From: Gemmatimonadales bacterium
GTDB lineage: Bacteria; Gemmatimonadota; Gemmatimonadetes; Gemmatimonadales; GWC2-71-9
Direction of reading: 5' to 3'
Assembly: GCA_025928645.1 (NCBI GenBank)
Contig: JAICJD010000003.1
Location: forward strand, 1-56,069
Length of the DNA stretch: 56,069 bases
In this document: positions 1 through 56,069 of the stretch, one piece after another
How the letters are laid out: the number at the start of each line of letters is the position of its first letter
Numbering within the stretch: the first letter of the stretch is position 1
Program-made: the position numbers and the translations under genes
Notes under the pieces: generated by a model
What the model saw: only the letters and a program-made list of their open reading frames with translations
Told to the model about the DNA's origin: nothing
Database searches by the model: none

Positions 1-1
1 C

Positions 2-1390
2 GTATTCCTCGACAGCGCCGCGGGCAACGCCGACGCGCACCCGCTGGGCCGCTACTCCTTCCTCACGGCCGACCCCGCGCGCGTGGTGCGGAGCAAGGGT
101 CCGGTCACCGAGACCGGCGGCCCCGGCCGGGCGTGGACCGCAGTCGGCAGCGACCCGCTGCTCGCCGTGCGCGACCTGCTGGCGCCGTTCGCGGCCGACC
201 CGGTGCCCGGGCTTCCGCCGTTCCAGGGCGGAGCGGCCGGCTACATCGGCTACGACTACGGGTCGGTGCTCGAGCGTCTTCCATCCCCGCGGTTCGACGA
301 CCTGGCCATTCCCGACGTTGTGCTCGGACTGTACGACTGGGTGATCGCCTGGGACCACCAAGTGGGCACCGCGTGGATCGTGTCGACCGGACTGCCCGAG
401 ACCGGCGAGGCCCGGCTCGCGAGGGCGCGGGAGCGGCTCGCGATGGTGCGGGCCCGGCTCACGGGACCGGATCGCCATGGGGCGTCGCGGCCGCGGGCGC
501 AGGCCCCCCCGGATATCGAGGCGCCCTCGTATCCGGTGCAGGGTGTCGAAGGCGCGGCCGGGACCGGCCTTCGGTCCACCTTCACCCACCGCGGCTATCT
601 CGACGCAGTGACCCGGGTGCGGGACTACATCGTCGCGGGCGACATCTTTCAGGCCAACCTCTCGCAACGGTTCCAGGCGCCGCTCACCGAGCCCGCCTTC
701 GCGCTCTACGGCCGGCTTCGCCGGCGCAACCCCGCCGCGTTCGCCGCGTATCTCGACACCGGTGAGCTGCAGGTCATGAGCGCGTCGCCCGAGCGGTTCC
801 TCCGGCTGGACGAGAGCGGCCGCCAGGTGGAGTCCCGTCCCATCAAGGGCACGCGGCCGCGGGGACTGGGCCCGATGCACGACGCCGCCCTGGGCCGGGC
901 GCTGACGGAGAGCGACAAGGACCGGGCGGAGAACGTGATGATCGTGGACCTGCTCCGCAACGATCTGTCGCGCGTGTGCCGGCCCGGGACGGTCAGGGTG
1001 CCCGAGCTGTTCGCGCTCGAGCAGCATCCGACGGTGCACCACCTCGTCTCGACGGTGGTGGGCGAGCTCGACCCGGCGGCCGACGCGGTGGACCTGCTCC
1101 GGGCCGCGTTCCCGGGCGGGTCGATCACCGGGGCCCCGAAGGTGCGGGCCATGGAGATCATCGCCGAGCTGGAGCCGACGCGGCGCGGCGTGTACTGCGG
1201 CTCGATCGGCTATCTCTCGACCACGGGCGCGCTGGACACGAGCATCGTCATCCGCACCTATCTGGCGCTCCGAGGCCGGGTATACTTCCAGGCGGGCGGC
1301 GGGATCGTGGCGGACTCCGATCCCGAGCTCGAGTACCGCGAAACCCTGGACAAGGCGCAGGCGCTCATCGCCGCGCTGGCCCGCCCATGA
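2..1390 (+). CDS. pabB: Aminodeoxychorismate synthase component I (5' end outside window)
   Basis: Converts chorismate plus ammonia to 4-amino-4-deoxychorismate, the precursor of 4-aminobenzoate, in the cytoplasm. The frame is open to the left edge and already shows family sequence there (FLDSA, LGRYSFLTADP), so the gene starts upstream of the window; 462 residues are visible. Chorismate-binding landmarks are GYIGYDYG, FQANLSQRF, SASPERF, ESRPIKGTRPRG, DLLRNDLSRV and GGSITGAPK. The lysine in PIKGT is the PabB-type nucleophile; anthranilate synthase TrpE has alanine there, so PabB is preferred. The stop overlaps the pabA start (ATGA), implying translational coupling. Because beta-RFAP synthase lies two genes downstream, the product probably serves tetrahydromethanopterin as well as folate. 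Confidence 0.93.
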   Translation, partial: VFLDSAAGNADAHPLGRYSFLTADPARVVRSKGPVTETGGPGRAWTAVGSDPLLAVRDLLAPFAADPVPGLPPFQGGAAGYIGYDYGSVLERLPSPRFDDLAIPDVVLGLYDWVIAWDHQVGTAWIVSTGLPETGEARLARARERLAMVRARLTGPDRHGASRPRAQAPPDIEAPSYPVQGVEGAAGTGLRSTFTHRGYLDAVTRVRDYIVAGDIFQANLSQRFQAPLTEPAFALYGRLRRRNPAAFAAYLDTGELQVMSASPERFLRLDESGRQVESRPIKGTRPRGLGPMHDAALGRALTESDKDRAENVMIVDLLRNDLSRVCRPGTVRVPELFALEQHPTVHHLVSTVVGELDPAADAVDLLRAAFPGGSITGAPKVRAMEIIAELEPTRRGVYCGSIGYLSTTGALDTSIVIRTYLALRGRVYFQAGGGIVADSDPELEYRETLDKAQALIAALARP

Positions 1391-2061
1391 TCCTGCTGCT
1401 CGACAACTACGATTCCTTCGTCTATAACCTGGCCCGCTACGTCCGCGAGCTCGGCGGGACGCCGGAGGTGCACCGGCACGACGCGCTCACGGTGGACGAC
1501 GTGGCCGCGATGGCGCCCTCGCACATCATCATCTCGCCGGGACCCTGCTCGCCCACCGAGGCGGGGATCTCCACCGAGCTGGTGCGCCGGCTGGGCGCCA
1601 CCGTGCCGATCCTCGGCGTCTGCCTGGGGCACCAGTGCATCGGCGCGGCCTACGGGGCGGAGATCGTCCGCGCCGGCCGGCCGATGCACGGCAAGACCTC
1701 GCTCATCCACCACAAGGGCGGCGGACTGTTCCACAGCCTGCCCAATCCGTTCCGGGCCACCCGGTACCACTCGCTCGTCGTCGCGCCGGCGTCGGTGCCG
1801 CCCGAGCTCGAGGTGCTCGCCACCTCGGAGGACGGCGAGATCATGGCGGTGCGGCACGTGCGGCATCCGGTGCACGGCCTCCAGTTCCACCCCGAGTCGG
1901 TCCTGACCGAGCACGGCTACCGGCTGGTGGACCACTTCCTCCATGGCGTGCCCCGGGCGCCACGGACGGTTCCGCTGGCGGCCGACGGCGCGCTGGTGCC
2001 GGCGGGAGCGGGCCCGGGCACCCTGACATCGAACCCGCCGCCGGTGGACCTGGTGCGGTGA
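1387..2061 (+). CDS. pabA: Aminodeoxychorismate synthase glutamine amidotransferase (component II)
   Basis: Supplies ammonia from glutamine to PabB. The 224-residue protein is a class I glutamine amidotransferase: N-terminal LLLDNYDSFVYNL, oxyanion segment ISPGPCSP, nucleophile cysteine in GVCLGHQ, and the His/Glu pair in LQFHPES. The start ATG at 1387 overlaps the pabB stop. The family is shared with TrpG; adjacency to a PIKGT-type PabB decides for PabA, although such subunits can be amphibolic. A Pro/Ala-rich tail of about 30 residues follows the catalytic domain. Its last codon overlaps the next gene (GTGA). Confidence 0.92.
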   Translation: MILLLDNYDSFVYNLARYVRELGGTPEVHRHDALTVDDVAAMAPSHIIISPGPCSPTEAGISTELVRRLGATVPILGVCLGHQCIGAAYGAEIVRAGRPMHGKTSLIHHKGGGLFHSLPNPFRATRYHSLVVAPASVPPELEVLATSEDGEIMAVRHVRHPVHGLQFHPESVLTEHGYRLVDHFLHGVPRAPRTVPLAADGALVPAGAGPGTLTSNPPPVDLVR

Positions 2062-2603
2062 TCATCGAATGCATCGTGACCACGATGGCGCCCGACGGCG
2101 CGATCAACTTCGCGCCCATGGGCGTCGACTGGGGCGATGAGGTCATCGTCCTCAAGCCGTTTCTGGAGACCACCACCTTCCGGAACGTGCGGGCCGGCCG
2201 AGCGGCGGTCGTCAACCTCACCGACGACGTGATGCTGTTCGCGCAGGGGGCCATCTCGAGCCCGCAGTATCCCTGGACGCCGGCGGCGGTCGTGCGGGGC
2301 GCGGTGCTCGAGGCCGCATGTTCGTGGCGGGAGCTGGAGGTCGTGTCGATCGACGACACGCCCCCCCGGTCCCGGATCGAGGCCCGCGTGGTGCATCACG
2401 GCACCCGGCGAGAGTTCATCGGGTTCAACCGCGCGCGGCACGCGGTCCTCGAGGCGGCCATCCTGGCGACGCGGACCCACCTCATCCCGGCCGATGAGAT
2501 CCAGGCGGAGTTCGGGCGCCTGCAGGTGATCGTGGACAAGACGGCGGGCCCGAGGGAGCGGGAGGCGATGGCGCTCCTCACCGACCATGTCCGCGCCCGG
2601 TAG
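2058..2603 (+). CDS. DUF447 family protein (tetrahydromethanopterin-associated)
   Basis: A 181-residue protein starting at a GTG that overlaps the pabA stop. The N-terminus (IIECIVTTMAPDGAINFAPMG) and the later segment GFNRARHAVLEAAILATR match the DUF447 family, which has an FMN-binding split-barrel-like fold and is known from methanogens and H4MPT-using methylotrophs. Its biochemical role is not established. Position between pabA and beta-RFAP synthase supports a role in tetrahydromethanopterin synthesis. The end overlaps the next gene by 17 bases. No signal peptide is visible, so it is cytoplasmic. Confidence 0.8.
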   Translation: MIIECIVTTMAPDGAINFAPMGVDWGDEVIVLKPFLETTTFRNVRAGRAAVVNLTDDVMLFAQGAISSPQYPWTPAAVVRGAVLEAACSWRELEVVSIDDTPPRSRIEARVVHHGTRREFIGFNRARHAVLEAAILATRTHLIPADEIQAEFGRLQVIVDKTAGPREREAMALLTDHVRAR

Positions 2604-3564
2604 CGTCTTCGTCGAGGCCGCGGCGAGGCTGCACTTCGGCGTGCTGGACCTGCGTGGATCGCTCGGTCGTCGGTTCGGCGGGCTGGGCGCGGCGGTGCCG
2701 GCGCCCTCGCTCCTGCTCGAGGCGGCGCGGGAGCCCGGGGTGAGCGCGGAGGGGCCCGACGCCGAGCGGGTGGCGGCGTTCGCGACCCGCTTTCTCGAGG
2801 GCAAGGGTCTCACGGGGGGCGCCCGCTTCACGGTACACCGCACCATCCCGGCGCACAGCGGATTGGGCTCAGGCACGCAGCTCGGGCTCGCGGTGGGCCG
2901 CGCGCTGGCCGAGCTCTACGCTCTGCCGGTCGATCCGGTGGATCTGGCCAGAGCCGTCGGCCGCGGCCGCCGCTCGGCGATCGGCACCTGGACATTCGCG
3001 CTAGGGGGCTTCATTGTCGAAGGTGGCCGCCGTCCCGGGTCGGACGCGATCTCCCCCTTGCTCGCCAGATTCGCGATGCCCGAGCGCTGGCGGTGCGTCG
3101 TCGCGGTGCCCGACGGGGCGCCCGGTCTGAGCGGCGAAGCGGAGGCCGCCGCGTTCGAGCGGATGCCGGCGCCGCCCGAGCGCGAGGTCGAGCGCGTGGC
3201 CCATCTGGTTCTGATGCAGCTGCTCCCGGGGCTGGCGGAGGCGGACCTCGTGAGCTTCGGGGCGGCGCTCACGGAGATCCAGCGGATCACCGGGGCCTGG
3301 TTCTCGAGCGCCCAGGGCGGCGCCTTCGCGCCCGGCCCTTCCTCGACCCTGGTGCGGCGGATGGTCGAATGGGGCGCGGCCGGCGTGGGCCAGAGCTCCT
3401 GGGGGCCCGCGGTATACGGGATCGTCGCGGATGCCGCGGAAGGGCGCGACCTCGCGCGCCGCGCCGCCGCCCTGCTGGGCGACGCGGGCCGGGTTTTCGA
3501 GGGCGGATTTGCACGCGCCGGCGCCCGGATCTGGCGAACGGAAACGGCCGGAATTCGTGATTGA
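2587..3564 (+). CDS. mptG: Beta-ribofuranosylaminobenzene 5'-phosphate synthase (beta-RFAP synthase)
   Basis: Condenses 4-aminobenzoate with phosphoribosyl pyrophosphate, releasing CO2 and pyrophosphate: the first committed step of tetrahydromethanopterin synthesis. The 325-residue protein belongs to the GHMP-kinase-like family. Visible landmarks are ARLHFGVLDL near residue 13, the glycine-rich GHMP loop PAHSGLGSGTQ, the diagnostic GRGRRSAIGTW segment, and a C-terminal SSWGPAVYGI. Start ATG 2587 lies inside the end of the DUF447 gene. The stop codon overlaps the -35 box of the promoter at 3561. The link to pabBA gives a self-contained pABA-to-RFAP route. Confidence 0.88.
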   Translation: MSAPGSVFVEAAARLHFGVLDLRGSLGRRFGGLGAAVPAPSLLLEAAREPGVSAEGPDAERVAAFATRFLEGKGLTGGARFTVHRTIPAHSGLGSGTQLGLAVGRALAELYALPVDPVDLARAVGRGRRSAIGTWTFALGGFIVEGGRRPGSDAISPLLARFAMPERWRCVVAVPDGAPGLSGEAEAAAFERMPAPPEREVERVAHLVLMQLLPGLAEADLVSFGAALTEIQRITGAWFSSAQGGAFAPGPSSTLVRRMVEWGAAGVGQSSWGPAVYGIVADAAEGRDLARRAAALLGDAGRVFEGGFARAGARIWRTETAGIRD

Positions 3565-3589
3565 CAGTTCATTTTGCACGATGTATACT
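3561..3589 (+). promoter_or_regulatory. Consensus sigma-70 promoter upstream of xoxF leader
   Basis: A perfect -35 hexamer TTGACA (3561-3566) and a near-perfect -10 TATACT (3584-3589) are separated by exactly 17 bases. The predicted start is near 3596. No convincing gene begins for about 690 bases, so it should drive a long leader or a separate small RNA. The -35 overlaps the stop codon of the beta-RFAP synthase gene. Confidence 0.75.
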
Positions 3590-4280
3590 GGCCCCTCTAA
3601 GCCTCCCGCAGTCGGCGACTTGGCTGACCTTGACGATCGTAGTGCCGCGCCCGACTGATCCGGGACCGCCCCGCGTCCTTCGGGCGGAAGCATGAGAGAT
3701 TATTCAGGCGGCGGAATATTTCGGCGCCTCCCCAACTGCAGTTCTTTAACCAGCACAACGTGGGTCAGCGGCGACGCTGAGGGGTGAGATGGGCTTGTTC
3801 CCGTTCGCTTCCACGGTTGGCACGATGTGGTATTCCTGGTGGCCCGACGCGCTCGCGCCCTCGGGCCCCGTGCTGCGCCGTGTCTCCCTCCGTTCGCCCT
3901 TCGGTTGGTTCCGTCCCTCCTTCAGTTTTGCCTCGTGCCTGACGACAGCCCGGTGCCCTGACGCCGTGGCGCGCCCCGCGGGCATCCACGGCGGCGTCTC
4001 GAGGCGTACTTCAGGGCAAACCCTCTCCCGCAGCGAGCACGGGGACCGCGCGATGGCCGAGCGGAGTCCACCGTCATCGCTCCGGCCGCCCTGCTAGTCG
4101 CAGGTCGCGCCGCCGGTCGGCACGAGCGGGACTCGAGCCCAGTCGCCGTCTCCGCCGTCCGGCAGGCGCAGCATGCAGGGGCAGCATGCATCGGCAGCAC
4201 GCGTCACCCGGCAGCACAGTCCGCACGTGGCAACGGAATGCAGTAGAGCAGTAGAACCACCCTTCATCCTGAGGTCAGTT
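3590..4280 (+). other. Long untranslated leader or ncRNA region before xoxF
   Basis: About 690 bases with no supported gene. Short open frames exist (for example 3789-4097), but their compositions are low-complexity and match no family I recognise. Visible structure includes a CCGCCC/GGGCGG hairpin at about 3667-3688 with a TTC-rich loop, and pyrimidine-rich tracts near 3890-3930. Four direct GCAGCAYG repeats lie at 4168-4220, just before the gene. I could not match it to RNase P, tmRNA, 6S, SRP RNA or a known riboswitch. It probably carries xoxF regulation, either as a structured 5' leader or an independent RNA. Confidence 0.45.
4168..4220 (+). repeat. Four short direct repeats upstream of xoxF
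   Basis: GCAGCATGCA occurs at 4168-4177 and 4181-4190, followed by GCAGCACGCG at 4194-4203 and GCAGCACAGT at 4211-4220. Spacings are 13, 13 and 17 bases. The cluster ends about 60 bases before the xoxF start. It could be an operator for a regulator of methanol dehydrogenase or an RNA-binding array; this is inference. Confidence 0.4.
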
Positions 4281-6164
4281 ATGAACCGTTTTACGCAGAA
4301 GGTGCTGTCCGGCGGCATCGCGGCGGGGCTGAGTTTGGCCGTCGCGGGGTCCGCCAGCGCCCAGGCAGCGCGTTCAGGGGCTTGGACCCTGAATGCGAAA
4401 GAGGGCGAGTGGACGATGACCGGGCGCGATTACAGCTTGCAGCGTTTCAGTCCGCTCAAGCAGATCACGACCTCGAACGTCGCCGAGCTGCGGCCCGTCT
4501 GGTCGTTCTCGACCGGCACGCTGCGCGGCCATGAGGGCAATCCGCTCGTCATCGGGACCACGATGTACGTCAACACGTCCTTCCCGAACATCGTGTATGC
4601 GCTCGATCTCTCGAAGCCGGGCGCCCCGCAGATCTGGAAGTACGTGCCCAACCAGTCGCCCGACGCGATTCCAATCGCGTGCTGCGACCTGGTGAACCGC
4701 GGCACCGCCTACAGCCCGAGCGGGAAGATCTACATCCAGGCGCTGCAGGGTGAGCTCATCGCCCTCGACGCCAAGAGCGGCAAGGAGCTGTGGAAGGCCA
4801 AGCACCCGGATCACTCCAACGCCGGCGTCGAGGCCAACGGCTACAAGCAGGGCGCCACGATGACCAACGCCCCGATCTACATCAAGAGCAAGTCGGGCAA
4901 GGAAATGGTCATCATGGGGATCTCCGGCGGTGAGTTCGGCGTGCGCGGCCGGGTGACGGCGGTCGACGCCAACACCGGCGAGCACCTGTGGACCGCCTAC
5001 AGCACGGGCCCGGACAACGAAGTCCTCATCGACGGCGACGCGAACGCGAACTATCCGTCGCACAAGGGCAAGGACCTCGGCGTCTCGACCTGGCAGGGCG
5101 ACGAGTGGAAGCGCGGCGGCGGCACCACCTGGGGCTGGTACTCCTACGACCCGGACTCCGACACCTACTACTACAGCGTCGGCAACCCGGGCACGTGGAA
5201 CCCCGACCAGCGGCCGGGCGACAACAAGTGGTCGATGACCATCTTCGCACGTAACCCGGACAACGGGCATGCGAAGTGGGCCTATCAGATGACCCCCCAC
5301 GATGAGTGGGACTATGACGGTGTGAACGAGAACGTGCTGTTCGAGAACGGCGGCAAGAAGCTGCTCGCCCACTTCGACCGGAACGGCATCGGCTACACCG
5401 TCGATCGCACCAACGGCAAGGTCCTCGTGGCCAACGCGTTCGGCCCGATCAACTGGGCCAAGAGCGGCGGCACGGGCACCCCGGTCGAGGGCGTGGTCGA
5501 GACCGGCGTCCCGGTGAAGGATCCGAAGTACGGCACCTCCTCGAAGAAGAACGGCGAGGGCATCTGCCCGGCCGCCATCGGCTTCAAGGATCAGCAGCCG
5601 TCGGCGTACTCGCCGATGACCGGCATGTTCTACGTCCCGACGAACCACATCTGCATGGACTATGAGGGCGTCGAGGTGAAGTACACGGCCGGCCAGCCGT
5701 ACGTCGGCGCGATCGTGCGGATGTTCCCGGGCCCGGGCGGCAACCGTGGCCGGTTCATCTCGTGGGATCCGATGAAGGGCAAGGTCAACTGGGAGATCAA
5801 GGAGAACCTGGCCGCGTACGGTGGCGCGCTCACCACGGCCGGTGGCCTGGTCTTCTACGGCACCATGGAGGGCTGGCTCAAGGGCGTCGACCAGAAGAGC
5901 GGCAAGGTCCTCTGGCAGTTCAAGACCCCCTCGGGCATCATCGGCAACCCGATGAGCTATCTCGGGCCGGACGGCCAGCAGTACATCGCCGTCTACTCGG
6001 GCATCGGCGGCTGGGCCGGTATCGGCGTGGCCGCGGGCATCGGGGCGGAAGACCCGACCGCCGGTCTCGGCGCGCTCGGCGCCTTCGGCGACGCCGGCCA
6101 GTTCAGCAACCAGGGCGGCGTCATGACCGTGTTCGGGCTCAAGAACATGGCGATGGGCAAGTAG
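4281..6164 (+). CDS. xoxF: Lanthanide-type PQQ methanol dehydrogenase XoxF
   Basis: Periplasmic quinoprotein that oxidises methanol to formaldehyde or formate using PQQ and a lanthanide ion. The 627-residue protein has a signal peptide ending near SASAQA (residue 28) and the eight-bladed quinoprotein propeller. Expected active-site residues are present: adjacent cysteines C134-C135, metal ligands E218 and N302, catalytic D344, and D346 two residues later (WDYD). That extra aspartate is the lanthanide-coordinating residue that separates XoxF from calcium-type MxaF, which has alanine there. ATG 4281 follows a GAGG ribosome site at 4271-4274; upstream in-frame codons look untranslated. xoxJ and a xoxG-like cytochrome follow, as in other xox clusters. 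Confidence 0.95.
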   Translation: MNRFTQKVLSGGIAAGLSLAVAGSASAQAARSGAWTLNAKEGEWTMTGRDYSLQRFSPLKQITTSNVAELRPVWSFSTGTLRGHEGNPLVIGTTMYVNTSFPNIVYALDLSKPGAPQIWKYVPNQSPDAIPIACCDLVNRGTAYSPSGKIYIQALQGELIALDAKSGKELWKAKHPDHSNAGVEANGYKQGATMTNAPIYIKSKSGKEMVIMGISGGEFGVRGRVTAVDANTGEHLWTAYSTGPDNEVLIDGDANANYPSHKGKDLGVSTWQGDEWKRGGGTTWGWYSYDPDSDTYYYSVGNPGTWNPDQRPGDNKWSMTIFARNPDNGHAKWAYQMTPHDEWDYDGVNENVLFENGGKKLLAHFDRNGIGYTVDRTNGKVLVANAFGPINWAKSGGTGTPVEGVVETGVPVKDPKYGTSSKKNGEGICPAAIGFKDQQPSAYSPMTGMFYVPTNHICMDYEGVEVKYTAGQPYVGAIVRMFPGPGGNRGRFISWDPMKGKVNWEIKENLAAYGGALTTAGGLVFYGTMEGWLKGVDQKSGKVLWQFKTPSGIIGNPMSYLGPDGQQYIAVYSGIGGWAGIGVAAGIGAEDPTAGLGALGAFGDAGQFSNQGGVMTVFGLKNMAMGK

Positions 6165-6183
6165 CACCGCCGGACCCCGCGGC

Positions 6184-6268
6184 GGCCGGAGGGAGTAGCC
6201 TCCGGCCCCGAGGGGGGTAGATTACGAAGTGAGCACGGCGCCGGGGCGCGGTCAGCTCCGGCGCCGTG
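6184..6268 (+). terminator. Tandem hairpins between xoxF and xoxJ
   Basis: The first hairpin pairs GGCCGGAGG (6184-6192) with CCTCCGGCC (6199-6207). The second pairs CACGGCGCCGG (6234-6244) with CCGGCGCCGTG (6258-6268) and is followed by GTCTTTC. Neither has a long T-run, so they may act as partial terminators, or as mRNA stabilisers that keep xoxF transcripts more abundant than the accessory genes. A TAGATT -10-like element lies between them (about 6218-6223). Confidence 0.5.
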
Positions 6269-6296
6269 GTCTTTCGGACTCGACAAGGATGCTACG

Positions 6297-7214
6297 ATGT
6301 CGCGACAAGCTCATTGGACGTGGATGCTTCTTGTGGCGGGCGGCGGGCTTCTCTGGGCCGCGCCGGCCAGTGCCCAACGTCCCGCTCCGCTTACCGCCGG
6401 CCTGCTGCGGGTTTGCGCCGATCCCGACAACATGCCCTTCTCCAACCAGAAGGGCGAAGGCTACGAGAACAAGATCGCCGAGCTCATCACAAAGACGTGG
6501 GACTCGAAGCTCGAATACGTGTGGTGGCCGATACGCCGGGGCTACTATCGCATGCTGAACGGCACCTATTGCGATCTCGTGATCGAGTCGCCCGCCGGGC
6601 TCGACATGGCGGGGACCACCAAGCCGTATTACCGGTCGGGCTACGCGTTCGTGAGCCGGAAGGGCAGCGGCCTCGAGGACATCAACTCGCTGGATGATCC
6701 CCGGCTCAAGAAGCTCAAGATCGGGGTCAATCTGTTCGTGTCCTCCGACGGCGAGCATTCCCCACCGGAGATGGCCCTCAGCCAGCACGGCGTCGTCGGC
6801 AACCTCAAGGGCTACAACGTCTCGTACGACGAAAACATCCGGCCCGAGGACATCATCAACGGGGTCGCGAAGAAGGATGTGGATGTGGCGATCGTGTGGG
6901 GGCCCATGGCCGGATACTTCGTGAAGCGGTCACAGGTACCGCTGGTGCTCACGCCGATTGCGGTCGCGGTGGATTCGGTAAGCGGCTTCCCCATGCAATA
7001 CAACATCGGCATGGCGCTCCGCCGGCGGGACCACGAGCTGCGCGACAGCCTGAATACCTTTCTGGACCGGCACCAGTCGGAAATCCAGGCTCTGCTGAGA
7101 GAATATTCGGTCCCGACCACTCCTATCGTGCAGGAAAAGAAGGAAGGGGAGAAGTCCAGCGCGGAAACGCCGAATCCCGCAGCCGATTCCGCCAAGGTCG
7201 CCGGACGACACTAG
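6297..7214 (+). CDS. xoxJ: XoxJ periplasmic solute-binding-like protein
   Basis: Essential accessory protein of XoxF methanol dehydrogenases, proposed to help activate the apoenzyme in the periplasm. The 305-residue protein has a signal peptide (residues 1-26, ending ASAQ) and an SBP_bac_3-like fold starting LRVCADPDNMPFSN, then GEGYENKIAEL, typical of MxaJ/XoxJ. The C-terminus is an extra Lys/Glu/Ala-rich tail. ATG 6297 is preceded by an AAGGA ribosome site (6284-6288). It sits 132 bases after xoxF, behind two hairpins, and before the cytochrome gene. Confidence 0.9.
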   Translation: MSRQAHWTWMLLVAGGGLLWAAPASAQRPAPLTAGLLRVCADPDNMPFSNQKGEGYENKIAELITKTWDSKLEYVWWPIRRGYYRMLNGTYCDLVIESPAGLDMAGTTKPYYRSGYAFVSRKGSGLEDINSLDDPRLKKLKIGVNLFVSSDGEHSPPEMALSQHGVVGNLKGYNVSYDENIRPEDIINGVAKKDVDVAIVWGPMAGYFVKRSQVPLVLTPIAVAVDSVSGFPMQYNIGMALRRRDHELRDSLNTFLDRHQSEIQALLREYSVPTTPIVQEKKEGEKSSAETPNPAADSAKVAGRH

Positions 7215-7312
7215 GGTCCGCGAAGCCTCTGGCACGACGTATTCAACTCTCGAAGCCGCTGGCCATGGTCGGCCGGAGCCTACCCTCTCTCACGAAAGGA
7301 CTCCGTCAGCGC

Positions 7313-7750
7313 ATGCGTTCGTCTCTCTCCGCTGTCCGCCTGCTCATGCTTGGCGCGTGGGTCGCCGCCGGTGCCGCTACCGTGAGCACCCGCGCCGAGG
7401 CCCAGGAGCTCCGTGACGCCTACCACCATGCCCCGCGCGATACCGTGGACCAGGCCACCTACGACGGCTGGAAGCAGTTCAACCTCAACTGCGCCCGCTG
7501 CCACGGGGAGGACGCCCTGGGCACGACGATCGCGCCGCACCTCATCATGTCGCTCAAGCCGGACGGCCCGATCAACACCAAGGAGCTGTTCGTGCAGACG
7601 GTGTGCGCCGGGCGGCCCGCCAAGGGGATGCCCTCGTGGTGCGCCCTCGGCCTCGATATGAACAAGATCAACGACATCTATCTGTACGTGAAAGGACGGA
7701 GCGACGCAAAGCTCTCCCCGGGCCGACCAGCGCTCAAACCCGCGGGCTGA
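7313..7750 (+). CDS. xoxG: XoxG-like c-type cytochrome (electron acceptor of XoxF)
   Basis: A 145-residue exported monohaem cytochrome c, likely the direct electron acceptor of XoxF. The signal peptide ends near AEAQ (residue 31). The haem site is CARCH at residues 60-64. A methionine in KGMPSW is the probable distal ligand, and a second Cys pair (VCAG, WCAL) may form a disulfide. ATG 7313 is chosen because AAAGGA lies at 7295-7300 and a clean signal peptide begins there; an in-frame ATG at 7265 is possible. It is shorter than many XoxG proteins, so the name rests on context. Confidence 0.78.
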   Translation: MRSSLSAVRLLMLGAWVAAGAATVSTRAEAQELRDAYHHAPRDTVDQATYDGWKQFNLNCARCHGEDALGTTIAPHLIMSLKPDGPINTKELFVQTVCAGRPAKGMPSWCALGLDMNKINDIYLYVKGRSDAKLSPGRPALKPAG

Positions 7751-7773
7751 CCCCGCTCCTCCTCCCTTCCCGA

Positions 7774-7806
7774 CGGGACCGCCCAGCGCGGTCCCGCCGG
7801 CGTTTT
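7774..7806 (+). terminator. Rho-independent terminator after the xoxFJG set
   Basis: Stem CGGGACCGC (7774-7782) pairs with GCGGTCCCG (7788-7796) around a 5-base loop, followed by CCGGCG and TTTT (7803-7806). It closes the xoxFJG transcription unit; the next gene starts about 95 bases later. Confidence 0.65.
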
Positions 7807-7900
7807 CGGGGGCCTTCCGTTGGCCAACCGCCCGAACCACCCCTATGTTGCCGGAAGGCGGCGGCGAACGCCGGCGCCCGACCTCGAACCCGGGTTCGCC

Positions 7901-8788
7901 ATGTCGACCCTCGCGCCGGTTCTTCGCTGGTATCACGTCGGCGTCACGCTCGCGCTGGCGGCCGTGGCGCCGGTGAGCTCCGCCCGGGCAGCGGGTCCGG
8001 CCGGCCCGGACGACGCGATCCGGGCAGCCGCGCAGCCCGCCGACTCCCCCGCGGTGCGTCTTACCGTGGCCCAGCTCAAGGCTCGCCTGGCCGCCGCCAC
8101 GCAGAGCGCGCCGGCCGATCTCTCGAATACCGACCTGAGCGGGCTGGACCTCACCAAGCTCGACTTCAAGCACGCGACGCTCACTGGCGCCACGCTCGCC
8201 AACAGCAAGCTGGCCGGCGCGAACCTGTTCTCGTGCGACCTCACCGGCGCCAACCTGAGCGGCGCCGACCTGTCGCACGCGAACCTCGACGGCACCGTGC
8301 TCCGCCGCGCCGACCTGCAGCGCGCCAACCTTCAGGGGGCGAGCCTGTTCGCCACGATCATCGAGGGCGCGGACCTGCGCGGGGCCAACTTGTCGGGCAC
8401 TCGCGTCATCGGCTATCTCCGGAGCGCGAAGCTGGCCGGCGCGATCATGCGCGACGCCAACATGGGCGCCGACCCCAGCAATCAGTCGATGGGAGTGATG
8501 CGCGCCACGTTCGTCGGCGCCGATCTGACCGGCGCGGACCTCACCGGCACCAACCTGTACAAGGCGGACCTTTCGCACGCGACGCTCGCCAAGGCTCGCC
8601 TGGTCCGGGCCACGCTCAGCAACGCCGAGCTGGTCCAGACCGATCTCACCCATGCCGATCTGACCGGCGCCAAGCTGGACAAGGCCAATCTGGACGGCGC
8701 AGACTTCACCGGGGCCGTCGGGCTGGACCAGGTTCAGGGTCTGGCCGAGGCGCGCAACCGAGACAAGGCAACCTTCGATGCCAAGTAA
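7901..8788 (+). CDS. Exported pentapeptide-repeat protein
   Basis: A 295-residue protein with a signal peptide (first 31 residues, ending SARAA) and about 40 tandem A(D/N)LXX units from residue 70 to the C-terminus, which form a right-handed quadrilateral beta-helix. The repeat is interrupted in the middle by a segment around MGADPSNQSMG. Function is unknown; pentapeptide helices are structural or bind partner proteins. It lies between the xox genes and a PQQ-associated beta-propeller gene, whose start overlaps its stop, so a periplasmic accessory role in the methanol oxidation system is plausible. Confidence 0.8.
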   Translation: MSTLAPVLRWYHVGVTLALAAVAPVSSARAAGPAGPDDAIRAAAQPADSPAVRLTVAQLKARLAAATQSAPADLSNTDLSGLDLTKLDFKHATLTGATLANSKLAGANLFSCDLTGANLSGADLSHANLDGTVLRRADLQRANLQGASLFATIIEGADLRGANLSGTRVIGYLRSAKLAGAIMRDANMGADPSNQSMGVMRATFVGADLTGADLTGTNLYKADLSHATLAKARLVRATLSNAELVQTDLTHADLTGAKLDKANLDGADFTGAVGLDQVQGLAEARNRDKATFDAK

Positions 8789-9860
8789 GATCCCTTCCTT
8801 CGCCCTCATCCTGCTCGCCGCCGCGTGCGGCCGGGGCGAGACTGCCCGACCCGCCGCCGATTCGTCGGCCACGCCCGGCTCGGTCGCGGGCCCGCAGGAG
8901 AGCGGGCTGCTCGCCTACGTCACCAACGAGGGCTCGGAGGAACTTTCGATCATCAACACCGGTACCGACAGCGTCGTGGCCACGATCCCCGTGGGCACCC
9001 GTCCGCGGGGCCTCCGAGTGAGTTCGGACGGGAAGACCATCTTCGTCGCGCTGAGCGGCAGCCCTCGCTGCCCGCCGACCATGCCCGACGAGGAATGCGA
9101 GAAGCTCAAAGCCGACAAGTCGAAGGACGGCGTGGCCGTGGTGGACGCCGCCGCCCGCAAGGTGTCGCGGGTGCTCCCCGGCGGCTCCGACCCCGAGGCG
9201 TTCGATATCAGCAAGGACGGCGGCACGCTCTACGTCTCGAACGAAGACGCGGGCACCGCCTCGATCGTGGACGTGGCGAGCGGGAAGATCCGGGCGACGG
9301 TCCCGGTCGGCACCGAGCCCGAGGGTGTGGAGGTGACGCCCGACGGCAAGCAGGTGTGGGTGACGGGCGAGACCGCGCACAACGTCACCATCCTCGACGC
9401 CGGGTCGGGCAAGGTGCTCGGCAGGGTCGAGGTCGGGAAGCGGCCGCGCTCGGTCGCGTTCACCCCCGACGGGGCCCGCGCCTACGTGCCGTGCGAGGTG
9501 GACGGCACCGTGTGGGTGGTCGACGTCCGCGCGCGGAAGAAGGTCGCGGTGCTCACGATGCCCAAGGATTCGAAGCCCATGGGCTCGGCGATGTCTCCCG
9601 ACGGCCGGCGGGTGTACGTCTCCACCGGCCGGGGCGGCGCCGTGGCCGCCATCGACGTGGCGTCCGACTCGATCGCGGCGGTCGTGCCGGTGGGGCAGCG
9701 GCCCTGGGGCATCGCCCTCACGCCTGACGGGAAGACCCTGTACACCGCCAACGGACCGTCCAACGACGTGAGCGTCGTGGACACCGACAGCATGAAGGTC
9801 CGCCAGAAGATCCCGGTCGGGAAGCTTCCGTGGGGCGTCGCAATCGGCGAGGCGCCGTGA
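8778..9860 (+). CDS. YVTN-type beta-propeller lipoprotein
   Basis: A 360-residue lipoprotein: lipobox LLAAAC with lipidated C17, followed by a Ser/Ala/Pro linker and about seven YVTN/NHL-type beta-propeller repeats (for example LAYVTNEGSEELSIINT, LYVSNEDAGTASIVD, LYTANGPSNDVSVVD). This matches the PQQ-dependent catabolism-associated propeller family, found beside quinoprotein alcohol dehydrogenases. ATG 8778 overlaps the end of the pentapeptide gene by 11 bases. It probably acts in the periplasm as a scaffold for the quinoprotein system; no catalytic residue can be assigned. Confidence 0.82.
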   Translation: MPSKIPSFALILLAAACGRGETARPAADSSATPGSVAGPQESGLLAYVTNEGSEELSIINTGTDSVVATIPVGTRPRGLRVSSDGKTIFVALSGSPRCPPTMPDEECEKLKADKSKDGVAVVDAAARKVSRVLPGGSDPEAFDISKDGGTLYVSNEDAGTASIVDVASGKIRATVPVGTEPEGVEVTPDGKQVWVTGETAHNVTILDAGSGKVLGRVEVGKRPRSVAFTPDGARAYVPCEVDGTVWVVDVRARKKVAVLTMPKDSKPMGSAMSPDGRRVYVSTGRGGAVAAIDVASDSIAAVVPVGQRPWGIALTPDGKTLYTANGPSNDVSVVDTDSMKVRQKIPVGKLPWGVAIGEAP

Positions 9861-10339
9861 ACGCCGGCTGGCTCTGCGCTCTGGCGGCGCTTCCTCTCCT
9901 CGCCTCCGCCGGCGGCGACCCCCTGACCTTCGCGCTGGACGCGGAGGCGGGCGCAGCCATGCACGATCTCTGGCGGTCCAGCGTGGCCGCCCGCACCGAG
10001 CAGGTGGCCTGCCTGGCCAGCGTGATCCGGGGGGACACGCTCCGCATCACCCGGGTCCGCCCGCTCACGAGCGGCGCCGACTCCATGGCCGTGTCCGCAC
10101 AGGCCTCGCTCGACCTCTGCGGCCCGCCCGAGTGGCAGGGCACGGTCCACACCCATATCGCCATGACGCCGGGGCAGCGACCCTACTCGCTGTTCTCGGG
10201 GGCGGACCGGGGAGTCATGCTCATGTGGTGGCGCCGATGGAAGACCGACGGGACCTTCTGTCTGCTCTACGCGGAGGACCAGGCCCATTGCGAGATCGAC
10301 GGCTCGCACGTGGTGATCCTCCCCAGCGGCAAGTATTGA
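9857..10339 (+). CDS. Exported JAMM/MPN-like protein, copy 1
   Basis: A 160-residue protein with a signal peptide (about 18 residues). It carries what looks like a divergent JAMM zinc-protease signature: E48 in a short strand (EQVACL), H98-T-H100 in GTVHTH, and S114-G-A-D117. In the canonical motif the HxH to SxxD spacing is 7; here it is 13. Four cysteines are shared with the next gene, suggesting disulfides in the periplasm. GTG 9857 overlaps the propeller stop (GTGA). Prokaryotic JAB proteins are normally cytoplasmic, so an exported pair is unusual. Enzyme activity is unproven. Confidence 0.6.
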   Translation: MNAGWLCALAALPLLASAGGDPLTFALDAEAGAAMHDLWRSSVAARTEQVACLASVIRGDTLRITRVRPLTSGADSMAVSAQASLDLCGPPEWQGTVHTHIAMTPGQRPYSLFSGADRGVMLMWWRRWKTDGTFCLLYAEDQAHCEIDGSHVVILPSGKY

Positions 10340-10884
10340 CGCAAGGCGTCGTCGTCGCCGCGGCGGTGGTCGCCCTGGCGGCGGGCACGCCCGCGGCGGC
10401 ACAGCGCGCGGCCGGCGCCGACACCTCGGCCGCGGCGGCCGACAGTCTGCGGGTGCCTCCCGCGTTCCGCTTCAGCCAGGAGGCCGGCCTCGGCCTCAGG
10501 GCCATGTGGGAGGAAAGCGTCGCGGCCAAGCAGGAGCGGGTGGCGTGTCTCAGCGCCACCATCCGGAACGACACCGTGTTCGTCGCCCGCATCCTGGAGC
10601 TGGCGTCCCACGAAGCCGACTCGATGAGCATCGGGAGCGAGGGGTCGATCGAGCGGTGTGGCCCGCCCGAATGGTCCGGCACGGTCCACACCCACGTCGC
10701 GCTCTACACCGAAGACAGTCCTTCCATGCGCTTCTCGGCCCAGGACCGCGGCGTGATGAGCCGCTGGTATCAGCGCTGGCACGCCGACGGCGTGTTCTGC
10801 CTGGTCTACAGCGCCAGGGACGCGCATTGCGAGGCGGACGGCGTGGTCGGGGGTATGCGGTCGGCGCCGGTCATCGTGCGCTGA
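10336..10884 (+). CDS. Exported JAMM/MPN-like protein, copy 2
   Basis: A 182-residue paralogue of the preceding protein, with CGPPEW and GTVHTH shared exactly. The putative metal-site residues E67, H118, H120, S134 and D137 keep the same spacing as copy 1. The likely start is TTG 10336, overlapping the previous stop (TTGA); it gives a hydrophobic leader ending near PAAAQ but with few basic residues, so the start is uncertain. It is the last gene of a run with 4-11 base overlaps beginning at the pentapeptide gene. A repeat element follows directly. Confidence 0.6.
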   Translation: MTQGVVVAAAVVALAAGTPAAAQRAAGADTSAAAADSLRVPPAFRFSQEAGLGLRAMWEESVAAKQERVACLSATIRNDTVFVARILELASHEADSMSIGSEGSIERCGPPEWSGTVHTHVALYTEDSPSMRFSAQDRGVMSRWYQRWHADGVFCLVYSARDAHCEADGVVGGMRSAPVIVR

Positions 10885-10913
10885 CCGGGGATCGCGCGCG
10901 GCAGCCGGGCTTC

Positions 10914-11223
10914 CGGGTCCCTGACAGTTCACCACGGAACCACGGAAAACACGGACAAGGGCCACGGAAAAGGCGTTTGGTCGACAGCACACCGGCGTTG
11001 GTCGTGGAGCAGGGACCGCGCCGGTGTGCGGTTGACCACCTGCTGTTCTCCGTGGTTTCCTCCGTGCCCCTCCGTGCCTCCGTGGTTCGCTTGTTCCATC
11101 AGCCCCGAGCTCCACTGGTGTGCTGTCACACCACTAGCAGTTTTCCGTGGCCGTTGTCCGTGTTTTCCGTGGTTCCGTGGTGAACTGTCTGGGACCCGGA
11201 ACCAGCCCGGTGTGCCGTTGACC
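10914..11223. repeat. Modular CACGGA inverted-repeat element, copy A
   Basis: An intergenic palindromic element of about 310 bases between two convergent genes. The left arm contains TTCACCACGGAACCACGG (10929-10946) then AAAACACGGAC; the right arm has the complement ending at about 11183. Inside, GCACACCGGCG-type boundary motifs flank a smaller hairpin (about 10987-11030), and a reverse-oriented CACGGA array follows. It encodes no plausible protein. Copies B (42022), C (44935) and fragment D (17041) share the same modules. Confidence 0.85.
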
Positions 11224-11341
11224 AGAGGCCGTTCTCAGTGGCCCTGTCCGCCTCCGTGGTGACCGTCCGACCCGGAACCCCGAACGGAAGAGGGCATGCC
11301 GCCACGGCATGCCCCCTCGGTCTGCGTCAGCGCGGGCGTCG
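11224..11341. terminator. Hairpin at the 3' end of the doxX gene
   Basis: GGGCATGCCG (11292-11301) pairs with CGGCATGCCC (11305-11314) around CCA. It lies between repeat copy A and the minus-strand doxX gene and could terminate transcription from either side. No strong T-run is present. The rest of this stretch holds a degenerate piece of the CACGGA repeat near 11250-11265 and nothing else I can support. Confidence 0.5.
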
Positions 11342-11884
11342 TCAGGAGAACGGTCGTCGGGCGAGGAACGAGCCCGGCCGCGCGGTCCAGAGCCGCGCGT
11401 CGAGGCCCCAGGTCCGGCCGGCCCGAGCCCCGAAGAAGCAGATCATGAGCGTCACCAGCACCAGGTGGAATCCCTGCTGGCCGGGAGACATCCACTGCGT
11501 CGCCAGCCCGTAGTTGGTCGCCAGCACGAGCCCCGCCAGCGACGCCACCCCCGTGAGCAGCCCGAGCGTGAGGCCGATGCCCGTGATCGTCTCCCCGATG
11601 GCCGTGAGCTGCGCGAAGGTCTCCGGGTGGGTCAGCACCGTGTTCTCGAGGAAGTGTTTGTAGAACAGTATCGGATTTCCCTCCGCCTGCTTGCTCACGA
11701 TCTTGGGCATGGTGCTGATCCAGCGCGCCGACGCGCCGGGCAGCGGCACCACCCCGCCCACCATCACGATGCCCAGCTTGGTGATAACCGCCTTGGCGAA
11801 GTACAGCCCCACGACGATGCGCGCGACGGCGAGCCAGCGGTCGGGGTGGGACATGCTCGCGGCGGTGCGGGTCGCGTAGGCCAT
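11342..11884 (-). CDS. DoxX-family membrane protein
   Basis: A 180-residue integral membrane protein with about four hydrophobic helices (around residues 20-45, 90-115, 120-140 and 145-160), matching the DoxX/DoxD-like family. These proteins are linked to quinone or thiol redox processes, but no specific substrate can be read here. The start ATG 11884 gives MAYATRTAASMSHPDRW before the first helix; a second ATG at residue 11 is possible. It follows the prolyl oligopeptidase gene by 39 bases on the same strand and may be cotranscribed. Confidence 0.75.
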   Translation of the reverse strand: MAYATRTAASMSHPDRWLAVARIVVGLYFAKAVITKLGIVMVGGVVPLPGASARWISTMPKIVSKQAEGNPILFYKHFLENTVLTHPETFAQLTAIGETITGIGLTLGLLTGVASLAGLVLATNYGLATQWMSPGQQGFHLVLVTLMICFFGARAGRTWGLDARLWTARPGSFLARRPFS

Positions 11885-11923
11885 CGGCGGGGGCTCCTCG
11901 GTTCGGGTCGGTCCTGCGCTGTG

Positions 11924-13978
11924 CTAAACCTCCACCCCAAGCTCCGAAAACACAAACGACCAGGTGTCGGTCAACTCCTCCAGTACCTTGGCCAGCGGCT
12001 TCCCCGCCCCATGGCCGGCTCTCGCCTCGAGCCGCAGGAGCACGGGGCGGCCGGACGTCGTTGCCGCCTGAAGGCGGGCGGCCATCTTCCGCGCGTGCAT
12101 GGGATCGACCCGGGTGTCGCTCTCTGCGGTGGCGAGGAGGACCGCCGGATACGCGACGCCCGCCTGCACCTGATGATAAGGCGAATATGCCCGGAGCCAG
12201 CCGTAGGCTTCGGCGTCCTCGGGCGAGCCGTATTCGGGAATCCAGAGCCGCGCGATCAGGAACCGGTGGTAGCGCAGCATGTCGAGCAGCGGCACCTGGA
12301 TGACCACGGCGCGGAACAGCTCGGGCCGCTGCGTGAGCACCGCGCCCATGAGAAGGCCGCCGTTCGAGCCTCCCGCGGCCGCGAGCCGCTCCGGCCGGGT
12401 ATAGCGCTCGCGCACGAGCCACTCCGCGGCCGCGATGAAGTCGTCGAAGCTGTTCTGCTTGCGGCCCAGCATGCCGCCCTGGTGCCAGGCCTCGCCGTAC
12501 TCCCCGCCGCCCCGAATGTTGGGAATGGCGACCAGCCCGCCGCGCTCGAGCCAGAGCAGCAGCGAGCGCGAGAAGGCCGGCGTCATGCTGATGTTGAACC
12601 CGCCGTAACCCGTGAGATACGTCGGCGCCGTTCCATCCCGGGCGAGGCCGCGCCGGTGGACCAGGAACATGGTCACCTCCGTGCCGTCGCGCGAGCGCAC
12701 CGCCGCCTGGCTCACTTCGTACCGTTCGGGCTCCACGTCTGCCTCGACCCTCCGCCAGAGCTCCTGCTCTCCGGACTCCACGTCGAGCCGGTACACGGTC
12801 GGCGGCACGGTGTACGACGAGAACCCGTAGAACAGCTCGCGGCCGTCCCACTCCGCGCCGAGGCCGAACAGGCTGCCGAGCGCCGGCAGCGGCACTTCCC
12901 GGCGAAGGCCGCCGTCCAGGTCGGCGAGGCGCAGGCGGGATGACGCGCGCTCGAGGTAGCTCAAGGCGAGCCGGTCGCCCAGGACGCTCGCGCCCTCGAG
13001 CACCGCCTCGGGCCGGGGGGGCACCAGCTCGCGCCAGTGGCCGCGCTCGGGACGTTCCGGATCGACCTCGTACATGCGGTAGGTCGGCGCGTCGAGGTTG
13101 GTCCGGAGATACAGACGTCCGCGCACGACCTCGCCGTCGAACGAGAACGGCAGGTTCTCGGCCACGGGCACGAGCGCCGGCGACACCGTGCCGCCCGCGC
13201 GGTCGCCGAGGTAGAGATCGGTCTGGTCGAACGTCCGGGCGACGCTCACCACGAGCCAGCGCCCGTCCGGCGACACGCTCATGCCCGGCCAGTGCTCCTT
13301 CTCCCTCGGCGCGAACACCAGCTCGTCGGCGTCGGGATCCATGCCGAGCCGGTGGAAGTAGATCGCGCGGTGGTAGTGCTCCTCGCCGTTGGGCACCGTG
13401 CCGGGCGCCGGATAGCGGGTGTAGTAGAAGCCCGAGCCCTCGGGCAGCCACGCGAGGTCCGCCGCCCGGGTGCGGTCGATCCGCTCGGCCAGCGCGGTGC
13501 CGTGCTCCACGTCGAGGACGTGCAGCACGCTCTGCTCGCTGCCGTCGCGCGAGAGCCCGTAGGCGAGAAGCCGGCCGTCGTCGCTCGGATAGTACCAGTC
13601 GAGGGCCGTAGTCCCGGCGGGGTCCAGCGCGTTGGGGTCCACGGCGACGCGATCGTCGCCGTGCACGCCTTCGCGTACGTAGAGCACGGGCTGGTTCTGG
13701 CGTCCGTCGCGGCGCAGGTAGAAATATCGCCCGCGCGCGGGCGCGGGCGCGCTGACGGCGCCGATCGCGAGCAGCTCATCGAGCCGCCGCCGGATCGCGT
13801 CGCGTCCCGGCACGGCAGCGAGCCAGCGCTCCGTCAGCGCGTTCTGCCGTTCGGTCCAGGCGCGGACCGCGGGATCGTCGCCGTCCTCGAGCCAGCGGTA
13901 GGGGTCGGCGACGGTGTCGCCGTGGAGGGTCTCGACCGCCTCGACCGTCGGGGTCGGGGGATACTCGGGCTCAGTCAC
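11924..13978 (-). CDS. Prolyl oligopeptidase (S9A serine peptidase)
   Basis: Cleaves short peptides after proline. The 684-residue protein has the S9A layout: a short N-terminal helical part (PPTPTVEAVETLHGDTVADPYRWLE), a seven-bladed propeller (about residues 75-425) and a C-terminal alpha/beta hydrolase domain. The nucleophile is S538 in GGSNGG, the acid is in SDTRVDP, and the histidine is in AGHGAG near the C-terminus. There is no signal peptide, so it is cytoplasmic, unlike some exported homologues. GTG 13978 is chosen because the family N-terminus begins there and it overlaps the pfkA stop by 8 bases. Confidence 0.92.
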   Translation of the reverse strand: MTEPEYPPTPTVEAVETLHGDTVADPYRWLEDGDDPAVRAWTERQNALTERWLAAVPGRDAIRRRLDELLAIGAVSAPAPARGRYFYLRRDGRQNQPVLYVREGVHGDDRVAVDPNALDPAGTTALDWYYPSDDGRLLAYGLSRDGSEQSVLHVLDVEHGTALAERIDRTRAADLAWLPEGSGFYYTRYPAPGTVPNGEEHYHRAIYFHRLGMDPDADELVFAPREKEHWPGMSVSPDGRWLVVSVARTFDQTDLYLGDRAGGTVSPALVPVAENLPFSFDGEVVRGRLYLRTNLDAPTYRMYEVDPERPERGHWRELVPPRPEAVLEGASVLGDRLALSYLERASSRLRLADLDGGLRREVPLPALGSLFGLGAEWDGRELFYGFSSYTVPPTVYRLDVESGEQELWRRVEADVEPERYEVSQAAVRSRDGTEVTMFLVHRRGLARDGTAPTYLTGYGGFNISMTPAFSRSLLLWLERGGLVAIPNIRGGGEYGEAWHQGGMLGRKQNSFDDFIAAAEWLVRERYTRPERLAAAGGSNGGLLMGAVLTQRPELFRAVVIQVPLLDMLRYHRFLIARLWIPEYGSPEDAEAYGWLRAYSPYHQVQAGVAYPAVLLATAESDTRVDPMHARKMAARLQAATTSGRPVLLRLEARAGHGAGKPLAKVLEELTDTWSFVFSELGVEV

Positions 13979-15050
13979 CCAGGCAGATCCCCAGGTCGCG
14001 GGCGGTGCGGATGGTGTCGCAGTCGAGCGGGACGAACTTGGCCCGGCCCACGACGTTCTCGAGCGGGATGCGGGTGATGTCCTGCCCGTTGAGGCCCACC
14101 ATCGTCCCGAACGCGCCCTCGGCGATCGCCCGCACGGCCGCGGCGCCGAACCGGAGCGCCAGCAGCCGGTCGTAGGTCGTGGGCGACCCGCCGCGCTGCA
14201 GATGCCCCAGGACGAGGGTCCGGGTCTCTTTGCCGGTGTGCACCTCGATGGCGCGGGCGACCTTGCTCGCGATCCCGCCGAGCCGGTCCACCGTGCCCAC
14301 GCCCCGCCGCTCGAGCAGCTCGATCGCCCCGTCCTTGGGACGGGCCCCCTCGGCGGCCACCACGATGCTGAAATGGCGGCCGGCCTCTTCGCGGCTGCGG
14401 ATCTTGCCGCACACCTTCTCGATGTCGAACGGGATCTCGGGCAGGAGGATGACGTCGGCGCTGCCGGAGAGGCCGCTGTAGAGCGCGATCCACCCGGCAT
14501 AGCGGCCCATCAGCTCGACCACGATCACGCGGTCGTGGCTCTCGGCGGTAGAGTGGAGCTTGTCGATCGCCTCGGTCGCGGTGCTCACGGCCGTGTCGAA
14601 CCCGAAGGTCCGCTGGGTGCTGCTCACGTCGTTGTCGATCGTCTTCGGCACGCACACCACCGGGAGCCCCTTGCGCCAGAGATCGTGCGAGATCTGCAGG
14701 CTCCCGTCGCCGCCGATAGAGACCAGCGCGTCGAAGCCGCTCGCCTGAAAGGCGGCCACGAGGTCGTCCGAGCGGTCGCGCTCGATGGCCTCGCCCTGAT
14801 CGTCCCGGGAGATGTAGCGGAAGGGATTGCCCCGATTGGTGGTGCCGAGAATCGTGCCGCCGAGGTGGGTGATCCCGCGGACCTCGGCCGGGCCGAGCGG
14901 GACGACGCCGTTGAAGGACAGCAGGCCCTCGTAGCCCCGCTGGATTCCGTAGGACTTCCAGCCCCGATGGTAGGCCGACAGCACGACCGCACGGATCACC
15001 GCATTCAACCCCGGCGCGTCGCCGCCGCCGGTGGAGATGGCAATCCGCAT
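13971..15050 (-). CDS. pfkA: 6-phosphofructokinase
   Basis: Phosphorylates fructose 6-phosphate to fructose 1,6-bisphosphate. The 359-residue protein starts MRIAISTGGGDAPGLN. The phosphoryl-donor site is GGDGS (residues 113-117), with glycine where pyrophosphate enzymes have aspartate. The catalytic loop is PKTIDND (135-141), with lysine as in group III enzymes. This G/K combination is the pattern of actinobacterial ATP-dependent group III PFKs, so ATP is the likely donor. The gene starts one base after the SelW-like gene and its end overlaps the peptidase gene. Confidence 0.93.
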   Translation of the reverse strand: MRIAISTGGGDAPGLNAVIRAVVLSAYHRGWKSYGIQRGYEGLLSFNGVVPLGPAEVRGITHLGGTILGTTNRGNPFRYISRDDQGEAIERDRSDDLVAAFQASGFDALVSIGGDGSLQISHDLWRKGLPVVCVPKTIDNDVSSTQRTFGFDTAVSTATEAIDKLHSTAESHDRVIVVELMGRYAGWIALYSGLSGSADVILLPEIPFDIEKVCGKIRSREEAGRHFSIVVAAEGARPKDGAIELLERRGVGTVDRLGGIASKVARAIEVHTGKETRTLVLGHLQRGGSPTTYDRLLALRFGAAAVRAIAEGAFGTMVGLNGQDITRIPLENVVGRAKFVPLDCDTIRTARDLGICLGD

Positions 15051-15051
15051 G

Positions 15052-15279
15052 TCAGCCCGACTGCCGGATCAAACGCATGATCTCCCCAGGCTCCGGATGC
15101 CGCCGGAGCGCCCGCTTGGAATAGATGAGTTTGCCGTCCACGGTCACCTCGAAGACACCGCCGGAAGATGGAATGAGACGGACCTCGGCGTCGGGCCACG
15201 CCTGCTTGAGCTCAGCCGCCAGACTGGCGGCTCGGGGTTGGTAGTTTCAGACGACGCAAAACTCGATAACCGCGCGCAT
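15052..15279 (-). CDS. selW: SelW-like selenoprotein (Rdx family, CXXU) with in-frame TGA
   Basis: A 75-residue SelT/SelW/SelH (Rdx) thioredoxin-like redox protein, readable only if codon 11 (TGA at 15249-15247) is selenocysteine. The reading is MRAVIEFCVVU then NYQPRAASLAAEL, with the CXXU motif exactly where SelW proteins carry it. The downstream part GGVFEVTVDGKLIYSKR continues the family match with no break. An AAGGAG ribosome site (15290-15285) sits 5 bases before the ATG. A hairpin with a GUC loop lies 22 bases after the TGA (see SECIS entry). The stop is one base before pfkA. A mutated Cys codon or sequencing error is the main alternative; selABC genes must exist elsewhere. Confidence 0.85.
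15214..15232 (-). promoter_or_regulatory. Putative bacterial SECIS hairpin
   Basis: Immediately downstream of the TGA codon, AGCCGCCA pairs perfectly with TGGCGGCT around a GTC apical loop. The loop begins 22 bases after the TGA and has G at its first position. This fits the bacterial SECIS consensus (upper stem of at least 4 pairs, loop G in the first two positions, loop 16-37 bases from UGA). It is coding for the Rdx protein at the same time. Confidence 0.7.
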
Positions 15280-15364
15280 TACGACTCCTTGTCGCATCGG
15301 GGATGCAGGCCGTCGAATCGTAGCGGAGACCGAAGAGCAATGCCAACCCTGGTGACGCGCCTCC

Positions 15365-15393
15365 TTGTCAGGCCTTCCCTGGAGCCGTATCTA
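15365..15393 (+). promoter_or_regulatory. Promoter of the OmpA gene, leaderless
   Basis: TTGTCA (15365-15370) and TATCTA (15388-15393) are separated by 17 bases. The predicted transcription start falls at or next to the ATG at 15402, so the mRNA would have essentially no 5' leader, and no ribosome site is visible. Confidence 0.6.
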
Positions 15394-15401
15394 TTTGGCT
15401 T

Positions 15402-17027
15402 ATGCGAACCTACCCACAGCGTGCCACCCGCCCGGCCGCCCGGACCGGCGTGCTGGTCGGCGGACTCCTGCTGCTGGCCTTGAGTCACACGGCGGCGGCG
15501 CAGCAGCGGAAGTATCTCTTCGAGGTCGGGGCGGCGGGGCTGTACCAGTCGTTCGATACCGCCACCAAGCTGGGCGGCAGCGTCGGCGGGAGCGGGCGGA
15601 TCGGGGTGTGGTTGCCGCTCAACTTCTCCGTCGAAGCCGAGGGGCTGTTCACCTCGCCGAAAAGCGACGTGGGCAGCAATTCGGTCGGGGTGCGGAATCT
15701 GGCCATCTCGGCGCTGTACAACGTGCTGATCGGCGGGTCAAATTCGGTGTTCCTCCGCGCCGGGCTGGGGTCGACCAAGTACGGCAGCGAATGCCCCGGC
15801 GTGGCCTCGCCCGACGATCCTGCGTGCGGCTCGAGCACGGCCTTCATCGGCGGCGCCGGGTTTCGCGTGGGCGTGACGCCGATCCTCATGGTACGGGGCG
15901 ACGGCCTCCTGCTCCGCAACCGGAGCAAGGGGCAGCCGAACGCTTCACCCCCGGTCGCGCCGCGGACCGTGCTCAACTACGGCGCCAGTCTCGGGCTGAG
16001 CGTCATGCTGGGCAGCCGCCCGATCATGGACGCCGACGGCGACGGGGTGCTCGACAACCGCGACCGCTGCGCCGACACGCCGGCGGGCGCCACGGTGGAC
16101 TCGCGCGGGTGTCCGAGCGACAGCGACGGCGACGGGGTGCCCGATGGCGTGGATCGCTGCCCCACAACGGTCGCCGGCGCGTCGGTGGACTCGCGCGGCT
16201 GCTCGCAGGACACCGACGGCGACAACATCCCCGACGGGCTCGACCGCTGCCCCGACACGCCGTCCGGCGTGCTGGTGGATCCGCGCGGCTGCCCCAAGGA
16301 CAGCGACGGAGACCAGATCCCGGATGGGCTGGACCGCTGCTCCGACACGCCCCACGGCGCCACCGTGGACGCCCTCGGCTGCCCGGGCGACGAGGACGGC
16401 GACGGCGTGCTCGACGGACTGGATCGGTGCCCGCGCACGCAGGCGGGTGCCGCGGTGAACGCGGAAGGCTGCTCGCAGGGCCAGGCCCCGAGCCGCCCCG
16501 CGCCGTCGGGCGCCGCGCCGCCTGCCCAACCCGGCCAGGCGGCGGCACCCCCCGCCCAGCGAAGCGGCGGCACCCCCAATGCCCAAGCGTCGCCGAGGCC
16601 GGCGATCGACACCAACGGCCGGGTCATTCCCCGGCAGAACGTGACCGTGCCGCGCTCCGCGGCGGGAATGGGACCGGTCAGCGCGTCCGTGCTGTCGGGC
16701 GTGAGCTTCGTGCCGGGCACGGCCCGGCTGCAGCCGTCGGCGTACGAGACGCTCGACTCGATCGCCGATCTGCTCCACCGGAACCCATCGGCGCACGTCG
16801 AGATCGGCGCGCACACCGACAAGAGCGGCTCCGCGAACGACGATCAGCGCATCACCTCGCTTCAAGCCGAAGCCGTACGCGACTACCTGGTGGTCAAGGG
16901 CGTGAGCTACCAGCAGGTCGTGGCGCGCGGGTACGGCTCGTCGGTGCCGCTCACCCCCGACACGACGCCGCGGGGGCGGGAAGCCAACCGCAGGGTCGAA
17001 ATCCGTCCGGTGACCCCGGGGCCATGA
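15402..17027 (+). CDS. OmpA-family outer-membrane protein with thrombospondin type-3 repeats
   Basis: A 541-residue protein. The layout is a signal peptide (ending near TAAAQQ, residue 34), an eight-stranded beta-barrel-like N-domain (about 36-205), five calcium-binding TSP3 repeats of the DADGDGVLDNRDRC type (about 208-365), a Pro/Ala/Gln linker and a C-terminal OmpA-like peptidoglycan-binding domain (about 425-535). The domain keeps the aspartate of HTDKSG and the GREANRRVEI end. The arginine normally found 15 residues after that aspartate is glutamine (SLQAEAV), so diaminopimelate binding may be altered. It starts at a leaderless promoter. Confidence 0.9.
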   Translation: MRTYPQRATRPAARTGVLVGGLLLLALSHTAAAQQRKYLFEVGAAGLYQSFDTATKLGGSVGGSGRIGVWLPLNFSVEAEGLFTSPKSDVGSNSVGVRNLAISALYNVLIGGSNSVFLRAGLGSTKYGSECPGVASPDDPACGSSTAFIGGAGFRVGVTPILMVRGDGLLLRNRSKGQPNASPPVAPRTVLNYGASLGLSVMLGSRPIMDADGDGVLDNRDRCADTPAGATVDSRGCPSDSDGDGVPDGVDRCPTTVAGASVDSRGCSQDTDGDNIPDGLDRCPDTPSGVLVDPRGCPKDSDGDQIPDGLDRCSDTPHGATVDALGCPGDEDGDGVLDGLDRCPRTQAGAAVNAEGCSQGQAPSRPAPSGAAPPAQPGQAAAPPAQRSGGTPNAQASPRPAIDTNGRVIPRQNVTVPRSAAGMGPVSASVLSGVSFVPGTARLQPSAYETLDSIADLLHRNPSAHVEIGAHTDKSGSANDDQRITSLQAEAVRDYLVVKGVSYQQVVARGYGSSVPLTPDTTPRGREANRRVEIRPVTPGP

Positions 17028-17040
17028 TTGGAGGCAGGAA

Positions 17041-17069
17041 ATTTCACCACGGAACCACGGAAGGCACGG
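17041..17069 (+). repeat. Solitary fragment of the CACGGA repeat (copy D)
   Basis: TTCACCACGGAACCACGG followed by AAGGCACGGA, matching the left arm of copies A-C, lies in the 97-base gap between the OmpA and cytochrome genes. No opposite arm is nearby, so it is a decayed or partial copy. Confidence 0.75.
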
Positions 17070-17124
17070 ACACCGGCAGTATTCTCCATAGCCTGCATTC
17101 AGTCGACGTCACCCGAGAGGAGCC

Positions 17125-17508
17125 ATGATGCACATCCAGACTCGTGTCGGTCTGCTGCTCGCGTTCGCCGCCGTGCTGGGAGCGCGCCCCGCCGCGGCCC
17201 AGGCCGACAGCGTGACGCCGGCCATGATCGCGCAGGGCGACAGCATCTTCCACAGCAAGGGCAACTGCTACGCCTGCCACGGCACCAACGCGCTGGGGGC
17301 GGTGGGGCCCAACCTGACCGACTCCGAGTGGATCCACAGCGATGGCTCCTACCCGGCCATCGTGAAGCAGGTGACGACGGGTGTGCCGCAGGCCGAATCG
17401 AAGAGCGGCATCGTGATGCCGCCCAAGGGCGGCGCCGACCTCTCCGACGCCGAGGTCAAGGCGGTCGCCGCGTACGTCTATTCGTTGAGCCACAAGAAGC
17501 CGTCCTGA
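17125..17508 (+). CDS. Monohaem cytochrome c
   Basis: A 127-residue class I cytochrome c with a signal peptide ending near AAAQA (residue 27), haem site CYACH (residues 48-52), and distal methionine in VMPPKGG. Electron carrier in the periplasm; the partner cannot be told from context. Two adjacent ATGs (17125, 17128) follow an AGAGGAG ribosome site. It is closed by a strong palindromic terminator at 17536. Confidence 0.88.
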   Translation: MMHIQTRVGLLLAFAAVLGARPAAAQADSVTPAMIAQGDSIFHSKGNCYACHGTNALGAVGPNLTDSEWIHSDGSYPAIVKQVTTGVPQAESKSGIVMPPKGGADLSDAEVKAVAAYVYSLSHKKPS

Positions 17509-17535
17509 CGCTGGGCGCTGTCGCTCGGGCCGGCG

Positions 17536-17560
17536 AGGGCGCACCGCGGTGCGCCCTTTT
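17536..17560 (+). terminator. Rho-independent terminator after cytochrome c
   Basis: A perfect 22-base palindrome (17536-17557; half-site AGGGCGCACCG) is followed by a run of T to 17560. A TACCTT -10-like element follows at 17564-17569, five bases before the next ATG. Confidence 0.8.
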
Positions 17561-17574
17561 CGCTACCTTGTACC

Positions 17575-19659
17575 ATGTCCTCGAACCGTCTCGCCGGCGC
17601 CGCCTCCGCCTACCTCCGCTCGGCCGCCCACCAGCCGATCCACTGGTTTCCCTGGGGTGACGAGCCGTTCGCCGCCGCGCGCGCGGCCGACAAGCCCGTG
17701 CTGCTCGACATCGGCGCGGTGTGGTGCCACTGGTGCCACGTGATGGATGGCGAATCCTACGAGAACCCCGAGCTGGCCCGATTTCTCAACGAGCACTTCG
17801 TCTGCGTCAAGGTGGATCGCGACGAACGCCCCGACGTCGATACCCGCTACCAGCGGGCCGTCCAGGCGCTGAGCCGCCAGGGTGGCTGGCCGCTGACGGC
17901 GTTCCTCACGCCCGATGGCGAAGTGTTCTATGGGGGCACCTATTTCCCGCCGGACGGCGCCCACGGGCGGCCCGGGTTCCGGACCGTGCTGGAGAGCGTG
18001 CTCGAGGCGTACCGCACCCGCCGGCCGCAGGTGCAGTCGCAGGCCGACGCCGTGCGCCGGGTCGTGGGAGCGGACCTGAACGAATCGGCGTCAGGCGAGC
18101 CGTCGGTGCGAATGATCGAAGATGCGGTCGCCGGGATGGAGCGGGTATTCGATCCGGTCAACGGCGGGTTTGGCCGGAGCCCCAAGTTCCCCCATCCCGG
18201 CGCGATGCTGCTCCTGCTTCACCGCTGGTGGGACGCGCCGGCCGAGATGAGGCGGACGATCCTCGATCGCACCCTGCAGGGCATGGCGCGAGGTGGAGTG
18301 TACGACCAGCTTGGCGGCGGCTTCCACCGCTACAGCGTGGACGCGGAGTGGATCGTCCCGCACTTCGAGAAGATGTCGTACGACAACTCCGAGCTCCTCA
18401 GGGCCTACGCCGAGGCGTACGCCCTGTTCGGGACCGAGACGTACGCGGCGACCGCGCGCGGCATCATCCGCTGGGTCCGGGAGGTGGCGGCGGATCCCGA
18501 GGGCGGCTATGCGGCGAGCCAGGACGCCGACGTGGGGCTCGACGACGACGGCGACTACTTCACCTGGACCCGCGAGGAGGCCGCGGCCGTACTCGAGCCC
18601 GACGAGCTCGAGGTGGCGTCCGCCTACTATGACATCGGCACCGCCGGCGAGATGCACCACAACCCGTCGAAGAACGTGCTGTTCGTCGCGGCGACGACCG
18701 AAGCCATCGTCGCGCGCCAGGGACGGACCGAGGCCGACGTCCGCCGCCTGCTCGAGCAGGCCCGGCGCAGCCTGCTGGCCGCGCGGGAGCGCCGTCCCGC
18801 GCCGTTCGTGGACCGCTCCCGCTACACCAACTGGAACGCCATGATGGCCTCGGCGATGCTTCGCGCCGGCGCGATCCTGGGCGACGGCCCCGCCCGCGAC
18901 CACGCGCTCCGCACGCTCGAGCGCCTTCGCGCGGAGCGGATCGCGGAGGATGCGGTGGCCCACACCCCCGGCGGGATTGCCGGGCTGCTCGACGACCAGG
19001 TGCAGGTGGCCGCGGCGGCGCTCGACGCGTTCGAGACCACGGGCGAGCCCGGCTGGCTCGACTGGGCCGCGCGGATCATGGACCGCGTGTGGACCGATTA
19101 CCTCGACGAGGAACACGGCGGCCTGTTCGACACCGCGCGGGGCCGGGGCGCCGAGCCGGGTCTGCTCCCCGCGCGGGCCAAACCGATCGAGGACAGCCCC
19201 ACGCCCTCGCCGAACGGCGTAGCGGGCATCGTCCTGGCGCGGCTTCACGAGCTCACCGCCGACCCGCGGTGGCGGGAGCGCGGCCAGGCGCTGGTGCGCG
19301 CGTTCGCGGGCCGGGGGGCGGAGCTCGGCCTCTACGCCGCCACCTATCTCCTCGCGGTGGATTGGCAGGTGCAGCCGGCGACCCACCTCGTCGTCGTGGG
19401 GGCCCGCGCCGACGCCGTGGCCGACCGGATGCATGCCGAGGCGCTGGCGACGTTCGTTCCCCGGCGCGTGATCCGGCGGCTCACGCCCGAGGACGCCGCC
19501 ACGCAGGCGCTGCCGCCGGCCATGGCCGGCATGATGACGGCGTCCGCCGGTGCCCGGGGCTATGCCTGCACCGGGACCAGCTGCCGGGCGCCGGCCGACA
19601 GCGTCGAAGGCTGGCGGCGCACCCTGGGCGAGCTGCGCGAGGCCGCGAGCGCCGCGTGA
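17575..19659 (+). CDS. DUF255 thioredoxin-domain protein (YyaL/SPATA20-like)
   Basis: A 694-residue cytoplasmic protein. It has an N-terminal thioredoxin-like DUF255 domain with the WCHWCHVM motif (C51, C54), and GGWPLTAFLTPDG and YFPP signatures. An (alpha/alpha)6-barrel like that of glycosidases and GlcNAc epimerases occupies about residues 180-640. Biological function of the family is unsettled. ATG 17575 lies 5 bases after a -10-like TACCTT, so the transcript may be leaderless. The stop overlaps the helicase start (GTGA). Confidence 0.88.
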   Translation: MSSNRLAGAASAYLRSAAHQPIHWFPWGDEPFAAARAADKPVLLDIGAVWCHWCHVMDGESYENPELARFLNEHFVCVKVDRDERPDVDTRYQRAVQALSRQGGWPLTAFLTPDGEVFYGGTYFPPDGAHGRPGFRTVLESVLEAYRTRRPQVQSQADAVRRVVGADLNESASGEPSVRMIEDAVAGMERVFDPVNGGFGRSPKFPHPGAMLLLLHRWWDAPAEMRRTILDRTLQGMARGGVYDQLGGGFHRYSVDAEWIVPHFEKMSYDNSELLRAYAEAYALFGTETYAATARGIIRWVREVAADPEGGYAASQDADVGLDDDGDYFTWTREEAAAVLEPDELEVASAYYDIGTAGEMHHNPSKNVLFVAATTEAIVARQGRTEADVRRLLEQARRSLLAARERRPAPFVDRSRYTNWNAMMASAMLRAGAILGDGPARDHALRTLERLRAERIAEDAVAHTPGGIAGLLDDQVQVAAAALDAFETTGEPGWLDWAARIMDRVWTDYLDEEHGGLFDTARGRGAEPGLLPARAKPIEDSPTPSPNGVAGIVLARLHELTADPRWRERGQALVRAFAGRGAELGLYAATYLLAVDWQVQPATHLVVVGARADAVADRMHAEALATFVPRRVIRRLTPEDAATQALPPAMAGMMTASAGARGYACTGTSCRAPADSVEGWRRTLGELREAASAA

Positions 19660-22535
19660 CGTTCGACCCGTCGCCCGCGCAGCGCCAGGCGATCGAGTCG
19701 CCGCTCGGACCGGTGCTCGTCGTCGCGGGGCCGGGTGCCGGGAAAACGTATTGCCTCATCGCGCGCATCGCGCGGCTGATCGCGTGGCACGGTCTCGACC
19801 CGCGCCGCATCTGCGCCGTCACCTTCACCAACAAGGCCGCGGACGAGATCGCGGCGCGGCTCCTGCGCGAGATCGGGCCGCTGGCCGACGAGGTCACCCG
19901 CGGCACCCTCCACGCGCTCTGCTTTGCGCTGCTGCGCGACCACGCGGCCGCCGCGGGGCTGCGGCGCGGGTTCGGCATCGCCGACGATGACTACCAGCGC
20001 CGGGTGCTCCGGCGGCTCCGGGTCCGCTCGGAGCGTCACGGAGCGCTGCTGCAGGCGTTCGGGCGTCACCGGCTGCAGCACGTGCCGCTCACCGGCGGCG
20101 ACGACGAGCTGTTCCGGGCCTACGCCGAGGCCCTCCGGGTCCGGAATCTCCTGGACTACGACGATCTCATCGCCCGGACCGGCGAGGTGCTCCGGACCCG
20201 CGCGGACCTGCGTGCCGAGCTGGGCCGCCGCTGGGACTACGTGCTGGTGGACGAATTCCAGGACCTGAGCCTGGCCCAGTACGAGGTGGTGACCGCGCTG
20301 GCCGGACGCGAGCGCAACTGCTTCGCCGTCGGGGACGACGAGCAGTCGATCTTCTCCTGGACCGGCGCCGACCCGGCCATCCTCGGCCGCTTCCGCGACG
20401 ACTTCGGCATCGAGGCGCCGATCATCCTCGATCTCAACCGCCGCTGCTCCCGGCAGATCTTCGAGACCGCGCGCCGGCTGGTGACCCGGAACCCCGGCCT
20501 GTTCGAGAAGCAGCTCGAAGCGACCCGGGAGTCGGAGCACTGCGTCACCGCCCAGACCTTCACCGACGAGTCCTGCGAGGCCGAGTGGGTGGTCTCGGAC
20601 CTGCTGCGCGACCGCAGCGCCACCGGCCTCGACTGGGGCGACTACGGGGTGCTCTACCGCTCCCACCGCATCGGCCAGCGGCTCGAGACCCGGTTCATCG
20701 AGGCCGGCGTGCCGTGTCTCATGGCCCGGGGACAGGCGCTCATGGATGACGAGCTGGTGGGCGCGGTCGTGGCGAGCCTCCGCATTATCCAGGCGCCCGA
20801 CGATCCGCTACCGGTCGAAGCCTTCGCCGAGCAGGTGCTGCCCCCGGAACTGGTCCAGCGGGTGCGGGCCGGCCACCGCGGGTCCGAGCTGCTGACCGCG
20901 CTCCGGGTCTTCGCCCGCACCAACCGCGGTGATCCCGACGCCCGGGTGGCGTGGCGCTTCGTCTTCCACGTCGAGAACCTCGCCGGTCTCAGCCGCACCC
21001 ACGACACGCTCGCCGACCTGGTGGACGGGCTCCTCTCCGAGCGGGTGGGCCGCTACCGCAACCCCCTGGACGAGCGCGCGGCCGAACTCAGCGACCCGGC
21101 CGAGGCGCCCGGCGCGGCGCACCTGGCCGACCGTCTGCGCGAGACGCGCGACGCCGGCGGCACGGTCTGGCTCGAGCCCGACCGGGGCGTGGACCTCGCG
21201 CTGCTTCCCATGCTGCGCGCCGTCGTCGGCGACCGGGTCCATCGGCTGGATCCCCGCGCTCGACCCGCGCCGGGCGATCTCATCCTCCGCGCGGGCGGCG
21301 CGCGGCCGCTGCTGGTCTTCAAGGCGCTGCAGCTGCTCCAGTGCCGCGGGCTCACCGACCCGCTGCAGGACTACGTCGCGTTCGACCTGGAGACCACGGA
21401 GATGGACGCCGGCGCGTGCGACGTCGTGGAGCTCGCGGCCGTGCGGGTCCGGGGGCGCGTCATCGTCGACCAGTTCCAGCGGCTGGTGCGCCCGTCGCGG
21501 CCGATCAGCCCGCGTGCGAGCGCGGTGCACGGCTACCGTGACACCGACGTGTGCGATCAACCCACGCTCGCGGAGGTCTGGCCCGAGTTCCGCGCCTTCG
21601 TGGGCGACGACCTGCTGGTGGCGCACAACGGGTACACCTTCGACGTGCCGGTGCTCCGCCGTCTCGCCGCCGAGCTGGCGGGCGTGGACGACCTGGTGTT
21701 CTTCGACACGCTGCCGCTGGTCCGCTCGCTTCTGGATGACAGCGCGCGCCTGGAGGACCTGGCCCATCGCTTCGGCGTGGCGCGGGGCCGCTCGCACCAC
21801 GCGCTGGACGACGCCGGCACCCTGGTCGGCGTCACCCGCCACCTGGGCGAGCTTCGGCTGGTGCGCGCGCGCAAGACGGCGCTGGTGCATCTGCTCGGCT
21901 GGCTCGGGCTGGCGCTGGCGCTGGACGCGCCCGCCGAGCCCACGGCGGAGGAGCGTCTGCTCCGCGACCTCGCGGTGCCCGCCGCGCTGGGCCGGTACAG
22001 CGGGTGCCTCGAGGCGTACGCCGAGCAGGCCGCCGGGACCGACGCGCCGGCGGCGGACGAGGTGGTCGAGCGCCTCGGCGGCGGCCGGCTGCTCGAGCGC
22101 CTGCGACGGGAGCGCCCGGTCGCCGAGCGTTACCCGACCAGTGCGGCCCGCCTCGCCGCGCTGGTCGAGGCCAGCGCTGCTCCGACGCTCGCGGAGAGCA
22201 TCGCGCTGCTGCTGGGCCGCGTGGCGCTGTCGCGGAGCGACGGCGCGGGCACGGATCATCACCGCGTCAGCCTGCTCACGCTCCACGCGACGAAAGGGCT
22301 CGAGTTCTCCCGGGTGTACATCGTGGGCGTCGAGGACGGCCAGCTGCCCGGCGGGCTCACCCTGGAGCACGACGATCTGGCCGGCCTGCAGGAGGCGCGG
22401 CGCCTGCTCTACGTCGGGATGACGCGGGCGAAGGACCGGCTGGTGCTGACGCGCGCGGTGCAGCGCGAGGGCCGGCCGACGGGCGGCGATCTCTTTCTGC
22501 AGGAGGCCGGGCTCGCCGCCACGGTGTTAGATTAG
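19656..22535 (+). CDS. UvrD/Rep-type helicase with inserted DEDDh 3'-5' exonuclease
   Basis: A 959-residue SF1 DNA helicase. Walker A GPGAGKT lies at residues 25-31, the VDEFQD motif II at about 198, motif III GDDEQSIFSWTGAD, and motif IV around LNRRCSRQI. C-terminal motifs V and VI (HATKGLEF, YVGMTRAKDRL) are near residues 875 and 920. Between them, at about 570-745, sits a DnaQ-like exonuclease: FDLETTE (D577, E579), AHNGYTFD (D663) and HHALDDA (H714, D719). Both enzymes look intact. It probably unwinds and trims DNA during repair or recombination. GTG 19656 overlaps the previous stop. Confidence 0.87.
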   Translation: MTFDPSPAQRQAIESPLGPVLVVAGPGAGKTYCLIARIARLIAWHGLDPRRICAVTFTNKAADEIAARLLREIGPLADEVTRGTLHALCFALLRDHAAAAGLRRGFGIADDDYQRRVLRRLRVRSERHGALLQAFGRHRLQHVPLTGGDDELFRAYAEALRVRNLLDYDDLIARTGEVLRTRADLRAELGRRWDYVLVDEFQDLSLAQYEVVTALAGRERNCFAVGDDEQSIFSWTGADPAILGRFRDDFGIEAPIILDLNRRCSRQIFETARRLVTRNPGLFEKQLEATRESEHCVTAQTFTDESCEAEWVVSDLLRDRSATGLDWGDYGVLYRSHRIGQRLETRFIEAGVPCLMARGQALMDDELVGAVVASLRIIQAPDDPLPVEAFAEQVLPPELVQRVRAGHRGSELLTALRVFARTNRGDPDARVAWRFVFHVENLAGLSRTHDTLADLVDGLLSERVGRYRNPLDERAAELSDPAEAPGAAHLADRLRETRDAGGTVWLEPDRGVDLALLPMLRAVVGDRVHRLDPRARPAPGDLILRAGGARPLLVFKALQLLQCRGLTDPLQDYVAFDLETTEMDAGACDVVELAAVRVRGRVIVDQFQRLVRPSRPISPRASAVHGYRDTDVCDQPTLAEVWPEFRAFVGDDLLVAHNGYTFDVPVLRRLAAELAGVDDLVFFDTLPLVRSLLDDSARLEDLAHRFGVARGRSHHALDDAGTLVGVTRHLGELRLVRARKTALVHLLGWLGLALALDAPAEPTAEERLLRDLAVPAALGRYSGCLEAYAEQAAGTDAPAADEVVERLGGGRLLERLRRERPVAERYPTSAARLAALVEASAAPTLAESIALLLGRVALSRSDGAGTDHHRVSLLTLHATKGLEFSRVYIVGVEDGQLPGGLTLEHDDLAGLQEARRLLYVGMTRAKDRLVLTRAVQREGRPTGGDLFLQEAGLAATVLD

Positions 22536-22562
22536 CCCGCGGACCCCATCCGGAGTTACTGC

Positions 22563-23012
22563 GTGGCCAAGACCGCAACCATCGTGACGAGCAAGGGCAC
22601 CATCGTCGCCGACCTGTTCGACGCCGAAACGCCCGACACCGTGGCGAATTTCGAGAAGCTCGCCAACAGCGAGTTCTACGACGGTACCCGATTCCACCGC
22701 GTGATCGACAACTTCATGATCCAGGGCGGCGACCCGCTGTCCAAGGACCCGAACAATCCGCGCGTCGGCACCGGCGGCCCCGGATACCAGATCAAGTGCG
22801 AGACCCACCTCAATACGCACAAGCATGTGGCGGGCACGCTGTCCATGGCGCACGCGGGCAAGGACACCGGCGGCAGCCAGTTCTTCATCTGCCACGCGCC
22901 GCAGCCGCACCTCGACCGGGTGCACACCGTGTTCGGCCAGGTCCGCGAGGGCATGAACGTCGTGAACAGCATCAAGAAGAACGACGTCATCACCTCGATC
23001 CGGGTGGCGTGA
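22563..23012 (+). CDS. Peptidyl-prolyl cis-trans isomerase, cyclophilin type
   Basis: A 149-residue single-domain cyclophilin without signal peptide, so cytoplasmic. Active-site landmarks are [31 protein letters not shown] and [11 protein letters not shown]. The start is GTG 22563, with a GGAG ribosome site at 22552-22555. A TTAGAT -10-like element lies at the end of the helicase gene (about 22527), so it may also have its own promoter. Confidence 0.92.
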
Positions 23013-23013
23013 C

Positions 23014-23412
23014 CTGCACCTCGACTTCGCCATCGTCGCCGATTACGCCCTGATCGACCAGCAGGGCAAGCTCAGCGTGCTGGGCATGTTCCAGCACGTC
23101 TGGCTCACCAGCTTTCCGTCGGTCTGCCCCCGCACGCATCTCGTGCTCCGGGTGCGCGGACGCCGCACCGAGATCGGCGTCCACTCCATCCGCATCCGGT
23201 TCGTAGACGAGGCCGGGACCGAGCTGCTCGGCGGCGAGGGCACCGTGCAGTTCGGCGAGCCGCCCGCCGGTGTGGTGGACGTGGAAGCCGGAGCGGTGCT
23301 GGTGTTCGACGTGCCGCTTCCCCGACCCGGCACCTACGCGTTCGAGATCTCGCTCGACGGCGAGGTGTCGACCCGCGTCCCCCTGACCGCCGGATACGCG
23401 CAGCCTACCTGA
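23014..23412 (+). CDS. DUF6941-like protein, probable CTG start
   Basis: A 132-residue small beta-rich protein. The conserved N-terminus of this family (DFAIVADYALIDQQGKLSVLGMF) is present only if translation begins at CTG 23014, two bases after the cyclophilin stop. No ATG, GTG or TTG exists in frame back to the stop at 22963, and the next candidate (GTG 23077) would remove the conserved part. Function is unknown. The sequence looks like an immunoglobulin- or C2-like beta-sandwich, with GTYAFEISLDGE near the end. Probably translationally coupled to the cyclophilin gene. Confidence 0.7.
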   Translation: MHLDFAIVADYALIDQQGKLSVLGMFQHVWLTSFPSVCPRTHLVLRVRGRRTEIGVHSIRIRFVDEAGTELLGGEGTVQFGEPPAGVVDVEAGAVLVFDVPLPRPGTYAFEISLDGEVSTRVPLTAGYAQPT

Positions 23413-23428
23413 CCCGCCCGGAGCTCCG

Positions 23429-24010
23429 ATGGCCCTCGACCGCGACCGCGCACTCGCCCTGATGCACGAGTATACGGCGTCCGATGCCCTTCGGAAGCAC
23501 ATGTACGCGGTGGAGCTCGCCATGCGGGCGATGGCCCGGCGGGCGGGTGAGGACGAGAACGCGTGGGGTCTGGTGGGCCTGCTGCACGACTTCGACTACG
23601 AGCGCTTTCCCAACGCGGCGCACGCCGCCACCGAGGAGCATCCGGCCGAGGGCGTCCGCCTCCTCACCGCCGACGGGCTGCCCGAGGCGAGCGGCCGGGC
23701 CATCCTGGGGCATGCCTCCTACACCGGCGTCCCGCGCGACAGCGCCATGGCCAAGGCGCTGTTCGCCGTGGACGAGCTGTGCGGGTTCCTGGTGGCGTGC
23801 GCCCTGGTGCGCCCGTCGCGGAGTCTCCGCGATCTGGAGGTCTCGAGCGTCAAGAAGAAGCTCAAGGACAAGGCGTTCGCGCGCGGCGTGAGCCGGGACG
23901 ATGTGACGCAGGGCGCCGCCGAGATCGGCGTGCCGCTCGACGAGCACATCGCGTTCGTGCTGGAGGCCCTCCGGCCCCACGAGCACGCGCTCGGCCTCGG
24001 CGGCGCATGA
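23429..24010 (+). CDS. HD-domain hydrolase
   Basis: A 193-residue cytoplasmic protein of the HD superfamily. The metal-binding pattern is H24 (RKHMYAVE), H53-D54 (LLHDFDYE), H71 (EEHPAEG) and D116 (AVDELCGF). These residues suggest a phosphohydrolase; the substrate is unknown. It overlaps the next gene (ATGA) and so may act with the phospholipase-D-like enzyme, perhaps in lipid or nucleotide turnover. Confidence 0.82.
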   Translation: MALDRDRALALMHEYTASDALRKHMYAVELAMRAMARRAGEDENAWGLVGLLHDFDYERFPNAAHAATEEHPAEGVRLLTADGLPEASGRAILGHASYTGVPRDSAMAKALFAVDELCGFLVACALVRPSRSLRDLEVSSVKKKLKDKAFARGVSRDDVTQGAAEIGVPLDEHIAFVLEALRPHEHALGLGGA

Positions 24011-25422
24011 CCGGCGCTCCGGCCGCCGGCGCCGGCGGGGTCGACGCCGAGCAGTCGGTCGCGAGCGCGATCAACCGCGCCGCCGGCGGCCGGCCCATCC
24101 CCGGCAACAAGGTGGACCTGCTCATCGACGGGCCCGCCGCCTACGACGCGATGCTCGAGACCATCGCCGGCGCCACCCGCTGGATCCACTTCGAGAATTA
24201 CATCATCCGGGCGGACAGCGCGGGGAAGCGGTTTGCCGATCTGCTGGCCCGGCGCGCCCTCGAAGGCGTGCACGTGCGCGTGCTGTACGACGGGCTCGGC
24301 AGCTTCGCCACGCCCCGGTCGTTCTGGCGGTCGCTCCGGAAGGCAGGCGTCGAGGTCCGGGCCTTCCGCCCGCTCTCCGCGCTCGATCTGGTCCCCAACT
24401 TCTCGCGCAATCACCGGAAGCTGGTCGTGGCCGACGGCTCGCGCGCGGTGATCGGAGGGCTCTGCATCGGGTGCGAGTGGACGGGCGAGGAGGCGCGCGA
24501 CCTGGCACCGTGGCGCGACACCGCCGTGCAGGTGGCCGGCCCCGCGGCTGCGGTGCTGGACCAGGCGTTCGGCCGCACGTGGGAGCTTGCCGGCGGCCGG
24601 CTGCCCGACGAGGACGTGGCCGGCCGGGTCGCCCCCCAGGGCGACGCCGAGGTCCGGGTCATCCGCGGGGAGCCGGGCCGGGAGCGCACCTATCGGGTGA
24701 TCGAGCTGCTCGCCGCCGGCAGCATCAACCGGCTGTGGATCACCGACGCCTATCTCGTGGCTCCGCCTCGCCTGTTCCAGGCGCTGCGCGACTCGGCCCG
24801 CGACGGGGTGGACGTGCGGCTGCTGGTACCGGGGTCGAGCGACCTCCCGCTAGTGCGCAACCTCTCGCGCATCGGCTACCGCGATCTGCTCCGGAGCGGC
24901 GTCCGGATCTTCGAGTGGGACGGCCCCATGCTTCACGCCAAGACGCTGGTCGCCGACGGGCGGTGGTCCCGCGTCGGGTCGAGTAACCTCAATCCGTCGA
25001 GCCTGCTCGGTAACTGGGAGCTGGACGTGCTGGTCGAGGATGTGGCCCTGGCCGACGCCATGGAGCGCCAGTTCCGCCTGGACGTGGCGCGGAGCCGCGA
25101 GGTCATTCGCCGGCCGGCGCGCGGGCCGCACCGCCTGAGCGCGGCTCTGCCCACCGTGCTCAGCCGCGGGAGCCCGGAGGTCGTGGGCCTGGAGCATCAG
25201 CCGACCGGCCGGGAGCGGCGGCGGCGCGCCGCGCTCGCCCTGCGCGCCCTCATCTCCAACGCGCGCCGATCGATCTTCCTCCCGCTGAGCGCCATGCTCG
25301 TGTCGCTCGGCGCGCTGTTCTTCGCGCTCCCGACCATCACCGCCTACGGCTTCGGGATCCTGTGCGGCTGGCTCGCGATCAGCGCGTGGCGCGAGGCGTT
25401 CAGGCGGCGGGTGGATCGGTAG
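24007..25422 (+). CDS. Phospholipase D-like / cardiolipin synthase family protein
   Basis: A 471-residue protein with two HKD motifs: H136 in NHRKLVVAD and H310 in LHAKTLVADG followed by GSSNLNPSS. Cardiolipin synthases join two phospholipids at such sites. Instead of N-terminal membrane helices, two hydrophobic helices lie at the C-terminus (about residues 420-460: FLPLSAMLVSLGALFFALP and a following helix). Phosphatidyl transfer is the likely reaction; other PLD activities remain possible. ATG 24007 overlaps the HD gene. Confidence 0.82.
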   Translation: MTGAPAAGAGGVDAEQSVASAINRAAGGRPIPGNKVDLLIDGPAAYDAMLETIAGATRWIHFENYIIRADSAGKRFADLLARRALEGVHVRVLYDGLGSFATPRSFWRSLRKAGVEVRAFRPLSALDLVPNFSRNHRKLVVADGSRAVIGGLCIGCEWTGEEARDLAPWRDTAVQVAGPAAAVLDQAFGRTWELAGGRLPDEDVAGRVAPQGDAEVRVIRGEPGRERTYRVIELLAAGSINRLWITDAYLVAPPRLFQALRDSARDGVDVRLLVPGSSDLPLVRNLSRIGYRDLLRSGVRIFEWDGPMLHAKTLVADGRWSRVGSSNLNPSSLLGNWELDVLVEDVALADAMERQFRLDVARSREVIRRPARGPHRLSAALPTVLSRGSPEVVGLEHQPTGRERRRRAALALRALISNARRSIFLPLSAMLVSLGALFFALPTITAYGFGILCGWLAISAWREAFRRRVDR

Positions 25423-25425
25423 GGC

Positions 25426-25500
25426 GGGAGGCGGGCGAGCAGGCGAGCGGGCGAGCGGGCGAGCAGGCAGCGGGCGGGCACGCGAGCGGGCGGCCAGGAG
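25426..25500. repeat. GC-rich low-complexity GCGAGCGG-type tract
   Basis: Short tandem degenerate units of the form GGCGAGC(A/G)G fill the region after the phospholipase gene. It is replication-slippage-prone sequence with no coding signal. Confidence 0.6.
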
Positions 25501-25510
25501 CAGCAGCATT

Positions 25511-25600
25511 TTCATCCCGAGCGCAGCGAGGGATCTTGCCGGGCCGAGTTCGGGCCATTCCAGAGCAAGATCGCTCCGCCACTCGGGCTCGGGATGACAG
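25511..25600. repeat. Palindromic CATCCCGAGCGCAGCGAGG repeat, copy E1
   Basis: The left arm begins TTCATCCCGAGCGCAGCGAG at 25511; the right arm (to about 25600) is degenerate. The internal segment GCCGGGCCGAGTTCG is shared with copy E2 at 34929. It lies between convergent genes. Confidence 0.8.
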
Positions 25601-25633
25601 GGTGTGCGTCTCCCGCCTACCGCTCCCCGCCGG

Positions 25634-26047
25634 CTACCGCCGTTTCGCCTGCCTTCTCCGATCGATCTCCTGGACGATCTTGGCGAACCGGTCGCGCTGC
25701 TCGGGGGTGAGGACGGCCTGAATCTCGTCCCGCGTGCGGTGCGCGATCGAGTCGAAACGCGGGCGGGTCTCGGTCATGAGGGCGTGCAGATCGGCCTCGC
25801 GGCGGGTCAGCACGCTGTCGATCCGGGTGTGCTGAGCGGGCGTCAGCTTGAGCTCGCGATCCAGCCGCTCGAGCATCGACGCCTTGACCCCGCCGGACGG
25901 CCTGGGCGGCGGGCCGCCCACGGCAAGGCCGTTCGGCCCATCGTGCCAGCCCATTTCGTGGCGCAGGAAGAAGCCCACCGCCACTCCAGCGGCGAACACC
26001 AGCACGATCACGATGCCGGCGACCAGGCGGGACCGTGGCTCGCTCAT
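25634..26047 (-). CDS. Spy/CnrX-like periplasmic sensor protein
   Basis: A 137-residue protein with one N-terminal membrane anchor (about residues 8-27) and a periplasmic helical domain with LKLTPAQHTRIDSVL and LTPEQRDRF, the LTxxQ pattern of Spy, CpxP and heavy-metal-sensing CnrX/ZraP proteins. Its start overlaps the anti-sigma stop (ATGA). The sigma/anti-sigma/sensor order resembles cnrH-cnrY-cnrX-type systems, so it may modulate release of the sigma factor in response to metal or envelope stress. A few histidines near the anchor could bind metal. Confidence 0.75.
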   Translation of the reverse strand: MSEPRSRLVAGIVIVLVFAAGVAVGFFLRHEMGWHDGPNGLAVGGPPPRPSGGVKASMLERLDRELKLTPAQHTRIDSVLTRREADLHALMTETRPRFDSIAHRTRDEIQAVLTPEQRDRFAKIVQEIDRRRQAKRR

Positions 26048-26460
26048 CGCGACTCCCACGCGGCCAAGGCATCGGTCCGGCCGTCCTGCACCATGGAGCT
26101 GAACACGGCCTCGTCCGGATAGGCGACGACGACGCGCGCGAGCGCGGCCGTCTCGGGAGCCGCGTCCGTCAAGGAGACCTCCGCGTCGCTCCGCTCCGTC
26201 TGCCACAGCATCGCAGCGGCCGCGAGGATGGCCGCCACGCTCGCCGCCACGGCGACCCGCCGCCACCGCGCCACGACGTCCCACCACTCACCCGCGTCCG
26301 GCCGCGCGGCCGGCAGGCCGGCCGCGGCGGCGATGCGGTCGTGCAGGCGATCCCAGTCCATGGGCCGGGTGCCCGCCGACCCGTCGGCGGACCGGAGCAG
26401 CCGGGCCAGCGCCTCGTCGCGGGGCGGGTCCTCGTCGAGCGACCAATGTGAGGGGTTCAT
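26044..26460 (-). CDS. Putative membrane anti-sigma factor
   Basis: A 138-residue protein with a cytoplasmic N-terminal part (about 1-66), one membrane helix (about 69-86) and a periplasmic tail. The sequence is not a clear named family (no HC2 zinc motif), but a single-span protein directly after an ECF sigma gene, with 4-base overlaps on both sides, is the standard anti-sigma arrangement. It should hold the upstream sigma factor inactive. Confidence 0.7.
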   Translation of the reverse strand: MNPSHWSLDEDPPRDEALARLLRSADGSAGTRPMDWDRLHDRIAAAAGLPAARPDAGEWWDVVARWRRVAVAASVAAILAAAAMLWQTERSDAEVSLTDAAPETAALARVVVAYPDEAVFSSMVQDGRTDALAAWESR

Positions 26461-27062
26461 CGTGCCGTCTCCTGCAGATGGGCGAGCGTGCCGCGCAGGG
26501 CCTGCCGCGCCTCGTGGAGATACCAGCGCACCGTACCGGGCGAGATGCCGAGCATGCCCGCGATCTCGGCGCCGGAGAACCCGTCCAGCTCGAACAGCTG
26601 GACGACCATGCGCTGCCGCTCGGGAAGCCGCCCGAGCGCTTGCGCCACGCTGGTCCGAAGCGCGTCCTGCTCGGCCGCGGCGGCGGGCCCGGGGTCGCCG
26701 CTGGCGACGCCCGCATCGTCCAGGGCCTCGGTGGCGCGCCGTCCGCGCGATTTGCGGAAGTTGAGCCCGCGCGTCACCACGATGCGGTGGAACCAGGGGC
26801 CGAACCTTCGCCCCGTATCGAAGCTGCCGATATTGGCCAGCGCGGCGAGGAAGGCCTCCTGGACCACGTCCTCGGCATCCTCCCGGTGCCCGAGCACCCG
26901 GAAGGCCACCGCGTATCCGGTGCGCATGTAGCGCCGCACCAGCAGGTCGAACGCCTCGGCCTCGCCCCGTTGGACGCGGGCGATGGCGGCCGCCTCGTGC
27001 GGGTCGGGCGCCTCGGCGGGTGCGGAGTCGTGGCGGGCCTCAGGACCTATCGAGCCCGGCAT
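26457..27062 (-). CDS. ECF-family RNA polymerase sigma factor
   Basis: A 201-residue ECF sigma factor. Region 2 runs from ARVQRGEAEAFDLLVRRY through GHREDAEDVVQEAFLAAL, and region 4 from RLPERQRMVVQLFELDGFS through SPGTVRWYLHEARQALR. ATG 27062 is preferred to 27101 because a GGAG lies 10 bases upstream and the extension is not family-like. A minus-strand TATACT -10-like element sits at 27167-27162. Likely autoregulated with its anti-sigma and sensor; the divergent efflux operon is a candidate target. Confidence 0.88.
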   Translation of the reverse strand: MPGSIGPEARHDSAPAEAPDPHEAAAIARVQRGEAEAFDLLVRRYMRTGYAVAFRVLGHREDAEDVVQEAFLAALANIGSFDTGRRFGPWFHRIVVTRGLNFRKSRGRRATEALDDAGVASGDPGPAAAAEQDALRTSVAQALGRLPERQRMVVQLFELDGFSGAEIAGMLGISPGTVRWYLHEARQALRGTLAHLQETAR

Positions 27063-27420
27063 TACGGAGAGTCTCCGGGACCCGCTCGGGCCCCGGACCA
27101 CGGCCGGCTCGGTCGTATCGCGTCCTCGGTCATGATGGATGATGCCACGAAACCTCGTTCGAGTATACAGGCCCCCCGGCGGAAGCGTTGGCCGGGCCTC
27201 GCCAACACTCCGGGCCCCGGCGATGTACTCCCTGCGTCACGAGAGCCCACGGTAGCCGGGGCGGCACCCCAATGCAGTGACCGGATGCGCCAGTGTCCGG
27301 CCGGGGTCCCGGCGCCGTTCTCGCGCCCCGCATCCCGCGACGGCCGGGTTGGCCGGCGAATTCTGTGCTTCGGACCCGTCAGAGCTATTTTCCGCTGTCG
27401 ACCCTGACCCTCGGGATCGC
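27063..27420. other. Divergent intergenic region between ECF operon and efflux operon
   Basis: A 358-base gap without a supported gene. It contains a minus-strand TATACT -10-like hexamer (27167-27162), about 100 bases before the sigma gene. On the plus strand an AT-rich GAGCTATTTTCC patch (about 27382-27393), some 30 bases before tolC, could be a -10 element. I see no clear -35, palindromic operator or small RNA. Confidence 0.4.
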
Positions 27421-28719
27421 ATGACCCGCGTGCGCCTCATCCTGCTGTTCACCCTCCTGGCTGCCTGTCCCCTCCGGGCGCAGGAGCGGGCGGTGTCCCT
27501 CGCCGAGGCCATCCGGCTGGCCGAGCGGACTCAGCCGGGGATGGTCCAGGCCCAGCGCGAGCTCGAGACCGCTTCCGCCCAGCGGCGCAACGCCTGGGGC
27601 AACTTCCTGCCCAACCTGAACGCGAGCTCGTCGGCCAGCATGTTCTCGTCCGGCGGCGCCTCGCGCATCGATCCCGTGACCGGCCAGGTGCTCTCGGGCA
27701 ACACGACCAACCGCAGCCTCAACACCTCGCTCAGCGCCAGCGTGGACCTGTTCACCGGCTTTCGCCGCGGCGCCGAGCTGCAGGCGGCCAAGGCGGGCCA
27801 GACGCAGGCGAACGCGGGCCTGGTGGACGCGCGGTTCCAGCAGGCGCTGGCCACCACGAACCAGTTCTTCGACGCCCTGAGCGCCGCCCAGCTGGTCGGC
27901 GTGCGGGAGGCGAGCGTGCGCCGGGCCGAGGAGCAGCTCAAGGTCTCGGTGGCCAAGCTGCACGCCGGGTCCGCCACCCGCTCGGACTCGCTCCGGTCGC
28001 TCGTGACCCTGGGCAATACCCGGCTCGACCTCATTCAGGCCCAGACCGATCTCGCGACCGCGGAAGCCGGCCTGGCCCGCCTCATCGGCGAAGCCGGCCG
28101 GGTCCGCGCGCTGGACGACTCGAGCTTTCGCCGGGTCGTGTCCGCGGTGGACACCGCGGCGCTCCGTCAGGAGGCCGAGGCCGGGTCGCCCCGGATCCAG
28201 AACGCGGTCGCGAGCGCCGAGGTCGCGCGGTCCAACCTCCGGGCGTCGCGGTCGGCCTACTGGCCGAGCCTCACGCTCGGCGCCAACACGAGCTGGAACG
28301 CGAGCCGGGCGAACGATTACGCCTTCTTCAACCAGCGCCAGCTCAGCCTGCAGCTGAGCTGGAGCCTGTTCAACCGGTTCGACCGCGAGCTCACGATCGC
28401 GCAGCGCGAGGCCACGTTCGACGTGGCCCAGGCGACCGCGCTCGACGAGCGTCGCGCGGTCGAGGCGGAGCTCACCCAGCGGCTGGCGGAGCTCGCGGCG
28501 GCGCAATCCAAGATCGACATTACCGCCACCAGCGTCGCGGCCGCCACCGAGGACCTCCGGGTTCAGCAGGAGCGCTATCGGCTCGGCGCCTCGACCATCG
28601 TCGACGTGCTGACCTCGCAGGAAGCCCTCAATCAGGCGGAGGTGGACGTGGTGAACGCGCGGTTCGACTATCTCCGGGCCCGGGCGCAGCTCGAGGCGCT
28701 GATCGGACGGACCCTGTGA
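27421..28719 (+). CDS. TolC-family outer-membrane efflux protein
   Basis: A 432-residue outer-membrane channel subunit with a signal peptide ending CPLRAQ (residue 21) and two repeated OEP domains of long coiled helices. The family-typical C-terminal segment is [27 protein letters not shown]. It forms the exit duct for the ABC transporter encoded next (stop overlaps, GTGA). Substrates are unknown; MacAB-TolC-type pumps export macrolides, peptides or siderophores. Confidence 0.88.
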
Positions 28720-29471
28720 CCGCGGGCCTGGGCGACACGGCCGAGCGCATGGCCAGGCTGCCGGCCGACGTCCCGAAGAACGCGGTCATCGTCACCCGGA
28801 ACCTCCAACGTGACTACGACATGGGCGGCGAGGTCGTCCACGCGCTCCGCGGCGTCGATCTCGCCATCCGGCAGAACGAGTTCGTCGCCATCATGGGGGC
28901 GTCCGGCTCGGGCAAGTCCACCCTCATGAACCTGATCGGCTGCCTCGACAGCCCGACCGGCGGCGAGTACTGGCTCAACGGTCACCGGGTCTCCGAGCTG
29001 GGCGACGACGAGCTGGCGCGCATCCGGAACAAGGAGATCGGGTTCGTCTTCCAGACCTTCAACCTGCTCCCGCGCGCCTCGGCGCTGCACAACGTCGAGC
29101 TGCCGCTGGTGTACGCCGGCATGGGCGCGCGCGAGCGGCGGGCCGCCGCGGCCGACGCGCTCACGCGCGTGGGGCTGCAGGACCGCATGGAGCACCGCCC
29201 GAACGAGCTGTCGGGCGGCCAGCGGCAGCGGGTGGCCATCGCCCGGGCGCTGGTGAACCGGCCGAGCATTCTGCTGGCCGACGAGCCCACCGGCAACCTG
29301 GACAGCGCGACCAGCGAGGAGATCATGGCCCTGTTCGAAGGGCTCCACCGCGACGGCCAGACGATCGTGCTGGTGACCCACGAGACCGACATCGCCGCCC
29401 ACGCGCTTCGCCAGGTCCACCTCAAGGACGGACGCGTCGAGCGCGACTTCGTGACCGGGAGGACGGCGTGA
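28716..29471 (+). CDS. MacB-type ABC transporter ATP-binding protein
   Basis: A 251-residue ABC ATPase of the LolD/MacB class. Walker A is GASGSGKST, the Q-loop [10 protein letters not shown], signature [15 protein letters not shown], Walker [14 protein letters not shown], and H-loop VTHE. The first 20 residues are an extra extension; GTG 28716 overlaps the tolC stop. It powers the permease at 30868, with which it makes a split MacB. Confidence 0.92.
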
Positions 29472-30865
29472 GGCGCCTGAGCGGCCTCATCGCGCTGGCG
29501 GCCCTGCTGGCCAGCGGCTGCAAAAAGGAAGTGCAGCAGGTCGTCTACCAGGCCGTGCCGGTCGAGCGGAGGGACATCATCGTGAACGCCCAGGCGGCGG
29601 GGGCCATCCAGCCCGACACGACCGTCGAGGTCAAGTCCAAGGCGTCGGGCGAAGTGCTGCAGCTCAACGCGGAGACCGGCCAGCTGGTGAAGCGCGGCGC
29701 GCTGCTGGTGCATATCGACCCGCGGAACGCGCGCAACCTGCTGGCGCAGGCACAGGCCAATCTCGACGTGGCCCAGGCCAAGCTCACCAACGCGACCAGC
29801 CAGATGCGCCGGGCCGACGAGCTGTTCAAGACCCAGGCGATCACCCAGGAAGAGCACGAGACCGCCCTGCTCAACTACGCCGACGCCAAGTCGCAGGTCG
29901 TGAACGCGCGGGTGGCGGTGGACAACGCGAAGATCCAGCTCGAGGACACCGACGTCCGCGCGCCGATCACCGGCACCATCATCGAGAAGGACATCGAGCG
30001 GGGGACCGTCATCGCCTCGGCCACGTCCAACGTGAGCGGCGGCACGACGCTGCTCAAGATGGCCGACCTCAACCTGGTGCAAGTCCGCACCCTGGTGGAC
30101 GAGACCGACGTCGGGAAGGTCCAGGCCGGACAGGAGGCCACCATCACGGTCGACGCCTATCCCAACCGCAGCTTCGACGGCACCGTGCTCAAGATCGAGC
30201 CGCAGGCGCAGACCGAGCAGAACGTGACCGTGTTCCCGGTGCTCGTCCGCATCCACAACGAGACGGGCCTGCTCCGGCCCGGCATGAACACCGAGGTCGA
30301 GATCCACGTCGGCGAGCGCGACAGCGTGCTGGCCGTGCCCAACGCCGCGCTCCGGACCCAGCGGGATGTCGGCTCCGCGGCGCAGGTGCTGGGACTCTCG
30401 CCCGATGACGTTCAGCGCCAGCTCGCGGCCACCGCGAGCCAGGCGGGCAGCTCGGCCGGCGCCTCGGTCCCCGGGGCGGCCGACAGCGCGGGCGCGGCGG
30501 ATTCGGCCGGCCGGAGCCGCCGGGATTCTACCCGAGCCCGCGGACAGCGGGGCTTCGGCGGCGCCGGCCGCCGCGCCACCCGGGGCACAGACGCGGGCGG
30601 GGGCCGCTACGTCGTCTTCGTCAAACGGAACGCCGCGCCCGCGCCGGTCTGGATCCGGACCGGCCTCACCGACCTCGACTACAGCGAAGTCCTCCACGGG
30701 CTGGCCCAGGGCGACTCGGTCTACGTCCTGCCGAGCGCGAGCCTGGTGCAGTCGCAAGAGGACATGAAGCAGCGGGTCAACCGGATCACCGGCGGCGGCG
30801 GAGTTCCCGGCATGCAGCAGACGGCGCCCTCGTCCGGCGGCGGCCGCCGGACACCGGCCCGCTGA
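29468..30865 (+). CDS. MacA-type periplasmic adaptor lipoprotein
   Basis: A 465-residue membrane-fusion protein with lipobox LLASGC (C18), then barrel-sandwich, helical-hairpin and beta-barrel domains ([36 protein letters not shown]). It bridges permease and TolC. A low-complexity Ser/Ala/Gly/Arg insert of about 70 residues (roughly 315-380) interrupts the membrane-proximal domain; standard MacA lacks it. GTG 29468 overlaps the ATPase stop. Confidence 0.88.
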
Positions 30866-30867
30866 CG

Positions 30868-32082
30868 ATGCTGGTCGGCGAAACGCTGGCCGTCGCCCTC
30901 TCCTCGATCCGGAGCAACGCGCTCCGGTCGGTGCTCACGATGCTGGGCATCATCATCGGGGTCGGCGCGGTCATCACCATGGTGGCGCTCGGCAGCGGAG
31001 CCCAGAAGGCGGTCGAGGAGCGGATCGCCGCGCTGGGCGCCAACGTGTTCACCGTGTTCGCCGGCCAGGGTCGCTCGGGCGCCGTCATGATCACCGACCG
31101 GACCATCCTGAGCACCGACGACTACGAGGCGCTCGAGCGCGACGCCACCCTGCTCAAGGCGGTCGTGCCCGAGGCCCAGTCGTCCCAGCAGGTCGTGTTC
31201 GGCAACCAGAACCGGAACCTCAACATCATCGGCACCACGGCCGAGTACGTGGACGTGCACAACTACACCGTCCCGTACGGCCGGATGTTCACCAACGGCG
31301 ACGACGCGTCCCGCCAGCGCTACGCGGTGCTCGGCTCGTCGGTGCCCGAGGAGCTGGGCGCGAACCCGGCCGCGATGATCCACCAGACGCTGCTCATCCG
31401 CGGCATTCCCTTCGAGATCGTCGGCGTGCTGAGCGCGAAAGGCGCCGCGGGCGGGTTCCAGAACCCCGACGAGCAGATCCTCATCCCCCTGCATACGGCG
31501 CAGTACCGGGTGTTCGGCAGCAAGCGGCTCCGCTCCATGTCCATTCAGGTGAAGGACAGCGTGCCGATCGAGCAGGGCATGGTGGACCTCGAGCGGGTCC
31601 TCCGGCGCCAGCATCACATCCGTCCGGGCGGCGAGAACGATTTCATCATCCGGAACCAGCAGGACGTGCTCCAGACCCAGCAGCAGGCGACGCAGGTCTT
31701 CACCACGCTGCTCGCCAGCATCGCGGCGGTGAGCCTCGTGGTCGGCGGCATCGGGATCATGAACATCATGCTGGTGTCGGTCACGGAACGCACCCGGGAG
31801 ATCGGCGTGCGCAAGGCGCTCGGCGCGACCCGGGGGAACATCCTGCTCCAGTTCCTCATCGAGGCGCTGACGCTCTGCATCCTGGGCGGGGCGATCGGCA
31901 TTCTGCTTGGCGTGGGCACGACCGTCGTGCTCGCCCGCGTCATGCAGTGGAACACGCTCATCTCTCCGCTGGCCGTGGTCGTCGCGTTCGGCTTCAGCGC
32001 CCTCGTCGGACTCTTCTTCGGCATCTGGCCCGCCAGGCGGGCCGCCCGACTCGATCCGATCGTCGCCTTGCGCTACGAGTAG
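30868..32082 (+). CDS. MacB-type ABC transporter permease (FtsX fold)
   Basis: A 404-residue permease with one N-terminal membrane helix, a large periplasmic MacB_PCD domain (about 45-250) and three C-terminal helices of the FtsX domain, including GGIGIMNIMLVSVTERTREIG and RKALGATRGNILLQF, both typical of MacB. MacB-type pumps transmit mechanical force across the envelope through MacA and TolC rather than moving substrate through the membrane. It starts two bases after the adaptor gene. Confidence 0.92.
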   Translation: MLVGETLAVALSSIRSNALRSVLTMLGIIIGVGAVITMVALGSGAQKAVEERIAALGANVFTVFAGQGRSGAVMITDRTILSTDDYEALERDATLLKAVVPEAQSSQQVVFGNQNRNLNIIGTTAEYVDVHNYTVPYGRMFTNGDDASRQRYAVLGSSVPEELGANPAAMIHQTLLIRGIPFEIVGVLSAKGAAGGFQNPDEQILIPLHTAQYRVFGSKRLRSMSIQVKDSVPIEQGMVDLERVLRRQHHIRPGGENDFIIRNQQDVLQTQQQATQVFTTLLASIAAVSLVVGGIGIMNIMLVSVTERTREIGVRKALGATRGNILLQFLIEALTLCILGGAIGILLGVGTTVVLARVMQWNTLISPLAVVVAFGFSALVGLFFGIWPARRAARLDPIVALRYE

Positions 32083-32087
32083 CGCCG

Positions 32088-33377
32088 ATGGCCGACACCG
32101 ACGTGCTGGTCGTGGGGGCGGGCATGGCCGGACTCGCCGCGGCGGACCGGCTGGTCGCCCGCGGCCGGCGCGTCGTGATCGTGGAGGCGCGCGACCGCCT
32201 CGGCGGCCGCATCCACACCACGCACGCCCCCGAGCTCGCCTCGCCGGTGGAGCTCGGCGCCGAGTTCGTGCACGGGCGTCCGGCGGAACTGGTCGCGCTG
32301 ATCGAGGCGCTCGGGCTGACACTGGTCGCCGTGCCCGAGCGGCATCGGCGAGGGCCCGGGCGCCCGCCTCTCCCCGATCTGCGGAGGTCGCTCGCCCGTC
32401 TGCTCGAGGCCGGCGACGCATCCCACGACCGTCCCGTGGCCGAGCTGCTGGACGAGACCCGCGGCACGGGCGAGCCCGGCGAAGTCGAGGCCGTCGCCCG
32501 GTATCTCGAGGGCTTCCACGCGGCCGACCTGTCGCTGCTCGGCTCGCGGTCGCTCGCGGAGAACGAGAACGCGGGCGCGGAGGACGGCGAGGACGTCCAT
32601 CGGATCCGCGAGGGCTACGGCGCGCTGATCGAGCGCTTCGTCGCGCGGATCGATCCCGCGCGCTGCGAGATCCGGCTCGGCCAGCGGGTGACCGCGCTCC
32701 ACTGGGGTCCCAGGGAGGTGCGGAGCGCCGTTCGGACGGGAAACGGGCGGACCGAGGTAACCGCCCGGCAGGCCGTGGTCACCCTCCCGCTGCCGGTGCT
32801 GTGCGAGCTGGTCGAGGCCACGGGGCCGGACGCCATTGATCCCGCGCCGCCCCAATGGCAGACTGCCCTTCGGACGCTCCGGATGGGCAGCGCACACCGC
32901 GCGGTCCTCGGATTCGACCGCCGCTGGTGGGCGCCCGATGGCGAAAACGGCCCCAGCTTCGTGCACGGCGGCGCGGAGGCCTTTCCGGTGTGGTGGACCG
33001 CCCTGCCGAGCCATGAGGCCCTGCTCACCGGCTGGACCGGCGGACCCCGTGCCGCCGCGCTGAGCGGGCAGCCGGAAGGAGTCATGCTCCGGGCGGCGCT
33101 CGAATCGCTCGCCTCCGTGTTCCGGCGCGACGTGGCGGAGCTCCGTTCGGCCCTGCGGCTGGCTTACACGCACGACTGGACGGCGGACCCGCTATCGCGG
33201 GGGGCGTACAGCTACGGCGGCGTCGGGGCCATCGAGGCGCGCGAGCTGCTGGCCCGCCCGGTCGGCGGCACGGTCGTACTCGCGGGCGAGGCCGTCGCCC
33301 GAAAGGGACGGAACGCCACGGTCCACGGGGCACTGGCCAGCGGCCGCGAGGCGGCGGACACCCTGTTCGCGAGCTGA
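32088..33377 (+). CDS. Flavin-containing amine oxidase
   Basis: A 429-residue FAD-dependent amine oxidoreductase, cytoplasmic. It has the dinucleotide fold VVGAGMAGLAAADRL, then EARDRLGGRIHT and the C-terminal flavin segment GTVVLAGEAVARKGRNATVHGALASGR. Substrate is not predictable; relatives oxidise polyamines, monoamines or carotenoid-like hydrocarbons. ATG 32088 is five bases after the permease gene, so it may be the last gene of the efflux operon. Confidence 0.85.
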   Translation: MADTDVLVVGAGMAGLAAADRLVARGRRVVIVEARDRLGGRIHTTHAPELASPVELGAEFVHGRPAELVALIEALGLTLVAVPERHRRGPGRPPLPDLRRSLARLLEAGDASHDRPVAELLDETRGTGEPGEVEAVARYLEGFHAADLSLLGSRSLAENENAGAEDGEDVHRIREGYGALIERFVARIDPARCEIRLGQRVTALHWGPREVRSAVRTGNGRTEVTARQAVVTLPLPVLCELVEATGPDAIDPAPPQWQTALRTLRMGSAHRAVLGFDRRWWAPDGENGPSFVHGGAEAFPVWWTALPSHEALLTGWTGGPRAAALSGQPEGVMLRAALESLASVFRRDVAELRSALRLAYTHDWTADPLSRGAYSYGGVGAIEARELLARPVGGTVVLAGEAVARKGRNATVHGALASGREAADTLFAS

Positions 33378-33485
33378 CAGGGGAGCGGGCCCGAACCGCA
33401 ACCCCCGGGAGCCCGGACGGAACCGGGCGTCGGCTGGCGACGTTTCCCCACGGTTGGATCGTCGTTCTCTCTCCTGGAGGGCCGG

Positions 33486-34157
33486 ATGGACCCCGAGCGG
33501 CCCGATGTGAAGCGACACCACGGGTTGGTCCGCGCCGCCCACTGGCTCAATGCCGTTTTCCTCCTGGGCATGATCGCAAGCGGGCTTCAGATCTATCTCG
33601 CCTTTGCGCACTTCGGGCCGCGCGGGCAGCCGTACTACCCGAACCCGATCGACGGCCCCATCCCGCGGTGGGCCCGGCTCGGCGGCTGGCTGGCCGGCGG
33701 CCTCAACTGGCATTTCGCGCTCGCGTGGCCTTTCGTCATCACGGGCGTCGTCTATCTCGGTTTCCTGGCCGTGAGCGGCGAGTGGCGGTCGCTGCTGTTC
33801 CGGCCTCGCGACATCGGCCCCGCCATCCAGATGCAGCTCTACTATCTCCGACTCCGGAAAACCCATCCTCCGCAGGGCAAGCACAACGCCCTCCAGAAAG
33901 GGGCCTACACGTTCATCGTGCTGCTCGGCGCGCTCTCGGTGCTCACCGGGTTCGCCGTCTACAAGCCGGTGCAGCTCTCGTGGCTCACCGCGCTGTTCGG
34001 CGGATACGAGCTGGCGCGCTACTGGCACTTCTGGGCGGTGTGGATCTTCATCGCCTTCACGCTCCTTCACGTCGCGCTGGTGCTGCTGGTGGACCCGGCC
34101 TCGCTCCGGGCGATGATCACCGGCTGGTACCGCGGGAGGTTTCCGAGCCATGGGTGA
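33486..34157 (+). CDS. Dihaem cytochrome b561-type membrane subunit
   Basis: A 223-residue membrane protein with four hydrophobic helices and histidines in helix positions expected for haem (HHGLVRAAHW, NWHFALAWPF, YWHFWAVWIF, LHVALVLL). It resembles the cytochrome b subunits of hydrogenase, thiosulfate reductase and YedZ-like systems. It overlaps the molybdopterin protein by 8 bases and should pass electrons between that exported enzyme and the quinone pool. ATG 33486 follows GGAGGG (33476-33481). Confidence 0.82.
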   Translation: MDPERPDVKRHHGLVRAAHWLNAVFLLGMIASGLQIYLAFAHFGPRGQPYYPNPIDGPIPRWARLGGWLAGGLNWHFALAWPFVITGVVYLGFLAVSGEWRSLLFRPRDIGPAIQMQLYYLRLRKTHPPQGKHNALQKGAYTFIVLLGALSVLTGFAVYKPVQLSWLTALFGGYELARYWHFWAVWIFIAFTLLHVALVLLVDPASLRAMITGWYRGRFPSHG

Positions 34158-34878
34158 GCGTCCCGGACTCAGCCGGCGCGACTTCGTGCGCCTGGGTGTC
34201 GTGGCCCCCGCGTCGATCGTCGCCGCGTGCGGCTGGGACGGCGGCTCACTGATCGAGCCGCGGCTCCGGGCCGTAAGCCGCATCAACGACTGGGTGGGCG
34301 AGAAGATTTTCTTCTCCGGCACCCGTCTCGCACCGCAGTATCCCATTTCCGCCCGGACGCCCAGGCGGGACTTCCCCGCGTATTCGATCACCTACAACCG
34401 CGTCGGCACCTATCCCCAGCCGCCCGCCGGGTGGACCTTCGAGGTAGACGGCCTGGTGCGAAAGCCCGTGCGCCTGACGAGCGCGATGCTCGAGGCGCTG
34501 CCGCGGGTGACCTATACGGTGAAGCACCATTGCGTCGAGGGATGGACGGCCATCGCCACCTGGACGGGAATTCCGGTCTCGGCGGTCACGCAGATGGTCG
34601 AGCCGACGCGCGACGCGAGGTACCTTCGGTTCGACTCCTTCGACAGCCGGTACTCCAACGGCTGGGACCTGGCGAGCGCGATGCACCCGCAGACGATCCT
34701 CGCCTACGCCTGGAACGACCGGCCGCTCACAGCGGAGAGGGGTGCGCCGCTCCGGCTCTATTCGCCGGTGAAGCTGGGGTACAAGCTCACGAAATATCTC
34801 ACCGGCATGACGTTCACCCGCGAGCGGCCGGGCGGATACTGGGAGGACCAGGGCTACCCGTGGTTCGGGGGGGTATGA
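34150..34878 (+). CDS. Tat-exported molybdopterin oxidoreductase (sulfite-oxidase/MsrP fold)
   Basis: A 242-residue protein with a twin-arginine signal (SRRDFVRLG) and an Oxidored_molyb domain. The molybdenum-ligand cysteine is in HHCVEGW, followed by WTGIPVS. It lacks a C-terminal dimerisation domain, like YedY/MsrP. With the cytochrome b partner it forms a two-gene respiratory module. Possible roles are methionine-sulfoxide repair or oxyanion reduction; the substrate is not readable. The cysteine in AACGWDG also resembles a lipobox. Confidence 0.85.
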   Translation: MGERPGLSRRDFVRLGVVAPASIVAACGWDGGSLIEPRLRAVSRINDWVGEKIFFSGTRLAPQYPISARTPRRDFPAYSITYNRVGTYPQPPAGWTFEVDGLVRKPVRLTSAMLEALPRVTYTVKHHCVEGWTAIATWTGIPVSAVTQMVEPTRDARYLRFDSFDSRYSNGWDLASAMHPQTILAYAWNDRPLTAERGAPLRLYSPVKLGYKLTKYLTGMTFTRERPGGYWEDQGYPWFGGV

Positions 34879-34928
34879 GGTAAGCGGGAAGCGGGCAGTG
34901 GTAAGCGGGACAGGCATACCGGCGGCAC

Positions 34929-35011
34929 TTCATCCCGAGCGCAGCGAGGGACCTTGCCGGGCCGAGTTCGAGCCATTCCCGCACACGGTCCCTCGCTGCG
35001 CTCGGGATGAA
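34929..35011. repeat. Palindromic CATCCCGAGCGCAGCGAGG repeat, copy E2
   Basis: A perfect 25-base inverted repeat (34929-34953 with 34987-35011) around a 33-base loop. The right arm ends in GGGATGAA, which contains the ATG at 35007 that opens the following reading frame. Copies E1 and E3 are at 25511 and about 46620. Confidence 0.88.
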
Positions 35012-36332
35012 GAACTCCCTCGGAGGCCGTCGCTATATTCCCGGCATTCCCGCCTCCGTTCCGCCTCACCGACTCCCGGCTCGCACCGGGCTCGCCCTCC
35101 CGCTCGTGCTGACGCTGGGGCTGCTGGCGGCCAGGCTCGTTCCGGCCGCCCCGCTCAGCGATCCGCTCGGCCGGCCACTGCCGCCGTCGCTGCACCTCGC
35201 GTACCCGCCGCTCTACCAGCTGCTGGCGCCGCTGTTCACGCTATGGGACGGCGTGTCGATGCTCAGCATGAGCCGCCTGCACGGCTTTCTCCTCGGGCTG
35301 CTGGTCCTCTTCGTGGCATGGCGGGTCGGGCGCGCGCTTCGTTTGCGGAGGCGGCCGGCGGAGCAGCGCGGCGCCCAAGCGCTCCGCGAAGTGCGCGTGT
35401 TCCTCTCCGCCCTTCTGGGTCTCGTGGCGTTCGTAGCCGCGGGGCTGCTGTGGCACCGCCCCATGGCTGCCCTCGCGGGGGCGCCCCCAGGCGACGTCGT
35501 CTTCGACGCGCACACCCACACCAACGTTTCCCACGACGTGCGCGGAACGCTCATGCGCGGGTTCGACACCGAGGCCGACCTCCGCTGGCACGCTCGGGCC
35601 GGCTTCGACGCCGTGTTCGTGACGGATCACAACACCGTCGCCGGGCTCCGCCCTCCCGCGCCGCGCGCCGACGCGCGGGTTGAGGCGGAGCGGCGCCCAC
35701 CCGTGCCGTGTCCCGGCATCGAGGTGAGCGCGTGGAAGGCGCACATCGTTCTCCTGGGCGATTCGCTGCCGGTCGACCCTCGGCGCTACAACGGCTCGCT
35801 GGAGGGCCTCGAGCGGCTGCTCGGCGAGAGCGAGCGGGCCTACGGCGCGCTCAGCCTGCTCTCGCTGCCCGAATACGAGCGCAACCATCGTGACCGGCTC
35901 GACAGCCTCTTCGCCGCCGGCGCCGACGGCCTCGAGCTGGTGAACGCGGCCCCGAAGGCCAACGAGCTCACGCGCGCCCGGCGGGATTCCATCGCGGCGC
36001 TCGCCCGCCGGTTCAACCGCTTCGTCGTCGGCGCGAGCGACAGCCACGGCTGGGGCGCCACGAACATGGTCTGGAACGTCATGGCCCTGCCCCACCCGGA
36101 GGGCCCGGCCCCCGCCCTGTGCGCCGCGCTGCTGGAGGGACTGCGCCGCGGCTTCGGAAGCTCGCAGATCGTCGAGCGCCATCGCCTCCGTTCGGACAGC
36201 GGCTGGCCCGTGTGGCTCACGCCTGTTGGTGTGGTGTGGGAGACCTGGCGGTCGATGGATTGGGTGCTGACGATGGCCTGGCTCGCGTGGGTATGGCTCC
36301 TGTGGGCCGCCTTCCGCCGGCGGTATACTTAG
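35007..36332 (+). CDS. Membrane-anchored PHP-domain metal hydrolase
   Basis: A 441-residue protein. Hydrophobic helices lie at about 28-48, 85-105 and 130-150, then a PHP/CehA-like phosphoesterase domain begins at DAHTHTNVSHD with TDHNTV, GIEVSAW and GASDSHGWG as metal-binding segments. Two more hydrophobic helices end the protein. The ATG at 35007 lies in the right arm of repeat E2; a TATATT -10-like element at 35031-35036 would place transcription downstream of it, so the true start is uncertain (GTG 35106 is another option). Substrate unknown. Confidence 0.75.
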   Translation: MKNSLGGRRYIPGIPASVPPHRLPARTGLALPLVLTLGLLAARLVPAAPLSDPLGRPLPPSLHLAYPPLYQLLAPLFTLWDGVSMLSMSRLHGFLLGLLVLFVAWRVGRALRLRRRPAEQRGAQALREVRVFLSALLGLVAFVAAGLLWHRPMAALAGAPPGDVVFDAHTHTNVSHDVRGTLMRGFDTEADLRWHARAGFDAVFVTDHNTVAGLRPPAPRADARVEAERRPPVPCPGIEVSAWKAHIVLLGDSLPVDPRRYNGSLEGLERLLGESERAYGALSLLSLPEYERNHRDRLDSLFAAGADGLELVNAAPKANELTRARRDSIAALARRFNRFVVGASDSHGWGATNMVWNVMALPHPEGPAPALCAALLEGLRRGFGSSQIVERHRLRSDSGWPVWLTPVGVVWETWRSMDWVLTMAWLAWVWLLWAAFRRRYT

Positions 36333-36334
36333 TC

Positions 36335-36369
36335 CCGCTCATTCCACTGGGTGCCGCTCATTCCACTGG
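36335..36369 (+). repeat. 19-base tandem duplication before fabH
   Basis: CCGCTCATTCCACTGG occurs at 36335-36350 and again at 36354-36369, a period of 19. It follows a TATACT -10-like element (36324-36329) that overlaps the end of the PHP gene, and sits where the fabH ribosome site would be. Confidence 0.7.
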
Positions 36370-36377
36370 ATGGACGC

Positions 36378-37370
36378 ATGCCCGGCGCACGCTTCCTCGG
36401 GACCGGCCTCGCCGTGCCTGAACAGGTCGTCACCAACGACGATCTCTCCCGCCTGATGGACACCACCGACGAATGGATCCGCACGCGCACCGGCATCCGG
36501 GAGCGCCGCTGGGTGCGCGAGGGCGAGACCAACGCCGGCCTGGCCCACGCGGCCACCTTGCGCGCGCTCGAGTCCGCCGGGCTCGAGCCGGGCCGGCTCG
36601 ACGCCATCGTCTACGCCACCTCCACCCCCGACCACTTCGCGCCGGGCGGCGGCGTGTACCTCCAGCGTATGCTGGGCACCGGCGCCATTCCGTCGATCGA
36701 CATCCGCAACCAGTGCAGCGGGTTCGTGTACGCTCTGGCCGTCGCCGACGCGTTCATCCGCGGCGGGCTGTACCGGTACGTCCTCGTGGTGGGCGCGGAA
36801 GTGCAGTCCACCGCGCTCGATGTCTCGACCCGGGGACGGAACACGGCCGTGATCTTCGCCGATGGCGCCGGCGCCGCCGTGCTCGGCCCAGGCGACGGCG
36901 GGCGCGGCATCCTGGGGTACGATCTCCACGGTGACGGGACCTACGCGGAAAAGCTGTGGGTCGACGCGCCAGGGTCGATGTACCATCCGCGGATGTCGGC
37001 CGGGCAGATCGAGGCGGGGCGGCACTTTCTGGAGATGGACGGGAAGGAAGTATTCCGGCACGCGGTGACCCGGATGCCCGAGTCAGTCCGGGCGGTGCTT
37101 GCCGCGAACGGATACACGACGGCGGACCTCGCGCTGCTCGTGGCCCACCAGGCCAATCTGCGCATCGCCGAGATGATGCAGAAGGCGCTCGATCTGCGCG
37201 ACGACCAGGTCTACAACAACATCGAGCGGTACGGAAACACGACCGCGGCCACGATCCCGATGGCGCTCGACGAGTGCGCCCGCGCGGGCCGGCTCACGCC
37301 CGGCGACCTCGTGGCGCTCACCGCCTTCGGCTCGGGGTTTCTCTGGGGGAGCGCACTGCTCCGCTGGTGA
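36378..37370 (+). CDS. 3-oxoacyl-ACP synthase III family protein (FabH-like)
   Basis: A 330-residue thiolase-fold condensing enzyme that starts fatty-acid chains from an acyl-CoA and malonyl-ACP. The catalytic triad is cysteine in RNQCSGF, histidine in VAHQANLRI and asparagine in ERYGNTTAAT. The substrate-gating segment RTGIRERRWV is typical. ATG 36378 fits the family N-terminus (ARFLGTGLAVPE); GTG 36351 in the tandem duplication is an alternative. FabH paralogues also serve in specialised lipid pathways, so the housekeeping role is not certain. Confidence 0.85.
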   Translation: MPGARFLGTGLAVPEQVVTNDDLSRLMDTTDEWIRTRTGIRERRWVREGETNAGLAHAATLRALESAGLEPGRLDAIVYATSTPDHFAPGGGVYLQRMLGTGAIPSIDIRNQCSGFVYALAVADAFIRGGLYRYVLVVGAEVQSTALDVSTRGRNTAVIFADGAGAAVLGPGDGGRGILGYDLHGDGTYAEKLWVDAPGSMYHPRMSAGQIEAGRHFLEMDGKEVFRHAVTRMPESVRAVLAANGYTTADLALLVAHQANLRIAEMMQKALDLRDDQVYNNIERYGNTTAATIPMALDECARAGRLTPGDLVALTAFGSGFLWGSALLRW

Positions 37371-37397
37371 GCCGGCCGCGCGCCGCGGACAGCGGCC

Positions 37398-37784
37398 CTA
37401 GCCTGCGTTCTGGCTTTCATCGAGCGTGAGCTTCCGGCCGCAGTTCGTGCAGTGCAGCGACTTGGGCAGCGAGAACCGCCCGTAGAGCGGGAACTGCTGC
37501 TCGGTCCCGCAGAAGGGGCAGCGGCCCTGCACGCCGCGGAAGATCGCGCCCTCGCGCAGGCGCAGCGTGCCGAGCAGGACCGCGAGGAGCAGTCCGCCCG
37601 GCACCACCACGAAGTGCACGATGGGAATCGGAATCGCGATGATGGCGACGGCGATGAAGGCGCCGAAGATGGTGGCGGCCCGCTTGAGCCGGTCCGCCGG
37701 GGCCAGCTCCGCCACCTCGGCTTTCGCCGGGGCGAGCGGAGCACCAAAACCGTGTAGCTGCAGTTCGATACTTCGAGTAGTCAT
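37398..37784 (-). CDS. Small membrane protein with zinc ribbon
   Basis: A 128-residue protein of unknown function. Residues 35-70 form one or two hydrophobic helices (ATIFGAFIAVAIIAIPIPIV and a following segment). The C-terminus holds a CPFCG...CTNCG zinc ribbon on the cytoplasmic side. Its ATG overlaps the stop of the gene upstream (ATGA), so the two are coupled. Confidence 0.72.
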   Translation of the reverse strand: MTTRSIELQLHGFGAPLAPAKAEVAELAPADRLKRAATIFGAFIAVAIIAIPIPIVHFVVVPGGLLLAVLLGTLRLREGAIFRGVQGRCPFCGTEQQFPLYGRFSLPKSLHCTNCGRKLTLDESQNAG

Positions 37785-38209
37785 TCAGGATCGAGCGGGT
37801 ACTTGCGCAAGTAGTACTCCTGCGTCCGGACGGCCCGCGCCCGGTAGAGCTGCTCCTCGTCGTCGTCCGCGTCGCTCACGAACAGGTGGAGCGACCCGGG
37901 CCACATCGTGGCCTGCAGCGACCAGTTGGTGGACGGCGCGTGGAGCACCCACTGGAGGGCACCGCCCCCCGCGTCGGTCAGATGGATTTCGCTCGCCCGC
38001 TCGAGCGGCACCTGCGCCGGGATTCCGGCGATGGCCGCCTCGATCGGATCGAGGCTCAGTTCAGCGTCGGTCCACGAGCGGAAGGTCACCTTCCCGTGCA
38101 CCGGCGACTCGGTTTCCGGCAACTCGAACTCGGCCTGCCACTCGCCCAGCAGATCCCACGCGTGGTCCATCGGGCCGATATTGGGCACCTGAACGGTCGG
38201 ATGTCGCAT
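37781..38209 (-). CDS. Conserved hypothetical soluble protein
   Basis: A 142-residue cytoplasmic protein with no family I recognise. It is rich in aromatic and acidic residues (DHAWDLLGEWQAEFELPE, then DADDDEEQLYRARAV) and predicted to be mostly beta. ATG 38209 is chosen because AAAGGAGG lies 6 bases upstream. It is paired with the zinc-ribbon membrane protein gene. Confidence 0.7.
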   Translation of the reverse strand: MRHPTVQVPNIGPMDHAWDLLGEWQAEFELPETESPVHGKVTFRSWTDAELSLDPIEAAIAGIPAQVPLERASEIHLTDAGGGALQWVLHAPSTNWSLQATMWPGSLHLFVSDADDDEEQLYRARAVRTQEYYLRKYPLDPE

Positions 38210-38381
38210 CTGTGGCCTCCTTTCCCGAGTAGAGACAGGAGCAAGGACACGAACCTTCCACCCGCGGTACGTACTCACACTGTCGCTAGTCTGATGCCTG
38301 GGGGCACCCCGTCGGCGAATCTTTTCTCCTGACGTTTCGTACTGTAACGCGGCCTCCATGTCCTCAATAGAGGGTAACGCC

Positions 38382-38660
38382 ATGCTTCAGTTGATGTTGA
38401 CCGTAGCCGCCGGCCTCGCCGGCTACCTCATCTCCAAAAACTTCGTCCGCACGCGGCTCCGGTTCGTCGATGCTGTTCAGTCGACCTGGGCCCCGCTAAT
38501 CGCGGGAGCGACGGCATTTGTCTTCGCCTGGCCGACGGTCCTGCTGCCGCTCGTGACCGTCACGCCGGCCGTGCTGTTCGGCATCGGCACCGGGCTCGGC
38601 ACCGCCGCGGGCGCGAGATACATCAGGCGCGACGAATCGCGGCGACGTCTCGCTCCCTGA
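38382..38660 (+). CDS. Small two-helix membrane protein
   Basis: A 92-residue protein with hydrophobic stretches at about 5-20 and 43-78 and a basic C-terminus (RYIRRDESRRR). Unknown function. ATG 38382 is preferred to 38358 because AGAGGG lies 7 bases upstream. It is transcribed divergently from the 38209 gene. Confidence 0.6.
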   Translation: MLQLMLTVAAGLAGYLISKNFVRTRLRFVDAVQSTWAPLIAGATAFVFAWPTVLLPLVTVTPAVLFGIGTGLGTAAGARYIRRDESRRRLAP

Positions 38661-38689
38661 ACGGATTCTAATGCGGTAGGCAAGACTTG

Positions 38690-38743
38690 CCCGTAGACTG
38701 GATCACACTTTCGGCGCCGTCCCGTAGGCTGGATCACATTTCC
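38690..38743 (+). repeat. Direct repeat (31-base period) upstream of yggX-like gene
   Basis: CCCGTAGACTGGATCACACT at 38690-38709 recurs as CCCGTAGGCTGGATCACATT at 38721-38740. The period of 31 is close to three helical turns, and the pair lies 14 bases upstream of a TATCTT -10-like element (38757-38762). This is compatible with a two-site operator; no regulator is identified. Confidence 0.5.
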
Positions 38744-38769
38744 TCGGGTACCCGTCTATCTTCCGCGCC

Positions 38770-39015
38770 ATGACGATGGTACACTGTGCCCGCTGTGGAC
38801 TGGATCGAGAGCGGATGGCGTTTCAGCCGTTCCCGAATGAGCTGGGCAAGCGAGTCTACGACGAGATCTGCGGCGTGTGCTGGGGCGAATGGCTCAAGTT
38901 TCAGCAGCAGCTCATCAATCACTACGGCCTGAACCTCCGCGATCCCAAGGCCAAGGAATTTCTCATCCGCAACATGGAGCAGTTCCTGTTCAAGCCCGGG
39001 CAGGTGGGGGCCTGA
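38770..39015 (+). CDS. yggX: YggX-like Fe(II)-trafficking / oxidative damage protection protein with four cysteines
   Basis: An 81-residue protein matching YggX across its length: F18-QPFPNELGKRVYDEI, then WLKFQQQLINHYGLNL and EQFLF. YggX protects iron-sulfur clusters and DNA under oxidative stress. Unlike enterobacterial YggX, which has one conserved N-terminal cysteine, this one has two CXXC pairs (C6/C9 and C34/C37) that could make a zinc or iron site. The ATG lies 7 bases after a TATCTT -10-like element, so its mRNA may be leaderless. Confidence 0.82.
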   Translation: MTMVHCARCGLDRERMAFQPFPNELGKRVYDEICGVCWGEWLKFQQQLINHYGLNLRDPKAKEFLIRNMEQFLFKPGQVGA

Positions 39016-39049
39016 GAGAGGCGGCGAGCCGTCCCGCTCAGCGCTCACC

Positions 39050-40030
39050 CTACCACAGCCCCCTCGCCCCCAGCCGGAACACCAGATCGATCCCAGGCCC
39101 GCTCGGCTCCATGTCCTCGGTAAGCCCGAGCCGCCACTCCGGGCCGCGCTTCGTCGCCAGGATCCACCCGAAATCGAGCGACAGCTCGCGCCGGTCGAGC
39201 GCGGGAATGGTCGTGTCGTGGTAGTACGGGCTGTGAAAGAAGAGGTTCGCGTAAAGCGACTGGCGTCCCCAGAAGCGCCAGCGCAGCCCCGAGCTCGCCG
39301 ACACGAACGTCGTCCGCTGCACGGCGGCAAGATCGCCGTGCTCGGCGGTATATCCCAGGCCAAAGCTTCCTTCGTAGACCAGGGGCCGGGCAAGCGGGGC
39401 GCGCAGCGTGGTCTCGAGCCCCCACCCCACGGCGCCGCGGCCGTAGCCGGCCGGACCGGTCGAGGTGGGGAGCGCCACGGTCGCGATGGCCTGTAGATGC
39501 GGCCCGACGCGCAGGCCGCCCGCCAGGTGCAGATCGCCCAGGTAGAGATCGCTCGCACGCCGCGCGTGGACCGAGCCGTCGGGCAGCGCGAGCTGGTAGA
39601 GAAAGGCGTCGTTCGGTCTGAGCTCGCGGGCCTCGAGCGTGATGCCGAGCAGGCCGTGATACCAGTTGAGGAAGCCGTCGAGGAAACCCGCGTAGCTCCC
39701 CTGCGCCGCCGCGTCCGCCATGACGAACACCGAAGGGCTCAGGTCACGGACGACGCGAAGGCGGAGACGCAGCAGCTCGGCGTCCAGCACGTAATCGGCG
39801 CGAGCCGCCTGGAAGTATTCGACCGCGCTCCCGTAGTCCAGCGCGAGCGCGACGTCCCACCGGCCCGCCCGCGCCGGCCGGTACGGCTCGAATCCGAGCG
39901 GCGTGCGGGAATCGGCGACGGGGTTGATCGGAGCGTACGGCGGAAGCCCCTGCGCGGCCATGTGGCCGCCAAGGAGCGCGAGAACGATCACGAGCAGGCA
40001 GGCCGGCCGAAGGCGCGTCACGAGCGCCAA
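39050..40030 (-). CDS. DUF3187-family outer-membrane protein
   Basis: A 326-residue exported protein with a signal peptide (ending near HMAAQG, residue 27) and many alternating beta-strands ending in LVFRLGARGLW, an outer-membrane barrel C-terminus. It matches the DUF3187 family (PLGFEP near the N-terminus, LGDLHLAGGLRV, PTSTGPAGYG). Function unknown. It is divergent from the aromatic attenuator, with only about 48 bases between the start codons. Confidence 0.8.
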   Translation of the reverse strand: MALVTRLRPACLLVIVLALLGGHMAAQGLPPYAPINPVADSRTPLGFEPYRPARAGRWDVALALDYGSAVEYFQAARADYVLDAELLRLRLRVVRDLSPSVFVMADAAAQGSYAGFLDGFLNWYHGLLGITLEARELRPNDAFLYQLALPDGSVHARRASDLYLGDLHLAGGLRVGPHLQAIATVALPTSTGPAGYGRGAVGWGLETTLRAPLARPLVYEGSFGLGYTAEHGDLAAVQRTTFVSASSGLRWRFWGRQSLYANLFFHSPYYHDTTIPALDRRELSLDFGWILATKRGPEWRLGLTEDMEPSGPGIDLVFRLGARGLW

Positions 40031-40042
40031 AGATAAGCTTGC

Positions 40043-40072
40043 TTGACAAACCCGAGGGCCGCCCGGTACGTT
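40043..40072 (+). promoter_or_regulatory. Promoter of the aromatic leader
   Basis: A perfect TTGACA (40043-40048) and TACGTT (40067-40072) are 18 bases apart. The predicted start coincides with the leader-peptide ATG at 40079, so the leader would be translated from a leaderless mRNA. Confidence 0.65.
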
Positions 40073-40078
40073 GGACCC

Positions 40079-40159
40079 ATGCCCCAGTCACGGAACGTGT
40101 GGTTCTTCTACTTTACCAGCCCGGCGCGGCCCGATGGCCGTCCGGAGTCGGTAGCGTAG
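40079..40159 (+). CDS. Aromatic attenuation leader peptide
   Basis: A 26-residue open frame, MPQSRNV then W-F-F-Y-F at residues 8-12, ending at TAG 40157. Five consecutive aromatic codons (TGG TTC TTC TAC TTT) cover all three aromatic amino acids. The frame is followed by alternative hairpins and a terminator (40190-40217) just before a DAHP synthase/prephenate dehydratase gene. This is the classical layout of ribosome-mediated attenuation: stalling for lack of charged Trp, Phe or Tyr tRNA would prevent terminator formation. Confidence 0.85.
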   Translation: MPQSRNVWFFYFTSPARPDGRPESVA

Positions 40160-40217
40160 TCGAGCGCCCCCGACCGGACGTCATCAAAGCCCCGCCGGAC
40201 CATCCGGCGGGGTTTTT
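40139..40217 (+). terminator. Attenuator: competing hairpins and intrinsic terminator
   Basis: The terminator is CCCCGCCGG (40190-40198) paired with CCGGCGGGG (40204-40212), followed by TTTTT (40213-40217). Upstream, CGTCCGG (40139-40145, inside the leader frame) can pair with CCGGACG (40174-40180). Its GTCCGG core can also pair with CCGGAC at 40195-40200, the left arm of the terminator. These exclusive pairings are what an antiterminator switch needs. Confidence 0.8.
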
Positions 40218-40241
40218 CGTTGTTCACCTCTGGAGCAGAGC

Positions 40242-41963
40242 ATGCGTGTAGCGATTCAAGGCACCCACGGGTCGTTCAGCCAGGCGGCCGCCCGCCGGCG
40301 CTGGCCGGACCATGAAACGATCCCGTGCCGGGAAGCGGCGGATGTGGTCGCGGCCGTGCGGACGGGCGCGGCGGAGGCCGGCTGCCTGCCGATCGAGAAC
40401 TCGCTGATCGGGTCGGTCACGACCACGTACGATCTGCTCGAGGAGGCCTTCGGCGACGGGACGCTCCGCCTCACGCACGAGATCCTCTACCCGGTGCACC
40501 ACACGATCATGGGACTTCCCGGCGCGAGCCTGGAGGGGATCAGGCGGGTGCTGTCGCACCCCGTCGCGCTGGGCCAGTGCCGGCGTTGGCTGGGCGAGCA
40601 CCTGCCCGACGTGGAGCTGGTGAGCGCGTGGGACACCGCGGGCAGCGCCGAGCTCGTCGCTCAGGAAGGCAATCCGGCGCTTGCCGCCATCGCCGCCCGC
40701 CACGCGGCCGACGCGCACGGCCTGGTCCCGCTCGCCGAGCGGATCGAGGATGACCCGACCAACCAGACCCGCTTCCTGACGTTCACCCGCGCCGACGCGC
40801 CGGCCCTGCCGGCCGGCAGCGCGGGCAGCACGCGCTACAAGACGTCGCTCATCGTGCTGATCGACCACAAGCCCGGCATGCTGGCGCTCACGCTTCAGGC
40901 GTTCGGCGTGCGGGGCGTCAACCTGATGGCGCTGCAGTCCCGGCCCGAGCGGTCGGCGCCCTGGACCTACCGGTTCTACGTCGACATCGACGGATCGGCC
41001 GCGGACCCGCGGGTCGCGGAGGCGCTGGAGGAAGTGGGCGCGCTGGCCGCCCACGTCGTCGTGCTGGGGAGCTACGAGGCCTGGGTCGAAGGGTCGCGGC
41101 TCTCCGCGCCTCCGCCCACGCCGGCGCACCACACCCGGAAGCCGGACATCCCGCTCGTGGACCGGCGGCGGGTGCCCGAGGGCAGCCGGGTGTCGGTCGG
41201 CGCGGTGACGTTCGGCGGTGAGGAGCCGGTCCTGATCGCGGGACCGTGCTCGGTCGAGAGCGAGGCCATGATCCTCGAGACCGCCCGCGCGGTGGCCGAC
41301 GCCGGCGGCGACATGCTGCGCGGCGGCGCCTACAAGCCGCGCACCTCGCCCTACGACTTCCAGGGCCTGGGCGTGAAGGGTCTCCGCTATCTCGCCGACG
41401 CGCGCGAGCGCACCGGGTTGCCGGTCGTGACCGAGGTGCTGAGCTGGGAGGAAGTGGCGGTCGTGGGGCACTTCGCCGACATGCTCCAGATCGGCGCGCG
41501 CAACATGCAGAACTTTACCCTGCTTCGCGCCGCCAGCCGGAGCGGCAAGCCGATCCTGCTCAAGCGCGGCGCGGGCGCCACCATCGAGGAGTGGCTGATG
41601 GCCGCCGAGTACATCCTGGCGGAAGGGAATCCGAACGTCGTCCTGTGCGAGCGCGGCATCCGCACCTTCGAGCGCGCGACCCGGCACACGCTCGACCTCA
41701 ACGCCGTGGCGCTGCTGCTCGAGCGGACCCACCTGCCGGTCATCGTGGATCCCAGCCACGCCGCCGGCGTGCGCTCGCTGGTGACGCCGCTCAGCCTGGG
41801 CTCGCTTGCGGTCGGCGCGTGCGGGCTGATCGTCGAGGTGCATCCGGACCCGGCGAAGGCAATGAGCGACGGCGCGCAGAGCCTCGACATTCCGATGTTC
41901 GCCGAGCTGGCGCGGCAGGTGCATCCCGAGCGACCGGCGCGGGCGCGGGTGGCGCTCGTCTAG
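40242..41963 (+). CDS. Prephenate dehydratase-ACT-DAHP synthase fusion
   Basis: A 573-residue enzyme joining the first shikimate step to the phenylalanine branch. Residues 1-185 are a prephenate dehydratase (GTHGSFSQAA, PIENS, catalytic T176-R-F). Residues about 200-280 are an ACT domain with GMLALTLQAF and Q232-SRP in place of the usual ESRP, so phenylalanine inhibition may be altered. Residues about 310-560 are a type I-beta DAHP synthase (AGPCSVES at 333, GGAYKPRTSPYDFQG, DPSHAAG). No chorismate mutase part is present. Expression is controlled by the upstream attenuator. ATG 40242 is chosen for the family start MRVAIQG. Confidence 0.92.
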   Translation: MRVAIQGTHGSFSQAAARRRWPDHETIPCREAADVVAAVRTGAAEAGCLPIENSLIGSVTTTYDLLEEAFGDGTLRLTHEILYPVHHTIMGLPGASLEGIRRVLSHPVALGQCRRWLGEHLPDVELVSAWDTAGSAELVAQEGNPALAAIAARHAADAHGLVPLAERIEDDPTNQTRFLTFTRADAPALPAGSAGSTRYKTSLIVLIDHKPGMLALTLQAFGVRGVNLMALQSRPERSAPWTYRFYVDIDGSAADPRVAEALEEVGALAAHVVVLGSYEAWVEGSRLSAPPPTPAHHTRKPDIPLVDRRRVPEGSRVSVGAVTFGGEEPVLIAGPCSVESEAMILETARAVADAGGDMLRGGAYKPRTSPYDFQGLGVKGLRYLADARERTGLPVVTEVLSWEEVAVVGHFADMLQIGARNMQNFTLLRAASRSGKPILLKRGAGATIEEWLMAAEYILAEGNPNVVLCERGIRTFERATRHTLDLNAVALLLERTHLPVIVDPSHAAGVRSLVTPLSLGSLAVGACGLIVEVHPDPAKAMSDGAQSLDIPMFAELARQVHPERPARARVALV

Positions 41964-42021
41964 GGTCCCGGCCCGGGGGCTCGACGCAACGGGACCGTGA
42001 ACGGCTCGGGAGTTTCCCGGG

Positions 42022-42339
42022 ACGGCACACCGGTGGAGTTCCTGGTCCCTGACAGTTCACCACGGAACCACGGAAAACACGGACAACGGCCACGGAAAAA
42101 AGCCTTTGGTCAACCGCACACCGGCGCGGTCCCTGCTCCACGACCGGCGCCGGTGTGCGGTCACCCCACGTTTCTCTCCGTGCCCTCCGTGCCCTCCGTG
42201 CCTCCGTGGTTCGCTTTCCCCTCAGGCCCCGAACCCCGCCGGTGTGCTGTCACCACCAGCTGTTTCCGTGGCCGTTGTCCGTGTTTTCCGTGGTTCCGTG
42301 GTGAACTGTCAGGGACCAGGGGCCCCACCGGTGTGCCGT
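42022..42339. repeat. Modular CACGGA inverted-repeat element, copy B
   Basis: A 318-base element with complete ends: ACGGCACACCGGTGG (42022-42036) is the complement of the right end CCACCGGTGTGCCGT (42325-42339). Inside these, a nearly perfect arm runs from GGTCCCTGACAGTTCACC to CCACGGAAA and is mirrored on the right. A central hairpin is built on GCACACCGGCG/CGCCGGTGTGC, next to a reverse CACGGA array. It sits between convergent genes. Confidence 0.9.
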
Positions 42340-42359
42340 TCAAACGGGAGCCCGAATGA

Positions 42360-42398
42360 CGAAAGGCGGATCGCCGCTGAGCGACGTTCCGCCTTTCG
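42360..42398. terminator. Bidirectional terminator
   Basis: CGAAAGGCGGA (42360-42370) pairs with TCCGCCTTTCG (42388-42398) over a 17-base loop. Its A/T-rich outer pairs suit termination from both the DAHP synthase fusion gene (plus) and the GlsB-like gene (minus). Confidence 0.6.
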
Positions 42399-42417
42399 GT
42401 CTTGCCCCGGCAAGCCG

Positions 42418-42684
42418 CTATGGAACCGTGGTTCCCCGCCGGCCGATGAACAGGCGGTAGAGCAGCAGCAGGATCAGCGCCCCGATGATGGAGGCGATGA
42501 TGCCCGGACCCTCACCGGGATTCTGATACCATCCGAGCGACCGCCCCAGGAACCCCGCCAGCAGGGCACCGACGACGCCGATCAGCATGGTGACGATCAC
42601 ACCGCCCGGGTCCTTGCCGGGCATCAGGAACTTCGCAATCGCTCCGACGATCAACCCAATGATCAAGGTCCACAAGAATCCCAT
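42418..42684 (-). CDS. GlsB/YeaQ/YmgE-family small membrane protein
   Basis: An 88-residue protein with three hydrophobic helices: FLWTLIIGLIVGAIAKFLMPG, then VTMLIGVVGALLAGFLG, then IIASIIGALILLLLYRLF. It belongs to the transglycosylase-associated (stress-induced) small membrane protein family, whose function is unclear. ATG 42684 follows a GGAGG site 6 bases upstream. Confidence 0.88.
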   Translation of the reverse strand: MGFLWTLIIGLIVGAIAKFLMPGKDPGGVIVTMLIGVVGALLAGFLGRSLGWYQNPGEGPGIIASIIGALILLLLYRLFIGRRGTTVP

Positions 42685-42749
42685 AGTGCCTCCGAGGTGG
42701 GCCGAACCTATAGCCAACTCCTCGAAGAAGCTCTGTGAGGCACAGCACA

Positions 42750-43649
42750 TCAGTCGTCGTGATCGCTCAGCCGCCCGGTGACCGTCTCCCGCTTGTGGTT
42801 GCGCATGATGTCGAGCTTGAACGACTCCCCTTGCTCGTAGCTGCGGAGGATCCGCAACAGGTGGGAGGGGCTGGACGGCTTCCGGCCGTCGACCGCCTGC
42901 ACCACGTCGCCCGCCTTGAGGCCCAGGCTGCCGTCGCGCGGGGCCCGGATCACCAGCACCCCGTCCGTCGTGCCGAAGTACCCGCCCAGATCGGGGTTGA
43001 GCGGTGCCAGCTCCAGGTCACCCAGGGACCCGCCCGACAGGAACTCGAAGTGCCCGCCCGGCCCCATCTCGTCCATGAAATCGCCCACGGGCAGGCGGTC
43101 GCGCGGGCCCGGACCCGAGAACCGCATCATGAACCGGTGCCCGTCCGGACCCTGGGCGAAGGTGTCGGGCTCGTCCTCGGTCACCACGGAGACCGTCCGC
43201 CGGTCCTTGCCCCGGAGGAACTCTATGGCAACCGTATCGTTGGGCTCGAGCCGCGCGGCCAGCTCGATCAGGCGGAGGCCCGGGAGCGACTGGCGCCGGT
43301 CCGCCTGCTGCTCGGCCTCTCCGCCGGACAGCACTGACTTGCCGTCGAGCTTGGTGATGATATCCCCGGAGCGGAGCCCCGCCTTGGCGGCCGGCCCGTT
43401 GGGCGACACCGACTGGACGTAGGCGCCGAGCGAGTCGGTGTCCCGCGCCTGGAGGTTCACCTTGATGCCGAGCCGGGCACGCCGGTTCATCACGATCCGC
43501 ATGAGCCCGTCGGGCCCGTCCACCCGCTGCTCGAACCGATCGGCCCGGAGCGAGTCGTCGTGCGGCCGGCCCTGGGCGGCGAGGACACCGGGGGCGGCGC
43601 CCACCGTCGTCGCGGTCAGCATCGCCATCAGAACAACACCAGATCGCAT
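42750..43649 (-). CDS. Exported two-PDZ-domain protein
   Basis: A 299-residue protein with a signal peptide (ending near VLAAQG, residue 26) and two PDZ domains: about 60-150 (SVSPNGPAAKAGLRSGDIITKLDG) and about 215-290 (LVIRAPRDGSLGLKAGDVVQAVDG). There is no protease domain, so it is not DegP; it may sense or bind envelope proteins. It is the third gene after an ECF sigma factor and its anti-sigma. ATG 43649 follows AAGGAG (43660-43655). Confidence 0.85.
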   Translation of the reverse strand: MRSGVVLMAMLTATTVGAAPGVLAAQGRPHDDSLRADRFEQRVDGPDGLMRIVMNRRARLGIKVNLQARDTDSLGAYVQSVSPNGPAAKAGLRSGDIITKLDGKSVLSGGEAEQQADRRQSLPGLRLIELAARLEPNDTVAIEFLRGKDRRTVSVVTEDEPDTFAQGPDGHRFMMRFSGPGPRDRLPVGDFMDEMGPGGHFEFLSGGSLGDLELAPLNPDLGGYFGTTDGVLVIRAPRDGSLGLKAGDVVQAVDGRKPSSPSHLLRILRSYEQGESFKLDIMRNHKRETVTGRLSDHDD

Positions 43650-43666
43650 GTCTCGCTCCTTCGGGC

Positions 43667-44269
43667 TTAGAGCCCCACGTTGCTGGCGCGGGTGACGTGG
43701 ACATCCACCAGGGCGTCGAGCAGGCCCACGCGCTCGCGCCACAGCTTGAGCACCTGCTCGTCGCGCGCCTGCTGCGCCAGCAGGTCGGCCATCTCCAGCT
43801 CCCGGTCCACCGTCGCGATCCGGTCCTCCAGCTCCTGGGCGATGCCGGCGGTGCGGCCGTCGAGCACGCGCTGGTCGGGCTGGTAGCGGCTCAAGGCGTT
43901 CTCGAGCGCCTGGGAGCGGGCCATCGCCGCCTGAATCTCCTGCTCGCCGGGATTGGTGGCCGGGTTGCCGCGGGGTCCCAGCGAGACGCCGAGCGCGATG
44001 GACGCGGCCGCCGCCAGCCCGATCAGGCCGGCCGTGCGCTGCCGGCGGTTCCGCCGCTCGACCCGGTACCGGGCCGAGACCTGGGGCCAGCGGTCGCGGC
44101 TCGGGCGCAGGGCGGGAAGGGCCTTGAGCCGGGCGACCCGCTGGTGAAGCCGCTCGAGCTCGGCCCGGCAGCGCGGACAGCCGTCGAGGTGGGCCCGGGC
44201 CGAGGCGTCGCCCGGCTCGAGCCCCGCCTCGCGGAGGCTGAGCAGCGCTTCCACGGTCAGGTGGGTCAT
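43667..44269 (-). CDS. Zinc-finger (HC2-type) anti-sigma factor
   Basis: A 200-residue single-span membrane protein. The N-terminus has HLDGCPRCRAEL, the HC2/ZAS zinc pattern of anti-ECF factors. A membrane helix lies at about 80-98 and the periplasmic part is a predicted coiled coil (about 110-190). Its start overlaps the sigma gene stop (ATGA). It should restrain the sigma factor encoded just upstream. Confidence 0.82.
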   Translation of the reverse strand: MTHLTVEALLSLREAGLEPGDASARAHLDGCPRCRAELERLHQRVARLKALPALRPSRDRWPQVSARYRVERRNRRQRTAGLIGLAAAASIALGVSLGPRGNPATNPGEQEIQAAMARSQALENALSRYQPDQRVLDGRTAGIAQELEDRIATVDRELEMADLLAQQARDEQVLKLWRERVGLLDALVDVHVTRASNVGL

Positions 44270-44820
44270 CCCTCCACCTCCTCGCCGAGCCAGCGGCGCA
44301 GGCGCTGGTGCGCCCGCGCGAGCTGCGACTTCGAGAAGCTCGGCGTCTTGCCCATCATGCCCGCGATCTCGTCGTGGGTGTAGCCTTCGACGTCGTGCAG
44401 CCAGACCACGGCCCGGGAGGTCTCGGAGAGCCGTTCGAGGGCGGCCTCGAGATCCATGCGGAGCGCCGTGTCCTCCCGCCGTTGGCCGACGGCCTCTTCC
44501 TGGAGCTCGTCGGTATCCCGGTACTTGTTCCGCCGGAGACGCATGAGCGCCTTGCTTGCCGCGATGGTCCGCACCCAACCCCAGAGACTCCCCTCCTCAC
44601 GGTAGCGCCCGATGCTGCGGCACACCTCGAAAAAGGTCTCCTGGAGCACGTCCTCGGCGTCTTCGGTGGTTCGGCAGATCCGGCGGGCAAGGTTGTAGAC
44701 GGGCGCCTCGAAGGCCCGGTAGAGCTCTTCGAGGGCATCCTCATCCCCGGCCCGAGCCCGGGCGACCACCGATTCGGCGTTGGCGAGGAGGTACGAATCC
44801 ATTAACTGGGTCCCGGTCAT
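44266..44820 (-). CDS. ECF-family RNA polymerase sigma factor
   Basis: A 184-residue ECF sigma factor. Region 2 runs from ARAGDEDALEELYRAF to TTEDAEDVLQETFFEVCRSI, and region 4 contains LSETSRAVVWLHDVEGYTHDEIAGMMGKTPSFSKSQLARAHQ. ATG 44820 is a plausible start; ATG 44802 is equally compatible, and no ribosome site is clear for either. The operon is sigma, anti-sigma, PDZ protein. Repeat copy C lies upstream. Confidence 0.88.
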   Translation of the reverse strand: MTGTQLMDSYLLANAESVVARARAGDEDALEELYRAFEAPVYNLARRICRTTEDAEDVLQETFFEVCRSIGRYREEGSLWGWVRTIAASKALMRLRRNKYRDTDELQEEAVGQRREDTALRMDLEAALERLSETSRAVVWLHDVEGYTHDEIAGMMGKTPSFSKSQLARAHQRLRRWLGEEVEG

Positions 44821-44934
44821 GGCGTTCTGAAAGATGCGGGGGCCAGGGACATGGTCGCAAAGGGGCGCCGGCGGTGAGCCCGTGCTCACATTCGAGATTC
44901 CACTGGAGCCCCGGGATGCGCTCGAGAACCTCGG

Positions 44935-45350
44935 GCCAACCGCACACCGGCGGAGTCCCTGGTCCGCGACAGTTCACCACGGAACCACGGAAAACACGGA
45001 CAACGGCCACGGAATAAAGCCTTTGGTCAACAGCACACCGGCGAGGCCCCCGGTCCGCGGACCTTCACCACGGAGGCACGGAGCGGCCCGGAGGAAAGCA
45101 CGGAGAACAGCAGGTGGTCAACCGCACACCGGTGCGGTCCCTGCTCCACGACCGGCGCCGGTGTGCGGTCACCCCACGTTTCTCTCCGTGGCCGTTCTCC
45201 GTGCCCTCCGTGCCTCCGTGGTTCGCTTTTCCCTCAGGCCCCGAACCCCGCCGGTGTGCTGTCACCCCTCGCCCGTTTCCGTGGCCGTTGTCCGTGTTTT
45301 CCGTGGTTCCGTGGTGAATCCCTGGCAATCCGAACCTCACTGGTATGCCG
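44935..45350. repeat. Modular CACGGA inverted-repeat element, copy C (expanded)
   Basis: An element of about 415 bases, the same family as copies A and B but carrying one extra internal module (about 45045-45125: CTTCACCACGGAGGCACGG and a second GCACACCGG boundary). Outer arms match copy B (TTCACCACGGAACCACGG near 44973). It lies between divergent genes: the ECF operon and the MbfA-like gene. It leaves about 100 bases on each side for promoters. Confidence 0.87.
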
Positions 45351-45455
45351 TCACTCCAACCTGCTCCCCGCGCCCTTCGAGATGGCCAATGATACCCGTG
45401 TCGCGCTCTCGGAGCCCGCTTACCGCTCCCCGCGGACCGGGCTATATATCCGCCC

Positions 45456-46580
45456 ATGCCCGAGACCGCCGCACCTCATATCTGGCTGCACCACCTCGAA
45501 GACGAGGCCGATGCGGCTTTCCTCTACCGGGAGCTGGCCCAGGCGGAGCGAGACCCGCACAAGGCCGAGTTGTACCGGAAGCTGGCGTCCGTCGAGGACC
45601 GGCACGTGGAGATGTGGCGGACCCTCCTCGCGGAGAACGGCCACCAGGTCGAGACGCCGGGGCCCTCCCGCGGTGCCAGGCTGCGGGCCTGGATCGCACG
45701 GCGGGTAGGCGCGGGGGTGCTCCTGCCGATGCTGCTCCAGGAAGAGGGCCGCGAGGTCAAGGGCTATCTGAGCCTCTACCAGGAGGCGCCCGACGGGGTG
45801 GTCGGTCCCACGGCCCTGACCCTCGCCAAGGAATCCAAGGAGCACGCCGAGACGCTGGCCTCGATCAGCGGGACGGACGGAGAGCCCTGGCACAAGACCG
45901 GGGCCGGCGGATTCCTCCGCAACGTGGTGTACGGCTTCAACGACGGGCTCACCGCCAACTTCGGCCTGGTGGCCGGGATGCTCGGCGCGCAGGGCGGCGG
46001 TCTGGAGGTGGCGAGTCACGCCGTGGTGGTCGCGGGGCTCGCCGGGATGGCCGCCGACGCGCTCTCGATGGGGTCCTCGGGCTACCTCGCCGCCAAGAGC
46101 GAGCGGGAAGTGTTCGAGCACGAGATCGCGATGGAGAAGGAGGAGATCCGGCTCATGCCCGAGCTGGAACAGGAAGAGCTGAGCCTCATCTACCAGACCA
46201 AGGGCGTGCCGTCCGAGCAGGCCCAGGCGCTGGCCGCGCAGATCATGCAGGACCCCGCCCGCGCGCTGGAGGAGCAGGTCCGCGAGGAGCTCAAGATCGG
46301 CGAAGCGACCACGACTCCCATGCGCGAGGCGTGGATCACCGGCACCGCGACCGCGCTCGGCGCGTTCATCCCCGTGGCGCCGCTGCTGTTCAGCACGGGA
46401 CGGGCCGCGATCTGGGCCTCCTTTCTGCTCGCCATGGTGTCGCACTTCGCGGTGGGCGCCGCCCGCAGCTTCTTCACCGGCCGCGGCGTGATCCGAAGCG
46501 GCATGGACATGTTCCTCGTGGGCCTGGGCGTGGCGGGCATCGGGTACCTGGTCGGCGACTGGATCGTCAAGCTGCTCTGA
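45456..46580 (+). CDS. MbfA-like ferritin/VIT1 fusion iron exporter
   Basis: A 374-residue protein. Residues 1-145 form a ferritin-like di-iron domain (EDEADAAFLYREL, EDRHVEMW, ESKEHAETL supply the Glu/His ligands). Residues about 150-374 form a VIT1/CCC1-type transporter (VYGFNDGLTANFGLVAGM, AADALSMGSSGYLA). Known relatives (MbfA) export iron and protect against peroxide. A TATATA -10-like patch (45443-45448) lies just 8 bases before the ATG, suggesting a nearly leaderless mRNA; no ribosome site is visible. Confidence 0.88.
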   Translation: MPETAAPHIWLHHLEDEADAAFLYRELAQAERDPHKAELYRKLASVEDRHVEMWRTLLAENGHQVETPGPSRGARLRAWIARRVGAGVLLPMLLQEEGREVKGYLSLYQEAPDGVVGPTALTLAKESKEHAETLASISGTDGEPWHKTGAGGFLRNVVYGFNDGLTANFGLVAGMLGAQGGGLEVASHAVVVAGLAGMAADALSMGSSGYLAAKSEREVFEHEIAMEKEEIRLMPELEQEELSLIYQTKGVPSEQAQALAAQIMQDPARALEEQVREELKIGEATTTPMREAWITGTATALGAFIPVAPLLFSTGRAAIWASFLLAMVSHFAVGAARSFFTGRGVIRSGMDMFLVGLGVAGIGYLVGDWIVKLL

Positions 46581-46590
46581 TCACACGAGC

Positions 46591-46676
46591 GCGCCGCCCG
46601 AGCGCGGCGCGGGACCTCGGCCGGAAGGGCTCGAACCACGCCGAACACGTGCCTCGCTGCGCTCGGGATGAAGGGA
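46591..46676. repeat. Terminator-like hairpin and half-copy of repeat E (E3)
   Basis: GCGCCGC (46591-46597) pairs with GCGGCGC (46604-46610), a possible terminator of the MbfA-like gene. From about 46618 the sequence resembles the right half of repeat E (GGCTCGAACCACGCC, then CCTCGCTGCGCTCGGGATGA). The left arm is missing. The end of the repeat runs into AAGGGA (46671-46676), the ribosome site of uvsE. Confidence 0.7.
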
Positions 46677-46683
46677 TGCCTAC

Positions 46684-47622
46684 ATGCTCCGCTGGGGCCT
46701 CTGCTGCCAATTCGTCGACGCCCCTATCAAGTTCCGCTCGGCGACCCATCGGTACGTCTCGACCCTGACGGCCAGGGCGCGCCGCGACTACCTGGGCGGC
46801 ATCGCGGTGGACAACGGGCGCGCGCTCGTGGCCGCGGTGCGGCACTGCCACGAGCTCGGCATCGGCGCCTTTCGCATCACCAGTCAGATCCTGCCGCTCG
46901 GCACGCATCCGGAGAGCGGGTACACGCTCGAGCGCATCGACCGCCGGGGCACCGCGCGGGAGAGCTTTCTCGAGGCTGCAGCGCTCGCGCGCGAGCTTGA
47001 CGTGCGGCTCAGCTTCCATCCGGACCAGTTCGTCGTCCTCAATTCGGAGCGCCAGGCGGTGGTGCAGAGCTCGACCGCGGAGGTCGAGTTCCAGACGGAG
47101 GTCGCCGAGCTGGTAGGCGCCGACGTGATCGTATTGCACGGCGGGGGTGGCGCGGGCGGAGTCGAGGCGGCTGTCGCGCGGCTCGGCCTCGCGGTCGAGC
47201 GTCTGAGCGCGCGAGCCCGGAGCCGACTCGCGCTGGAAAACGACGACCGGCTGTTCGCGCCGGCGGACCTGCTGCCGCTCTGCGAGCGGCTGGGCCTCCC
47301 GCTGGTCTACGACGTCCATCACCACCGCTGCAAAGGCGACGGGCTGTCGGTGGCGGAGGCGACCGCGCGGGCCGCCGCGACGTGGGGCGCACGAGAGCCG
47401 TACTTCCACATCTCGTCGCCGCGCGAAGGTTGGAAGGGCGGCGACCCCAGGCCCCACGCGGACTACATCGACCCTGCGGACGTGCCGCGGGAGTGGCTCG
47501 GGATGCGCGCAACGGTGGACGTCGAGGCGAAGGCGAAGGAGCGGGCGGTCCGGGCGATCTCCGAGGCGATCCGCTTCGCCTCGCGCCCGATCTCCCGCAG
47601 CATGCCGGTCGGCGCCACGTAG
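46684..47622 (+). CDS. uvsE: UV damage endonuclease (UVDE/UvsE)
   Basis: A 312-residue TIM-barrel endonuclease that nicks DNA 5' to UV photoproducts, an alternative to UvrABC. Landmarks are RWGLCCQF at the N-terminus, FRITSQILPLGTHP, LSFHPDQFVVLNS, VLHGGG, LENDD, VYDVHHHRC and HADYI with conserved metal-binding His, Glu and Asp residues. The family usually ends near VDVEAKAKERAV; here the frame runs about 35 residues further and overlaps the convergent monooxygenase gene by 160 bases. ATG 46684 has AAGGGA 7 bases upstream. Confidence 0.92.
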   Translation: MLRWGLCCQFVDAPIKFRSATHRYVSTLTARARRDYLGGIAVDNGRALVAAVRHCHELGIGAFRITSQILPLGTHPESGYTLERIDRRGTARESFLEAAALARELDVRLSFHPDQFVVLNSERQAVVQSSTAEVEFQTEVAELVGADVIVLHGGGGAGGVEAAVARLGLAVERLSARARSRLALENDDRLFAPADLLPLCERLGLPLVYDVHHHRCKGDGLSVAEATARAAATWGAREPYFHISSPREGWKGGDPRPHADYIDPADVPREWLGMRATVDVEAKAKERAVRAISEAIRFASRPISRSMPVGAT

Positions 47623-48662
47623 TACCCGCAGAAGTAGAGCCCCGGAACGCCCGACGCGCGCCCGCTCGAGCGCGGCGTACCCTCCGGGCCGAGCGCCGCC
47701 CCGGCGCCCTGCAGGAACGCGTCCACCCGCGGGCGGTACCCGGTGGCGAGCACCACCGCATCGAACGCCTCCCGCGTCCCATCGCTGAACGCGACGCCAT
47801 CCGCAGTGAACCGCTCGATGCCCGGACGCACCGCGATCTCTCCTCGCTTGATCCGTTCGATCGTGCCCACGTCGATCACGGGTATGCGTCCCTCGCGGTG
47901 GATCCGGCTCAGCGGACCGCCCGCCGGACGTCGGAGGCCATGGCGCGTGAGGTCGCCGAGGACGGCGCGCAGAACCGGCGCGTTGAGCGCATCGGCGAGC
48001 CGCGGCGGCAGCGCTCGTTCCGCGATGGTGATCGCCAGGATGGGAATCCCGAACAGCTCGCGCGGGACGACATGCGGCGGCCCGCGCACCGCCAGGGTCA
48101 CGCGTGCGCGATGCTCGCACAGGTCGAGCGCGATCTCCGCGCCCGAGTTGCCGAAGCCGACCACGAGCACGCGCCGTCCCGCGAAGCGCGTCCCGTTCCG
48201 GTAGCCCGAGCTGTGCAGCAGCTCACCGCCGAACGCCTCCTGACCCGGCCACGTCGGCAGGTTCGGCTCGCGGGTGTACCCGGTGGCGACCACCAGCACG
48301 CGCGCGGAGTAAACGGTATCCTGCGTCCGCACCTCCCAGCCGCCGCCGGCCGGTCGCGCGGCGGCGACGCGCCGGCCGAGCCTGATATCCAGCGGAAACG
48401 CCTTCGCGTACGTCTCGAGATAGGCGACCACGTCGGCGCGCGGGACGTAGCGCGGAAGGTCGCGCGGGAACGGCAGGAACGGCAGCCCGGATCGGCCTCG
48501 GTCGGTGTGCAGGTGAAGCCGGTCGTAGTGCGAGCGCCACGCGGCGCCGACCGCGTCAGCCTGCTCCAGCAGCAGCGCGGGGATGCCGAGCCGCGCGAGA
48601 CAGGCACCGACCGCAAGCCCCGCCGGTCCGGCTCCCACGATCACAACGTGGGGCTCGGTCAT
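47463..48662 (-). CDS. Flavin-containing monooxygenase
   Basis: A 399-residue NAD(P)H-dependent flavoprotein: FAD fold VIVGAGPAGLAVGACLARLG, NADPH fold VLVVGFGNSGAEIALDL, and the ATGYRPR motif near the C-terminus. Relatives are YUCCA-like or CzcO-type monooxygenases; the substrate is unknown. ATG 48662 overlaps the stop of the FAD oxidase (ATGA). The C-terminal 50 residues are encoded opposite the end of uvsE. It is the last gene of a four-gene minus-strand operon. Confidence 0.87.
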   Translation of the reverse strand: MTEPHVVIVGAGPAGLAVGACLARLGIPALLLEQADAVGAAWRSHYDRLHLHTDRGRSGLPFLPFPRDLPRYVPRADVVAYLETYAKAFPLDIRLGRRVAAARPAGGGWEVRTQDTVYSARVLVVATGYTREPNLPTWPGQEAFGGELLHSSGYRNGTRFAGRRVLVVGFGNSGAEIALDLCEHRARVTLAVRGPPHVVPRELFGIPILAITIAERALPPRLADALNAPVLRAVLGDLTRHGLRRPAGGPLSRIHREGRIPVIDVGTIERIKRGEIAVRPGIERFTADGVAFSDGTREAFDAVVLATGYRPRVDAFLQGAGAALGPEGTPRSSGRASGVPGLYFCGYYVAPTGMLREIGREAKRIASEIARTARSFAFASTSTVARIPSHSRGTSAGSM

Positions 48663-50209
48663 CCGCGAATGGACAAGGCGTGACGGAAGACGTTCCGCGG
48701 ATCCCAGCGAGCCTTGGTGCGCTGGAGCCGGGCGTAGTTGCCTTGATAGTACAGGACTGGCCACGGCACGCCCGACGTGTTGAGCGACGGGTCTGCGAGG
48801 TCGCTGTCGGGGTGGTTGATGAGCGCGCCATCGTACGCGTCGGCCGGCACCGGCACGCCACCGGTGTCGGCGAACAGGTCGCGGTACAATGCGCGCACCC
48901 AGGCGAGGTTCTTCGCTTCGTCCGCCGGGTCCAGCCAACCGGTAGTGCAGGCGATGTCGAGGATCGCCGCGCGCTGCGGCGACGCGGTCGCGTCGGCGGC
49001 CACGGTGTTGATCCGCCCGCCGTAGGTGGCAAGCCCGAGCATGCCGCCCATGACGTCGGTATCGCGACGGGTGAGATGGTCGTAGGCCGTTTCCATCTGC
49101 CGGTCGGTAAACCGCCGCTTGAGCAGCGCGTCCTTCACCTTGACGCTGACGCCGCCCGGCGGCCCGGCGAACAGGTCGGGAAACGGGTTCAGCGCGAACT
49201 CGAGCCACGGCAGTCGGGCCAGCTCCCGACCTTGAGGCGCCGGGAGGCCGTCGGCCAGCGCCGCCAGGTGCTCGTTCGCCTGACGCTCCGCCGCCGCGCT
49301 TGCCGTGCTGACGCCGCGGACGACGATCTTCCCGAACTGTTCCCGATGAAGCTCGAGCAGCGTCCACAGCGACGCATTCGGCGAGTCGGCGCCGCTGTTC
49401 CGCTCGCACCATACGCCGTGATTGGCGAGGAGACGCCGGAAGGCGGACCGGCCGATGTCGGCCCAGCTCCACTCGGCCCGGAACGTGGTAACCGACTCCG
49501 GCGCGGGCGGCAGCAGCCGGCGGGGGTTGTCGCCCAGGGCGCCGCTCGCCCGGAACCAGTAGCGGAGCACCACACCGAAGTTTCCGCCGCCGCCGCCGGT
49601 GTGGGCCCACCAGAGGTCGTGGTTGGGGTCGGCCGGGTCGCGGGTAGCGACGACGGTGGCCGCGTGCCCATCGGCGTCCACCGTCACGACCTCGACCGCG
49701 TGGAGATAATCGGCCGCGAGGCCAAGCTGGCGGCAGAGAAAGCCAAAGGCGCCGCCCACCACGTGGCCGCCCATGCCGATGGCGGGGTACTCGCCGAGCG
49801 GGACGACGGTTCCCCAGCGCTCGAACAGCGCCCGGAAGACATCGCCGACGGTGGCGCCCGCCTCGACGACGATGGCGCGCCGGGCCGCGTCGTAGTCGAT
49901 CCGCTTCATCGGCGACACGTCCAGGATGACGCGCACCTCCGCGTCGGAGACGAAATTCTCCAGGCAGTGGCCGCCGCTCGTCACGGCGAACCGGCGTCTT
50001 TCCCGTACCGCGGCCTCGACCGCCGCGACCGCATCTTCCGCCGAGGCGATCATGCGGACGTCGTCGGGTCTCGGCGTGTATCGCTTGTTGAACTGCTTCG
50101 CGACGACGGCGAGGTACCGTGGGTCGTCGGGACCGATGGGGGGCGGGACGCCGCGCGGATGCGGCTCGGTGCGGGGCCCGGGCTGGTCCTCCGGAGTCGC
50201 TCCCTTCAG
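48659..50209 (-). CDS. FAD-linked oxidase (berberine-bridge-enzyme-like), probable CTG start
   Basis: A 516-residue flavoprotein of the FAD_binding_4/BBE type: histidine for covalent FAD in TSGGHCLENF, then GEYPAIGMGGHVVGGAFGFLCR, and the C-terminal BBE segment YYQGNYARLQRTKARWDPRNVF. It likely oxidises an alcohol or sugar with oxygen. The family N-terminus (GPDDPRYLAVVAKQFN) lies upstream of any ATG; CTG 50209 overlaps the preceding stop (CTGA) and is the best start. No signal peptide is visible. Confidence 0.82.
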   Translation of the reverse strand: MKGATPEDQPGPRTEPHPRGVPPPIGPDDPRYLAVVAKQFNKRYTPRPDDVRMIASAEDAVAAVEAAVRERRRFAVTSGGHCLENFVSDAEVRVILDVSPMKRIDYDAARRAIVVEAGATVGDVFRALFERWGTVVPLGEYPAIGMGGHVVGGAFGFLCRQLGLAADYLHAVEVVTVDADGHAATVVATRDPADPNHDLWWAHTGGGGGNFGVVLRYWFRASGALGDNPRRLLPPAPESVTTFRAEWSWADIGRSAFRRLLANHGVWCERNSGADSPNASLWTLLELHREQFGKIVVRGVSTASAAAERQANEHLAALADGLPAPQGRELARLPWLEFALNPFPDLFAGPPGGVSVKVKDALLKRRFTDRQMETAYDHLTRRDTDVMGGMLGLATYGGRINTVAADATASPQRAAILDIACTTGWLDPADEAKNLAWVRALYRDLFADTGGVPVPADAYDGALINHPDSDLADPSLNTSGVPWPVLYYQGNYARLQRTKARWDPRNVFRHALSIRG

Positions 50210-51729
50210 CGGGCCGCCTCGGGCTCGACGCGAGCCCCGAACGCCGCCGTCTCCACCCGGCCGGCGCGCTTCACCTGCACCCAGACGCGATAGCGACCCG
50301 GCCGGGGGAAGGCGTACGGAAACGACAATCGTCCGGCCGCGGTGTCGTGCATCGTCGCGGCCATCGCGGAATCCCGCGCCGCGATGCGGGAGCCGATCGC
50401 GCCCGCTGCGGTGTCGCCCGCCTCCCGCAGGGTGAAGGTCTCCTGCGCCGCCGGCGACACGGTCCCCATCGGATGGAGATGGATGAAGACCGACCCGTCG
50501 TCCCGCATCACGATCGCGTGCCCCGGCATGCCGAGATAGGGCGCGAGGGCCGCGAGCCTTCCGTCGGGCTCGCGGACCGTGAAGCGGAGCGGCGCCGGCG
50601 CGCCCGCGACCAGCGGCGCCTCGCCGCGGTCCCAGGTGATGGTGGCGCCGTCGGGCAGCGCGGCGCGGCGGCCGGTCGCGCCGCCGACGTAGGCCGCGTC
50701 GTCGCCGCTCGGCTCGGCGGCCGCCGGGATCGAGCCGGCGAGGTCCACGGTCGTCACCAGCGTCTTGGCGAACCCGCTCTCGTGCACCAGATCCGCGAAG
50801 ACCCGGTAGCGGCCGGGCGGCAGGGCGGGCATCGGCGCGTCGAACCGCACCGAATCCGCCGTCCGCGGATGCAGGTGCGCAAAGGCGTCGAGGTCGGGCG
50901 CGCGCACGAGGAACAGGTGCATCAGCCTGCCGTGATCCGTCACGAGCGGCGGCCAGGCGTGCTGCCCGTGCGCGCGGAGCCAGGCCGAGTCGCCGCGCAT
51001 GATCCAGCCGGAGTCCCTGATCTCGAGCCGGAGCGTCGGGGCGGCGCCGGATCCCGTCACGGCGGCGGCCGTGGCAAACGGCCGGTACATCCGGCCGACG
51101 AAGGCGCGGTCCTCGCCGCTCCACCAGCGCCAGCCCCCGAGCAACAGGAGTCCGACGAGTGCAGCGGCGCCGGTCATCGCGCGGCGTGCCGCGCGGCGCC
51201 GGGGCGGATCCGGGGCCCTGCCGGGCGGCAGCACGCTCTCGCGCACGGCGGCACCGACAATCGTGACGATGCCGGCGAACAGGAACAGGCCCGCCGCGCC
51301 GAGGATTACTCCGAGCCAACGGCCGAGCGGCAACCGGCGGTTGGGAACCGCGGCGACCGGCACCACCGTCGTGCCGGCGCCCTTCGCGCCCTTCACGGTG
51401 ACCGTGACGCTGTTGGACCCGGGCGCCATGATCCAGAGCCGCGTGCCGTACCAGCCGGCCGCGCCCGCGATCGGATGCGCGACGTCGGGCGGCGGCAGGC
51501 CCGCGCGCGCGTCGTACAGGTTGACCATCGCGGTGACCGTGTCGGGGGCCGCGCCCGCCACCTGCACGTCCACGTCGGCGACGCCGGGAATGACGCCGGG
51601 CAGGCGCACGTAGACCAGCAGGTGGTACGGTCCGGCATCTCCCTCGTACCAGACGTCGGGGCTTCCCACGTGCGCCGAGCACAGCACTACCATGCCGGCG
51701 AGCCCGAGCGCGCGGGCGGCACGGGTCAC
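50206..51729 (-). CDS. Membrane-anchored periplasmic protein of unknown function
   Basis: A 507-residue protein with a signal-like N-terminal helix (RAARALGLAGMVVLCSA), a periplasmic beta domain, two membrane helices (about 145-170 and 190-205), and a long C-terminal part with two similar beta-sandwich segments. These carry HxH motifs (FAHLHPR, FIHLHPMG) and repeated GRYRVF/GRYRVWV strands. The His pairs suggest copper or other metal binding, but no family is assigned. GTG 51729 overlaps the upstream stop (GTGA), and its end overlaps the FAD oxidase start. Confidence 0.7.
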   Translation of the reverse strand: MTRAARALGLAGMVVLCSAHVGSPDVWYEGDAGPYHLLVYVRLPGVIPGVADVDVQVAGAAPDTVTAMVNLYDARAGLPPPDVAHPIAGAAGWYGTRLWIMAPGSNSVTVTVKGAKGAGTTVVPVAAVPNRRLPLGRWLGVILGAAGLFLFAGIVTIVGAAVRESVLPPGRAPDPPRRRAARRAMTGAAALVGLLLLGGWRWWSGEDRAFVGRMYRPFATAAAVTGSGAAPTLRLEIRDSGWIMRGDSAWLRAHGQHAWPPLVTDHGRLMHLFLVRAPDLDAFAHLHPRTADSVRFDAPMPALPPGRYRVFADLVHESGFAKTLVTTVDLAGSIPAAAEPSGDDAAYVGGATGRRAALPDGATITWDRGEAPLVAGAPAPLRFTVREPDGRLAALAPYLGMPGHAIVMRDDGSVFIHLHPMGTVSPAAQETFTLREAGDTAAGAIGSRIAARDSAMAATMHDTAAGRLSFPYAFPRPGRYRVWVQVKRAGRVETAAFGARVEPEAAR

Positions 51730-52934
51730 CGCATCACCCGCGACATGCCGGCGCCCCACCAGAGCCCGACCCTGGACGATCCGATCGCGATGGCCACGGC
51801 CCAGCCGATGCCGCGCGCGAACGCCGCGAGGTCGAGGCGGCCGGCCGCGTCGGTCGGCACGTCCCAGAAGCTGTGCTGCCAGGCTCCCGGCCGCACCATG
51901 TATGGCCACTGGTCGCCCGCGAAGACCCAGTTGCGCGCGGCGGGCGAGAGGAGGAACTCGCCGAACCACCACTGCACAATGAGGAGCAGCAGCACGAAGC
52001 TCGCGCCCAGGCTCGCGGCCAGCAGCCAGTCGGGGCGCCGTCCGGCGCGGCGGAGCAGCAGGTCCATGCCGAACGCGGGCACGACCAGCAGCAGCGGGAA
52101 CTCGGGCGGCAGCATGTGGGTGACGGGCGTGTAGATCGGCGCCAGCCTGGCCTCGGCGGGGAAGAGCTGGAGGATCCACATCGCCGCCAGGATGCTGGCC
52201 ATGTACACCAGAGCCGCCGCGGTGGCGGAGTAGCGAAGCCGCCCGGCGCGGCCGATGGCGGCGAGCAGCACCGGGAAGGCGATCGCCGTCACCTGGTAGA
52301 AGTGCGGCCGGTGCATCGTGTTCGGGCGGCTGGCGTACTCGGAGATCATGGTCGCCGCCATCACCACCAGGAGCCCGCCGGCGAAGCTGAACGCCCGGGC
52401 CAGCCTCTTCACCTCTCCCGCGCGGGTCGCCCGGTTCTGCGCCGCCAGCAGCAGCAGCATCCCGCCGACCACCACCGAGATCATCCCGACGGCGAGCACC
52501 ATGTGCGGCGGGCTCATGATCTTGACGTCGAGGCCGTAGGCGTTGTGCCACCAGTCGTCGAACGGGGCCGAGGTGATCATCACGAACGTGCCCCAGATGG
52601 TGACCCAGGCGCCGAGCGGCGCGCGGAATCCCCAGAACCGCACCGACTCGGCGCGCTCGGAGGCGGAGCCGGCGAAGGTGGTGCGGAGCACGAGCCAGCC
52701 GCAGCTCACGCCCGCGACGATGGCCCCGAGTTGCTCCAGCAGGTGCGGCAGGGTCCAGAAGGTGTCCCGGCCGATGCTCTTGTGCCACGAGATATCCCAG
52801 AGGATGCCGGCGACGATCGCGGCGGAGGAGAGCAGCACCGCGACCCGCGGCCAGGCCGCGGCCGAGCGTGCGGGGAGGGCGAGCTGGGCGTCGGGCAGGT
52901 CCGGCCGCGGCGATTCGGTAGCGAGGGAGGCCAT
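51726..52934 (-). CDS. Polytopic membrane protein of unknown function
   Basis: A 402-residue protein with about ten hydrophobic helices. Histidines sit near helix ends (WDISWHKSIG, LPHLLEQ, DDWWHNAYGLD, SPPHMVLAVGM), which could bind haem or copper. No family is recognised. The start is uncertain: ATG 52934 is given; ATG 53000 would add 22 residues. It begins the four-gene operon ending with the monooxygenase and is coupled to its partner membrane protein. Confidence 0.7.
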   Translation of the reverse strand: MASLATESPRPDLPDAQLALPARSAAAWPRVAVLLSSAAIVAGILWDISWHKSIGRDTFWTLPHLLEQLGAIVAGVSCGWLVLRTTFAGSASERAESVRFWGFRAPLGAWVTIWGTFVMITSAPFDDWWHNAYGLDVKIMSPPHMVLAVGMISVVVGGMLLLLAAQNRATRAGEVKRLARAFSFAGGLLVVMAATMISEYASRPNTMHRPHFYQVTAIAFPVLLAAIGRAGRLRYSATAAALVYMASILAAMWILQLFPAEARLAPIYTPVTHMLPPEFPLLLVVPAFGMDLLLRRAGRRPDWLLAASLGASFVLLLLIVQWWFGEFLLSPAARNWVFAGDQWPYMVRPGAWQHSFWDVPTDAAGRLDLAAFARGIGWAVAIAIGSSRVGLWWGAGMSRVMR

Positions 52935-52998
52935 GGTGGACAGCAAGTTGATGCGGACGTCGGGGCTGGGCAACGGGGCGGCGAGCGGTGAGCGACCC

Positions 52999-53139
52999 AC
53001 CCCGCGACCTCGAGAAGACGGCCCAGGGCGCGGGCCGCCTCGAGCGTGGCGGGGCGCGGGGCCCCCGAACCCATCACCCCGACGACCGGCCGCCGGTGAG
53101 GGCCCGGGATCCGGTCATCGCCGTCGAGGGGCATAGAGC
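52999..53139 (-). pseudogene. Possible N-terminal remnant of a LOG-like Rossmann protein
   Basis: On the minus strand an open frame from ATG 53139 reads PVVGVMGSG followed by EAARALGRLLEVAGWVA. This looks like the start of a LOG/TIGR00725-type nucleotide-binding protein. The expected LLTGG motif and the remaining 100 or more residues are absent; sequence beyond 53000 runs into the membrane-protein gene. It may be a deletion relic. The match is short and could be chance. Confidence 0.35.
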
Positions 53140-53284
53140 ACATCCTTCCGTGGGGGGCCTCTCTAAACTGGGGGGTATCGGCGGGGTCCCGGCACCCCGG
53201 GACCGCTGAAGACAGCGGACAGCCTGTCCGCTTTCGACGCGGCGACGCCGCGGTCACCCTTGCCAGTGCGCGAGCGAGTCACGT
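53140..53284 (+). promoter_or_regulatory. Upstream region of the PKD lipoprotein with two hairpins
   Basis: A TAAACT -10-like hexamer lies near 53164. Downstream, GGTCCCGG (53185-53192) pairs with CCGGGACC (53197-53204), and AGCGGAC (53214-53220) pairs with GTCCGCT (53226-53232), followed by TTC. Two hairpins in a leader of about 110 bases suggest a regulated or attenuated 5' region. No small gene is supported here. Confidence 0.4.
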
Positions 53285-54028
53285 ATGCGAAACCCACGGT
53301 GGATCATCGCGGCGGCGGGATTCCTTTCCGCCGCCTGCGGCGGCAGCGGCAGCGACGTCACCGGCCCCCCCGCCGGCACCGCGCCGACCGCGAACTTCGG
53401 CGTCACCTGCACCGGTCTCACCTGCAGCTTCAGCGACAGCAGCAGCGCGGCCCAGGGCGGCGGCGCCATCACGGCCTGGCAGTGGAACTTCGGCGACAGC
53501 ACAACCGCGACCGACCAGAACCCCACCCACAGCTACGCGGCCGCTGGCAGCTACAACGCGACGCTCACCGTCACCGACAGCGCGGGCACGACGGGCTCGG
53601 TCACCAAGCCGGTCGCGGTGCAGGCGCCGACCGCCGACCTCACCTGCACCAACGCGACCTCGCCCGGGGGCGCCACCACCTGCAGCCTCACGCTGCCCGA
53701 GCAGGCGAGCGTCACTGTCGTGACGACGGACAACATCCCGTGTGAGGCGCACGGGGACATCTTCGCGTTTACCGCGCCGGTAGCGGACACGCTGAGCAGG
53801 GATGTCTGCTTCGCGCCGGTCGGCACCCAGGTGACGCTGCCGTCCTCGCCCGCGGGGACCGTGGTGAGCTTCAACTTCGTTTCCGGGCTCACTCAGGACA
53901 TGACCGCGGTGCAGGTCAGCGGCCAGTATCCGCAGTGGACCATCGTCGGCGAGGATGCCATCGGCGCGCCGTTCCCGCCGGACTTCGCGGACCTGGGCGT
54001 GACGTTGACGGTGACACCGGGGCCGTAA
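53285..54028 (+). CDS. PKD-domain lipoprotein
   Basis: A 247-residue surface or periplasmic lipoprotein: lipobox LSAAC (C18), short linker, PKD domain (about 35-115; WQWNFGDSTTATDQNPTHSYAAAGSY), then a cysteine-containing beta domain of unknown type. PKD domains mediate protein or polysaccharide contacts. The gene is convergent with the ROK kinase, with a strong hairpin between them. Confidence 0.82.
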   Translation: MRNPRWIIAAAGFLSAACGGSGSDVTGPPAGTAPTANFGVTCTGLTCSFSDSSSAAQGGGAITAWQWNFGDSTTATDQNPTHSYAAAGSYNATLTVTDSAGTTGSVTKPVAVQAPTADLTCTNATSPGGATTCSLTLPEQASVTVVTTDNIPCEAHGDIFAFTAPVADTLSRDVCFAPVGTQVTLPSSPAGTVVSFNFVSGLTQDMTAVQVSGQYPQWTIVGEDAIGAPFPPDFADLGVTLTVTPGP

Positions 54029-54046
54029 AGGGGAGTCACTGACACG

Positions 54047-54081
54047 GAGTCACCCTGGGCGACTCGCGCTCAGGGTGACTC
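54047..54081. terminator. Bidirectional hairpin between convergent genes
   Basis: GAGTCACCCTG (54047-54057) pairs perfectly with CAGGGTGACTC (54071-54081). The unit GACTCGCGCTCAGG is tandemly duplicated here (54061 and 54077). No T-run is present. Confidence 0.6.
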
Positions 54082-54085
54082 GCGC

Positions 54086-55015
54086 TCAGGCTGGCTCCGT
54101 CGGTGACGCCGGGACGGCCCCCCTCCCCCACAGCCACGCCGCCCCGCGCACCCCGCTCGAATCGCCGTGGCGGTTCGGCACGATCTTCGTGACGACGCTG
54201 TCGGAGAAGACGTAGCGCGGCAGCCGCCGGGAGACGGCCGCCGGCAGGTCCGGCAGGTTGGACATGCCGCCGCCCAGGACGACCGCGTCGGGGTCGAGCA
54301 CGTTGAGCACGCCGGCGAGCGCGCGGGCCAGCCGGTTTCCGTAGCGCTCGAGCGCCTCGCGAGCCGTTCCCTCACCGGCTGCGGCCGCCCGCACGATCTC
54401 CGGGCTCGTACGCGTCGTGCCCGAGAGCCGGGCAGCGTCGCGCTCGAACCCGGGTCCCGACAGAAAAGTCTCCACACAGCCCCGCTTGCCGCAGTAGCAC
54501 TCGGGCGCGGTGGCCCGCTCCTCGTCGGTCATCCACGGCAGCGCGTTGTGGCCCCACTCGCCGGCGATCTGATTCGGCCCTTCGTGAATTCGGCCGCCGA
54601 TCGCGATCCCACCGCCGACGCCCGTGCCCAGGATGACCCCGAACACCGCGCCGAGGCCCTGCCCCGCGCCGTCGATCGCCTCAGAGAGCGTGAAGCAGTT
54701 CGCGTCGTTTGCCACGCGGACCGGACGGGCGAGCCGCGCCTCGAGGTCCGCGAGCAACGGTCGTCCGTTGAGCCAGGTGGAGTTGGCGTTCTTCACCAGG
54801 CCGGTGGCCCGGCTCACGACGCCCGGGATTGCCACGCCCGCCGAGCCGGCGCGTCCGGCCTCGGCCTCGATCTCCACGACGAGCCGCGCGATGGCGTCGA
54901 GCGTGCCGGCATAGTCGCGTGGGGTGGCGACGCGGCGGCGCGCGGCGACGATCTCCGATCCGTCGAGCGCGATGGCTTCGGTCTTGGTGCCGCCGAGGTC
55001 GATGCCGATCTGCAT
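54086..55015 (-). CDS. ROK-family sugar kinase
   Basis: A 309-residue kinase of fructose, glucose or N-acetylglucosamine type (Mak/NagK-like). It has the ATP motif IGIDLGGTKTEA, catalytic region VANDANCFTLSEA, GTGVGGGI, and the ROK zinc motif ECYCGKRGCVET with the histidine in EWGHNALPW. Sugar specificity is not certain. The start ATG overlaps the stop of the phosphatase gene by one base (TGATG), so the two are coupled in sugar-phosphate metabolism. Confidence 0.9.
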   Translation of the reverse strand: MQIGIDLGGTKTEAIALDGSEIVAARRRVATPRDYAGTLDAIARLVVEIEAEAGRAGSAGVAIPGVVSRATGLVKNANSTWLNGRPLLADLEARLARPVRVANDANCFTLSEAIDGAGQGLGAVFGVILGTGVGGGIAIGGRIHEGPNQIAGEWGHNALPWMTDEERATAPECYCGKRGCVETFLSGPGFERDAARLSGTTRTSPEIVRAAAAGEGTAREALERYGNRLARALAGVLNVLDPDAVVLGGGMSNLPDLPAAVSRRLPRYVFSDSVVTKIVPNRHGDSSGVRGAAWLWGRGAVPASPTEPA

Positions 55016-55653
55016 CACGCGCCCCGGTCGCGCGGGGCGAGCGAGCGGAGCACCTCGGGCAGCTCGCGGAGCGACCCGAGGTACGCGCTGGCACCGGGCA
55101 ACGCCTCGCGGCGGTGGGTCGTGAGCATGGCGACCACGCGCATACCCGCGGCCAGGCCCGATTCGACGCCGGCGGGCGCGTCCTCCAGCACGACGCAGGC
55201 GCGCGGCTCCACGCCCAGGACCCGGGCACCCACGAGGTATGGCTCGGGGTCGGGCTTGCCCCGGGTCCAGCACTCGGGCGTCACGAGGAAGCCGGGACGC
55301 GGGAGCCCCGCCGCCCGGAGTCGAGCGGTGGCCAGCCGCTCGGGGCCGGAGGTCACCACGGCGAGACGGCGCGCGGACGCCAGCAGCTCGTGCGCCCCGT
55401 CGAAGGCCGCCACGCCCTCGGTACGCTCCGCCTGGCGGTCGTCGAGCAGGGCTCCCTCGCGGGCGGGGTCGAGTTGCGGGGCGAGCATCGCGGCGGCATC
55501 CGTGCTGGTGCGGCCGAAAGGCAGCCGGTCCACCACGTCCGGCGGCAGCCCCCGCAGCTCGGCCCACCAGCGGAACGCCGCGATCACCGACCGGGTCGAG
55601 TCGATGAGCGTGCCGTCGAGGTCCGAGAGGATCGGAATGTCGGGAAGGTCCAT
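55015..55653 (-). CDS. HAD-family sugar phosphatase
   Basis: A 212-residue haloacid-dehalogenase-like phosphatase. Motif I is SDLDGTLIDS, motif II VVTSG, motif III in GKPDPEPY, motif IV LEDAPAGVESGLAAGM. It resembles small sugar-phosphate phosphatases such as YfbT or glycerol-3-phosphatase. ATG 55653 is preferred; ATG 55698 would add a non-family extension. It is the first gene of a two-gene operon with the ROK kinase. Confidence 0.88.
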   Translation of the reverse strand: MDLPDIPILSDLDGTLIDSTRSVIAAFRWWAELRGLPPDVVDRLPFGRTSTDAAAMLAPQLDPAREGALLDDRQAERTEGVAAFDGAHELLASARRLAVVTSGPERLATARLRAAGLPRPGFLVTPECWTRGKPDPEPYLVGARVLGVEPRACVVLEDAPAGVESGLAAGMRVVAMLTTHRREALPGASAYLGSLRELPEVLRSLAPRDRGA

Positions 55654-55812
55654 GACGACCGGATGATAGCCGGAGCGGTCGGTCGCGGCAGCCGGCATTG
55701 GTGATCCCGGTCGCCGCAGCCCGGAGCGCAACCGCCTAACGTGGGCGGGCTTCGGGCGGTACACCAGGGACGGCGCCGCGGGCGACCGCGCGCCCAGCGG
55801 AAGGAGGACGTC

Positions 55813-56069
55813 ATGCTGCGGCAGGACCCGGAATGGGTGATCTGGCCGGTGTCGTGGAGCGCGGTCTGGGTCGGCGCGCTCACCGCGCTCGCCGTCGGGT
55901 TGCTGATCGGACTCGTCGGACTGGCGCTCGGCGCCAACGAGGCTGCGCAGTACGTGGACTGGAAGAAGATCCACCTGATCGGGCTCATCTTCTCGGTGTG
56001 CGGCGCGTTCTTCGGGTATGTGGCGGGCGGCTGGGCGGCGGCGCGGATCGCCGGGCGGGTCCGGTCGGA
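55813..56069 (+). CDS. Membrane protein, 3' end outside window
   Basis: The first 85 codons of a membrane protein. It opens MLRQDPEWVIWPVSWSAVW, then two hydrophobic helices (about 18-45 and 57-80: GALTALAVGLLIGLVGLALG; HLIGLIFSVCGAFFGYVAGG). AAGGAGG (55801-55807) is an ideal ribosome site 5 bases before ATG 55813. The frame is still open at the window edge, so the family cannot be named. Confidence 0.75.
   Translation, partial: MLRQDPEWVIWPVSWSAVWVGALTALAVGLLIGLVGLALGANEAAQYVDWKKIHLIGLIFSVCGAFFGYVAGGWAAARIAGRVRS

Follow-up and report, generated by a model that had tools for sequence, protein, structure and literature searches.

The window, which here means the whole stretch of DNA analysed (56,069 nucleotides from a Gemmatimonadales bacterium), contained on its minus strand a short gene of the Rdx/SelW family with an in-frame TGA, followed directly by pfkA. 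The features of the locus were as follows.

15052..15279, minus strand: selW-like (Rdx family) predicted selenoprotein gene, 75 residues, stop codon included in the coordinates
15285..15290, minus strand: ribosome-binding site AAGGAG, read directly 5 nt upstream of the selW ATG
15247..15249, minus strand: in-frame TGA at codon 11, predicted Sec of the CXXU motif (C8-V-V-U11), conserved as TGA in 77/77 homologues aligned at this position
15214..15232, minus strand: bacterial-SECIS-type hairpin AGCCGCCA-GUC-UGGCGGCU, supported by folding, covariation and the loop G
13971..15050, minus strand: pfkA, 6-phosphofructokinase (PFK_mixed subfamily, TIGR02483), assigned by family match and synteny
15402..17027, plus strand: divergent neighbour, an outer-membrane protein with a beta-barrel, TSP3 repeats and an OmpA domain, sharing the intergenic region with selW

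The 75-codon frame, the ribosome site and the single base between the selW stop (codon 76, 15054-15052) and the pfkA ATG at 15050 had all been described in an earlier note made from the letters of this DNA, and each was found as described. The terminal stop of selW is also TGA, and apart from the TGA at codon 11 the frame was intact. Translation of the minus strand from 15279 to 15052, with U at codon 11, gave the predicted product MRAVIEFCVVUNYQPRAASLAAELKQAWPDAEVRLIPSSGGVFEVTVDGKLIYSKRALRRHPEPGEIMRLIRQSG. The CXXC or CXXU motif by which SelW-like members of the Rdx family are recognised was present near the N terminus as C8-V-V-U11.

Membership of the Rdx family

With codon 11 read as C, the product matched PF10262 (Rdx) in Pfam with an E-value of 6.7e-23 and a score of 81.1 bits against a curated cut-off of 22.6, far beyond chance. 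This match spanned residues 4-73, and the similarity claimed on both sides of the TGA was thereby borne out. When stops were read through in a scan of the whole genome, the selW locus was the only Rdx match (8.2e-20), with one TGA inside it. The NCBIfam model NF041051 (SelTWH_Campy; SelT/SelW/SelH family (seleno)protein) matched at 1.5e-29, with 102.1 bits against a curated cut-off of 88; its name refers to Campylobacter-type bacteria, whereas the present host belongs to a different phylum. The gene had been called hidden, which is right insofar as a standard ORF caller would cut it short or overlook it, but a curated model exists that it passes. From its family membership, the product is expected to adopt a thioredoxin-like fold.

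Bacterial SelW-like selenoproteins have been known since 2005-2006, and the window gene adds one more. In common with those described (PMC1088965, PMC1794560, PMC9312934) it has the pfam10262 Rdx domain, the CXXU motif, an in-gene SECIS-type hairpin with a loop G and the bacterial Sec machinery; it differs in its position directly upstream of pfkA. In the consulted portions of these three papers, neither Gemmatimonadota nor a selW-pfkA pairing is mentioned. In PMC1088965, SelW-like is given as the most abundant selenoprotein family of the Sargasso Sea set, its function is called unclear and a redox role is suggested from the CXXU motif; the 2022 review lists the family as pfam10262 with CxxU (PMC9312934). 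A redox activity of the window protein would likewise follow by analogy from its motif and family.

Conservation of the TGA and of the hairpin downstream of it

A search of genome contigs (genome_contigs) returned 80 homologous loci. The nearest, titled Gemmatimonadales, Gemmatimonadetes or Gemmatimonadota, showed 53-71% identity, and the more distant ones came from Desulfobulbaceae and their relatives, Acidobacteria, Planctomycetota, Poribacteria, Chloroflexi-type bacteria and others. In all 77 homologues whose alignment covered it, across many phyla, the codon aligned to codon 11 was TGA, which confirmed the CXXU motif with TGA at 15249-15247 proposed in the earlier note; the alignments of the other three loci start downstream of this codon. 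Since the search patterns carried Cys at the codon-11 position, the excess of TGA was not an effect of the query.

The hairpin starts 14 nt past the TGA, and the two strands of its stem are alignment columns 18-25 and 29-36, numbered from the T of the TGA (column 1). Among 46 distinct sequences, standard pairs occupied 90.5% of the stem cells, and five of the eight stem pairs showed changes on both sides. The covariation score was 0.364, compared with a mean of 0.164 after shuffling (0/500 shuffles reached 0.364) and at most 0.118 in controls slid away from the hairpin. The loop G, at 15224 in the window, was invariant in 78/78 sequences while its codon specified Ser, Gly or Arg. Ser at this codon was written AGY in 41/41 cases, against 44/239 for the serines that these genes carry further downstream (Fisher p about 1e-25, with codons treated as independent). 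Kinship among the sequences is ignored in these statistics. Because the G is invariant across Ser, Gly and Arg codons and Ser is always AGY, the constraint acts on the RNA and not on the protein. The folding energy of the single hairpin of the window was modestly better than that of its shuffles (z -1.75, 9/200), so the case for the hairpin is a comparative one. A scan with Rfam around selW gave sub-threshold chance matches only. The alignment thus showed what is characteristic of bacterial selenoprotein genes, a SECIS stem-loop closely following the UGA, with a G in its small apical loop. Eukaryotic selenoprotein W shares the Rdx family and the CXXU motif with the window gene, but its SECIS lies in the 3' untranslated region, whereas the hairpin here is within the coding region just past the UGA.

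The tight spacing to pfkA and the location of the hairpin, past the TGA but ahead of pfkA, would also suit a different arrangement: translation would truly end at the TGA, leaving a leader peptide of 10 residues that controls pfkA by way of the hairpin, and the likeness to Rdx beyond the TGA would be a relic. The region past the TGA, however, kept 47-71% identity as far as other phyla, and pfkA was not found beside selW in any homologue locus fetched from them. The distal part must be translated, because its similarity persists in loci of other phyla without an adjacent pfkA, and a leader peptide is therefore very improbable.

Selenocysteine machinery in the genome and the phylum

The earlier note had deduced selenocysteine machinery from the gene and named the absence of selA, selB or selC from the genome as the result that would speak against it; the opposite was observed, and the full selA/selB/selC/selD set is present in the genome of the window. 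This genome (G000) is a MAG of 294 contigs totalling 3.89 Mb, with 97.09% completeness and 0.66% contamination. The tRNA-Sec with anticodon TCA scored 66.6 bits on contig C191, over the cut-off; it was counted only above the cut-off because the model gives weak matches to other tRNAs in all control genomes. Matches were also found for selA on C263 (2.8e-136), for selB on C286 (over its cut-off, its N- and C-terminal regions sharing a reading frame) and for selD on C158 (Cys form, 5.4e-110). These genes lie on separate contigs of the MAG, and their common origin is supported by the binning, at this level of contamination, and by the G+C of the stretches carrying them (0.71-0.73), which is similar to that of the window.

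With the gene, its conserved UGA, the covarying hairpin and the full sel set observed, we are highly confident that the window gene encodes a SelW-like bacterial selenoprotein with SelB-dependent Sec at UGA codon 11 and is the first gene of a selW-pfkA pair, and the earlier reading of it is supported as essentially right. In the cell, SelB carrying Sec-tRNA-Sec would bind the hairpin that closely follows the UGA, and selenocysteine would be inserted at codon 11; the product would be an Rdx-family protein of 75 residues whose redox motif is CXXU. This insertion is predicted from the sequence.

Among 298 genomes of the phylum, 150 had an Rdx match and 223 had SelA; Sec use is thus a common trait of the phylum. 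This trait goes unmentioned in the text of the selenium surveys searched; one of them, published in 2016 and covering over 5,200 organisms (PMC5029168), does not name Gemmatimonadetes in its text, figures and supplements aside. The literature joining selenoprotein or selenocysteine with Gemmatimonadetes or Gemmatimonadota consisted of few papers, on other subjects by title and abstract. Of the Rdx genes listed for the phylum, nearly all contained one TGA. SelA was found in 137 of the 144 genomes in which a TGA-type Rdx gene was seen (odds ratio about 15, kinship ignored); this number leaves out G051, G128 and G195, which had stop-free Rdx matches only, and G013, G115 and G196, whose matches were not listed. 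In the seven TGA-type genomes without a SelA match, SelB was over the cut-off in 7/7 and tRNA-Sec in 6/7, and SelA is therefore probably missing through incomplete assembly.

One relative, G128, whose genome is complete in a single contig, had no SelA match and neither SelB nor tRNA-Sec above cut-off. Its pfkA-adjacent Rdx gene (L134) has TGC at the codon-11 position and GCG in place of the loop G. This single case fits what loss of Sec decoding would predict, and it supplies a natural replacement of Sec by Cys in SelW in a relative without Sec machinery above the cut-offs. The TGC of G128 could also be taken to favour a pseudogene or sequencing error in the window, by which TGC or TGT of a CXXC Rdx gene had changed to TGA. 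With TGA conserved in all of the covering homologues, a sequencing error is excluded; a decayed gene, with the rest of its frame intact, the covarying hairpin retained and one TGA in nearly every listed Rdx gene of the phylum, is scarcely credible. Genome-wide reassignment of TGA to an ordinary amino acid without site-specific Sec recoding, for which no supporting point was found, is hardly conceivable, as TGA is the ordinary stop of both selW and pfkA, and tRNA-Sec, SelA and SelB are all encoded in the genome.

A second Rdx subfamily of the CXXC type (CTGCRW or CPRCRW), without TGA, occurred in a handful of Gemmatimonadota genomes (L105, L106, L108), and a relative carried an additional Rdx match, weaker than its first, that contained two in-frame TGAs (G145:C55:638-853).

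Three other candidate Sec sites were observed in the host genome. In each, the family match runs across a TGA, and the sequence that follows the TGA can fold. An FdhA-like molybdopterin enzyme (G000:C51:3540-4814; L141) has an in-frame TGA at SCNRT-U-H (SCNRT-U-HAPSVVGL) and, past it, a hairpin with GGUCUG at its apex; it is likely a second selenoprotein of the genome. A second molybdopterin oxidoreductase match (G000:C105:1458-2873, minus strand; L142) has a single in-frame TGA and, beyond it, a strong hairpin, and a peroxiredoxin-like protein (G000:C15:19337-19705, minus strand; L140) has TGA in PGNDTPG-U, a TXXU-type site. With several TGA candidates in the genome, the Sec machinery therefore has several likely clients.

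The selW-pfkA pair

In the Gemmatimonadota group, pfkA lay directly 3' of selW in all 17 testable loci (L025-L034, L036-L041 and L044, in addition to 13971-15279 of the window; an eighteenth was cut by the end of its contig), with short gaps or overlaps. The same adjacency occurred in four further genomes, three with TGA forms and one with the Cys form of G128. This phylum-wide pairing is the least ordinary part of the locus, and no description of an operon of selenoprotein W and phosphofructokinase was found in the literature searched. The tight arrangement suggests that the two genes are co-transcribed.

The synteny also raises the speculative idea that SelW in Gemmatimonadota is a partner of the adjacent phosphofructokinase, acting as a Se-dependent redox protector or switch of glycolysis. 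We consider this rather unlikely; if true, a bacterial family of unclear function would gain a physiological role. The conserved pair makes the function of bacterial SelW testable and offers a lead to it. On the other side of selW, the OmpA/TSP3 protein on the opposite strand was often found upstream in the nearest relatives as well.
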